Source of the DNA: Tetrapyrgos nigripes
Lineage: Eukaryota; Basidiomycota; Agaricomycetes; Agaricales; Campanellaceae
DNA: 64,000 bases
Direction: 5' to 3'
Assembly: GCA_013368315.1 (NCBI GenBank)
Contig: JAACJM010000113.1
Location: 62,001-126,000, forward strand
The notes below the pieces were generated by a model. It was not told where the DNA came from, searched no databases, and saw only the letters and a program-made list of their open reading frames with translations. Positions within the stretch are counted from its first letter, which is position 1. Each line of letters starts with the position of its first letter. Below, one piece after another: positions 1 through 64,000 of this stretch. A program made the translations under genes and the position numbers.

Positions 1-393
1 TTACTCCCATGGTGAATCACGCACATGCGTTTCTTGTGTTACTTCTAACCTGTTTCTCTCTGTTTTGACAGCTCCAAGTAGCGATTGCACATGGTTGGCA
101 ACCTATCGTTGGCACGGAAGCCATGCTTGAACAGGGTTACGCCCAACAGAGGATGTGGCTCAAGGGTGATCCTTCAGCGGTGACGGGTAGTGATCCGACG
201 ATATTGGGCCCAGAAGTGATAAAGAGGGCAGAGATGTTGATTGCTGGAATGGGAGAGTGAGTTCTCATCCCCATTTCTCCATTTTCCTCATTTTGACAAT
301 GCCTATCCTGCTTCTTCCAGTATCATTGCCACAGAACCAGAGATTGACCGAGCAGCGAACATAGATGCTGCACCTATACCCAAGCGGAACTGA
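1..393 (+). CDS. Shikimate/quinate dehydrogenase-like protein, C-terminal end (partial)
   Basis: Only the last exons are in the window. An exon tail (about 1-11) precedes an intron ending in ttttgacag; the next exon (72-256) reads LQVAIAHGWQPIVGTEAMLE and continues with QGYAQQRMW. A GTGAGT donor follows, and the last exon (321-393) ends IPKRN-stop. The block GW...GTEAMLEQGxxQxRxW matches the C-terminal helix of shikimate/quinate 5-dehydrogenases, where the conserved Gln contacts substrate. This identification comes from memory of the family, not a search. The catalytic Lys/Asp and the NAD(P) fold lie outside the window. A QutR-like regulator with a degenerate dehydrogenase domain lies about 20 kb away; any pathway link is inference. 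Confidence 0.55.
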
Positions 394-861
394 GCCTTTG
401 TGCACTCATTCTGTTCGGATGCTTGCTTTATGACTTACGATATCCTAACGACAGCGGATAGAGTCGTTGTAACAACCATCGTCGTGTACAATACCAACAT
501 TTCTCATACTGTTCTTATGTACTAGTACTACTGTAACTACTTGCGAATTCACATATGTGCATATTTTATAAGAGAAGGCGTGCCAAAAGGCCGCTCAGAA
601 AAATTTCGTGTGATCAGGCGGAAAAAGTTATTCCGCTTCTTGTCTCGTACATCTCTGCAAGTGCCAATCCTGCACTAGAGCCACGAATCATGAAGGTTTG
701 TGTGTCCTCCAAGTCCGGACATCCAACTTGACATTGAACAGCCAGGAGTTACTGCCATATGTTTAAAGCGAAGTCTAAGTGTATAGTATATCTATTCAAT
801 CTGGGTATATCTAATCATCTATGGGATTGACTGGTATCTCAATCCTCGCGTAGAGTAGACC
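394..861. other. Intergenic spacer, no gene seen
   Basis: This is the 3' flank shared by the dehydrogenase-like gene and the convergent aldo-keto reductase. It is AT-rich and has no open frame with recognisable sequence. I see no repeat or RNA gene. Confidence 0.5.
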
Positions 862-2239
862 TCAAGAGGTATACTCCTGCCCCTGTGCCGATTTCCGAGG
901 CAGAACAATCTGACTTCCTCCTGCCTTCACCACTCCTCCCTTCTTCATGTTCCACCCGAGCTGTCAAGGACACTGGTGATTAACCATGTATTGTGAAAAG
1001 AGGAGTATTCCTCACCTGTTTATACGACCATCCAAACACCTTTCCTTCGCGGTCATCCGACATCATATGCACATACGACAAAGAACGATGCATCCCTTCC
1101 TCTTTATGTATCCCATCAATCTCCTTCAAGAATCGTTCCGGAAGAGGTAGGAGTGAGATGTTATCTCTCATCCTCACTTCGTTCTCTGTCTTGGGTATAA
1201 CAACCACTCCTCTCTGAATAGACCATGAAAGGAGGATTTGTCCAACAGAGACATGAAGAGCAGACGCGATGCTCTTTGTTGTCGGATGGGGGAGTAGGGA
1301 GATGGGTTGATCAGGACAGGGCTGACCAAGGGGAGACCAAGCGACCATTTGGATGCCTTTCGACTCGCAATATCGGCGAAGATCGTTCTCGGGGAGAAAA
1401 TTTCGAGGTTCTGGATGGAAAAGTTGGATACACCAATGGATTTTACGCGGCCTGGTGGAGAAAAGTTTATAAAATTAGTTAAGAGGATGAGAAAGGAATC
1501 GGAAAGAAACACAAACTCGCCGGTCTCAACCAGTTTCTCCATTTCTCTCCATGCGTCATTGAACGTTGGCCACACATCCACAGAGAGTGCTTCTTGCGAC
1601 CACAGACCTTGCTGGCCAGGTGCGTACGCCATGGGCCAATCCATCAGGTACAGATCAATGTAACCACAATCCAGGCTTGATAAGGACTCTTCAAAGGCCT
1701 CCAAGACTTGGTCATGCTTGTCGGAGCTGTATGTACAAGCATACATTATACTTGAAACTTCAAAGATAGAGAAAGCTAGCAAACGACTCACAGAAGCTTG
1801 GTGGTCAGAAATATGTCGTCCCGAGGTACACCAGAGTCACGGATGGCTTGGCAAACTTGTTTTTCGTTATCTATTTGACTAAATGAGTAAAGTATTCATA
1901 AAGTTTGCGCTTGTTATAAACGCCTAACGCACCATAACTCGCAGCCTATGGAAGACTGTCATGAACGCCTATCTTGGAACCCAGCTGAGGAGGCGGACTT
2001 GCCGTATCAAAGTGGCGGTAACCATTCTTGATCGCTTTCAACACCATATCATACACTCGGGAGTCTTCGCCGGGATTACCCATCCAGCATCTGTATATGC
2101 ATGCATAGTCAGGACGAATGGGGAGCGTACCTCAATAAGGCAATGATAAATGTGAGGAATGCTCGACTGACCCTAGTCCAACAGCAGGAATCGACGTTCC
2201 ATTGTTCAAGGGGAAGTGGGGAAATTTTGCAGTTTGCAT
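862..2239 (-). pseudogene. Aldo-keto reductase, probably inactivated by a 55-bp deletion
   Basis: An AKR-fold NAD(P)H oxidoreductase gene, paralogous to the gene to its right. The start at 2239 gives MQTAKFPHFPLNNGTSIPAV, then GYRHFDTA, the RDSGVPRDD helix, IGVSNFS, the VAWSPLGQ strand and the IPKTEN cofactor loop. A last intron joins FGWSYKQ to LGWNMKKGG; the stop is at 862-864. Three defects show. Against the neighbour, 55 bp are missing between NLEI and LPENDLRRYC (about 1375-1400), which removes the NQVE segment and shifts the frame. The active-site His of LMHWP in the neighbour is Asp here (LMDWP). The Tyr motif reads as YDNE rather than YGNE under the best splice model. I see no splice choice that repairs the frame. 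Confidence 0.7.
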
Positions 2240-2711
2240 GTTGCTGATATGTGAACGTCAAAGCGATATAAGGCAATATCAAAAGAATTTGGAACAGACC
2301 AGTTAACTTTCATCGCCCTTATATACCGACCAACCTCGACCTAGGCATAAGGAGTAGACTGGAGTAGAAGCTGGACCATTATCTTTTCCGGTCGGAATAG
2401 TGCATGACGGCGTTGCGACTCGCGAGGTGGTGTGGCTCCACAAACTGCCCTGATTGATAGCCGCTGGAATTTGAAGGCACCTAAAGATACCGACGTTCGG
2501 CACTGGTGTGCCTTTCATACCCCCTTTCAGAGAAGACCTGAGAAGACCTTGATCGATGATCTTCCGACTCTCCTGATAGTGTCCAAGGTTGCTTTCCACA
2601 AACGTCCAGCTTTTAAATTTGTTACAGGTATGAAACGCTAGTTCACAGTATGACAACTACAAGTAGCAGATATTTGCACTCACTATACTGGCCTGAAATC
2701 CATTCTTCCGT

Positions 2712-4186
2712 TTACTCTGATACAACCAGACCTCCGATAGTCATGTTCCACCCCAAGTGACGATACTCCCAGCCGAATACGGTTCCATCAGGCTTGTGGA
2801 GACTGCTCCCTGCAAGCGATGTGTGCATTCCCGGCTTTTTGTGGAAGTTATCGAGCACATCCATCTCATCCTCATCGAGTGTAATCAGCTATATTGGGCA
2901 CATCAATGAGATATTAACAGTAGGAAGAGACAAAAAAGGTTCCTCACAGAGATGTTGGTCTTCATCCTAGCCTCATTCTCAGTTTTAGGAAAAGCAGGCG
3001 TCCCGCGTTGGACGGCCCAGCTCAACAGGACTTGTACGACCTCAGCATTGTGTTTATCCGCAATGGCTTTGAAGGTGGGTTCTTCCAGGATATTGGGTAG
3101 AGTGGTGTGCCATCCAGGACGTCCTGCAACCAGTATTAGTATATTTCCATCAATCGTCGCGTAATGCAGGGGTAGAACGAACCTATAGCAGCCCATGCTG
3201 TCATCAGAATTCCCTTTGCTTCACAGTATGCTTTCAGTTCGTGCTGAGGAAGACAAGGGTGACTTTCGACTTGATTAACTGCAGGGACAATGGAACATTG
3301 TGGTAGGAGAATCTCAAGGTTCTTGATAGAGAAGTTGGAGACACCGATGGATTTAACTTTGCCTACAACAAATATCATTCAGTGCTCAAGCAGACATGAG
3401 ACGTGCGAATATCGTACCAGTGTCCATGAGTTTTTCCATATTTTGCCAGCATTCTACAAAAGTTGGACTTTGATCTGGAGGAAGAGTACCATTCTCGCCT
3501 GAATGTGTCATCCATCAGTGCTACATGAGTGACGACAGAGAACGAGCATCCATACCCATAGCTTGAGGCCAATGCATGAGGTATGAGTCTATGTATTCGC
3601 AGTTCAGATCGCTGAAACCCTTGTTGAAGGCTTCATTGACCGACGTATCGGGTGAGTTACTAAGTAAACAGAAAGTCAGCATCGTCTCTGCATATGAAAA
3701 GCTCGCCTTGAAACGTACATCAATTTCGTCGTGATGAAAAATTCCTCTCGAGGTATGCCAGAGTCACGAATAGCTCGACCAACTGCTTCCTCGTTGCCTG
3801 CAACGACGTGCTTCAGCTATGTGAGACGTATCCAAGCCAGAGCAAACGATCCTACCATAACCTGCGGCCTGCAAGCGAGTGTAAGTCAAGAGCGAACAGA
3901 CTAATTCTGAGGATCACTTACAGTGTCAAAGTGACGATAACCAATCTATGGCGTTTCCGTCAGTCAGACAGACTGGAACAAAGATTCAAAGGGCTAAACG
4001 AACCGCGATAGCTTTCTTGCACATATTATATGCGCGTTCTTCTTCACCTGGTTCTCCCATCCAACATCTAACTTCCACTGTGAGCATCCATGAACATTTA
4101 AACGAAGTGAACACCAGAACTTACCCTAGACCAACACCAGGCATCCTCGTTCCATTGTTGAGCGTGAAGACGGGGATATCGACCAT
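2712..4186 (-). CDS. Aldo-keto reductase (AKR family oxidoreductase)
   Basis: An intact tandem paralogue of the gene at 862-2239, reading the same way. The product starts [20 protein letters not shown]. Then come [26 protein letters not shown], the catalytic Tyr in [14 protein letters not shown], the catalytic His in [47 protein letters not shown], the TAW strand and the [10 protein letters not shown] cofactor loop. It ends [13 protein letters not shown]. Several introns of about 50-70 nt separate these blocks. AKRs are soluble enzymes that reduce aldehydes, ketones or sugars with NADPH in a (beta/alpha)8 barrel. The substrate cannot be told from sequence. The extra CWMG...PGEE segment after the N-terminus is shared by both copies. 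Confidence 0.85.
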
Positions 4187-4663
4187 GATGGATACAATGA
4201 AAGACTGTTCCTGTGGTCCTAGAAGTTAGTTATATATATAGGAAACTGGTGCTTGGAAACGGATTTGTGCCTCGGCAAGCGATCCGATCGGCTCGGTTCG
4301 CTTCCGATAGATTTCTTGAAGCACGAAAATCTTTCTTTTCCAAATGAGTTTCCTCGTCTCTTGAAAGCTTGACCTTTTCAAACTAACTTTTGGCAACGAA
4401 ATATTGGTTGGTCATCCTGGTATTCTCTGCTGATTGTACTGGTATAGTCGACTTTGAAGGAAGCCTGTGACGTCATCACGACACCTCTGAGTATGCAGCT
4501 TGACCTTTGCAATAACGATTGAATATCTAACAATCAACTAACAATATAAGTCCTTTTAAAAGCTAGTAAGTACGAGCAAGTTGAGAGCAAGATTATATAT
4601 ACTATAAAATGTGGAGGAGCATAAGCTACATCGTTAAAGACCGTCCTTCTTGAGATACACAGA
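4187..4663. other. Intergenic spacer: promoter of the AKR at 2712-4186
   Basis: Head of the minus-strand AKR and 3' end of the next minus-strand gene. It has a TATA-like AT run (tatatatata) near 4225-4240, about 45 bp upstream of the AKR start. No gene is seen. Confidence 0.4.
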
Positions 4664-5442
4664 TTATACACGGTCGTGGTTGGGGACAGCGGCGTACTTT
4701 GAAGAGAAGGGGTACAGTGATACCCCGCTGTCAGCCTCCTTTTCGTACAAGTATTTGACACAGTCTGAAAGGATCCAGCATCCATCTACAAATAAGAAAG
4801 AAGGGCACGTCAGGGTCAGAACGGAGCTTGACATCCGCGGAAAGGGAAGAAAAAATACTCACATGCCATGATAAGCAAAGGGACCACGAAAAAGACGATC
4901 GCAATGACGATTACGGCGGTTCGAGACAACCCGTTAAGATTAACTTCGACACAGGTTCCCAATTTATCAGAGCCGAAGTCACAGTCTCCATCACGGTCAA
5001 CGAAGAATAAAACGATGTTAATTATTGCGATGACCGTAAGACCGAATGTGAAGCCTTGGAGGTAAGACTTGAAGTTTGCTATCCAGCTGATTCGTTTGGA
5101 AATGACACCGAAGAGACTAGAGGGAAGTGGTTCAGCGTTTTATACTAAGAAGGAGAGAAAGTAACTCACCCAAAGAGCGATGTGAGGCATAGAAGGGTGT
5201 AGACAACGCAGTTTATTATAAGGAAGATGAACTGGCGCGTCGACAGGCGCGTATGATCATCATCTTTTAGAGAATGAGCATGGTGGTAGAAGCACGATGA
5301 ACTTGGACGTACCCGTTCGATCAAAGTAGACAGCATACCAGCCCACTCCAGCAATGAGAAGTGATAACAAGAAAGTGGCGAGGGAGACAAGAAAGGCTCC
5401 GAGTCGGATGGGAAGGCAGCAGAGAAAGTGGGGCTTGCTCAT
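4664..5442 (-). CDS. Four-transmembrane protein of unknown function
   Basis: Rebuilt from four exons joined by introns of about 49-60 nt. The start at 5442 reads MSKPHFLCCLPIRLGAFLVS and leads into the first hydrophobic helix (LATFLLSLLIAGVGWYAV). A short polar loop with DDDHTRLSTRQ precedes helix 2 (FIFLIINCVVYTLLCLTSLF). Helix 3 is FTFGLTVIAIINIVLFFV, a Cys-containing loop (GDCDFGSDKLGTCVEV) follows, then helix 4 (TAVIVIAIVFFVVPLLIMA). A cytosolic tail (YGCWILSDCVKYLYEKEAD) ends near HDRV-stop. The layout resembles the many small tetraspan proteins of basidiomycetes that begin with a CCLP motif. I do not know a function; a tetraspanin assignment is not supported because no CCG motif is seen. 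Confidence 0.7.
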
Positions 5443-5597
5443 GGTCGAAGTAAGGGTGGAAAACGTGGAAAACAGGAGGAGATGGGCGCTGGTTTATGTA
5501 TCCGTTTTCTGAGAACACAGCATCAGTACGATCCGAGCGACCGCCCGCGGCTCTAGCCGGTAAGGTGGGACCCCGGCAAGACCTTTGATCACTGCAG

Positions 5598-5831
5598 CTA
5601 CTGCGCACTTCTACTGGCCACCGCTACCAGGCAAGGATTTCTAGGGATTTCTCCAGGATGGAGAAAGTGCAGATCTAGGTTTTGATTGTCAGTAACTAAC
5701 GGACTTTCGAGATACAAAATGAGACGCATACCAGCGAAGGCATGGCCGCTTGGAAGAATGGTGTGCCGTGCGATGAGGTGGAGGATGAAAGGCTTAGACA
5801 TGCCTCCTGAGGCCTGATGGTCATCCAGCAT
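5598..5831 (-). CDS. Possible small spliced gene, unidentified
   Basis: A short frame starting MSKPFILHLIARHTILPSGH (Met near 5801) runs to a good donor (gtatgcg). A 56-nt gap with a CTGAC branch point and a cctag acceptor follows, then DLHFLHPGEIPRNPCLVAVA and a stop. The splice signals are the only support. I recognise no family, and the product would be only about 60 residues. The first four residues match the start of the four-helix gene next to it, which may be chance. It could be a remnant. Confidence 0.22.
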   Translation of the reverse strand: MLDDHQASGGMSKPFILHLIARHTILPSGHAFAGMRLILYLESPLVTDNQNLDLHFLHPGEIPRNPCLVAVASRSAQ

Positions 5832-6448
5832 TGGTGGACCAACATTGATGATGGGAGTGAATGGCGAGATAGATTGACAGAACGGGAATTCGTAACGCGC
5901 GTATTCTGTTCGACGAAGGTCTTAGACGTCGTGTGTAGAGAAGTTGGGAGTATGTTGGAGTGTTTTTCCAGATGTGTATCCCCTCCTATACAAATCTAGT
6001 ATGATAGCGAGGTGGGGGATTCGCGGGACAAAAGGGGATGAGTATAAATCACCAACCTTGAGGTCAGTCCGAATTTCGAAGGTCCCTATACTTACCTTGA
6101 ACTGTTTCTCGGGGAAAAACCGATTTTTCTTTTGTTGGACGTAGAATACAGCTACACTGTTCTCGTGTCTGCTCCCCTGGTCGGGATGATAAGTATGCAC
6201 GTACCCTCATGCGGTAGTACTTAGAGCAGAATGCACAGCAGATTGTGAAACCAAGTATAGTAGACAATCAAAATGTACTTGGAGATTTCACTGATTATCA
6301 TGAAACGGACAGCGCTAACAGCGGTGCTGTGTAAGTGTATAGCATCGATCTGAAGATCTCTATCTCTTCGCTTCCTTTATATTCCTTTATACCTATCCTT
6401 TCCTCTTCATCTATACTCTCATCCCAGCCTCAGATCCCTCTCAGAACC
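5832..6448. other. Spacer and 5' leader of SLT2
   Basis: No gene is recognised in 5832-6330. The last 110 bp before the SLT2 start codon are strongly pyrimidine-rich (ctatctcttcgcttcc and similar). This is common just upstream of highly expressed fungal genes. Confidence 0.4.
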
Positions 6449-8246
<1,798 letters not shown>

Positions 8247-8623
8247 ATCCTGGCGCATAGGATTTACCAACTCTTTATGGATCTGGTCAAACAGAGGAAT
8301 CGGTTTGGGTGGCTCTCTGCTGTCTTGTACGCAGGTGTTGTCATAATCATGTATAGGCGGACAAGGTACTTGAGGTCGAACAGAAATGCTGTAGGTTGGT
8401 AGAACATTTTATCATCTGAGCATTATCACTAGCGTAGAATCCTGATATCCTGGCGAACATATTAGTAGTCTTTGTATCCTTTGTATATATCCTTTTATAT
8501 CTAACAGTCTAAGAGACTTTATAAGTTATCCTGTCTTTCTTTAGTTACCCGCAGTCTTACAATAAAGAATCATAATAATCAAGTATGTATGAAAAATGTG
8601 TACACTGTACAGAGTAATATGGA

Positions 8624-11165
8624 CTAGGCTTCTACGATGTTTTTAGCCTTGGAAATAAATGACTTGACTTTGTCTAGGTCCTTGGCACAACCATCTTCAG
8701 TTTCAACTCCACCACTGACATCGACAGCCCAGGGTCGGACGAGACCAATGGCATCTGCCACATTTTCTGGTGTCAACCCACCTGCTAGAATGACTGGAAG
8801 TGGATACTTTGATGGTACAGCAAGAGCAACGTTGGGAACAGCACCGTGTTTCGCATGCCCATTAACAGATGGTACCGATGGATCGTCTTCGGGGGAAGCA
8901 GCATCACCATTACCGTTGACATGCTCAGTCGTCGATGAAGGCTCCGCAGACTCCGTACTGCTAGTCTTGTAAACGCCCGCGTCAACAACAATTTCACCTG
9001 CATCAACAACCTGTTTGGCGAATTCCCAGTCGACAACTTTTCCAGAACCTCCACTCACACCATCGTCCCTCAGCGAGTCGAGAAGAATGAAGTTGTGGTA
9101 ACCACCTCGGGTGATACCATCTACGCCTGTTCCTTTTCCGACATGGAAAGCACGGATGACAGGGACGGGTATTTGTTGAGCCCATCCGACAGGCTCTGAG
9201 CCATGAAGTTGGACTGCATCCAACTCGCAATAAGAGACTGCGTTCAGTATAGTTGATAAAGGTTGATTTTGGAAGACACCAACGAGGAGAGGTCGAGGTA
9301 GATTGGAAGAGAGGCGTGTAGCGTGCGATGTGAACCAGGGGGCGTTATCTAGAGGTGTATTAGCCGAAGGGCTCGGTCTTGAACCGCGGATAGCCTTGGA
9401 AATACTGCGAGCAGTGTCCGAATCAATGTATCTCTTCGATTTCTCCACAAACATCAGTCCCAACATGTCGGCCCCGGCTTCTGTAACAGCTAATGCTTCC
9501 TCCTCTGTCCTGATACCACATATCTTGACGAGTGGAGACCTCGATCGCCAGTTCTGTGGCTGCACGGGAGGTTCTGGAATGGAAAGTAGACGGTGAATGA
9601 AGGAAGTGGTATCCTTGGTCCTCATCAAGCTCTCCCCAACCAAGATAGCTCCAACTCCTTCTGCAGCGTACTTCTTCACATCATCAGGACCGCTAATCCC
9701 ACTGAGTGCGCACAAGAAGACATCCTTCCCCTGAGTCATCTCGCTGAGTCGACTCGTTGTAGCCATGTCAACCTGGAAGTCATGTAAATTGCGGTTGTTA
9801 ACACCGATGACTTTGGCAGGTAGAGACAGAGCGAGTTCCATCTCCTTGGCGTTGTTGACCTCTACCAAAGGCTCCATGCCGAGTTCCAAACTATACGCGT
9901 ACAAATCGCGTAACAAAGCTTCAGGCAGCATGCTAACGATGAGCAGAATCGTGTCTGCTCCCCAAATACGTGACTCCATGATTTGATATCGACTAAGGAT
10001 GAAATCCTTGCGGAGGATAGCTGGTCGGTTGGGAAGGTGGGCTACGGCCATCCTCGCATGAAGCATGTCCTGCAATGAGCCTAAGAACCATTTCGGCTCT
10101 GTAAGTACAGAGATGGTGTTGGCACCAGCAAGCGCATAGGTCAAAGCCTGAGATGGAGGGGACGTCGTAACGGAAATGGGCCCCTTGGAGGGAGAGGCTC
10201 GTTTGATCTCGGCTAGAAGGGCAACATGGTCTTCCGTGTTTTCCTTCAGCCTAGAGAGGAAAGGAATCTGGGGAGGAGCGATATTGAGCGAGAGGAGCGT
10301 TTCTAAATCAGCCGCGGTTGTCCCAGGTGTTTTCTGCGCTTGGGTGACATCGGCAAGACGTTGGTTGTAGATCTTCTCGAGAACAGATGGAATTTTGGAG
10401 GAGCCGGCTTTCGCAATTCCATTCTTTATGGGAGTCTCTATGTGGAAAGCTGGAAGGCTTCCGTCAAGAACTTTTGATTCCGGATTCTCTTCCCAAAGTC
10501 CTCCACGCAGAGACAGGAAATTGCGAATGAGATCGTCGCCGCCTTCGCTGAGAATGCTTTCTGGGTGGTACTGCACAGCTTCGAGCGTGTACTTGCGATG
10601 GCGGACACCCATAATGACTCCAGACTCCTCTGTAGCTGAAGTGATGGCTAGGGATGCTGGTATAGTGGAAAGGGAAGCGCTGAGAGAGTGGTATCGAATA
10701 GATTTGATTCCCTGGGGTACGCCCTTGAAACAACCTCGATTATCATGTCGTATACGACTGACTTTGCCGTGCATGATTTCACCAGCATACCTGCACAGAG
10801 AAGATGAGCACTACAACTGTAGGCTTTCTGAAAGGTACGCACGCTATTTGACCGCCATGAAGATCGACTAGACATTCTAACCCCATGCAGACACCTAGAA
10901 TTGGTACCTTTCCTTGGAAATACTCAATGGCCTCTCTCGATATTCCCGAATCAGTCTGGGGGTGACCAGGTCCAGGTGAAATGACAAGATGGTTAATCTT
11001 CAGCTCTGGAAACAAGGACGGAGAGATTGCATCGTTTCGGATGACAGTGACTTTGGCACCGAGCAGACAAAACTGTTGGTATAGATTCCAGGTAAAGGAG
11101 TCGAAGTTGTCGATAAGCAAGACATCTAATTGACCGGAAAGGAAAGGAGGCAAAGACGTGGCCAT
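8624..11165 (-). CDS. TRP1: Trifunctional tryptophan biosynthesis protein (TrpG-TrpC-TrpF)
   Basis: A fused glutamine amidotransferase of anthranilate synthase, indole-3-glycerol-phosphate synthase and phosphoribosylanthranilate isomerase, the usual fungal TRP1/trpC arrangement. The start at 11165 gives MATSLPPFLSGQLDVLLIDN then FDSFTWN. The amidotransferase nucleophile is in GVCMGLEC and its His-Glu in QYHPESILSE. One intron of about 55 nt lies near 10790-10846. The IGPS domain shows LLAEIKRASPSKGPIS, ILRKDFI and VIGVNNRNLHDF. The isomerase domain shows VKICGIRTEEEA, QLHGSEP and VILAGGLTPENVADA. A Ser/Glu-rich insert (STESAEPSSTTEHVNGNGD) interrupts the isomerase barrel, as in other fungi. 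A TGACTC core upstream suggests general amino-acid control. All three active sites look intact. Confidence 0.95.
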
Positions 11166-11285
11166 GGTGAGGGAGGAAAAGAGTGAAGAGATAACGTAGG
11201 GGTAGTGCCTTTATGAGGGCCTGGACATCAATGAGCCCGCGCACGACAAACCTCTTACAACTGATGTCAGCCGAACGGCGAAAAG

Positions 11286-11291
11286 GAGTCA
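11286..11291 (-). promoter_or_regulatory. GCN4/CPC1-like core site upstream of TRP1
   Basis: GAGTCA on the plus strand is TGACTC on the gene strand, about 120 bp upstream of the TRP1 start codon. This is the core bound by Gcn4/CPC1-type bZIP factors that induce amino-acid biosynthesis genes. A six-base match can occur by chance; its place upstream of a tryptophan gene makes it worth noting. Confidence 0.4.
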
Positions 11292-11486
11292 CTGCCCATT
11301 CATCTCTTTTCCTCTGGTCGACCGAGGTCGGGATCCAGTGTGAGCGCACGCGGCACTTCCGGACGACAATCTTACAATTGCATATCAAGGCACAGAAAGC
11401 AAAACGTATATTTATGCACGGCCGAACACTTTGATCCTTCACTATGTACTGCATGTCCATGTCACTCCGAAACGCAACAGTTTAGC

Positions 11487-14139
11487 TTACGAGGATGGCG
11501 AGTCTTGCAGACCAACGAGATACGATATCGTATTAAAAGCTGCCCAGGGCACGAACTCTAGGTACGACAGCGATCAGTAATCGATACGACGATAGCCCGA
11601 CCAGCAAGACTTACGGGGAGTCATATGTCCGCTGAAGGAAAATTCGACGTCTGCACGTACATTGATTTTTAGAGGATGGACAATGGAAACTGACTGAAGA
11701 ACAACACTCACAAGCAAGACCACGTTCAACGTGCTGGTTTCCAAAGGCACCAAAGTTTTTCACTGTAAAGCTCTCGTCTTCGATAGGTGTCTGGAAGCCC
11801 TGTTTTCCGCTCCAGGTCATATTCTGAATGGCTATACGAGTTCCTTCGGCGACGAGAATAAAGTCCTAGAGCATGTCAAGTTGAATGCTGGCTTTCTTGA
11901 AGAGGGCAACATTGATACTCACAGCGAGACCATGGACCACGACTGTCCTCTCTGATTTCTCAATCACGTTCGGGAAAACGCTGAGCATAGAGGGAATAGA
12001 CTGGTCTCTGCCATTACCAGCTAGTTGGAAGAGGTTTCAGTTGGGAAATCTTGTTGCAGGGAAGCGAGGGTCATACCGTAGACGTTTATATCAGAACAGT
12101 CATTCCACTCAATGTGGGGCGCGTGTATAGCATCTTGTACCTGGTGAAGAGAGAATTAGTTTGTCGTAGAGGGAATCAGAAGAGTGACTAACATCCGTCC
12201 TATATACGAAAATGATCAACAACGTGCTTTGACTAAGACGAACAGTCTTACCGGTTGAAGTAAATGAATTTTTGAGTGTCTCGAGGGAATCCAAGGATAC
12301 TCCCTGAATAATTATGAAATTTAGTCTATTGCAGGCATCTTCATGAAGAAAAACTTGCATAAGTTGGGGAACGTATCCGTGACTCTAAACAAAAGTGAGC
12401 AAACAAGAAACAATCACCAATTCGACAAATCGTCTCACCGATAGACGTCAAACACCGGGTTTAACCTGAAGAAAAGATCGAAACCCCTCTCTCAGCACAC
12501 AAAAACCCCTCCAAACGCCGAAGCGATGACAAGAAACGTACACTCCTATAGCCCGCTGAATCGGACTATGCATACGACAATTCGCCGAAACTTGGCCAAG
12601 GGTTCCAGGGATGACACCAGCAGGGAACGGCAGTTGTCCAGCAGGAGGATAAGTGACGAATTTGTCTAGATAATCAGTGTATCCACATTCGTCGGATATC
12701 TGTTGAAGTTCGGCCCAGAAAGAACTGTTGAAGGGAAAGACGTTTTTGTTCGCCTGATAGAATTTGAGGTGAATGATCAGTTCATGCCAGTTCACAACAT
12801 GACACAGTCCGTTAGCTGTACCTGTGCAAAGCGAAGAGCGGGAATTTCTTGTTGGACAACACCGTAGGATAATGATGGATCAGCTACCCAGATACCCTGT
12901 GCAAGCCAGTCTCAGATGGGATCTGCGAGAAGCAGGAATCAAACCTTGAGGTTCAAATCAACCGAGCCAGGATGTTCGTAAATGAAATTTGCGATGTATG
13001 GGACGTCTGTGAAGCAATGAATACATCAGTCAAATGTGTTTTGGGACCAACAAGTGAGGCATCTTACAGAATCCGGCATACTGAATAATGGACAGTGTCA
13101 AAACAACGGCTGGACTGAAGACAAAAAGAGTACTACATACACTTTCACCAGTCAAGAAGAAATCTTTCCCCTTCAGTTCAGAGAACACATCCAAGAATTG
13201 CTCGAGGAAACCGACAAGCTGGGCAGCTAACTCGTCATCGTTGGTGATATTTGGTGTTCCTTGACTAAAACCGGTCTACAATGAAGAGGTGAAAACCATG
13301 GAACTTGAAAACTAAAAAGGAGGACGTACGCCGACTGGCTGTTCGACCCACAAACCATGAGCAACTCTGGTCCATGAGAATGGGTTTCTGAAGACAGTAA
13401 GATTAGCTGGTGGTTAAGAAATTGACACATTCTCTCGGTAGTAGGTACTGACGGTGTTGGTTCTGATTGACCCCAAGACCATGCTAAAATCGATATTAGA
13501 GAAGATAGACGACGAAGTGTGTAGGGACCCTCACAAATAGGACCATTTTCCTGAATGAAACCTTCCAAAGACGAGCATCCAGGACCGCCTGAAAGGATGG
13601 ACTCTTGTGAGCAAAGGTCCCCATGACCAAGGATAGACACAGCATACCATTTGTCCAGAATAGCAATTTATCTCCATTCTCGGCGACCTGCGTTGGCCAA
13701 AACCTGTAGAAAGTTAGAAATGAAGCGACAGGAGAGATACGAAAAGCATCTCGTACCAGAAAAAGAGTTTCCTGGTCTCGTTAGGATCACCAGATATCGG
13801 CATAAGTCCAGACCACGATGGTCCTTCAATACCGCTGTTATTTCAGTAATCTCTAGGGCGACGCACAACTGACATACCAGCGTCAAAGTTCACATCAGGG
13901 ATCGAGTTCCCATCCACGAAAAACTTCTGTGCAGCAGGGTTGGAGAAAGTAATCGTCGGTGCAGACTGCCTCTTTTCAAATGGAGGTGGAACTTGAGGGC
14001 CCAGAAAATCGCGAAACCTTTCAAGCTGTTCACGCTGGATATCCATAGCGTCTTCCATGCCTTGCATGGCGCCGCCAAGGGCGAGACCCTTGAGCGGGTA
14101 GAGAGAGCAGAAAGCTGCAGCTAGGGTCAAGAACCTCAT
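11487..14139 (-). CDS. Secreted serine carboxypeptidase (peptidase family S10)
   Basis: A carboxypeptidase that removes C-terminal residues in an acidic vacuolar or extracellular setting. The start at 14139 gives a signal peptide (MRFLTLAAAFCSLYPLKGLA), then a propeptide-like region (about residues 20-75). The oxyanion/substrate block is NGGPGCSSLEGF, followed by QENGPI. The nucleophile block GESYAGF is split by an intron after GES (near 13070-13170). The catalytic His block reads FSFSGHMTPEFVP and is also made by splicing near 11600. The protein ends GLQDSPSS. It is cut by a dozen or so small introns, so single-frame ORFs are short. S10 Ser and His are present; the Asp was not placed. Secretion is inferred from the N-terminus. 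Confidence 0.85.
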
Positions 14140-15882
14140 CGGAGTTCTTACTGCAAATGTTAGCCCATGGCAGAAGCTTTATAGGAAACAGAAAGAAATT
14201 TATTTTAAAAACGTACATCATGAGATGCAGAGATAGAATTTGAGAATTCAGAAGAGGCACTCCGCATCGTGTGCTAGATTGTCACATGGTGGTTCATCAC
14301 ATTGAGCAAGCTAAATTCTAACGATAGGATGAGCGTTCGCACTCCCTCGGTTTCGGATAACGTACAAGGATTGGTGGAAAGCTTGGTTTGCTTTTTCTGA
14401 ATTCCCCCTCCCATTGCAAAACGCCAACGACGCTGAAATATAGAAAGGTCTGCCGATCCAGCATGCAAGGACAGAGACCTTCCTGGTCCGTGCACAATGG
14501 CTAGGCGAATCTTGTTTGATAACTCAGCGTCCTTATTCTGAAGAGCGAAGATTGGTCTCTGTGATCGGAGGATAAAGTGGAGCTTCGGGTTTGGAAAAAG
14601 AGGAAAGGTGGGCGTCGTTTTTAACGTCACGGTAATGAGTAGATTCGGTGTTTTCATAAGAGAAGGGGGATTGAAGGCTATGTCAGGTAGAGCTTAGGTA
14701 GAACATCTGTCAAGATGATTATTTTGGTACGATAAGTTACATGTGGAAGGGTTGGATATGCCCCATGAAGAGGGCCTGAATTCCCATCGGACCTAAACAC
14801 TGTATTCATAAGTGGGTGTTATCGACATTTTCGAGGGTGATTCCGTGGATGTTCTCGCAATAGCTTTGAATATGAGATATTCTTGATCTTCTAGAGCTAC
14901 GTCGTGGTCCAGGGCCGAAGACACGATGACGAGAACATGTGGATGGATGACGAGCTGGCTGTCAGAAGGGAGATGAATGTGGTGGAGTTGCCGGACATTT
15001 CTAGGAGGACAAACCCCATGAAGGTGATGAGAGAGTATTGAGAAGAGACTATTAACGGCAGGACGTAGTGTGGACAGACTATCCAGTTCATCTTGGATCA
15101 GGCATGAAGGACAAGGACAAGTCGCGACGCGAGCTCTGCTGTGCTTCACCTAGTCTGGATCCTGTAAGCAGACGTAAATTAGAACCCTCAAGCGTCGTTA
15201 TTCGTTTTTCGTGGCTTCATCTTTCTCGTGTTGCTTCGCATGAGGAGGAAAACAGAATCTAAAGGCTCAAGCGCTCAAAATCAAGTCGCTACCGACTATA
15301 CAAATTATTAGTCTATGCCCAAGATTTTCTTTTTATTATATCAGGACAAGTTTCACCAACTGTGGAACCCGTTACCCCAAGGATTTTAGCTCTCCATTCA
15401 TCGTTTTCTGCATCAATACCTTAGCTCGTCAGAACAACAGACCAATAGACCCAGATGAGAAGAACACACTCTCGTCCATGGGTCTCTCAATCCACAGTGT
15501 CCTCCTGTACCTGGCCTCCTTCTCTGTCCGAGTCGATGTCAACTCCCTGCAAATGATTACCAGAGTCCATTGCGGCCGGAAAATTCTCGTCTCGTTCTCT
15601 GTCCTCGTCGGTGGTCTGGCTTTGTTCAAGCTGTCTGACGGGGCATGGACGGAGAAATAGTGTCCAAATAGTGTCCTCCGCTTGACCACCAGAACTGGCA
15701 GTCGATATTTCCTCATGTCCTGACAGTTTTCTTCCTCTTCTCTCTCTGCCTTGTTTTGATTGCCTTTGTTTCAATGATCTTCTTGACGTCCGCTTCTCTG
15801 CAATGCTTCCCACTCATGACTCGTGAGATTCCTGTGTTCTTCAAAGAGGGTGTCACTTCAAGTTTATATCTATAAAGAAAAT
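14140..15882. other. Gene-poor region, left part
   Basis: About 1.7 kb without a recognisable gene. Frames of 95-127 codons occur on the minus strand (14274-14657, 14793-15149, 15487-15813), but none shows a known motif. Their composition changes with frame as expected for chance ORFs. The 15487-15813 frame is rich in Arg, Glu and Ser. Confidence 0.4.
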
Positions 15883-16214
15883 TGTTGTGGCCTTAGATCA
15901 CAACCTAACGAGAATACAGGTAAGTTAGATACAGCTCCTCAACCAACACGCAAAGACGGAGTAAAAGGATTAATAAGTACCTAACGAGAATACAGGTAAG
16001 TCAGATACAGGCTACAGCTAGTTAGGTAGTTAGTAAATGAAATATATAAGTAAAGAGTGAAAGTCTTACCTCCTCAACTAGCAAAGACGGAGTGAAAGGA
16101 TGAGGAGATAAGAGAGGGAATGCCCCTATATAGTGCAGAAGCTTTTGGTAAACAAATAACAACAAAAGATAAGGAAATTAGATAAGATATTGTGAATGAT
16201 AGGGGCTATTCACA
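15883..16214 (-). repeat. Candidate solo LTR with internal direct repeats
   Basis: Read on the minus strand it begins TGTGAATAGCC and ends GGCCACAACA, giving TG...CA ends and 332 bp, a usual solo-LTR size. It holds a TATA-like ctatataggggcattcc. One end is a short hairpin (attgtgaat / attcacaat). Inside are two direct copies of a block that starts cctaacgagaatacaggtaa and ends with a cgcaaagacggagt-like segment (15904-15970 and 15980-16101). The second copy has about 55 extra bp in its middle. The flanking 5-mers (aaaat and atgag) do not match, so no target duplication is visible. It may be a degenerate LTR or a different repeat. Confidence 0.35.
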
Positions 16215-17804
16215 ATGAGTTCTACATGACAAAGGATTCTCTTGTCCATTTTTGCTGCGCTTTCTCCCTGACATATATCTTCTCGGTCAAGACCTTGACG
16301 ACCAAATGACGAGAGCGCCGTTGATATCATGATCGGCGAAGCCTTCCGCAGGCCATCTTTCTGGAGCTCGTCAAGATTGTATATTCGTATTTTACGCCTT
16401 TTGGGTAAAGTTTAATGTCGAATTGACAGGATAAATCTCTGGTCATAGTATCTAGACCTCAGGGTATTTTTTCGTGTGCGTAGAAATTGGCTACTGGCCA
16501 TTAAATCGCAATCAGATCCGCTTATTGCCATCTTAGAGGAGGTGATTTAGAGCAGTTGACCTGGGAGACAGAAACTTCAGTCAGCCACTGATCGTCTGGG
16601 AGTATGATGCCCCTCAGAGTGCCATGGCTCACCAGTGGGCAGAACTGTGATTTTGACTCGCCCAGTGGATTGTAGATGGTGGTGCAAGGCAAACCCAGCG
16701 TTTGATTCCTTGGAAATACGCGACGTGTCGTCATGAAATGTTTTGTCCTTCGAGTACGATTGTCCGCTACTACTTACTCGCATCAAGATTGGCATTGGTT
16801 GGCGTCAGCCGTTAAGTACAGTTGCACAGCCATCAAAACTCGGGAAGCAACTCGGTTCGTCTGAGAGTGGACATGAGGCCTGAGGGTCCAAGATCTCAGA
16901 AAACGCGCATACTATTTGTTAGAGAGGAATATGCCCAATTTTTACACGAACAGGCCCGACTTGAGAGATGTGGCGGGAAGGACACGTGACTGGAATAGCC
17001 GCCACACTCAGGACACAAAGATCAAGACACATTCATCATCGCTTAAGAGGACCGGGGAGAATGGCCGACATGGATGAGAAACAAACACTGACCCACATAA
17101 GTCCTACAGTGGTCGCGGTGGCGTCGCAGCCTGCGGATCATAAGGCTGCAGAGCATCGTTGGGAGTCAGACGATTATGAACGGCATTGAACGGCCGTGAA
17201 AAGAAAAAAAAAAGCCTAGTAAGTGAAGAAAATAGCCGAAAACTATCGTCTGTGCCGGCCTGTACTGCACGCACTGGAATTGCGCAAGTGGGTCTTTCTC
17301 GCAACTTTGATAGTGACCCGTGCTGTACGGAATCCCGCGGAAGTACATAAAACTATGCATCAAGTGTACAAACTACTTGGTTGGAAGGTGGGGAATTATC
17401 CACGGTTTACGGTTTCCATATGTGGAATCCCGGGGACCAAGTCCGAAGATGTCGGGTATCAGCAGTCCACTCTAGCTTGCAATAGGTTCATAGCTGCGGG
17501 CCCCAGGGTAGTACTTACGAATCTACGATACATACCAAATATCAATTATTCACCCTAAGAAAGAACAACGTCACTCGAAGCTAGGGCGATCCGTTCAGTG
17601 CAATGAACCATGATGTAGAACTCCCCGAGCCGCCCCGTTACTATGACTTCTCCGAAATCGCATCTGCTGCGGCCAGTAGGTTGAAGGCCGCAGCCAGGAT
17701 GAACACATCGAGATAAGAATCACTGAAGCAATGCAATTGAAACGCATAGTAAAAGGATGTGCAACATAAGGTGAAAACCATCGAAAAACTCCCTTCCAAC
17801 CGCA
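16215..17804. other. Gene-poor region, right part
   Basis: No supported gene was seen on either strand. The last part is the promoter region of the GT8 gene starting at 17805. A 14-base run of A (interrupted once) lies near 17200. Confidence 0.4.
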
Positions 17805-18909
17805 ATGACTCGCCTCTTCGGCGTCTTCCGACGCATCTCCAGAACTGACTATTATGAGCAAATACCCAAGAGCGCACAGTTAGGGGTCGAAAGGAAACGA
17901 CGTCTGCTCATTGTCGCTGCTCGGATTTTTGCAGTTCTAACAATCCTCCTGATCCTTGGAATATTCGTCTCTTACAAAAGACCTGATAATCTTTTGTGCG
18001 TGTACGGTCCTCTTCCTGAAATTTTGAGACTAATGTTCTTGTCCGTCACCCGAAAGCTCATCGTCATCGTCACCCGGGCGTTCAGCCGTCTTTACCACCC
18101 TCTATACCAACGCCTATGCTTTGGGTGCTGCCACTCTGGGCCACTCCATCCTTCGAGCCAACGTCAACGCATCACTCGTCCTTCTCTATCTCGATGACCG
18201 CGTGTCATCCCAGGCACTCTGCATCACCGAAGCCGCTGGATGGGAGAACCATGCCGTATCCCTGATATCCCCTCCCCATGGTGGTGAGGGCATTTTCTAT
18301 CGTTTCGTAGACCAGTATACCAAGCTCAGGGTATGGTCCGTGGGCGAAGTGCTAGGCTTCGACAGCGCCGTATATCTCGACGCGGATACCTTGGTCAGAA
18401 GAAATTTCGACGAGCTGTTTGGCATGCCTTGGGAATTTGGTGCCACTACAGATGTGTATTTGGATGACAGAAAATTCGCCATCACTTTCAACGCGGGTGT
18501 GCTGGCGTTCAGGCCTTCGATGCGGACATTTGATGATATGGTGGGCAAGCTGGAGAAGACTGATTATCCTCTGGGAGAAGCAGAGCAAGGGTTTCTGAAC
18601 GTGTATTACCGGAAAGACATGGTGCGGCTACCGTATACGTACAATGCGAACTTGGCGACAAAGTATGCGGACGAAGGGATGTGGAACGAATTGAAAGAGA
18701 CCATGAAAGTGGTTCATTACACACTAGTCAAGCCCTTCTGGAACACAGATATTGCCAACGATAACCTGACGACCCCCGAGCAAGTACGAGGTATTAACGG
18801 TGCTGAAGGTGCGAATCAATGGTGGAGGGAGGAAATGGGGTGGTGGAGGGAAGTTTTTGAGGATTTGATGAATGAAAAGGGAGCAGCCATTCAAGCTTGT
18901 TACCAATGA
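17805..18909 (+). CDS. GT8-family glycosyltransferase, type II membrane protein
   Basis: A nucleotide-sugar-dependent glycosyltransferase of the glycogenin/galactinol-synthase clan, probably Golgi. The product starts MTRLFGVFRRISRTDYYEQI. A single membrane anchor follows near residues 35-62 (AARIFAVLTILLILGIFV). One intron of 61 nt after RPDNL has a gtgcgt donor and a gaaag acceptor; it joins a Ser-rich stem (NLFSSSSSPGRSA) to the catalytic domain VFTTLYTNAYALGAATLG. The metal/UDP motif DxD is in VYLDADTLVRRNF. The FNAGVLAFRP and EQGFLNVYY blocks are typical of the family. A late VHYTLVKPFW matches the 'H(F/Y)xxxxKPW' element. Donor and acceptor sugars cannot be told from sequence. All key blocks are present. 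Confidence 0.85.
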
Positions 18910-19762
18910 TGGTCGCGGACAGGTAGATTCAGCGTAGCTCGCATAAGACATTAGAGATTGTACAATATACCCTTTGAAATCACTGTGGTCTTCCGCCATC
19001 GTACAGTGATTTAGCAGATGGTGGGTGACACCATAATCCTGGTATGCAACTATGGAGTCTTCTTCACTAGAGAGTGTCGCAGGCACCTGGAGGAGCTTTG
19101 AGCATTACAGTGAAACAGCAATTCCGAGTCGATGACTATTATACCTTCATTGCGCTGCAGTGAAGGTAGTCATGATGGATCTGACAAGCGCAATTCCTCT
19201 CTTCCAGACTATCCCGAGCCCAAATCTCTCACCTCCATTTCCATTTAACCCAAATGTAGTGCCCTCTCTAATTTTGCCATCGAGAACATCTCGCATCTCA
19301 GATCTCAGACGCGACCCACGCTTCTGGCATGAATCAACAAACCTGCGCTTCTAATGGGGTTACCCGCTTGCTGATCCAAGTTGAAGAGGCGATGATGGCT
19401 GAAATGATTGGAATGGCAGTACTGGGTATGCAGATCGTGAGTATTTGGGTGAGCGCGAGAGGAGTGGTGGAATGATAGAAATGGATAAGTTGATCGGGAT
19501 TATATCCGAACTGCGAGGTGTTTCTAGAGGCGAGATTCGACTCATCGATATCACCTGGCTGGGACTAGAGTCCGGGGACTCGAAAAATGAGATGAAGTCG
19601 AGGCGTCTGTTTTGCGCCAAAGCGATAAGTAAACAGAGACAGAGTCCAGATCCGATACGAGGAAAAGTTTTCGCTGGATTGTGTGTAGCGTTATTGCAAC
19701 CACGAAACATTTTTCTTTCAAACTTTTGAGTTTATGTCTTGTTCACTCCAACTTGACTCGCC
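18910..19762. other. Convergent 3' intergenic region
   Basis: Lies between the 3' ends of the GT8 gene and the QutR-like gene. Open frames of up to about 120 codons here have no recognisable domain. No RNA gene or repeat is seen. Confidence 0.4.
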
Positions 19763-22463
19763 TCATCCTTCCCGAAGACTCCTCCAGCTCCTCCAAACCT
19801 CTTCATACTCCGTCATCATCCTCTTCCTAACCTTATTCTTCGGAGCCCTCCTCCCAGTCCAAATCCTACATTGTTCATACACCTGCTCCAGCAACACCTC
19901 GATGCCCTCAACTCCAGCCCATAAAACTCCTCTATCCCTTTTCTCCTTCGCTAATTTCAATAGATCTGAATGCCCTGAAGAAGGAGAAGCCAAATCCAAA
20001 TCTATCGCTACACCACCCGCATCAGAAAAATGTTCCAGTTGAAGACCGAGACCGTTCCCGCTGCTATGGTCGCTGAAACTTGAAGATGGAATGGCCGATA
20101 TGATCATCGTGGGTAAAGCCCATCTGTCTCTCTCCCCTTGCTTCGTTTCCCTCAGAATCTCCCCCAAATCCTGGACAACCCTCACTTTTAACAAGCCCCC
20201 ATCGACGCCTTCAAAACCTCTACTGACATCTTCACCACTTTTCACATCGTTATTGCAAACCCAGATCCATATCCTAACAACTCCGATCAGATACAACGCA
20301 TACACCGCACCACGGGCTGACGCTATCGATCCCGATCCCGATGTTGCCATGGTTCCTTTTATACCTCCTCTTCCAGAAACAAGAACCAAAGCTGTTGTCT
20401 CTTTCGTTATGATATTCGAAGGCGTCAGTGAACGAAGGAGACAGGATTTGATAGCTCTCCAAGCCGTATTATCTCCAGACAACGTCGTGACAGTGGTAGT
20501 GGTATTGGTAGGACCGCCAAAACTCGATGCGGGGTCTGTCTGAGGGTGTCCATGTCCATTGGAATTACTGGTACAGTAACCAGCAACAACTGTAGGAATC
20601 GTGGCACTGGTAGCGGAGGGAAGAGGCGTATAGGGCACCACAGTAATGATATCAACAGCCCCGATAATTCTAGCGTGTCTCGTGACGTGCCCAAGCCCCA
20701 GATGTTTTGTTATTCCTTCCTGGAGAGGCAGAGGTACCGATGAGGATGCACCGCCAAAGGTATGGGTGTTGCTTCCACCTCCAGTACCAACACCGTCCTC
20801 ACCAACATGAGGGCCGCCACCATACATCTGCTCCCTTAAACGCCTCCCTACGTCCTCCAAATCCAACTGCCCATTCTCATGTGCCTTCTCCAATTCAAAC
20901 TTCTGATACGTATAAGGCAACCCTAACGTTTGAAACGCCGTGTTGATAGCATGAATCGTAGGGGCTGACATGGTCGTAGTCGTTATCGTGATCGTGGGTA
21001 TAGAGGAAGTGTTCCTCAATTTTGGCGTTCCCAAGAGATAAAACGTTTTTGGAGGGAGAAGACCGGTGAGGTACAAGATCGTTTGAGCTTCGTAGAATGA
21101 AACTTGACCTGGTGCAGCTGGACGAGGGAGGAGGGGATGAGAGAGGGGAGAGAGGGTTGGATTCAGGACACGGGAGATTTTGCCCTGGAAAATATGGAAC
21201 AAATTAGAAAGAAATGTAAGAGGGCATCAAAAACAGGTATATACACACCTCAGGTCCCATATTGACAGCAATCAACGGCGGATGAATCCTCCTATCCCCC
21301 ACAAACTGCCTCAGCGCCATATTATCCTCAAAAGTCTTCGCAACCCCAACAATCATCATCAAATCTGGATTCCAACCCCTCATGGACTCGTACAAAACTC
21401 TCGTTTGTGGGTGGTTCCAGTTTAATTTACCAGACCAGTCGGTGTAGGATGTGAGGATAGATGAATTGCGTTTATGTTGGAGGAGAGAACGCATGGTGGA
21501 TTCGGGTGCGCCGAACTGGATATCGACGTATTCGATTCCGAGGTGGAGAGCATGTTGTAATAGTTGGGCATGTCTTTCAATAGAAGCGGAATCTGAGAGT
21601 TCGGGAGTTACGTCGGGATATCGACCCCCGTGTCCTCTGGTCCTCAAAGTGAAGAGAATTGGTAAGGTGGAATGATGTCGTAGAGTAGCGACTTGGAAAG
21701 AAATAAACGTTAAATCCCATTCTGCGAGTAAATCGACGCGAAGTTCCCAAACGTCAATCCCGAGAGAGAGGTCTTCCAATAAGGGTATGGCTTTCCTGAT
21801 ATCGTCGAAAGTGAGAGAAAGGATGTAAGATCGACGAGGACCTCCCAAGCCCAGGACTTTATTGGTGTCAACACCATGAATAAAGCGTAAGAGACGGAAA
21901 AAGTCCGTTTCGACAGGTTTGAGAGCGAGCGTTTGGTCGGGAGTGATAATTCCTTCCCGGCCTTGTGGAATAGGAACAGTGAGAGAAACAAACTCGTATG
22001 AACAACATTCTCGAAAGAATGTTGCTCTACGGTCCCAAGCTTCAATCGCTGTCTCGTGGAGGAAAGGAGGGTAAGCAGGAGACGATTGGAGGTAGGCTAG
22101 GACAGGTTCTTTTTCCCTGAGGACGTGGATGACATATCCGTACTCGTCTCTGAACTTTTTGAGGAGAGTACGGTTCCGCTCGAGTTCGATGATACCTCCT
22201 CCACAGGCAATGACTTTTCCTTTTGGATTTGAAGGAAGAATGTCGTAGAGAATGTCGGATTCTATTCGACGAAAGAGGTCCCAGCCATGAGTATGGATAA
22301 AGTGAGCTACAGAGACCTTTTGACGTTCCTCGAAAATGAGATCGCTATCGTAGAACGGCCAGTTTAGAGCTTTGGAGGCTATGGTGCCCAGAGTTGTTTT
22401 GCCAACACCACGCATACCGATGAGGACGATGGACCCATTTCTGTCGAGGACATTTTGGGACAT
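19763..22463 (-). CDS. QutR/qa-1S-like quinate repressor (three C-terminal AROM domains, pseudoenzyme)
   Basis: A protein built like the last three domains of pentafunctional AROM: shikimate kinase, type I dehydroquinase and shikimate dehydrogenase. In ascomycetes this layout is the quinate-pathway repressor QutR/qa-1S. The start at 22463 gives MSQNVLDRNGSIVLIGMRGV with Walker A GMRGVGKTT. The kinase part continues FYDSDLIFEE and ACGGGIIE. The dehydroquinase part has IPLLEDLSLGIDVWELRVDL, but SYTDW stands where active enzymes have SYHDF, and PDLMMIVGVAK where they have DIVKI. An intron joins NMGPE to GKISRVLNPTL. The dehydrogenase part ends CRIWTGRRAP. It is padded with Gly/Thr-rich inserts. 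Loss of the Schiff-base Lys and general-base His argues for regulation rather than catalysis. The length is about 890 residues. Confidence 0.75.
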
Positions 22464-22481
22464 GTACAAAATCAAAACTAT

Positions 22482-23487
22482 CTACACACGTGAAGCTCCT
22501 AGTCCTAATCTCGGCCTGTAGTCATCCTCATCCTCATCCTCCTCTTCGTTCGACGCTACTACTCTAGTTTTTGCCGATAGACGTTCCTTGAAGTAGTCTG
22601 CTAAGCTCTTTGTAGAGGTTGTAATTTTTTCAAGGGGAGGGGTATCAATGGGTGTCAGTGTTCCTGGTGTGGTCTCCGCGGTTGTAGTAGCTGAAGTAGA
22701 AGCAATTCCAAGGATTTCGTCGATAGCTGTTGATGATTTTGATGCAAAACTCTTTGCTGCAATGTTTCGTGCTCTATGTCTGCGAGAGATTGAGAGAAAA
22801 GTCTTTAGTGAAGAAAAGAAACTTACGCTCGATGTCGAGGCACCGCTCGTCGCACTTGCACCTCCTCCTCCTTCTCTTCTTCTCGTTTCTTCTTCTTTTC
22901 TTGTGTTTCTTCCTCTTCCTCTTCTTCTCTTTTTCTTTTCTTCTTCTCCTTCTTGTCTTCCTCCTCCTCCTCTCTTTTCCGTTTCTTCTTTTCTTTTTTC
23001 TCCTTTCTCTCCGCCTTTGCCCTCTCCTTCTCTTCCTTTCTCTTCCTCTTCCTTTCTTTCTTGTCTTCTATATTCTCCTCTTCCTCGTTCGCCTCCTTGT
23101 CCTCCTCCTTTCTCTTCCGTTTCTCCCTCTCCCTCTCCCTTCCCCTCATTCAACCTCTTCAACAAACTCTCAAAATCCTTATTCTGCTTCCATGCGATCC
23201 CATCCTTATCCCCACTCCCTCCCTTTCCCCCTCCAATCCCCAACATATCCAGCTTTTGCGACACCTTGATATGCGTCGTCCGTCCTTCTCCAGATAAACC
23301 CAGTCCTTTTCCAGAGGACGCGTCAAATCCGAATTTGGAGAGGTAAGTTGAGCCAAACTTGGAGGCGTCTGAGAAGGAGTAAATACACAGAACTTGGAAT
23401 TCGAGAATGAGGATTACCATCAGCCCATGTAAGGTTTCGAGGATCAGGACCTATTCGTTGTTTGACTTTACGACCAGAGAGACCCAT
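22482..23487 (-). CDS. PXR1: PXR1/PINX1-like G-patch protein, with a frame conflict
   Basis: A nucleolar G-patch protein that helps rRNA/snoRNA maturation and restrains telomerase. It starts MGLSGRKVKQRIGPDPRNLT at 23487. An intron leads into DASKFGSTYLSKFGFDASSG, then the G-patch (KGLGLSGEGRTTHIKVSQKL) and AWKQNKDFESLLKRLNE. The family's Lys/Glu-rich linker and the block PRHRA-HRARNIAAKSFASKS follow; the latter spans a clean 47-nt intron (gtaagt...cgcag, about 22780-22826). The C-terminus has KSLADYFKERLSAK. The linker that matches the family lies in a different frame from the G-patch exon, and the switch falls in a purine repeat at about 23100-23150. The G-patch frame is also open to the end if the intron is kept. 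Either a sequence error or a real indel is implied. Confidence 0.75.
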
Positions 23488-23627
23488 TGTAGAAGAGTCC
23501 AGGAAAGAGTTTATCTTGTGGCTGTGCTCATATTGATTCGCAGCCATCAAGTATTCTACTTACGTGCATGCGTGCATGAAACGTATTAGCTGTGTACAAT
23601 ACTCTATTCCAATCCAGTTGTTCCTGT

Positions 23628-25188
23628 CTAATCACCCCTGTACTCCTTCAAAGTTCCATTTACCCCAATCAACTCCGGAGTATCCGAGTACCTCTTCAAC
23701 GCATCCAAAACCTCAGGTATAACATCTTTGTCCACATCCTTTCCCCACAACACATCCAAATGCTCGTACCCATGCAACCTCCTTACCTCGGTATGCCTGG
23801 GCAACTGTTTCGTCATCACATCAATGTCCACCAACGAATCACTATCCCCATAAACCAACACAATAGGCGTCACAATATTCTTCGTAGGGAACCTCGCAGG
23901 TCTATACGACGAAACACTCGTCCTCATAGCAGGAGACATCACCTCGTCATCATACATCAAAAACGCTCCATTTCGCATAATCTGGAACCAATGAACGACG
24001 GATTTAACAGAGGCGAAGGAGTAGAGATGGGCGTAAGCTGCTATTTTCTGGGAAGGGGCAATGTTACGAGAGTGCCAGTCGAACATCCAGATGAGGCTGT
24101 TGTCGATGAGTTTGGTGAAAATGGGAGGATAGAGGATGGATTGCCACATGGTTGCGGAGGATAGGATAGATTTACGGCCGAAGAAGAGGAACATGAGAGT
24201 GGGTGAGGATTTCATCAGGCCGTCCACAATAGAGGCAGCGAGACCGGCAGGGGACAACGCAGGAGCCAGAGCGATGAAGACGTTGACTTTTTGGTTGAGC
24301 TGGGGATGAATGCTAAGAGCTGCAAAAGCTTGAGCAGTGCCCTGGCTGAAACCAATATAGGAGAGCTTTGGTGCCATCGTGATGTCGAGGATGTACTGAA
24401 TGGAATCGGGGATATCATGCCATGCAAAGTCGTCAATACTGCACAAAAGGAGTGAGTCTGATTATTCGCCTCAGAATCAAAAAGAATACTCGCCTAAAGT
24501 CCCAGAACTTGGTCTCGTTGGGGCCATAGTAGATACTCTTCTTCGAATACTTGTTTCCTCTATTGTTGCCCAACCAGACATCGAAACCCCACTCTACGAG
24601 AACAAACGGCAACGCTCTCTGCTCATCCGTAAGACAGACCCACACTTCTGAATTCATTAACAATCCATGATGCAAGTAAACGACAGGTCGACCAGTGCTG
24701 GTACCAGGGCGAGGGTTAGTTTCGTTCTTCTTCGCAGAAATCCTATGTAGACCGAGCAAATAGCCATCTTTGGTGAGGACTACATGCTCCTCTGGGGTAT
24801 ATCCGTAGATATCGCAAAGCTCTGTGAAATCACGAGCACGGAGTATCCTATCCGCAATAGTCTTCTTGCGACGAGGGACTTTCCTGCTTCTCCAGCCAAA
24901 GTTAAAGTCAGGGCTAGGAGAAGAAAAAGCGCTAGGATCTGTAGTGCCACTTCCTTCTCCATCTGTTCCACTGACGTTCCCGCTACTGGGGACGGAGGCA
25001 AGCTCATTGCCAGAAGTGTAGTGGAAGAGGGACCTCGAACGTTCGTAAAACCAGTTGAGGATAGGTTTGGGGAGGAAGACAAGGATGACTAGGCTTATTA
25101 GGCCTTCAAATGCGATGAAAATGAATCCAAAGACGAGGGCGACGTATTCGCGAGCGGAAAGCCTGCCTAACAAAGGTAGGCGTGGCAT
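23628..25188 (-). CDS. Steryl ester hydrolase / lipase (TGL1/YEH type)
   Basis: An alpha/beta-hydrolase of the acid-lipase branch that splits steryl esters or triacylglycerol at membranes and lipid droplets. The start at 25188 gives MPRLPLLGRLSAREYVALVF and an N-terminal membrane hairpin or anchor (LVFGFIFIAFEGLISLVILV). The lipase entry block is DIYGYTPEEHVVLTKDGYLL and LHRI, then the oxyanion block VVYLHHGLLMNSEVW. An intron at about 24430-24490 separates FWDF from SIDDFAWHDIPD. The nucleophile elbow is GFSQGT, the acid is in YGDSDSLVD and the His in YEHLDVLWG. The Ser-rich insert after the anchor (SGNVSGTDGEGSGTTDPSAF) resembles the yeast enzymes. The full catalytic triad is visible. Confidence 0.88.
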
Positions 25189-26378
25189 TGTTGTGACCTA
25201 CGACACTGTGAACATCGAAGAAAAGGCAATTTTGAGCAGAGAACGCACGTAGAATTACAACGAATTACAACAAATCGTAAGACAGAGACAAGAAAAGGAT
25301 GGTGGTAGCAATTCAAGGTATTGGGACTAGGAGGGCGTCCAACTCCTCCTCCCATTCAAATATGCGTCATCGATAATTTTCAAACCAATATGGAAACCTG
25401 AGGCCCGAGGACATGTGATTGCCATTGTTTTTTTTGTCGTATCATTTTGCACTGCCGGGGAGCGGATAGTCTACAGCAGTCTACTGCTCTCTATACACAG
25501 CGGTTACAAATTAGATTTACACAGTTGGGAGCCCACTGGGCGAGCAAGAAACAAAAATTCTGCATCCCGCATCTGATGTCAGATGGATATAATGAAGCTA
25601 CACTCACCCTCCTTGTATGCCGACTGAGAGGCCACAGTGAGCTCGAAACACCGTTACGGAAATGGTTATAAACGAGCTTGCCATACTGCCACCCAAAACC
25701 GTCGTCATAAAGAAAAGTCAATAATGCGAGGATGTTATGTTCTACAGTTCTTCTAAATTACAGAAATTTCTCCGCCTTGATGTCCTTTTTGACGAGTCTC
25801 TGGAATGTGGATAAGGCTCAGTAGAAAGACAGCAGTGCCGACCACTCCAAGAAAACCAAGGGTAGCTTAATTGCGTCCTTTCCAGGAATTATCACTCCGT
25901 GTAAAAAGTTAAAACTTATCGACCGAGCATGCCCCTTTTTGTGATTTGGACTCGAGAAGAAATAGACGCAGCTTGGCGAAATGATCATCACCCTGAACTT
26001 TTTCTTCACGGAAAAAAAGTGTTAAGCGAGGAAACAGAATGATTGGTGCTGGGTCAGAGGACGTCAATTAGGACGAGTTTTACTGAACCATTGGTTTGCG
26101 GCTTTCTGTGTCGACGCATTCTCGAATCCTCAGCCACCGTCGTTCTTCCAAGACGAATGGATGTCAATTTAGAACTCGAAGGACGGAAAAGCAAACGAAA
26201 TTATATGCGGTCCATTGGGAAGTTGCTTTGGCCATCAAGAGTAGAGAAAGTGACAGTAGTCAGAGGCTTGACATTTTTGACCGTGGTATCCGCCAGAGTA
26301 GATTGTGGCGAAAAGCAAGACAAAATATGTAGACTCACGTTCTTGATTTAGTCCATCCAAGTTCTCGCGAAGTCAAAG
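25189..26378. other. Divergent promoter region, no gene seen
   Basis: Separates the 5' ends of the lipase (minus) and the type II membrane protein (plus). Frames of up to about 100 codons near 26043-26351 show no motif. The spacer is long for this genome. Confidence 0.4.
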
Positions 26379-27798
26379 ATGAAACGCAAGTACAAGTTTG
26401 TTCTCACTAGTGCTGCCCCAGCGTTTGCATGTCTCATCGTGGTCTCAATCAGCATTCTTCACTGTCTGCCACTCTTTGGAGCTCGCACGACCCAGGTCGC
26501 ATGGGACGTTATCGATTTACAAGGCATCCGTTCTATGCTTGACCAAACGCTGACAATACAACAAAACCTCCCAGAGAGTCAAGACACCTCATTTCAAGGT
26601 CTACAAAATCGCCTTTCTTGTCTACTCAGACATGGAGCCTGGAATAAATCAGCCCTCGTCGTAACGCCTTGCGATATCTCGCGACCGACGCGTCTAGATC
26701 TACACCGTTGTTCCAACTCGACACAACCTTCCGATTCATACGAATACACATTCTCAGAGAAATGTTTCCCTTCAGCAATCACTCCATTAGCATCCGCCAA
26801 GATGTTGTGCCCACGACTCCCAGGCAAAAAGATCCTCTTCGTTGGCCCAGACACGACCTATCGTCTACATACATCTTGGCTTGAAGCTCTCGAGAAACAC
26901 GAAAACAGATCGCATGCATGCCTTGGAATAGATTTCTGCACCTTTCACCAAATCTGCCGCGAGCCAGCTCAAGCTGACGAACCCTTCCTACCCCCTGGTG
27001 GATTCGTCAAATTCCCGAGCAATCATGAACTCATCTCAACCCACTCGGCGGTCCTGCGTTACGATTTGTCGACGACGTTGTATGCTGGTGGTAGTTCCCG
27101 AGATCCCAAATATACCGATCCAACCAGTCAAGTTGATGGCATGACTGGCGTCCGGATGCCAGACCTCTTTTGGTTGACTCATGCTCGGAAATCAAACGTG
27201 ATTGTCATGAATCGTGGTCCTCTACCAGCACCTGCCTACACATATGATGGCTCAGCCACGGGAAACTGGACTTTCGTGGAGAATATCGGGTATTCCATGC
27301 CCGAGGTGACTAAGGTTGCGCAAGCCCAGAAAATCGTTGCAGCAGCGCTGAACGTGACGATTACTCGGTTTATATCGGAAGTGACGCGAACTCTGGAAAT
27401 CCTTCGCCGAGACCCAGATATCAGTCACAAGATCCTGATTTGGCATGGAAGTTGGTTCGCAACGACGTCGCGTCCCGAAGTATGGCAGACAAACCAAGAC
27501 ACTATGAGGTTCCCTCTGGATAATCCGTGGTTGCTTTATCACAATATCCAAGGTAGGAGTCCACTGTTCTGTTAATTCGTAATAGTGAGAATCATTCTTG
27601 ACAGTATACATGCATAACCACCTACTGCCGTCTTTACTCCATAAGTACGGGGTGTTATTTATGCCCCTCACCATCCCGCTCCAGCCGACCGACAAGAAGA
27701 ACAACGGTGGCGAGTGCTTGAAGCAAAGCCTCGAGCCTGCAGTAGCGAACGCAACATTGATGACGATTTTGAATGCGTTGTCAATGGTCTTGCGTTAG
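26379..27798 (+). CDS. Type II membrane protein with SGNH/PC-esterase-like features
   Basis: The protein starts MKRKYKFVLTSAAPAFACLI with one N-terminal membrane anchor, followed by a lumenal domain of about 400 residues with several N-x-S/T sites. The segment KKILFVGPDTTYRLHTSWLE resembles the first block of PC-esterase/Cas1-type SGNH proteins, but an aspartate-threonine pair stands where a GDS triplet would be. HKILIWHGSWFATTS is followed by an intron (gtaggag, ttgacag), and the last exon reads VYMHNHLLPSLLHKYGVLFM. Acyl or pectin-acetyl-type activity is only a guess from fold-like order. The stop lies 17 bp from the 3' end of the broken UPF0029 gene on the other strand. Confidence 0.65.
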
Positions 27799-27815
27799 TA
27801 GTCGGATGCAGCCGT

Positions 27816-28241
27816 TCATTTTCGCCTTCGTTTCTTTTTCTGGATCGCTTTGCTGTCAGTCTGAGCTCCGTCCTTCTGATGCCTTCTAAATCCTCCCTTG
27901 TCAAGAGCTTCTTTCGCGACTTCTGATATTCTTCGCCATCGGTCGGAACCCAGCTGTATACCACCATACCACCTCGATACCACCAAAACGACATTCTCGC
28001 TTCCAGTAACTTCCAAGAGCCGCGATAGATGATTCCCGCTCCCACTTTCACCACCGTCGTGCTGGCCTATGACTGTCTTTGGCGCTGAAGGGGTTGCTGT
28101 CTCTGTTCCTTCGAGTTTTGTTGGTGTTTCTAGAGTACGATAGGCATACATGCAATGCGTCGCTCGTTTCAATTTTGGGAGAGCTGTGAGATAATCTAGG
28201 AACGATGCGAGGTGTTCACGGTTCGGGAGGGTGGATGCGTG
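27816..28241 (-). pseudogene. UPF0029/IMPACT-family gene, 3' half, cut off by the KDZ transposon
   Basis: The downstream half of a small gene with the IMPACT N-terminal (UPF0029) fold. It reads LPNREHLASFLDYLTALPKL, then KRATHCMYAYRT. A DGGESGSGNHLSRLLE loop comes next, then the family signature VVLVVSRWYGGIQLGSDRW, and a basic C-terminus (QKKKRRRK). There is no start codon upstream because the transposon begins at 28242; the first 8 bp next to it (28234-28241) are the target duplication. Its 5' half lies at 34159-34363. The family is linked to translational control (Gcn1-Gcn2) in yeast YIH1, though this short version may differ. A truncated product from an internal Met is possible but would lack the first strand. 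Confidence 0.85.
28234..28241. repeat. 8-bp target-site duplication, left copy
   Basis: GATGCGTG, identical to 34159-34166. It lies directly outside the left inverted repeat and inside the UPF0029 coding sequence. Confidence 0.9.
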
Positions 28242-28284
28242 CAGAATACCGCGTCGGCTGGGAGCCGGAATTCCAGCTGGAATT
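28242..28284. repeat. Left terminal inverted repeat of the KDZ element
   Basis: Starts CAGAATACCGCGTCGGCTGG and ends AGCTGGAATT. It matches the inverted right end at 37 of 43 positions; mismatches are at 1, 5, 10 and 14-16. The inner 27 bp are identical. It lies within an overlapping palindrome centred on CCAGCTGG. Confidence 0.9.
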
Positions 28285-28616
28285 CCGTACGTGACGTGAC
28301 TGATGACGCAGGCTTATATTAACCCGACGTGCCAGCATCACCTCCACTCGCCTCCACACACATAGCTCGACGAAGTAGATGCGTACATATGTATGTATCT
28401 ACCTTAATCAATAAAGGTCTTTTTATAATACCTACTGGTGGAAAACAAGTCTATCCGCTCAAGTACGCGCTCTTGCAAGAAATATCTCTGCCAAGCGGAC
28501 GACAATGCGCAGCGATCCTCCCAGTTGTTCCAACGCCGATTAAAGATTTTCCGGCACCCTTCCTCAAGTTTCTCTGGGTTTCGATAGATGGCAAGTGAGA
28601 CGACGGCCTACAGAGG

Positions 28617-28625
28617 TATAAAAGG
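28617..28625 (+). promoter_or_regulatory. TATA box of the alpha-kinase gene
   Basis: TATAAAAGG, a textbook TATA element, about 180 bp upstream of the kinase start codon and inside the transposon. It means the element carries its own promoter for the cargo gene. Confidence 0.6.
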
Positions 28626-28801
28626 CAGGCGCTTTGCAGCAACTTGCTCATACGGCTTCAACACACGCTCTTTCGAGTCAAAACCATTTCGTTCTTTATT
28701 TTATGTCTCAATTGCCATTTCATTTTCCTTCACCCTACTCAAGCTTGTCTCCGCCGTCTCTTTCAGCCAGCAACCAGTGTGCTGTTCTACCCCCAGTCAC
28801 A

Positions 28802-31484
28802 ATGCTACACCTCTGTCCTAAATGCAACAGCTCGCATTTGAAACCTCCTACTCAGGCTGCAGGCACTGGTAAAGATCCAAGGAACTATAATCGTCTGTAT
28901 GAATCAGTAAGTTTGGCTGTTTTTGTTTACATACATGAAGGATAGTGCTAAATCGTTGACTAGTGTTTCAACTGTGACTATTTTCGTTGGCTTGGACCTC
29001 CTACACCTTTGGAGCAGGTACCGGAAAGCGTTCAAGTTCAGTTTGCACTGAAAGAGTCACGTCGTACAGCGTCTGTGACTGACCCGTCGCAGAATGGTGC
29101 CGATTCAGATTGTACAGACCCCAATTGCAGAACAGCAAAAGGTAAAGCCAAGAAACGATCTCAGCGTTGCCCAAGGCAACGGTGCGCTGCCTGCTGCCGT
29201 CATATGGGTCCCGGCTGTCCGATTCATCATGTAAATAATTGGGTCAGCTCAACGCAAGGTATGTTTTGTGTTATGTCTTTTTTATCTGTTTTCTAACTTG
29301 AAACTTCAGGCCAAGATGCATCTGGTTTAACTCAGCCATCTGCCACTCCCACAGCTGTTCCTTCTGTCGCTTCCTCCAGTGCCGGTATGTCTGCTTGTTT
29401 GTGAATTTTACCTTAGAAATTGACTTCTTAATATAGTTTCAAGTTCTCAAGGCAATTCCGAAGCTGTCGTTCAGCCTCGCCGCTTTGCACGTCCGTTATC
29501 GGAAGGCTGGGGTCAGGCGATCTCCATGAAGCGTGATCATTACGAGGCCAATCGCCAGCAGGTCGAGTCCGAAAACACTCTGAGACGTACCTTGGCAAAT
29601 TGTCTCCAGGTTATCATTTTTGCGAAGGTCCATACCTCCCTTTTTATTATTCATTACAAGTCTTTAACTTCTTGCCGTTACATTAGGCCAACGAAGAAGC
29701 GCAACATTTTCAAGTCACAACGAAACATCCGAAGGCATTGGTTGTTGTGGAACAACCTCTTCTCCTTGGTGTACTCGAGGATCCGAAGTCATTCATCGGT
29801 GTCTACATTCCCAAAACCAACATTTGGGTATCTCAAGAGGTTACAGTTCCAATCACTGTAGATGGCAACTGCACCTCAGTGCTTTTGCGTTCATACGATC
29901 TGGAGAACGATGAGTGTAAGGACTTGGACACATTGGTAGTAAGCTTGTTTGGCAGTCTTCGTTCATCTGCAAAGCAGGCATCAGGTTTGTTCACTAGGTC
30001 TTTTTATGATTCTTCTTCTAATCATTTCATCTTTTACAGGTCCTACTACGACATCTTTCTCTTTTCGACCGACAAAATCTTCATCGCATTTGGCTATTCC
30101 CACCAACGTCAACCGCTCTTTTCCTCTGCAGTATGTCATTGATATGGTCCCAGGTCTCGAAAAGCTTGTCGGTTTGAAAGGAGTTGCATCCTTGAAGAAA
30201 GCTTTTGAAGAGGAGCCAACTTTCCAAGGGTGCTCGTTCCATAAATCTACAGTCTATGAGGCTCGAACTGTGTTTTGTGCTGCCCGTGACTTGGAGTTGT
30301 TGGAAAAGTACAAAGTAGCTGGACGAACAGAAGCAGGCAGATGGTCAGAGCTGGTCAAGGAAGTCAATTCCACATCCAAAGGTGTATTTCACGTCTTCGT
30401 CTGATGTTAATCTATCTAATATATTTGTAGTGAAAGGGATCTCGATCAAAAAGGAGCCTACGCTCACGGAAATTCCTGAGCCATCTTATGAGGTCTGGAC
30501 AGTTCGAGTTAACAATTACCGTCTCGATTGTAGCACCGAAAGCCTGGTAACAGCCTGGAGTGCCAAAAACGATAACGTTGACATTGTCCTGAGCACAGAC
30601 AACGCAGTCCGCGGTCGCTTCTATCGTGTCATTTATGTGAGTGATAATATTTCGAATACGTTACATGGTCATTGAACGCTAATTGATGTCTAGGGCTGGA
30701 CTAAGCTTGAAGTTAATTCCCTGAAGTTAACTTCAATTGAAGACGGCTTCAATGGAAGACCTGAGGAGGAGAAACTTGAGGAAGTCCAGCTCGCAGTCAA
30801 GTTTGCTGGATACAATCAAGCACCAAACTGGTGGATGGTTTGCTCACCCAGCCGCTACGCGACAATTTGGACTGAAGGTTCTCGCTTACATGGACTGGAG
30901 CAGGCGTACCAGGCTTTTGTATACAGAGCTCACCAGGCGGGGTTGGCTATCACCGGTAAGCCCTATTGCGTGTTATTTTTATGAACGGCACTCATTAGGT
31001 TTGATAAACAGTGTTCGAAGTTGTAAAAACATATCTCATCGACGTCAAGGACAGTGAGATCCCCTTGATTGCACAGCCTTGGATTCGGGGCCAGGCCGTT
31101 GATCCAAAGGAGCTAGAAGATGACAAAACGTTCTCCATCTTCATTCACTGGTGTTACGAGTATTTTGAGCGCCAGCGTGTTTATGTTGACTTTCAAGGTA
31201 AGCTTCAAGATTTTAATTCTTTTGCAAACATGTGCTCATTTGACGTCTTTAGCAATACGTTCAACCAATGGAACTCTCTTTATTTTCAATGCGAAGACAC
31301 ACGTTATGTGAGCCTTCTTTCTTGTTTATATAATTTCTACTACTTATTTGTCACTAGTCTGGAGCGTGGTTCTGGCCAATGCAACTTTATTGGTAGTCAA
31401 GGCCACATCGGAGTGACGCAATCCTTGGCCCGCCATTTCTGCTCAGACAGTTGTCGTAGGATGGGTCTATCAAGTCTGCTCTAA
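28802..31484 (+). CDS. Alpha-kinase (MHCK/eEF2K class) with N-terminal GRF-like zinc finger
   Basis: Starts MLHLCPKCNSSHLKPPTQAA. The first module (CPKC...GTGKDPRNYNRLYESCFNC, then DYFRWLG) has the shape of a GRF zinc finger, CxxC-x~30-CxxC ending in a Phe/Trp patch. A second Cys/His cluster follows, ending CAACCRHMGPGCPIHH. A Ser/Thr/Gln linker and an unknown middle region come next. The C-terminal third is an alpha-kinase: AVKFAGYN (ATP lysine), ITVFEVVKTYL, WCYEYFERQRVYVDFQA (catalytic Asp), THVILERGSGQCNFIGSQGH and the zinc-binding end ARHFCSDSCRRMGL. The last three exons join only if the donor after THV is used as written (AT|GTGAGC). About ten introns are present. It lies wholly inside the KDZ transposon. 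Confidence 0.8.
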
Positions 31485-31594
31485 ACTAATCACTACTGTA
31501 GTATTGCTATTCCAGTATTCTTTCATTCAAGCCGGTCAGAATAGAGTTTATTGTTCTGATACAATGTGTAATCATATAGTCTAAGTATCTTAAT

Positions 31595-33982
31595 TCAAAG
31601 AGGAAAAACAAGTTCTGCTGGTACTGTCCATGGCTTGTGCTCTTTTCTCTCCAACTCATGAATAACATAGCGGTTACGACGCTTGATCATTTCATCCAAA
31701 TAGAAATTATACCTTGTTACCTCCATGTTCCGAAGAACAGCTATGTATCCACCCAGCCAGACAATTGTTTGTTCACATATTGAGGTATTGAAAGTCCACT
31801 TGCCATCTGACGTACGCATTTCCGGGAATGCCGCTGGGTTACAGAATGCCTGGCAAAAATCATCGGATTGTTTATGTTTGGAACGGAAATGAAAGACGTC
31901 AACTGGTTGAGCAGTATCTTTAAAGTGTGTGTCACCAATAGCTGCTTGATGCTTCATCAGTTGGCAGTTATTGTCGAAGATCAAGAACTCCGGAGTGGAT
32001 TGTGGCGTTGGAAAAGTGGCTTTGAGAAAACCCTGGCAAATTGAAGAAGTCAGAAATGGTATCACGTATCAAATAGTGTTACTCACATTTACACCCGAGA
32101 CTGCTTCAGATCCAAAGAAAGTAGCTCTCGACATGACCACACCACAGGTTCGCATAGCTAACTGCTCGTTATGAGTATGACATTGGCCAAAAAGAGCCTT
32201 CAATTTCCGATTGCCCATTTCACTTTTCCCCTCACACTCCTCTTCCTCGTGAGTCACCTGAGCCTCTAAAGACACCGAGTTATCGGGAACAGCAACACCA
32301 GCCTTCTTCAAACGAGCCTTGAGTTGAAAAAAGGCTTGGCCTCGAATATAGTAGGACTCCTCGAGGGGCCGATGTTCGTTGCAGGTTTGGAAACCTTTGT
32401 CATGATCCACATTACAATCGACTACCGCACACTTCTTGCCAATGGACATCATATGGACAGAACAGAAGCGATCGGCATGGCTTGCAAGAGGAACCTGGCA
32501 GTCGTGAACTGCACAGCAAGGATGTCCAATGGTAATTCCATCACAAACTGCGGCTTGAAGCTTACCTACATTTAATTCAGTTGTTAGTATGGTACATTGT
32601 AATCGGCCGGTTGAGACATACGCTGTACTCCATTTTCATCTTCATAAACCTTGAAGCATAGATCGCAAGCATGTAAGTACTGCTCTTGCCCCACTCCTTC
32701 CATTAACTTGTTTCGCAGTGCAAGTTCATCACGGAGGCGCATACGATGAGACTTCTCATCATGGGGAAGAATCAATACAGCTGAGCGCTCAGCCTTGTGG
32801 AGGAGGAGAGAGTACAGAAAAAACCCATTTAGAACATCTTCTGGCCGAAGACGAGCTGAGACTGGCCAAGTATCCGGCACCTGGGAGAACGGCAACAGCG
32901 CAGCACCTGGGAATGCTAATGGGTTGTTTTTGATGTACTGGCGAGAAGTTGCCAAGCTCCAGTCATAAATCCTTGAGCAGTTGCCTGCTGAGAGCCTATA
33001 GATGAGATTTAAGTCACCAGATCAGCATACAAAGTCTATAAAATGAGTACACAAAGACGAGTATCTCACCACCCAAAGACTTTCTGATTACAGAATAGTT
33101 CAAGCACAGCAGACTCAATAAAGAAGTCTCGAGATACTTGGAGAACCTCTGGAACACTGCCATAATACGTTCGAGTTGAGCTTCCTTTGTGCACCCGGTA
33201 ATTGGGGTAGTATCGTGAATAACAGCCTGTTCCGATATCATGAGAATCAAGGACCGAGTATAATTCGGAACTACTCTACCACGACAATACAAAGAAGTAG
33301 TATATATAGGTAAGACACCATCCTTCAAAGTGAAGAGAGTGGCCTTGTAGGTAGATGGCTCGCATAGATTGAACTCTCGTTCACTATTGAGAATGTGATG
33401 GCGGCAAGTGGAGACTTGGCAAGTATGGACAGGAGGATACAGATGCCTATAAGCTATTCTATGTCAGAGAGATAATAAGGGAAGGGAAGATAGTAATAAA
33501 GACTCACAAGTATCCCACTGCAGCGCATGCACATTAAACAACCTGATCTCCTCCTCTGACGCAGCAATAGGGCCATGCTGCCAAACAACAACCTTCAGTG
33601 CATTCCACAACTCATTCACCACATCCTCAGAAGCATCGAGACAGGCGGAAATGATCTTCACAACTCGCGAAGAAAGAGAATCCGGAGGAGAGGAGACGGT
33701 ACGCCGATCAAGCTGTAAAGTCGGTTTCGCAAGGCAACAGAGTCGAACAAATGATAAAATGAGCGAAAAATCGAAAGAAAGGCAAGTGGTAGCATCCTGG
33801 AGCGCTGAAAGTGCTTGACCGAGGCACTGTGCCATGAGCGTAGAGCAGAAGAAATGACAAGTAGGATGCTTACATAACGCTGATTCTGTAACGTTGGTTT
33901 GCACACAGACATTCCCTAAGCTACATAGATATAGCGATTCCACTAATAGTAAACCTGCAATGTTTTTTGGGACCGGTTGCAT
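31595..33982 (-). CDS. KDZ transposase with CxC5/CxC6-type cysteine clusters
   Basis: Starts MQPVPKNIAGLLLVESLYLC at 33982. After about 170 residues of helical N-terminus comes a CxC5-like region: LCEPSTYKATLF, LYCRGC joined over an intron to YSRYYPNYRVHKGSSTRTYY, then LQVSRDFFIESAVLELF. A CxC6-like zinc region follows (CDGITIGHPCC, RFCSVH, KCAVVDC, TCNEHRP). The KDZ core then reads RTCGVVMSRATFFGSEAVSG, FLIFDNNCQLMKHQ, VDVFHFRSKH, FCQAFCNPAAFPE and WTFNTSICEQTIVWLGGYIA, with the LDEMIKRRNR helix near the end. These are the recurring blocks of the family, and no stop or frameshift was found, so the enzyme may work. The D, D and E of the RNase-H-like core would lie in the FDNNC/VDVFHF/CEQ blocks (inference). 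Confidence 0.88.
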
Positions 33983-34115
33983 ACACAACGCCGTGCAGAA
34001 CCAGTGTTTCGCAATACGAGGGCTTTGATACCTAATCTATCACGTCCTGGGACGCCGCACCGCGGCACATATCTAATCTCAATCTTATCTATCCGTCGGA
34101 TCAAATTCCACCATC

Positions 34116-34158
34116 AATTCCAGCTGGAATTCCGGCTCCCAGTGAACGAGGTACTCTC
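34116..34158. repeat. Right terminal inverted repeat of the KDZ element
   Basis: On the minus strand it starts GAGAGTACCTCGTTCACTGG and ends AGCTGGAATT. It pairs with 28242-28284 at 37 of 43 positions and is followed at once by the 8-bp duplication. Confidence 0.9.
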
Positions 34159-34166
34159 GATGCGTG
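34159..34166. repeat. 8-bp target-site duplication, right copy
   Basis: GATGCGTG, identical to 28234-28241. Confidence 0.9.
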
Positions 34167-34363
34167 TGCAAGAAATACGGATTTGCGATCAGTGATGCGT
34201 CCGGAGGCGTAAATTGGATGAGGCCAAAGATTATCTGTTGTTGTCGTGTAAGGCTTAGTCCGAGGCGCGTACTTTTAGTATACGTGCCTGCACTTTGACT
34301 AGAGCGAGTGATGTATCTGCATTGAAGGAGGACTGGCCGACAAGTTTTGGAAAGGTAAGTCAT
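34159..34363 (-). pseudogene. UPF0029/IMPACT-family gene, 5' half, cut off by the KDZ transposon
   Basis: The upstream half of the gene whose other half lies at 27816-28241. It contains the family's first block, PIYASGRITDRKSVFLAHAS, preceded by KPYTTTTDNLWPH. The frame runs into the transposon end and meets a stop about 17 codons later. The first 8 bp next to the element (34159-34166) are the target duplication. The likely start is an ATG at 34363 (MTYLSKTCRPVLLQCRYITR). That ATG is in another frame, so a short intron ending near ctaaaag must link it; this join is uncertain. No known protein would be made whole. Confidence 0.8.
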
Positions 34364-34739
34364 GGCCGGCGAAAACACCTAGTTAGCCGATTGGAACTTC
34401 ACGACGGTGGGAGTTTCGAGTCTCGAACCCTACGAGCATGCGGTACTTAGATAGATAGATAGTATTACGCCGCTCCGGACTAGCTACCTAATACTTTTAC
34501 ATCAATACTTCCCGGCTGCAAGAACAAGAGCAGAAAACGACTGAAAAGGATGGGATAATTTGTTGGATGCACGTTGGTCAACTGTGTAGAGAGCACATTG
34601 GTGGATTCCCTTTGCGAACAGCCTGCGTGGTTTCTGGGGGTGTTAGCCTTACTGGGGCTTCCGAGATCAGCTTCAATCAATCAATGAATTCTATCGCCAT
34701 CGTGGTCCCCTCTGGTTCCTCCGGAAGCAGCCCCGAATG
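34364..34739. other. Spacer between the broken UPF0029 gene and the deaminase gene
   Basis: Divergent 5' region. It has a short gata repeat (agatagatagata) near 34450 and no gene. Confidence 0.4.
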
Positions 34740-34761
34740 AGCGAAATTTCGCTATAAAAAG
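34740..34761 (+). promoter_or_regulatory. Perfect palindrome abutting the TATA box of the deaminase gene
   Basis: AGCGAAATTTCGCT (34740-34753) is a perfect 14-bp palindrome that runs straight into CTATAAAAAG (34752-34761). The ATG lies about 55 bp further on, so this is very likely the core promoter. The palindrome could be a repressor or activator site. Confidence 0.5.
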
Positions 34762-34812
34762 CTCCAGAACATGGGGGGTATTGCTTTCAGATTTTGCTTT
34801 CCCTCCTCCAAC

Positions 34813-36195
34813 ATGCGTACGTGGACTTTTCTCTCCTTGTTCACTGCTGGACACGTCCAAACCGCCTCTTTATTCAAGCGCTGTTGTTCCGTGTCTAGCA
34901 GTCGACAAAGTCTGACCTTGACGAGACCTCGTCAAAGCTAGACTTTGTCTATCGGTCCGTGTCTTATCTTCGTTTCTAACCCTTTCCTCAACAGGTTTGA
35001 TTATCCGTGAAGATCCGACTGAAGTCGGTTCATACATTGCCAACTACATCTGTCGCAGGTCCGTATCCTGTCTATGACCACCCTTGACCTTTCTAAGCTT
35101 CCAGTTCAGAATCAACGACTTCAAGCCCACGCCGGAGAAACCCTTCGTGCTCGGGTTACCCACAGGGTCATCTCCTATCCCTACATACAAACACCTCATC
35201 CAGCTCGTGAAAGACGGGAAGCTTTCGTGAGTATTCATCTTACCCACCGCGAGGGTTCTTTGTGCTCATTCCTTTTTCAGATTCAAAAATGTCGTAACCT
35301 TCAACATGGACGAATATGTTAACCTCCCTCGAGATCATTCAGAATCCTATCACACCTTTATGTTCCGTGAATTCTTTTCACACAGTACGCATCCTGGGCA
35401 CCCTTGCTGCATTCTCCATCGTTGAAAATCAATTTCTAGTTGACATATCTCCTTCCAATGTCAATATTCTCGACGGGAACGCAATCGATCTCATCGCAGA
35501 ATGTAAAGCCTACGAAGCAAAAATCAAATCATATGGAGGCATCGAACTCTTCCTGGGTGGTATCGGTGAAGATGGTCACATTGCTTTCAATGTCGGTCTC
35601 GTTTTCCTCTCAGACCGGGCGCTTTACTCACTGGCACACTACCTTTAGGAACCAGGATCCTCTCTCGTTTCGAGAACTCGTATCAAGACCCTCGCTTATG
35701 ATACTATCCTTGCCAATGCTCGGTTCTTCAACAACGACATCTCTGCCGTTCCTCGTATGGCTTTGACCGTCGGAGTTGGCACTGTTTTAGATTCAAGGGA
35801 AGTGGTTGTCGTTGTGAGTGGTCAGAGGAAAGCTCTTGCTTTGAGCAAAGCAATAGAGGAAGGTGTTAACCACCTTGTAAGTCTACAAAGTCTGGATTCT
35901 AGGATGCTTCTAACTATCCTACTTAAACCCAGTGGACCTTGTCTGCTTTGCAACAGCATCCATGGGCTTTGATTGTCTGTGATGAAGATGCCACGGCTGG
36001 TACGTCCATACTTCGCTTGACCAACTTCCCTACGTCTAATCTGGTTTTCTCCCTCCACCAATAGAGCTTCACGTCAAGACAGTCAAATACTTTAAATCCA
36101 TCGAGCGTGTCCAGGAAGAAGTAGAGGAATCTCAACGCAAACTCAAAGCTGCCAATGCTCAGGATGTTTCGACCCAAGTTGGCAGTATGGAGTAG
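34813..36195 (+). CDS. NAG1: Glucosamine-6-phosphate deaminase (NagB/GNPDA)
   Basis: Converts glucosamine 6-phosphate to fructose 6-phosphate and ammonia in GlcNAc/chitin breakdown. The first coding exon is only ATGC (34813-34816), followed by a gtacgt donor. Splicing to the caacag acceptor gives [20 protein letters not shown], the normal family N-terminus. Then come [39 protein letters not shown] (catalytic Asp), [20 protein letters not shown] over an intron, and [20 protein letters not shown]. The C-terminus ([20 protein letters not shown]) is usual for eukaryotic forms. About seven introns are present and all key residues are seen. Confidence 0.92.
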
Positions 36196-36734
36196 ATTTT
36201 CCTCTTCGCTTCCTGGCTCATTGCAATATCAAGAGATTCTCGTCTGTGTACATATCACAAAGGAGGCTTTGCATGTGCGGCTTGACATTTCGGTTCATAT
36301 CTCGACGATTCACTATCTATACAAATATCATTTCATGGGGGTTGTACGTGTATACTTACAAAGGGTTGTAGTAAAGCATTCTGGGTTGCATTGCGTGTTG
36401 TGTGCTGGTCTGGCATTCCTGTAAAATTTTTATAGAACAAAGAACGATTATCGTCGTGTATCGTGTTTTCTGTACCCTTCCTTTTCATGCGTTGGTTGTA
36501 TTTCTCGTCTCTGATGTATCTCGTCCACTTTCTTGTATCGATAGTTCCAGTTATTCATGTATCCTTATCTTCAATGTTATCGATCTTCCGTTGCCCATCT
36601 TATTCGTTCCAATAATCATGTATACACATGTTCTCCCAAAAGAAAAAACAAACAAACTGATATCACTGATATAACCGATAGCTAAGTTTACACATCGTAT
36701 ACGGGCCTTCTGAATCCATTTTGAACCCAATCCT
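36196..36734. other. Convergent 3' intergenic region
   Basis: Lies between the 3' ends of the deaminase gene and the glucoamylase gene. It is AT- and T-rich, and no gene is seen. Confidence 0.5.
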
Positions 36735-39051
<2,317 letters not shown>

Positions 39052-39365
39052 GCTGGGCGAAGAGAATAAAATCCAGGATGCGAATGATCACCAGCTTTAT
39101 AGCTCATGACTTGACCTTCCTTTCTGTTCCTCGCGATCCTAAGGAATGATGCAACGATGCCATGTGGAGGGTCGGACTAGAAGTCCGTACGTGCCTTGGT
39201 TGAAATTGTGCGAGGAAATCAGATTGCGATGGTCCGCAATGTCCTTGAGTGTTCTTGAAATATCTCAACTAGACCGAAATGCCCAGCATTTCAGCGATGG
39301 CAGCATATGACAGCGAAGTTGGTTCAAGCTACGATGCCCGGATCCAGAAGTTGTTGAGCTGAAGG
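39052..39365. other. Glucoamylase promoter region
   Basis: The divergent 5' region between the glucoamylase and the membrane-protein gene. No TATA box or clear repeat was recognised. Confidence 0.4.
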
Positions 39366-40523
39366 ATGCCTGGATTCGTGGACACACGGTATGGTCGTGA
39401 TCAATGGCGCCATGAAAATCTTCGCGTGACAATTTTTGCAACACAGTTTCCTTTCTTTCCCGCATGGCTCGTTTTTGGCTTATTCTGTAGATTTGTGACA
39501 GGTAAGGTCGAATTTAGGCTAGTACCACCAACAAACTACTCGCTGATGACTGACTTGGAAAGCAGGACTCTTTGCTCTCACTCATGTAATAACTCTGGGT
39601 CTCGCATGGGCCATTCGTCAGCTGTTCCGGTCGAATAAGACAATCTGGATCCTGAGCGTTCTTGGCTACGTCGTGTGTCAATTCTTTGCCAGTCCATTGG
39701 AAATCACGTCTGACCACATTCTTGCAAGAGCGGTTGTCAAGCCTACGTTGAGAAAGCCACAGTCGGTGACTGAGGAGATTGTCCCGGATTCCCGGGAGTG
39801 CACACAGTAGAAATCTACGATGAGTATTCGTTTTGTCAATCGGTAATCTCTGCAGTGGACGAGTCAAGCATTGCCATTGACATCAACCCAGTCCTCTCGC
39901 TTTACGCAGATGCGGTTCCTCTCAAGTCCGATTTTCTAGAGGTTCATCACTATAACATCATGCTCAACATCTGGATCCGCCTTATTGTTATTGGCATGTT
40001 CGCTCGTAAGAAAAACTTCTTGCGTGCATACATCTCTTGCTGACTCTACCTTGGAGATTTTGGATGTACCATTAGCCTGTCTCTGGTCACCCTCCTGACC
40101 AACTTTGCTTTCGACCCCAATGTATGGATCCTTGATATCGACGCGTCACCCTCTCCCTTTCCTGCTCCTATCCTTTTGGCCTATGTCTTTCCCTGTCTTT
40201 TCCCTCGTCCCCGCGAGATGAGCTTCTCCCTGACTGGCGACAGTAACAATACCCCAAATCCCAACAGAGATGTCTGCTACTCAAACGGTCCTTGGAATTG
40301 CCCCGCCAAGCCTTCTACTCTCCAAGTCCAGAATCCGCAATATATACCCGTTGCCAGCTCTGATGCCAGTTCCTCGTTTCCGAAAATTGCTCAAACCAGT
40401 GGACACATGAAAGTATCTGCCTCAAAACTGCTCGTTCAAGTACCGGATGCCGCGCAGAGGAGAATGTCTTGCTCCGTGTCCTTTATGCACGCAACCGAGG
40501 GCCAGGGAACGTCACACGTCTAG
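39366..40523 (+). pseudogene. Multi-pass membrane protein of unknown family, probable frameshift
   Basis: Splicing FCRFVTG (donor gtaagg) to LFALTHVITLGLAWAIRQLF gives a run of membrane helices ending LEITSDHILARAVVKPTLRK, then PQSVTEEIVPDSR. The next part, VHTVEIYDEYSFCQSVISAV, INPVLSLYADAVPLKSDFLE, VHHYNIMLNIWIRLIVIGMF, is in another frame, with the switch at about 39785-39800 in cccggg. A further intron (gtaaga...cttggag, CTGAC branch) avoids a TGA and joins FA to HFGCTISLSLVTLLTNFAFD, FPCLFPRPREMSFSL and a polar tail. The continuous sense across four exons shows a gene, and the single-base shift suggests decay or an assembly error. I do not recognise the family. Confidence 0.5.
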
Positions 40524-40772
40524 TAGAATGTTTGGGAGTGTGTTGTAGATGAAGGTGTTGTATTAGATAAAAACAGATGACTACATTACGCGTTTGTTTG
40601 AGTGTTGACGCGTGCTGGACGCGTTTATTGCGCGTGACGTTGATTACTGTGGCTATCACGGCCACGTGCAGAATGAGAGCGTGACTTGTGACAACTTTCG
40701 AGAAGTTCAAAGTTGACTTTTCGCCAACTCTTCGCGTCTTTCTCTTCGACGACCGTGTCCAGCGCGCCAAGG

Positions 40773-43720
40773 ATGGAGCAACGCCGTCTCCGTATTCTCT
40801 ACACCATTAACAATGCTCCATCCTACACCCTTGCCTTCTCCAGGACACAAGTCGCCATTTCCCTCCTTCCATCATTCGCCAGCAGCTCTCAGAAATCCGT
40901 AGAAACCCTCCCAGTCTACGGCTCAGTCGATCTCAGGACATGCCTCGACTCTATATGCGCATCAAGCCCCGAATTCTTCTTGGATGCCACTCAAGACTAC
41001 TCGGTATATGTCCTTGATCCTCTTGAATCGCCACCCACGAACAACCCCGACGAACCTTCCTTAATTCCTATGGGTCTCGGGTTTTTGTCTGTCATACGTA
41101 GCCCAGAGGAAAGCAGGACGATAACAGGCACGTTTATGGCACTCAAGACGGGCGAGAGGGTGCTAGAGGTATATTTTTCTCTGAAGCCGGTCACGAGAGA
41201 AGTGCGTACTATCAATCTATCTTCTGACCCTGTTATATTAACGCTAATGCTGCATAGCTTCCATCCAACTCTTCAAACTCAAAGAATAGATCTATGTCCC
41301 GTTCAGCTTCACGAAATCAAAGTAAGTTTCAGCTCCAAGTATTGTGTTGGCTCGCACTCATCCCAAATAAAGCCAGTGGCCATGCTTCTGGTTCTAGACG
41401 TGGTTACAACCACTCTAGGAATTCAGTTGGCCCAGAGATCGCATCAACAGCAGCTGAAAGGATCCTGAGCCAAACTTACCGTTCTGGCCGAATAATAACA
41501 GACCTACCATCGAAAACCGAGCTATTCGCACATTGCCCTCCACTAGAACCTCAGCCCAAAACACCCACCTCCTCAATATCATTACCACCCTCACAGTGTC
41601 AACCTCAGGCATCTACTTCCTTTACCACCTCGTTACCTCCCTCTCAAACAACTTTATCTCAACCCCAGGCATCCACCACCTCCATTCCATTACCTCCCTC
41701 ACAGACCACGACACAACTTTCCAACTCCCTAAACAACAACCTTGCTGGACTGCTCAATCCGGCAGATCCCAATGCAATGACATTACTCGCTTTGCTGGGT
41801 ATGATTGACTCAGGGGAACTACCATCTGCTAGTAATAATCCCACGTTAGCGACGGCATTGCAACAGCTCTGGGCTCAGGTTGACTCTTCCCAGGTAGCAA
41901 CTCAACAGCCTGGCCCATCCAATTCACATCAGAGACAACCCTCTCAAGACGAAGAAGTCGTCTTTCTTGACAAAGAGAATGTCAATCCGACTGCATTTCG
42001 TCGGCGAGCCGAACGAGAGAGGGAGGAAGCCAAGCTGCTTGGGTCATCTTCGTCGGTACGGCCTGAGGTCTCTCCACCCAGGGTAGGCCTTAGTGTGCGA
42101 TCAAACACCATGAACGATCTTCCCGTTCCATCCGCCCCTCGTAACAGCGAAAGCACTGCCGGACGTAAACGCACACTGAGCGATGCAGATAGCTCGAGGC
42201 GAGAGCGACAACGTAGGGTACCCTCTGGCAGAATCGACCCAACACCCTCACTGGCCCTTGATCCATATCGGCATTATGATCGAATAGCTGAAGCAGCGCC
42301 AGCTGGTTCTTCATTGGTCACACAATCCTCTCCTCCCAGACCCAGTCGGGACGAGAACACCCGAAGTGGAAACTCGCGAGGTAGACCTATCGTCATACCC
42401 GACTCTCCCCTACGAGTGCCAGCCTCCTCACCTGTTCGACGCCCCCAGAAAAAATACGTTGTTCCTGAATGGGCGCGAACGAATACAGCAACCCAACCTA
42501 GGTTGTCTGATGCAGTACAACAAAGTATAAAGGATGCACAGCACCGTAAAGGACTAGAAAGAGAGGCGAAAAGAGCGCGTTTACACCGAAGTTCCTCTTC
42601 TCAGCTATCTCAGCCAACAACTTCTCAATCATCTACGCCACCACCTTCGTCTCAAGATTCCATGCTTCCACCCAGTAGTTCTCAATCCTCGACAGTCCCT
42701 TCTTCATCTCAAGGTTCCTCTTCCAATACATCCATTCCATCTTTGCTTCCACCTGTAGCTGCCGGGGAAGACTTCTTATCCGCTGCACTCACAACTTCCC
42801 CTCCGTCACCTCCACGCTCACCGCCTAGCCGAAACACGTCTCTTCCCTTCCTACCAAGGACACCAAAGACGCCATCTCGAAGACCACGATTGGCAGATGA
42901 CAGTCCAGATGGCGTAGACGGCTCCTTATTTACTCCCTTGGCAAAGACACCTATCCGAAACCCACATACGCCATTTGGGCCTCCAATCAATTCTCCGTGT
43001 AGGCATCCTTCAAAAAGCTCGCCATTTCTTCGGGGAGCGAGTCTTCTTCGCGCTAAAGGCGTGTCTGATACAGACACAGACCGAGGCGACGAAGCTTCTT
43101 CTACGTTGCCTATGGCATCAAGTGACGTCGAGGATGAGGATGAACCTGAAGACCATCCAGAGCAAACCTCGTCCAGACGAGACGAAGGAGCTGCGTCGCC
43201 TGTGGTGAAGCAGTACTGGCAGGGCCTTCCACCTTCTTCACCGCCCAGTAGTCCTGCCTTTGTCTCCTCTGATTTGCTGCCAACAAATCAGCCAGAGGAA
43301 GATCAAACAGAGGACGCTCAATTACCAGTGATATCGTCAGATGTCGAAGAAGACTTTACCGCTGACACCGGCACGCCTGGAAGCGATTCAGCGAGACAAA
43401 CTCCTCTAGATGGAAACGAGACCGAAACATCGGAACTCGACGTTTTCAACCTATTTATGAACAGCTTTTCTTCTGACGATGAAAATTTGTTTATGGATGG
43501 GATGAATATGGAGGAAGGGACTGGGGAGGAGTCTCTGGATCTGAACGAGATCTTCAAGGGTGTTATGCCTTGGCTCGGAGGTCCTGAGTCTACGTCGAAT
43601 CACGATAATCCTGATGCTTGTAATTTGGATTTGGATTTTGATCAGTTGCCTGCGCAGGATTTTGATGGTACGAAACCTGCACAGGAGATGCAGGCGTTGT
43701 TCTCTGGTTGCGTGCTTTAA
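40773..43720 (+). CDS. Spt21/Ams2-like protein with long disordered tail (putative histone-gene regulator)
   Basis: The N-terminal 150 residues (MEQRRLRILYTINNAPSYTL, VYGSVDLRTCLDSICASSPE, DYSVYVLDPLE, PMGLGFLSVI) have the order of the Spt21/Ams2 N-terminal domain: an 'LYT' strand, then 'GVIDLKxCxxxIxxSSPE' and a 'DYxVYxxD' strand. Two introns follow (gtgcgt and gtaagt donors). The remaining 800 residues are low-complexity Ser/Pro/Gln. They include repeats of LPPSQ at about 41570-41710, the block PDSPLRVPASSPVRRPQKKY and VVPEWART, several acidic SSDVE(E/D) patches and an acidic end. No GATA-type CxxC-CxxC finger, as in fission-yeast Ams2, is seen. Role in histone transcription is inferred from the N-terminus only. 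Confidence 0.55.
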
Positions 43721-43897
43721 CATTTTGACTAGCTCAAGACGGACTACTACATTTGCAAGGATTTTATCAGTGTTAAGAAGTAAATAGATGCATAGATATA
43801 CCATTGTTGTAAGATTGGTACAACCAGTGTAACTAATAAATTCAGCCTAGTGATATGATACGACTTCTGCATTACCACTTTTGCGACACCAGTATAC

Positions 43898-45302
43898 TCA
43901 ACGCTTCGAGAAGGATGTCGGAGCAAGCTTTGAAGAGTCACTTTTTAGACTCGGCCTCTCTGACGTCGCTGCACGCTGAGGAATTACATTGTGGGTAGTT
44001 GATTACAACAACTTATGGTTATTGATTAGCTCACCTGTATTTTTGCGGTCGTAGGAGGCTTTGGCTGTCTTCCGGGTTCAGAATCCTTGATGTGAACATG
44101 TGTTTTTGTATCCCTCTCGACAGAAGGGACATTAGTATGCTGTCGGTTGGATGACTGCGTCTTCCGAGTGGACCCGCTCGGCAAAGTCGTTGATCGTCGA
44201 GGGCCTAGGTCACCCAGAGATAAAGAATGTGTTTCTCTATCTCTTCTCTCGGTGGCAGAGAGAGAACCATGATTCTGGTTTGATGAGGTTGGCCTTGGAG
44301 GCGACCTGCCCGGCAACGTCGCTGAACGTCGAGGACTCCCATTTTCTTGTGTCTACGTTGGACATAGTCAGTGCCGCCTCAGATTCAGCAGCAGTAATCA
44401 TCCATCAGCTTGCCTGAGCTTTCACTGCAATTGGAAGTTTGGGTTGTGTCTTTGTATCTCTCTTCTCAGCGAAAGCGGGAAAAGAGTGAATACGTTGAGA
44501 TGAAGTGGACAAAGTCTTTCGGACTGAATCCTCTTTTGAAGGTCTGGAATCCCGGAGGCCTTTGTCGCTACCTTCGCTGTTCCGTACAGGTAGACTGACT
44601 GATCGTGATAGTAGCTTTCCAGAGGGAGCAAAAAGAGGCCATTGAGAGGGGAAAGGCTTGTTTTCTCCTTTCGCGGTGTAGTTCGAGGGTCCCCTTTGTC
44701 GCGTTGGTTGTAAAGTGGCCGACCTACTCAGGTGTTTTGACTCGGAGTTGGACGACAATTTTTCCTCATAACCAGTAGACTTTTGTGGGCGGCGGGAGGG
44801 TAATGTTGCAGACCGACCGAGGTACTTGGTGCCTTCGGGTAACCCCATGACTCCGTCTCGAGCATTCCTTGCGAAACGTTGAATCGGAGGAATCACTCTG
44901 TCCGCTACCCGAGTCGCAGCTTCAATGATTGTGTCCATAGGATGAAACTCTTCATTGCTGCTTGATTGGGCAGGGGCTTGAGAGATACTGCCATATATTT
45001 CTTTGGAAATTTCATACGGTCAGTTGTGCTAGCTTGAACCATATTGACAGTGGATCGATGCACCTGGGTTAACGTCTCCAACACGTCCAATTGGGTTCAT
45101 TACACCGTAGCGCACATATGGAGCGGATTGGTAGACCATATCCGCATCATCGTCAACAAAATAATAGGTCCCAGTATCTGCATCATAACCTGTACGTCGC
45201 ATACCCTCCGGTAGTCTATATTCGTCCTAGAGGAAGTCATGTTAGTTGAGAAATTGTGAAGAATTGGTATCCTGCCTCATCGTATTGCGTCCAGCGACCC
45301 AT
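43898..45302 (-). CDS. WTQYDE/RLPEG-family protein, paralogue A, with RSATLP repeats
   Basis: Starts MGRWTQYDE at 45302. A GC-AG intron (45227-45275) leads to DEYRLPEGMRRTGYDADTGT, YYFVDDDADMVYQSAP and YVRYGVMNPIGRVG. After an intron the tail begins NPEIYGSISQAPAQSSSNEE. It then repeats a basic Ser/Thr motif five times: LGRSATLPSR, LSRSATLQPT, LSRSVSLPVR, PRRSATLPGR and PRRSTTLPSG. A second GC-AG intron (44353-44411, donor CAG|GCAAGC) joins KAQ to TQENGSPRR. The end is SERPSLKSDSSKLAPTSFSK-R. The head domain recurs in ascomycete and basidiomycete proteins of unknown function, and I do not assign a role. R-x-S motifs suggest targets of basic-directed kinases (inference). Confidence 0.7.
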
Positions 45303-45540
45303 CTCAGAGGTGTGTTTTGAACCAGTCCTTCACAGTTACGTCAATTGTGGGGCAGGTGCAGAATATAACAAATACCGTCATGCCTTATTGTAATGCTTAT
45401 AAAATTAGGGAGGAGACAACTCAGAGCGCCGAGAACACGAACCACACGTGCATCAATCCCGCTGGTGCCGAGAACACGTCGAGACCTGATACTTATTTAT
45501 TTCAACTTTGTACAGGGTATACAATGGACTCTAAAATAGA

Positions 45541-46228
45541 TCAATTCCGCTCTTTTGTTGCTCGTCGAGTGTAACGGCGCAAGAGCGTCGTTGTTGATGT
45601 AAAAGACTCCACCGTCGACTTCGGAGACCCTGGTTCTTCTTCAGCAGGAGAAGAAAGAGACTTCTTTCCAAGCTTTGCAAGACCTAATCTACCCAGAGTC
45701 TTTGACCGTGAAAGCCCACTACGAAGTCCAGCCTGTAAGTTCGAGCCCGTCTTCCTTGACTTTTCTTGAACAGAACGACCTTCATCGTCGCTTTGTGAGA
45801 AGCTTTCCTTCTCTGGATCTTTTCCGAATGAAGAGCTTGGTAAAGTGGACGAACGAGCGGGCTTCTTCGGTTCAAATAATCCTTGGAGGCGCTCGTTTAT
45901 GACTGCGGGGTCCTCCCTGACATAGACGCGTTCTATGCAGAATGTAAGCGCCCGAGTCATATAATTGCATCAGGAAACAAGGTCAACTTACCTGGTGCAG
46001 AGACACTGGCGGGCTTCATTTCTCCATAATATTCGTGGGGAGCAGATTCATAAACCTTGCCATGACGGTCTACGAATTTATATTTCCCAGTATCGGTATC
46101 GTACCCTGTGCGTCGCATACCCTCAGGTAGGCGATAAGGATCCTGCCAAATATTGAGGTGAATAGGGTTCAAAACTTGGGCTACATAGGCTATGACCATA
46201 CCTCATCGTACTGCGTCCAGTGGGACAT
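45541..46228 (-). CDS. WTQYDE/RLPEG-family protein, paralogue B
   Basis: Starts MSHWTQYDE at 46228. A regular GT-AG intron (gtatgg) leads to DPYRLPEGMRRTGYDTDTGK, YKFVDRHGKVYESAPHEYYG and EMKPASVSAP. A second intron (gtaagt...catag) gives ERVYVREDPAVINERLQGLF and a basic tail with PARSSTLPSS and GLSRSKTLGR, the same R-S-x-T-L motif as paralogue A. It ends RRYTRRATKERN. It is shorter than A. Function unknown. Confidence 0.75.
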
Positions 46229-46689
46229 GATTTACAAAGGAAGGCAACCTGTTAATCCTGTCAGACGAGCTCTTATATGAGTCTGTGAATGACGCAGTGC
46301 ACAGCAAGCTCGTGACATCCACGACAACGCGGTTGGAAACGAGGCCATATATCATATCATTCTCCTTAGATTATTACGAGGGCGTTTGTTTGATTCTTGA
46401 TGTCCTTTGGGATAAAGATCAACAGTTTAAATAAGTAAGACGGCCTGTAGTACCCTTTACTATTCAAAGTGCCCAGGTATTGTCGAAATGAAACAGCGGT
46501 ATCTTTGACAGCTTTGGACTTTGACTGTCTCTTTTGTAACCAGTCATAAGGAAGAATGAAGTGGGAGGGATTCTATCGATACTAATCAGTCTATGATGGG
46601 TGTCGGAGACACTGCCTGTCTTCTTTCGCGGTGAGGAAGGGAGAGGCTATTTCTGGGGCTATAAGCACACAGACAGAGCGGGCACATTA

Positions 46690-46825
46690 ACACTAACTCC
46701 TCCACCTCCCCAATTGCAATTTATCACTTCCCGACGGTAAGTGACTTCTGTAGATGGTTGCGACTTGTGGACCGTAATTCTTCATACTCCATCGTGCTGC
46801 GTCCAAGAACCAGAGAGTGGTTACT
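46690..46825 (-). pseudogene. Remnant of a fourth WTQYDE/RLPEG paralogue
   Basis: On the minus strand, GSWTQHDG followed by gtatga matches the end of exon 1 and the donor of paralogue B, but the ATG is lost. About 50 bp on, LPSGSDKLQLGRW weakly matches the RLPEGMRR start of exon 2. Nothing further of the domain is seen. Confidence 0.5.
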
Positions 46826-46965
46826 AGTAAAGCATATGTCAGTCAATAAAATATACTTAACCATGACGACTAGACTCGGGCTGTAAGCTCCATCTCAAAG
46901 CCAGATTAAGAACACAGTGCATTGAAGGGAAGTCATCGTGAATTAATCTCTGTACATGCCTACAA

Positions 46966-47565
46966 TCATTTCTCGTTCCTGCTGCTATTCCGAGAATGAG
47001 ATTTGACGGTTTCACGGAGATTCTTCACCACTCCCTGCAACTTTGGTACAGCACTCTTCTTGACGGCTTCTACAGCTTCTACGAAACGATCTCCCGCGGA
47101 GGGATCAGGTTGAAACTGATGTTGGGGAAGATCTTCAAATCTTGCAGGTAATGGTTCAACGTTCAGAGTCAGACGCTCGGGAGGTGTAGGAGGGTTTGGC
47201 GTGTATGGGGGAGGGTCGTCAAAGGGGTTCGAGTTTGATTCTGAGCTCTCGTTGCGTTGGTCTGCGTTAGGTTTAGGTATTTATAGTCAGCAACAATTCA
47301 TGAGGCAAAACATAGACGAAACCGGGACTAACGAGGTTTAGAGACTTGTCTGAGGGGACCGTAAGGTACTCCAGGAGAAGAACGATAGATATTGCCCTCG
47401 CGGTCCTGAAAGACTGATTCTTGTGTATCGCCGTCGTAACCAATTCGCTGGAATCCGTCAGGGAGACGGAAGTCATCCTGTTATGCACGCGTATCAGTAT
47501 TACAGTAATGAGCTGCTTTGAAAGAGGTCCTCACGAACTTGCTCGTATTGATCCCAACGTCCCAT
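46966..47565 (-). CDS. WTQYDE/RLPEG-family protein, paralogue C
   Basis: Starts MGRWDQYEQ at 47565. After an intron (gttcgt) comes DDFRLPDGFQRIGYDGDTQE, SVFQDREGNIYRSSPGVPYG and PLRQVSKP. A third exon follows a gttagt intron and is Pro-rich (NPFDDPPPYTPNPPTPPERL), with a helical end AVEAVKKSAVPKLQGVVKNL and RETVKSH. A PPPYTP stretch is a possible PPxY-type WW ligand. The tail is unrelated to the RS-x-TLP tails of A and B, so only the head domain is shared. Function unknown. Confidence 0.72.
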
Positions 47566-48257
47566 GTCTATTCCGTGGCTATTGCAGCAAATTCACTGGA
47601 GAGTGGTTCTTTATGAAGTAAAGAGATAATTTGGATCGTGGGGCACAAGACATCATCGTAGTCATGTTTGAATGGAAGTCGGCAACGGCGCGACGGGCCA
47701 AGCCTCTGCATAAGACCAATTACTGTACCATTTCAATCAATTCGTCACCCCATCGTTACAACATAGCCTGGAAACCAAGCGTGCTGACTGTAGGGACTCA
47801 GGACGCTTGGTTTACAGGCTAGTTACAACGCTGACGAACCTTTTTTTGTCACTTACAGAAGTTACCCGCTACAAGCGAAGGCGACGAAAAGTTATGAGGA
47901 TGTGTAACGGGGAAAAATTCGTCACTTGCCGATGCTACCCGTTACAAGCCCGAATATTCGTCGTTTTTTTGAGGTCCATTACTGACGAATTGAATGAAAT
48001 GGCACAGTACGTGGTATGATGAGTTCCGCAACAGTACACTATGAGTCTAGTATCATAACGTTTCCAACAGAGACCAGAAAGAACGAGGGCCCATAGTCTG
48101 GACTTGAGAGCCTTCTGAGATATTGTACCGTCGATCCGCCATAGAACAGTCGAGGCCGAAATTCGAATTACATAAAATAGCCGCTAGAAAAAAAGTGGGC
48201 CGAGCTGCGCTTAGGTTATAATCCTTGGTTGCTACCTTTTGCTCTTCCACCTTCATC
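47566..48257. other. Divergent promoter region of paralogue C and SCS7
   Basis: No gene is seen. It holds two imperfect copies of a segment reading tacccg(c/t)tacaagc (47872-47886 and 47936-47950), each near a gtcact run. Confidence 0.4.
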
Positions 48258-49623
48258 ATGTCCAAGCGTATCAGAGTCTTCGACGAGGAGGAGCTTTCGA
48301 CCCGCAACACCAGTTCAAGCTGCTGGGTCTCCCGCAATGGCAAGGTGTACGACGTCACAAAGTTCCTTCCAGACCACCCAGGGGGCGAAGATTTGTTGCT
48401 GAAATGGGCCGGCCAGGACATTGGAAACGTTATGGCAGACAAGGTCGAACATGAACATTCGGATGCTGCTTATGACATGCTGGATGAATATGTTATCGGA
48501 AAGCTAGGGAGTACGGACAGCATCGTCAAGGAAGGTATGTACTCCTATTTATTTCCATTGACCTCGTCTCATGCAAAGCAAACCAGACTGGGAAGCTACA
48601 GACGACTTTCATCCAGACGATACAGATGAGGCAAAGGATCTTGAAAAGTATCAATTCCTCGACTTGAGGAAGCCTTTGCTCCGACAGGTATGGGAGGCAA
48701 ATTTCAGGCTAGTATCTACGTCCTCTTCAATGCGCCTGCAATCTGAACCATGTTACAGTAAAGCTTATTACCTTCGTCAAATCCACCAGCCTCGCCACCT
48801 TTCTGAATCGGCTAGGCTCTTTGGAAATGACTTTTTGGAGGTAAGTTTGTCTTGGTGACCTTCTCTACACTGCTAAAAGATATTTGTCTAGATGGCAACT
48901 CGGACCAAGTGGTTTGTCGTGCCCATGTTCTGGCTTCCCATTGCCATCTACCTCTACCTCCGTGCTGTCATTCAGTTCACGACTCCCCTCCCTCCGTTCA
49001 CCTCCGACCCCACTCTCCCATTGTCTGCACTGTCCCAGATTAGTTCGGATGCTATAGCCAAAACAACGTTGTGCTTCTTCCTCGGAAACATCATCTGGAC
49101 GATCTTGGAATACACATTGCATCGGTTCCTTTTCCACATTGACAACTATCTGCCGGATACCCCTGCTTTCTTGACGCTCCACTTCCTCCTCCATGGTGTA
49201 CACCATTACCTTCCCATGGATCGTCTTCGACTCGTCATGCCGCCGACACTCTTCGCCGCTCTTGAATGGCCATTTACGAGACTTGCATACATCCTCTTCC
49301 CCACTGCGATCGCGAATGGAATCATCTCTGGCTCTTTTGCTTTCTATGTTCTCTATGACTGCATGCACTATGCGTATGTGCTTTTTCTTCATTTCAGCAC
49401 TGCAGTCTAAACTCAAAATTAAATTTAGGTTGCATCATACTCAGTTGCCAACCTACCTGAAAGAGATGAAGAAGTACCATCTTGGTCACCATTACAAGAA
49501 CTATGAGCTTGGATTCGGTGTTACCAGTGCGTGTTCTCCAATCAGTACCCTCTAACCATTTACTAATCTACCCTTCCAGGTAAATTCTGGGACTACGTTT
49601 TCAACACCGTGCTGGTGGTTTGA
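48258..49623 (+). CDS. SCS7: Fatty acid 2-hydroxylase (Scs7/FAH12-like, cytochrome b5 fusion)
   Basis: An ER enzyme that 2-hydroxylates the very-long fatty acid of sphingolipids. It starts MSKRIRVFDEEELSTRNTSS. The cytochrome b5 domain has GKVYDVTKFLPDHPGGEDLL (haem His in HPGG) and the second haem His near VEHEHSDAAYDML. Membrane segments are WFVVPMFWLPIAIYLYLRAV and TTLCFFLGNIIWTILEYTL. The di-iron His clusters are HRFLFH, HFLLHGVHHYLP, and CMHYALHHTQLP with HLGHHYKN after splicing. It ends KFWDYVFNTVLVV. Exons of about 60-520 nt are split by short introns; one acceptor is caaaccag before DWEATDD. All expected motifs are present. Confidence 0.93.
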
Positions 49624-49877
49624 GACCCTTTTTACCTTCGGGCATCTTTTGGCACTTGATTTTAGATGCGTATCCTGGACACAAGAGCAAAAGTATACCT
49701 TTACGTTTCAATACCTTATGTTTACCAGAACATTTTTCATCGGTCGCTTCTTGTATCTACGTTCTATACTCTCCTTTAGATAATACATGTGTAGATAATT
49801 GCTAGTCAGCTTGGGTACGGAATTGTCGTAGGAAGCTGAATATCAATGTCGCTACAGCTAAAAGTCTGCACATACCA

Positions 49878-52800
49878 CTAAAAACCACCCATTCTTTTCT
49901 TCCACGCTTTCTTTTTGGCTGCAATGGCATTAGGGCGTGCTCCAAACGGCCCAGGAAGAACCTGCGTGCTAGTCATCAGGTTTTGAGACTGACTATCCAC
50001 CTGCGTACTCTGGCTCTCGTACACATTTCCTTGAGATGCCGGGACTGGTGGTGGCTTTTCCGCACTACGGATGACTGGTTCGTATTGGGCCCAAGTGCGA
50101 GGCATTGATTTCTTCTTCTCCGCAGGATCTTCCGTAGGACGACGAGAGTGGTACCCATCTTTATCCGGATCCACTCCAACCTCCCAATCTCTTAGCAGGA
50201 GCCTGACACCGAGTGGAATCAGTGCATGCTCCTCCTCGCTCCGACCGTCCTTATCACATTGATTATGGTTTTTCTTTTTCGGCTCAAGATACCGAAACTC
50301 AGCCACTGGACCTTCATTGCCTATGGACAACGCTTTTGTCATGGTCTCCAATTCTTTTTCACTTGCAGAAGAGGTTGAATTGAATTTTCGAGACGAGAAT
50401 ATATCTTTCGACAACGCAAGGTCCAGGGCTAGTTGTTCTCGGGCTTTCGTTTCTTGTCTCCGGATCGATGCTTCTGAAGGATGTTCGTCGTCCTCGCCGT
50501 AGTCCGTGGAAACGTCGAAACGGCGTAGACATTCGGAAATTTCATGGATATCACCGGATGTAGTCGGGTCGAAGTTTTTGAGAGTAGGACCAATGTCATG
50601 ATGCCAAGCAGCCTGTGATCTCAGAGTGTCCATGGGAAATCGATCCTTAACCATGGCACGATAACCTCGAGTGGTGTTGAAGGCACTGCCAGTTAAAAAG
50701 TCGGATCTAGAGCCCGAGTTGGGTTCCTCTCCTGATCGAAATACCATGTCGTAGCTGGATGAATTCGTGGAGTTAACAGCCAAATGCGGAGGTGGTCTGG
50801 TTTACGACATACGTGGTCATCATCTCATCAGTACTCGCATCAGCTCTTTGCCAGAACGAGGGCAGAGTATCTATCAGCTCATAAGTGTCTTCTGCCATTG
50901 CCTCTTCTCGTGCAGCATCTTCTTTCATATGTGAGACAATGATGGCTAATCGGAAAAGATTGTTAGTTGTGGTCATAAAGATTTGGTAGAAGACCTTACA
51001 ATTGTAATGGGGATTCATGTTAACCTCGCTATACTCCATAGCACTCAAAGGACCCAAATCTGGTTTCAGAGCATTAGATCGCTCATCCAAAGCTTGTACT
51101 TCAGATGACCAATCCGATTTAAAAGTTCCTGAATCCTCCTCCTCAGTCTTCAAATCCGTGCGGTAAATGGCACCCCGTTGACAAAAGCGAAACAAGCTAG
51201 GTGTATACCCTGGCAGTTGCAGAACGGTCTGTCCCAAGAAACGCATACGTTCTCCACCAGGTGTTAGGGTATACGGCAGATTATAAGCGTGGAGAAGACC
51301 GTCAGAGGAACGACCGACATCGTAGACCGTGACGATGTCATTCTTGCCGCTGGTTAAGAGTGTTCGAGTAGTACCTGTCGGTAAGCTGAGTTTGAATCAA
51401 CAAGACATAAATTGGGGAAACTAACCATCAGGAGTCGCCAGTGTACGCATTGCTAATGAACGATCCCATTGTCTCTTATGTTTGAGACCTAGAAGAGGCT
51501 TGCCAGGAAAACGACGATCCATCCATAATATTTGATCCGTCGATAATAATTGGACAGAATGCTCATCATGATTGTCCTCAATTGACGTGAGGCACTCTTC
51601 GAGGGAAAGTACTGAGAACAGCTCGATTGCGGTATTGGTGGCCTGGAATGCGATCAGAAAGATAAGCTACAACGAAGAAAACAAGGCATTACACGGAAAT
51701 CCAACTCGGTCACGGCCTTTTCAGACATGAGAAGACAACCATCACTGCGAGGTGACCCTAGACGCCAGAATTTATCAAGGGTGTGTGTGGGATTCTGATA
51801 TACACGTTTTCTAACGAACAGTGTCAGTGAGGATAGAAATAAAGCAAATTAGTGGCATACAATAGTTTTTCACCTTCCTGAAGACGACAAATATAAACAT
51901 CTCCTTGATCATTGCAAGTAATGACTTCAGAGGTTTGTAGATGGAAAGAGATGTCGGAGACCGGGCGCTCGAGGTCATGACGAGCGATATGTGCAAGCTC
52001 GGTCAATCCAACGCTGTCTCCGGAAGAGGTAACATTTTCCGCTCGCAATAGATATGTTGAACCCAATGTACGAACAGCCAGCGTTTCTGATAAAGAACAG
52101 CATTAGAATGATTGAATGTGACCTGGTATAAGATTACTTTGTTCAGAAGATGGAGGAGATAAGATTTGCAGGATAGGTGTAGGAAAGCTCCTAGTTGCAG
52201 AGGCTTTCGGTCGGAAAATGAGCGAGTCTTCGTTCAAGATCAAAGGGGATAGATCTAATAGCAGTTCAGATTATGCACGATATACCAAAATTTGAGTTCA
52301 CAAACTGAGGTCACAAGCAGTCTCCCCCATTGGAAAGGCAAGAAAAACGGAGGAATCAAATAATCCTTGACAGACCTCCAAGACATTCCCCTGCATTGGA
52401 TCATATCTCTCCAATTCACGCGATATAGCATCGTCTGTTGCAAGTTCGTTCCTGATCAGCTCAGTGGCAATGTTCACATCTGGAAGATATGTCCGCAGGA
52501 AATTGGCCTGAACGATGTCAGTGCAAGCATCTTTAAGTTTTAGAATCGACATACACTTTGTTCTGCATGCTGAGATATTGATATATGAGGAAGTTGCGGA
52601 GGAGCAGATCGAGTAGAGGGAAACACTTTTGTAGACCTGCCCGCTTGTATCTGACGCAGGATTTTGTCTGTTTCATCGATGCATGAAGACTGTCAACAAA
52701 AAAGAGCGAATGGGCCTACCTGCAGTTGAGATTTCAAACGTGGATGTCCATTTGAACCGTCCATTGGTTTCAACCAGACTAACAGCTTCTAAACGACCGG

Positions 52801-52903
52801 GCTCTAAGAGGGGATACCCAGACGCCCTTTCTTTCTTGCGATCCTTGCCTTTCTTGTCAATTTCATCAACAATACTTTTTCCATTTGTGGGCCACAATTC
52901 CAT
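49878..52903 (-). CDS. RRN6-like RNA polymerase I core-factor subunit (TAF1C type)
   Basis: A likely subunit of the Pol I core factor that recruits the polymerase to the rDNA promoter. It starts MELWPTNGKSIVDEIDKKGK at 52903. A beta-propeller-like middle includes DLERPVSDISFHLQTSEVIT, DQILWMDRRFPGKPLLGLKH with KRQWDRSLAMRTL, and GKNDIVTVYDVGR. A helical part follows (MKEDAAREEAMAEDTYELID). The disordered C-terminus ends in STQVLPGPFGARP and KKKAWKKRMGGF, a PGxFGxR...KKRMxGF signature I know from fungal RRN6 proteins. At least ten introns were placed. Overall similarity is weak, as is normal for this fast-evolving family. It is transcribed divergently from DSC3, 111 bp away. Confidence 0.65.
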
Positions 52904-53014
52904 TCCATTTGATGTCGTTTTGAAGAGCGTGTGTGTATAAAAAAAAAGTGGAAAGGAAGCCGCGTTTGCGCGTGTGACACAGAGCACCTTAAGCGCGGTT
53001 TCTCTCCGTTAACC
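52904..53014. promoter_or_regulatory. Short bidirectional promoter, RRN6-like / DSC3
   Basis: Only 111 bp separate the two start codons. It contains an A-run (ataaaaaaaaagtgg) and no other clear element. Confidence 0.5.
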
Positions 53015-54107
53015 ATGTCGGTACTCAGCGAAAAAGCAAAAGGAAAACAAAGAGTCGTAGACATCCCACTCGGCGAGCCTTCTGGATCTGCGGCACCCAA
53101 TTCTCGAAATCTCACCATTCGTTTCTCCGAAGACCTACCAGACTTGGATGTCATTGTCAAGGAGAAGGACACTGTTCGGGATGTCAAGAGAGCCGTACGT
53201 CGCAAAGTGCTTCTTCCAGGACTTTTCTTATTCATGGAAACAGATTCGTCTCGAACGACCTAAACTGAAAGACCGACGACTGAGGCTCATTCACTCTGGA
53301 AAGCTTCTCACTGACGGGATACTAGTGTTTCCATGGCTCAAATCTTTGGATGAAAGGCAGAAGAGGGCAATCGCTGAAAGCAATACTGGGGACACGTCTA
53401 CACCGTCAGTGGCTGCATGGCTTCACTGTTCGGTAGGAGGAAAACTAGAAGACAATGAAGAGGAGGCCGAGGAAGAGAAGACCCAGGTCGATGCGTCTTT
53501 CTTTATTTTATGTTTCCTACGAGCTCAACTCTCTAATAGACGATGCAAATTCGACCGCCAAGGGGCTTCGACCGGTTTGCTTCCTTGGGATTTACTGAGG
53601 CAGAAATTGCTAGTATCCGACGACAATTTCACAGCCAGTCATCTGTCGACTTTCTAGATGACGATAACCTAGACCAAGATGAAGACCGTAAGGGTTCTAC
53701 AGAAAAGCGAAATCTGTTTCTCATTTTCATTTATTCTAGACGACGAACACTTTCGTGCACTCGAAGAGCAATGGATCGATTCTATGGACAGTTCAGAAAA
53801 CGTATACCTATCTCAGTCATCTTCCAACTCCACCGCGATTCAAGGTATCTTGACTGGGTTCTTCTTTCCCTTTATACCATTTTTCGTCCAAGGCAGCAAA
53901 CCACCGCAACCTATTTTTTGGGAAGATGGTAGAGATCATCCTGAAGGTGAAAGTGTCGTGTTCTCGTGAGTTGCATTATTATATGACCTCTGTATGCATG
54001 TGTCTGACGATTCGCTCTACAGACGAACCATGCAGTTTGGAGTAGTAGCAGGTTTTCTGATTAATATTGTACTTGGACTATGGCGATTCTTACTCGACAG
54101 CTCCTGA
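53015..54107 (+). CDS. dsc3: DSC E3 ubiquitin ligase complex subunit 3
   Basis: A membrane subunit of the Golgi/endosome Dsc ubiquitin ligase, which activates the sterol-sensing SREBP pathway in fission yeast and serves membrane protein quality control. It starts MSVLSEKAKGKQRVVDIPLG. The ubiquitin-like domain shows LTIRFSEDLPDLDVIVKEKD, TVRDVKR and, after an intron, LRLIHSGKLLTDG. A linker with an acidic run (EDNEEEAEEEKTQ) leads to the DUF2407 C-terminal domain: GFDRFASLGFTEAEIASIRR, DEHFRALEEQWIDSM. Two membrane helices follow (ILTGFFFPFIPFFV and MQFGVVAGFLINIVLGLWRF). It ends LLDSS. Domain order is exactly that of Dsc3. Confidence 0.88.
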
Positions 54108-54571
54108 GAACACGCGTCTTTGCTTTAGTTGAGCTCATTCTAGAACTCCTATTACCCGCTCTCTCTGTTATTATTCCCGACATGCCCTGAAGTATTGTAT
54201 TCCTATCCTCTTGGCTACACCTCCTGTCTCGCGACACAACAATAAAACTACATTAATCGTCATAGTTGGACTGGCATCGTTCACCGCTAACTGTCCTCAG
54301 TATCGATGAGACCCTGCTCTTCACAGCGCCGATGTCTCTGACCATTCTATGACACCATTCCTTCTCGCTCCATCGACGCATCGGGCTCAACCTCGTCATT
54401 TTTCTACATTTTTTCTCCCGTTTACCCTTGATCTGCAGCAAGCATCGTCTGCGTCCAAGGAGGAGTCTTACTTACGGCGTAGGTATAAAAGTGAGCTTGA
54501 CTTGACAGGTCTAAGCAAACCAATCAAGGCTTTTATCCTTGCAATCACTACTCATCCAGCTTACTTTCAAG
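54108..54571. other. Spacer before the DUF2945 gene
   Basis: The 3' flank of DSC3 and the promoter of the small Tudor gene. The motif gtaggtataaaagtg near 54480 holds a TATA box (TATAAAAG) about 90 bp upstream of the ATG. No gene is seen. Confidence 0.5.
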
Positions 54572-54936
54572 ATGTCTTCCCAACAATTCAACGTAAATGA
54601 CCTGTTTCATATTCTACCACTCTTTACTGACGGCTTCTGGTGCAAATTTGCAGGTCGGCGATCGTGTGGAGTACCAGGGTATCGGTGGAGGAAACGTTGA
54701 GAACTCTACCACTCACGGAGAGATCACTGGCTTCGTCCAGAGTAAACAGGAAGCTCAAGACGCAGGAGTTACTGCCAACGTACGACTATTCACTTGCTTC
54801 CCTCTTTCGAGACTGACCTTTCTTTCCCATTTTGTAGGCCGCTAAAGATGACCCTCGTTATGTCATTCGCAACGACAACACTGGCAAAGAAACCGCCTAC
54901 AAGCCCATGAACATCAAAGGCGTTGAAGAGAAGTAG
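54572..54936 (+). CDS. Small DUF2945 (hypervirulence-associated TUDOR domain) protein
   Basis: A protein of about 80 residues: MSSQQFN, intron, VGDRVEYQGIGGGNVENSTT, HGEITGFVQSKQEAQDAGVT, intron, AAKDDPRYVIRNDNTGKETA, YKPMNIKGVEEK. The opening VGDRVxY and the closing YxIxNxxTGKxxxYKxxxI strand are the DUF2945/HVA-Tudor fold, found widely in bacteria and fungi as free-standing small proteins. The family name comes from a basidiomycete pathogen homologue; nothing here shows a virulence role. A TATA box lies upstream. Confidence 0.88.
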
Positions 54937-55170
54937 GAGTGTTTTCAGACGTGACCTTCTTTCATCATCGTAAATGTACTATAGTTGTCAAACAGATTGT
55001 TGTATGATTAGTTGCGGACAAACTGCCGTATTATTATCGTTTGCTGCGCCCTTCTGGGTCTGAACATTATAAATATTTGAGTGAAAGCATAGATAGATAC
55101 AGAAGTTATACAACTTGTTGAGGTCATAAAAATTTAAAAGGAAAAAAGGTATAGCACACAGGACCCTCTC

Positions 55171-57544
55171 TCAAATATCGTACACGACACGAGCTGCGAC
55201 CCAAGGATATGGGTAATTATGCTGATAGAAGTTTCGTACCGTCCTACGTTCCAGACGGGGGATGGTGGCGTAAGAGGCTCCAAGCTGAGAAAACCAGTCA
55301 GTGCTCCTAGAAATCCAAACAACAAGCTTAAGTAGATCAGACATACCGCAACGTGATGCTTGGTGTCAAAAAAGTCGGTAGAGTACCCAGTGAAGAGATT
55401 CGTCGGTACCAAACCATCATGCCCATCAAAGAGTGTCGTTGTCCACTCCCAGACACCTCCATTTGACCCTCTACCGCCGTTTTCTTCTATTCCGGCCGTG
55501 GCACTTGGTTAAAAATACCAAAGATCAGAATGCTGAATCAGAGGCGCTACTGGCAAACCAATGACTTACGGGGTACAGTGCCAATTCCTGAAACCAGTAT
55601 TCGCACCTTCTTCATAAGTGACATTGTACTTGTCGAGGAACAGACGCAATTCAGGCTCGGTAGGTAGACGACCACCTTTTGAACGAGCATAAGCGGTCAA
55701 GTCGTCAAAGGACGTCAACACCGGCCAGTGTTGAGCAATCTCCATCGGTACTGGGCCGTACATCGTTCTGACCTATCATGTTTAAGATAATAAGCAGATG
55801 GTCCTCAGAAAAACTTATAGGAACAAACCTTCAGCTCCCCATCTTCTTCAACCCAACTCTTCGGCAGGGGTACAGCACCGGTACCCTTATCTTGACTTAT
55901 CCTCCAAAACACTTCAAATTCTGCATTACTAACAGGTCTCCATTCTGCTCGGAATGCACCGACATGGACAGTCCGAGCTGGGCTCTCATTATCCCACCCG
56001 TATTCCCTATCCACCGCAAGGTACTTGAGGTCCTCCCGGCGATCATCACCCTCGGAATCGTCATGTCCCATAACAAGCTCAGCTGGGCCGAGCTCAACCC
56101 AAGGCGTACAAGGAACAGGTGTCTGATTCCATTGTTGAGCGAGTAATTTCCAGGGAGGGATGGTAAACCCAGGGGGTGGGAGTGTACCCGAACCTCCCCG
56201 TTGAAGCAACATATAAAGAAGAGTCTCAATATGGAACCCTTCATGTTCGAGAGTCATAACAAGCGTCCGGGCAATGTTGCGTGTAAGGGTACGCTTACCC
56301 GTGTTGAGGTCATCGTAGAGCTGGGCTAGACGAGAACGAACACCATTTCGGAAGAAGATAATGGCGGAGATGGTTGGCCAGTCTTCGTCTTTTTCGGGAA
56401 CTTCGGAATGGTTCTGAGCATTAATGGGAGTAGCGTTAGCAGATCTGTGTAGGTAGAGATGGGTATACGTACGTGGCAGTGATCAGGATCATCTACGTGT
56501 GGGTCAATGCCTCTCTGTGGGTAATGTGAGAACGCGGTGGAGGCAGATGGAGTAAATATTTACCTCGAAGATGTTCCAGAAGTATTTGGGCTCAGTAGCT
56601 TCTCCACCTATAGCTTTGGAGAGAAGCATGTCTAAGAAGCTGAGAGTAACGTGAACATGTCAGTCTCAAGGCTTAGCCCAGGCCCAAGGTCATACTCACG
56701 TAGGAATGTGCCCAATGTAGAACAAGCATTTGTGCCTCAAGTCGATAGGCTTCTGATGTAACATTTCTTGAGGGATCATTTCTAGAGTTACCTGTGTGTC
56801 GCAGTTAGTGCCAGCATCGACAGGCGAAGAGAAGAAGTGATGCACCATGTCCCAAGCCTTCCACAGTGTCCTCCATTCCTCCAAGGTAGGAATATTGCCG
56901 ATCGTGTTTTTGGGGGCGGAGGTATCGGATGAAGTTCCGGGCTGGAATGATGGCGTATAGGAGAGCGGAGAGAAAACGACAGTGGGCCGTTCGAGGATAT
57001 AGTAGTCGAAACTGTCAGAGGAGGAACAGATCACAGAACGTAGTCCTGCAACGGAGAATATTGAGAAATGATGGGCGTTGACTTGGACAGGCTGTTGAAC
57101 GGAGTCAGTAAGTTTTGGTTGTGCCAGTAGACAAAGGAAGATATCTACCATGGAAAAGTCTACTTTCAACTCTCTAGAGATGAAATACTCGACATCGTTG
57201 TCGGTGACCTTCGACCAGTTGGAGTCCGAGCCGCTAAGGCCAGACTTGCCCATGCAGAGTCCCAGGAAACGTCCGTTAGAGTGCTTCTCGTACAAAGCCT
57301 TCAGCAAGGAAGGTTGTAGAGCTGTCTCCGACGAGTAGACGTATGTCGTGCAGGCGCCGATGCTGTTCACGGACAGATCTGCTGCCTCGGCGGATGACAC
57401 GGATTCCGGAGTAGAGCAACGTGCGCTGTCTGAACCGCTATCCGAGCTGGAGGAGGCAGACAAAGCCGGAGACGAGGATATACGCATATCATGATGAGTT
57501 GTGCCCAAAGACAGAGCGTTGGAGAAGAGAGCGATTGAAGACAT
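55171..57544 (-). CDS. EgtB-like non-haem iron protein (DinB_2 + FGE-sulfatase), no methyltransferase domain seen
   Basis: The C-terminal two thirds match the sulfoxide-synthase half of fungal Egt1 (ergothioneine synthesis). They show TLEEWRTLWKAWDM joined over an intron to VTLEMIPQEMLHQKPIDLRH, then CLFYIGHIPTFLDM. The iron-binding HxxxH is in TLEHEGFHIETLLYMLLQRG. The FGE-sulfatase part has RPVSNAEFEVFWRIS, GGRLPTEPELRLFLDKYN, GGVWEWTTTLFDGHDGLVPT and FDTKHHVALGASYAT, ending AARVVYDI. Fungal Egt1 normally begins with an EgtD-type histidine methyltransferase. Here the N-terminus (MSSIALFSNALSLGTTHHDM, then a Ser-rich run and FLGLCMGKSGLSGSDSNW) shows no methyltransferase motif. It may be a paralogue with another substrate or may work with a separate EgtD. 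Confidence 0.75.
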
Positions 57545-58545
57545 CGGAGAAGATAGGAATGGACGCAGGAGTTTCGAAAAAAAAATAGGCTTTTATATCT
57601 GCACTACACACAGAATGATACGGACAAAGGAAATACAAATAAAAGGACCCGATATTAGGACCCCAAAAAACCCCTGCAACCACAAGTTCCGTCCTAGATC
57701 CCTACTGATGGACAAGGGACACTCATCTTAATTCGAAACCGAGTAAAAGTACATAAAGAAACACGCAGATCTGCCCAGGTAGCCCGCCATTTGTATGCCC
57801 AAATGATGCTGATGACTTTCTAGAAACGTAGGAACCGAGATGACGGTGAGTAGAAAGGGCCAAGCTTCACCCTGGAGTAAAGGTCGCGCCAAGAACGGAC
57901 GTGTCATTCAGACGGTGACGGGCCTATCCGATAGGATGAAAGATCCGGTGAATGACAACAGAAGGAACGTGGGATTACGATAAGGAAAGGGGTCTGGAGT
58001 TGGAGTTGAGGATGGTGGTGAAGATGGAGGTGAAGGATGCAGAGCCAGTGCAGAAGATGAGGCGATTAGATGGGCCTAGGTCATATCTTGAAGGAAAGTG
58101 TCGGATTCTAGAAGCAAAAGGTGGTCCAAATCGGTAAGAGGAGCTCGAGGTTCGTTGGAGACGGGTGTGAGCATAATAGAACGACTCCGAGAGGTAGAGA
58201 CAGGACTTGGAAGGCCAACAAGAGGTCGAGCAGACAAGATGAGGGCAGAAACAAAGGAACCTGTCTGCAGATGGTCTTTATATGCTGTCTCTGCAATTGC
58301 GCGATTATGGCGCCATTTCACGTGACCGCAATTTCCCCATTCGGTGGCGGTTGCAGAAGTCTTCGCGATCAAAGTGTATTCGTATGTACCTGCTACTAAT
58401 GGTATCTGTTTTATTTTTTAAAGACGAGTTTGTACTGAGAATGGGAGGCTTCAGTTTGAAGGCTCTGGTTTTGATGCTTATAATCGCACGTGATTTCTAA
58501 GCACTTGGACCCGGTGAGGATGGAACTAGTAGACTTTTGTGAGCC
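57545..58545. other. Divergent intergenic region, 1 kb
   Basis: No recognised gene. A minus-strand frame at 58076-58372 (about 98 codons, with SPVSTSRSRSIMLTPVSNEP) and its plus-strand shadows have no family I know; it could be a small spliced gene, but no clean intron was found. A run of nine A lies near 57580. Confidence 0.35.
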
Positions 58546-62751
<4,206 letters not shown>

Positions 62752-62894
62752 AAACATCCTTCTATTGTTATGATCCATTCACAATTACATCCATGTTTTA
62801 CTTCTCTTCGGATATACCTGACTACTGGATAGACTAGAATTTCTGAAAATCGACGGATTGCTTCCGTTTCTACGAAGCCTACTCATGGTACGCA

Positions 62895-64000
62895 TCAGTC
62901 AAGGCTAGGAGCAGCGTCCTGCTTCCAGCTCTCTATGGCAAGGCGAGCTTCGTGCGTCAATATCTCAAAAGCCTTGTCAACGTGCTCCTCCTGCGTCCTG
63001 GGGCTTCCCACGGAAAATCGTATACAGAATGAGCCATCCAGCACTGTCTGTGTAAGTAAAACTTCCTTTCGCGCGGAGATGCGTCCGTAGAAAAGCCTGT
63101 TGAGATTGTTCAAAGACTCCTCCGGCAGGGCTTCGTTAGGCTGCTTTGGTTCAATCCGGAATACCGCTAGAGCGAGTGAAGGTGGAGCGACGAGCTGGAG
63201 GAGGTCTGAGGAAGAAACATGTTCGACAAATCGTTCCCTCAGACTGACGAGCTAAGCAAAAGTTAGCATCATGCTGGTAACTGATATTTCTAGGTACATA
63301 CCTTCCGGATGTACTTCTGGAAACCCTCCACACCATAACCACGCAAGACGAACCATAACTTCACCGAACGATAACGGCGGCCAAGTCCAATATGCCAGTT
63401 TCTATACTCGATGGTGGTTCCTGGTTCCAGCTAGTCAATCTACAGCTACGAATCGGACTTGGAACGAAGAGATACTAACCAGCATCTCCAGCTGCTGTTC
63501 GCAAGAAGGGCGGATTGACATCAAGTGCATCGGTGAGGTACTTGCGATTCCGGACCCATAATGGAGAGGTATCAAAGTTCACCAAGCCCATCTGATAGAT
63601 AATTCTTAACAAAACGCATCGGAGGGATTTTGTTTCAACTCACTTTGTGGAAATTGGTGCTGTATGAATCCGCAATCTCATTAATCTCGTTCAGATAAAA
63701 CTTGTCCCGGTACTCAGGGCAGACCAAAGATAATCCAGCCCAAGCAGCATCGACGTGAATTTTGAGTTCAGGGTAATCAAGCACTGCAGCTCTTTTCGTC
63801 AAAACACAAGATTGCAAGGTTAAGAGGATGCAATGACATACCGACTTCTTTGATTTCGGCAAGATTATCCACGGCACCAGAGGATGTCGTTCCGACAGTA
63901 GCAACTGTGAAAAAAAGGAATCAGTCAGTGACGCAAGGCTAAAGGTCAGAACTGCAATTGCATCCATTCACTCAGAATAAATGGTTTTTTGCCCTTTTTC
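62895..64000 (-). CDS. PLP-dependent group II amino-acid decarboxylase (aromatic-L-amino-acid type), C-terminal part
   Basis: A decarboxylase of the AADC/tyrosine-tryptophan family; the 5' part lies beyond the window. Seen are PELKIHVDAAWAGLSLVCPE (the Asp-Ala pair that holds PLP) and ADSYSTNFHKMGLVNFDTSP with the Schiff-base Lys in NFHK (about 63655). Next is LWVRNRKYLTDALDV, then TTIEYRNWHIGLGRRYRSVK with LWFVLRGYGVEGFQ, and the C-terminal domain FRIEPKQPNEALPEESLNNL, FCIRFSVGSPRTQEEHV. It ends AAPSLD. Exons are separated by introns of about 50 nt. Mushrooms use such enzymes for tryptophan or tyrosine, but the substrate cannot be read here. The Trp common after the Lys in animal AADC is replaced by Met. 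Confidence 0.88.

Follow-up and report, generated by a model that had tools for sequence, protein, structure and literature searches.

The IS3EU DNA transposons of rust fungi bear alpha-kinase and TET/JBP genes (Kojima 2025, PMC12730594), and the alpha-kinase family has been described as expanded in rusts (PMC4469406). Active KDZ elements (Kyakuja/Dileera/Zisupton) of Cryptococcus have 8-bp target duplications (TSDs) and encode KDZ and CxC1 domains (PMC12810828). In sporeless Pleurotus ostreatus, a 6,792-bp insert in poMSH4 encodes a 739-aa CxC5/CxC6 open reading frame, which the authors did not take for a transposase, suspecting instead a link to Copia; the same report counts 44 to nearly 60 CxC5/CxC6 genes, complete or truncated, in Pleurotus (PMC7641404). 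A preliminary description of the locus studied here knew of no account of an alpha-kinase as a standing partner. This needs correction in view of the published IS3EU alpha-kinases (PMC12730594); for KDZ or CxC5/CxC6 elements, no account of a pairing with an alpha-kinase was found in the portion of the PMC literature that the search brought up.

The locus lies in a stretch of 64,000 nucleotides of Tetrapyrgos nigripes DNA (contig JAACJM010000113.1, positions 62,001 to 126,000), hereafter called the window. The features of the element are collected in Table 1. The inverted repeats and the 8-bp duplication reported previously were confirmed: the two copies of GATGCGTG agree at 8/8 bases on both flanks, and the repeats are imperfect, pairing at 88% over 42 nt (28243–28284 with 34116–34157). 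The gene models also confirmed that the two genes between the ends face each other, with 110 bp from stop to stop, and that the kinase gene has a TATA-type box of its own.

To find further copies, we searched the T. nigripes assembly (98.46 Mb, 587 contigs) with the element. Full copies were found at C451:7969-13882 (99.81% identical to the window element, TSD GGAACAAC) and at C111:69845-75760 (99.76% identical, TSD GAACGTTT). Since these two copies are about 99.8% identical to the window element and each has its own 8-bp duplication, the kinase and transposase genes move as one unit. Both frames are open in all three copies; relative to the window, the kinase differs by five residues in C451 and three in C111, and the transposase by two and four, respectively. 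The additional copies lie on separate contigs and differ in both flanks and TSDs, which rules out a one-off oddity or an assembly artefact. Together with two diverged elements, on contigs C23 and C192 (described below), the duplications have a fixed length, four being perfect over 8 bp and the fifth (C192) matching at 7/8 bases. The end motif of the window element recurs at the ends of the C451 and C23 elements and at one end of the L036 locus. The window element is a DNA transposon of the cut-and-paste type, with terminal inverted repeats and a fixed TSD in several copies. It appears to be young and is an autonomous-looking two-gene transposon; the sole pointer to present mobility is the near-identity of the three copies.

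The insertion hit a host gene. When the flanks were joined to give the empty site, the reading frame ran unbroken into a UPF0029 (IMPACT/YigZ) domain. As the frame is continuous and the fragment on one flank reaches 69 bits, its match starting at profile position 15, the domain has been split by the insertion. The flank of the insertion is single-copy in the assembly (1 match).

Table 1. Positions of the transposon, its genes and the interrupted host gene in the window
Feature	Position	Strand	Details
Downstream part of the target gene, with UPF0029 (IMPACT/YigZ) domain	27816..28233	-	Pfam 69 bits, profile 15-107
Left TSD copy	28234..28241	.	GATGCGTG, 8 bp
Whole element	28242-34158		bounded by inverted repeats and TSD
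Left terminal inverted repeat, kinase side	28242..28284	+	begins CAGAATACC, inner CTGGGAGCCGGAATTCC
TATA-type box	28617-28624	+	TATAAAAG, ~80 bp upstream of kinase ATG
Alpha-kinase-family gene	28703..31484	+	11 exons, 746 aa
Kinase exons 1-6	28703-28906, 28964-29258, 29310-29384, 29437-29627, 29687-29984, 30040-30381	+	
Kinase exons 7-11	30431-30636, 30694-30955, 31012-31197, 31253-31307, 31358-31484	+	
CxC5/CxC6 transposase gene (putative)	31595..33835	-	6 exons, 649 aa
Transposase exons	33835-33508, 33453-33280, 33226-33070, 32995-32622, 32565-32087, 32032-31595	-	
Right terminal inverted repeat, transposase side	34116..34158	-	
Right TSD copy	34159..34166	.	GATGCGTG, 8 bp
Target gene, upstream part	from 34167 up the window	-	

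As in the IS3EU elements of rusts, the alpha-kinase gene of the window element is oriented opposite to the transposase gene (PMC12730594). Unlike IS3EU, the element has 8-bp TSDs, different ends and a transposase of the CxC5/CxC6 type, and neither the 6-bp TSD nor the TAYGG..CCRTA ends of IS3EU were found in it; furthermore, the TET+ families described for IS3EU have a TET/JBP gene in between, whereas no third gene was seen in the window element (PMC12730594).

The transposase had previously been assigned to KDZ. The CxC clusters are called KDZ-associated, and an 8-bp TSD matches Zisupton and Cryptococcus KDZ1 (PMC12730594, PMC12810828). In a Pfam scan, the 649-aa window protein matched CxC5 (1.7e-33, 115.7 bits, compared with 1.3e-8 for an earlier 712-aa model) and CxC6 (7.9e-21, 74.5 bits), so that the CxC part of the assignment stood, but there was no Pfam match to the KDZ domain PF18758. 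When five CxC5/CxC6 proteins were compared by hhalign with six canonical KDZ loci, all from T. nigripes and two of them identical in sequence, the probability was 0.8% with these shallow profiles, and canonical KDZ membership is thus unsupported in the profile comparison. The window element also differs from KDZ in that its second gene is an alpha-kinase. The 712-aa model was rejected because comparison with C23 indicated a missed intron; the start codon of the 649-aa model was picked by the same comparison. Residues D353, D524 and E591 are aligned in all five CxC5/CxC6 proteins compared and constitute a candidate catalytic triad. Since the CxC5/CxC6 protein is the sole transposase candidate between the ends and duplications, the findings point to this protein as the actual transposase. 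The poMSH4 insert of Pleurotus shows the same picture, with a CxC5/CxC6 frame interrupting a host gene and no separate KDZ gene nearby; unlike for the window element, no kinase is reported in the available part of that article (PMC7641404).

The ten introns of the kinase gene are 49–59 nt long, and all ten have GT-AG borders. The protein has two N-terminal Cys clusters, and the kinase domain occupies its last ~260 residues. The single proteins scored below the 21.3-bit cut-off of the Pfam Alpha_kinase family (window 13.2 bits, C23 21.1 bits), and the window kinase was absent from the 38 matches of a genome-wide search with this family. However, when a profile of the kinase domains from the window, C23 and C192 was compared with PDB, all 11 matches at E<=1 were alpha-kinases (best 3.5e-6). 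By homology, the window protein is a remote alpha-kinase. Like MHCK-A, ALPK1, TRPM7 and eEF2K, it has a C-terminal kinase domain with a zinc end; unlike them, it has N-terminal Cys clusters, and one of the two catalytic Asp residues is replaced in each lineage. The N-terminal finger had been described as a GRF domain, but no Pfam GRF match was obtained at E<=1 in the kinase protein of the window or of C23, and this assignment was not upheld. The finger tetrapeptide is NYGR in C23 and C192 and NYNR in the window. The public gene models of these kinases, P0001 and P0002, look incomplete: P0001 ends before the zinc end, and in P0002 the first Cys cluster, according to our reading, is missing. The predicted structure of P0002 with P0001 had a mean pLDDT of 32 and was uninformative.

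The key kinase residues, said earlier to be intact, are only partly so. The window protein retains the ATP lysine (K573), D684 and the H-x-C-x3-C end (H731, C733, C737), and the lysine, which lies beyond the segment aligned to PDB alpha-kinases and was located by eye, and the zinc end are kept in all three lineages (window, C23 and C192). The D-I-Q and T-D-P motifs of MHCK-A have a spacing of ten residues, which is also that of Asp756 and Asp766. The residues facing Asp756/Asp766 are D/N in the window (N699), H/D in C23 and D/N in C192; no lineage keeps both catalytic Asps, one being lost in each. Asp766 of MHCK-A has been called catalytically essential, and Asp756 is among the residues required for catalysis (PMC4876393). 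The Asn at the Asp766 position therefore makes kinase activity uncertain; judging from the alignments, the protein retains the kinase fold with a changed active site. It might thus serve the element by binding or as a scaffold, with no phosphotransfer, to which we give a nearly even chance and which is a sub-case of the explanation preferred below, the two probabilities overlapping. It is favored by the replaced Asp residues and by the Pfam scores below the cut-off, while the retention of the lysine and zinc end in every lineage speaks against it, and a neighbouring residue could substitute for the lost Asp.

The fourth element, on C23, is 5,852 bp long with open frames, a perfect TSD (CCATTTTC) and a stop-to-stop distance of 81 bp; the counterpart of the kinase upstream box reads TATAAGAG. 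The fifth (C192:102983-112619) is decayed, with broken frames, a similar end motif, TSD copies GCTCCTCG/GCTCCTCC and a transposase gene interrupted by ~3.8 kb of other sequence. The kinase shares about 50% of its residues with the window kinase in C23 and 28% in C192. The gene pair and its convergent orientation are nevertheless common to all five elements (window, C451, C111, C23 and C192). When the genome was searched with the kinase, at least 34 matches were obtained at five loci, each of which is inside such an element, and no host (non-element) copy was detected. These results bore out the proposal that the alpha-kinase is a standing partner of a mobile element, the pairing surviving deep divergence. 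Neither of the two findings that would speak against the proposal was made: among the matches listed, the inverted-repeat copies were not consistently without the kinase, and the T. nigripes genome yielded no fixed host relative. As protein searches with a reach-limiting word filter matched only T. nigripes, the standing partnership is shown in one genome only.

CxC6 gave 35 matches on 32 contigs, and the kinase is present on five of the 32. We inspected sequence from eight of these contigs, namely C171, C226 and C147 along with the five kinase-bearing ones, and judged the remaining 24 by the kinase search alone; C407 and C98 were inspected as well, though outside the 32. No such kinase was seen in the 10 kb inspected at the transposase relatives C171, C226, C147 and C407, so this transposase type needs no kinase in general; clear inverted ends were not found at these four loci either. 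No intact transposase copy without the kinase was found inside the ends of the present family among the matches listed.

Partial members of the family were also observed. A 1,006-bp element on C8 (L036, 4329-5334) has both family ends, no match to either protein, a longest stop-free stretch of 180 codons and no recognisable TSD, and is probably a non-autonomous derivative. Single family ends were present on C8 and C2 among the matches listed. A truncated remnant on C98 (L039/L047) comprises an end at ~56066 and an N-terminal piece of the transposase at 63427-63842, with no kinase match; a 369-bp direct repeat between them is likely due to insertion of an LTR retrotransposon.

We compared the genes of the window and C23, the C23 models being built with our own spliced aligner. 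The transposases are 76.4% identical (648 codons, pS 0.784, pN 0.149) and the kinases 50.9% (703 codons, pS 0.756, pN 0.337), the kinase evolving faster than the transposase. There were no stops or frameshifts in the aligned C23 models of both genes. Since dS is saturated across both whole genes, no whole-gene ratio is given, and selection was read from pN lying far below pS; read in this way, the comparison shows purifying selection on both genes for this one pair of lineages. All five transposase introns are at the same aligned residue. Full conservation of the kinase introns was considered and dropped, as six of the ten are at the same aligned residue, three are within five residues and one has no counterpart. 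The C23 kinase has one extra intron of 143 nt, possibly an artefact of the aligner; public model P0002 differs there.

Taken together, the findings suggest that the kinase-family protein probably works for the element. The most plausible explanation of the locus, which we hold with reasonable though not full confidence, is a transposon of two genes in which the element itself encodes the kinase-like protein as an accessory factor, the function of this protein being inferred. The CxC5/CxC6 protein, as a D-D-E transposase, would cut at the inverted ends and insert with an 8-bp stagger, and the kinase-family protein would be an accessory factor retained by selection on the element. Its zinc clusters may bind nucleic acid or chromatin, its kinase fold may target the transposase or silencing proteins of the host, and the protein would fill the slot ascribed to TET/JBP in other fungal transposons.

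The differences among the young copies bear on such a role. The window, C451 and C111 copies show 19 substitutions. C>T or G>A changes make up 16 of these, every one of them at CpG, although CpG contains only 18% of the element's C/G sites (P about 1e-12 for this bias). The CpG differences span 28266-32891 of the window. The pattern appears to be the trace left by deamination of methylated CpG, such as methylated elements would be expected to show. Since this trace puts the element under the very pressure that TET/JBP genes borne by transposons are believed to counter (PMC12730594), an anti-silencing role of the kinase is attractive but unproven. A wider proposal, which we put forward tentatively and consider possible rather than probable, is that the CxC5/CxC6 proteins are themselves transposases and form a superfamily of their own, widespread in fungi. 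One branch of it would have become a two-protein machine with an alpha-kinase-fold partner, having DNA-binding zinc clusters and possibly no longer a kinase, that is needed either for transposition or to resist silencing by CpG methylation.

Transposons commonly capture genes. The kinase could accordingly be a passenger, captured from a host alpha-kinase and carried unused by the element; its faster evolution, and the fact that it was not seen at the four other transposase relatives inspected, are consistent with this. However, a host copy was not detected, with all five kinase loci in elements; the gene is still open in C23, a lineage with saturated synonymous sites, with pN well below pS, and even C192 has the same pair in the same orientation. 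It is therefore unlikely that the kinase is an unused passenger.

The possibility also exists that the kinase benefits the fungus and rides on the transposon. The 38 alpha-kinase matches in the T. nigripes genome and the expansion of the family in rusts (PMC4469406) lend this some support, but the genome search detected this kinase family in elements only, and the copies display the CpG-deamination trace as silenced elements do. We thus regard a mobile host gene as slightly less likely still than a passenger.

The alpha-kinase expansions of mushrooms had been suggested to result possibly from transport by transposons, and the findings support this only in part. An element at C58:344605-351616 (L046, L040) is IS3EU-like, with the ends TATGG..CCATA, the TSD CTTAAA and an alpha-kinase gene, a piece of which scored 37.2 bits. 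Judged by its right-hand 1.1 kb, it has six near-identical copies (the others on C243, C154, C20, C160 and C163). T. nigripes thus appears to hold a second type of transposon with an alpha-kinase, an IS3EU-like one. Nine of the 38 alpha-kinase matches are contained in, or adjoin, a copy or relative of this element (six near-identical and three at 81–82%), and the other 29 were not placed. Another alpha-kinase locus, on C41 (L043, ~3080-3745), has a nearby open frame with a Cys cluster (CGCC..) and adjoins an apparent gypsy polyprotein.

Finally, the idea that an unrelated kinase gene is a chance neighbour or was inserted as a nested element, for which we found no supporting point, is practically refuted by the copies and their TSDs, as three separate insertions enclose both genes between the same ends and the pair is kept in three diverged lineages, all of which place the kinase within 1 kb of the transposase in identical orientation, while by our own arithmetic the chance that a random site has a CxC6 locus within 1 kb is ~6.5e-4.

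The present elements show that a DNA-transposon lineage other than IS3EU has retained a kinase-family gene over a long time, and they offer a concrete source for part of the fungal alpha-kinase expansions. The results suggest that the orphan CxC5/CxC6 genes of Pleurotus may be transposases, which, if true, would account for the insertion to which the sporeless oyster mushroom is traced. Because they bear the mark of CpG deamination, the three young copies offer a tractable system for studying how a non-TET transposon protein meets silencing.
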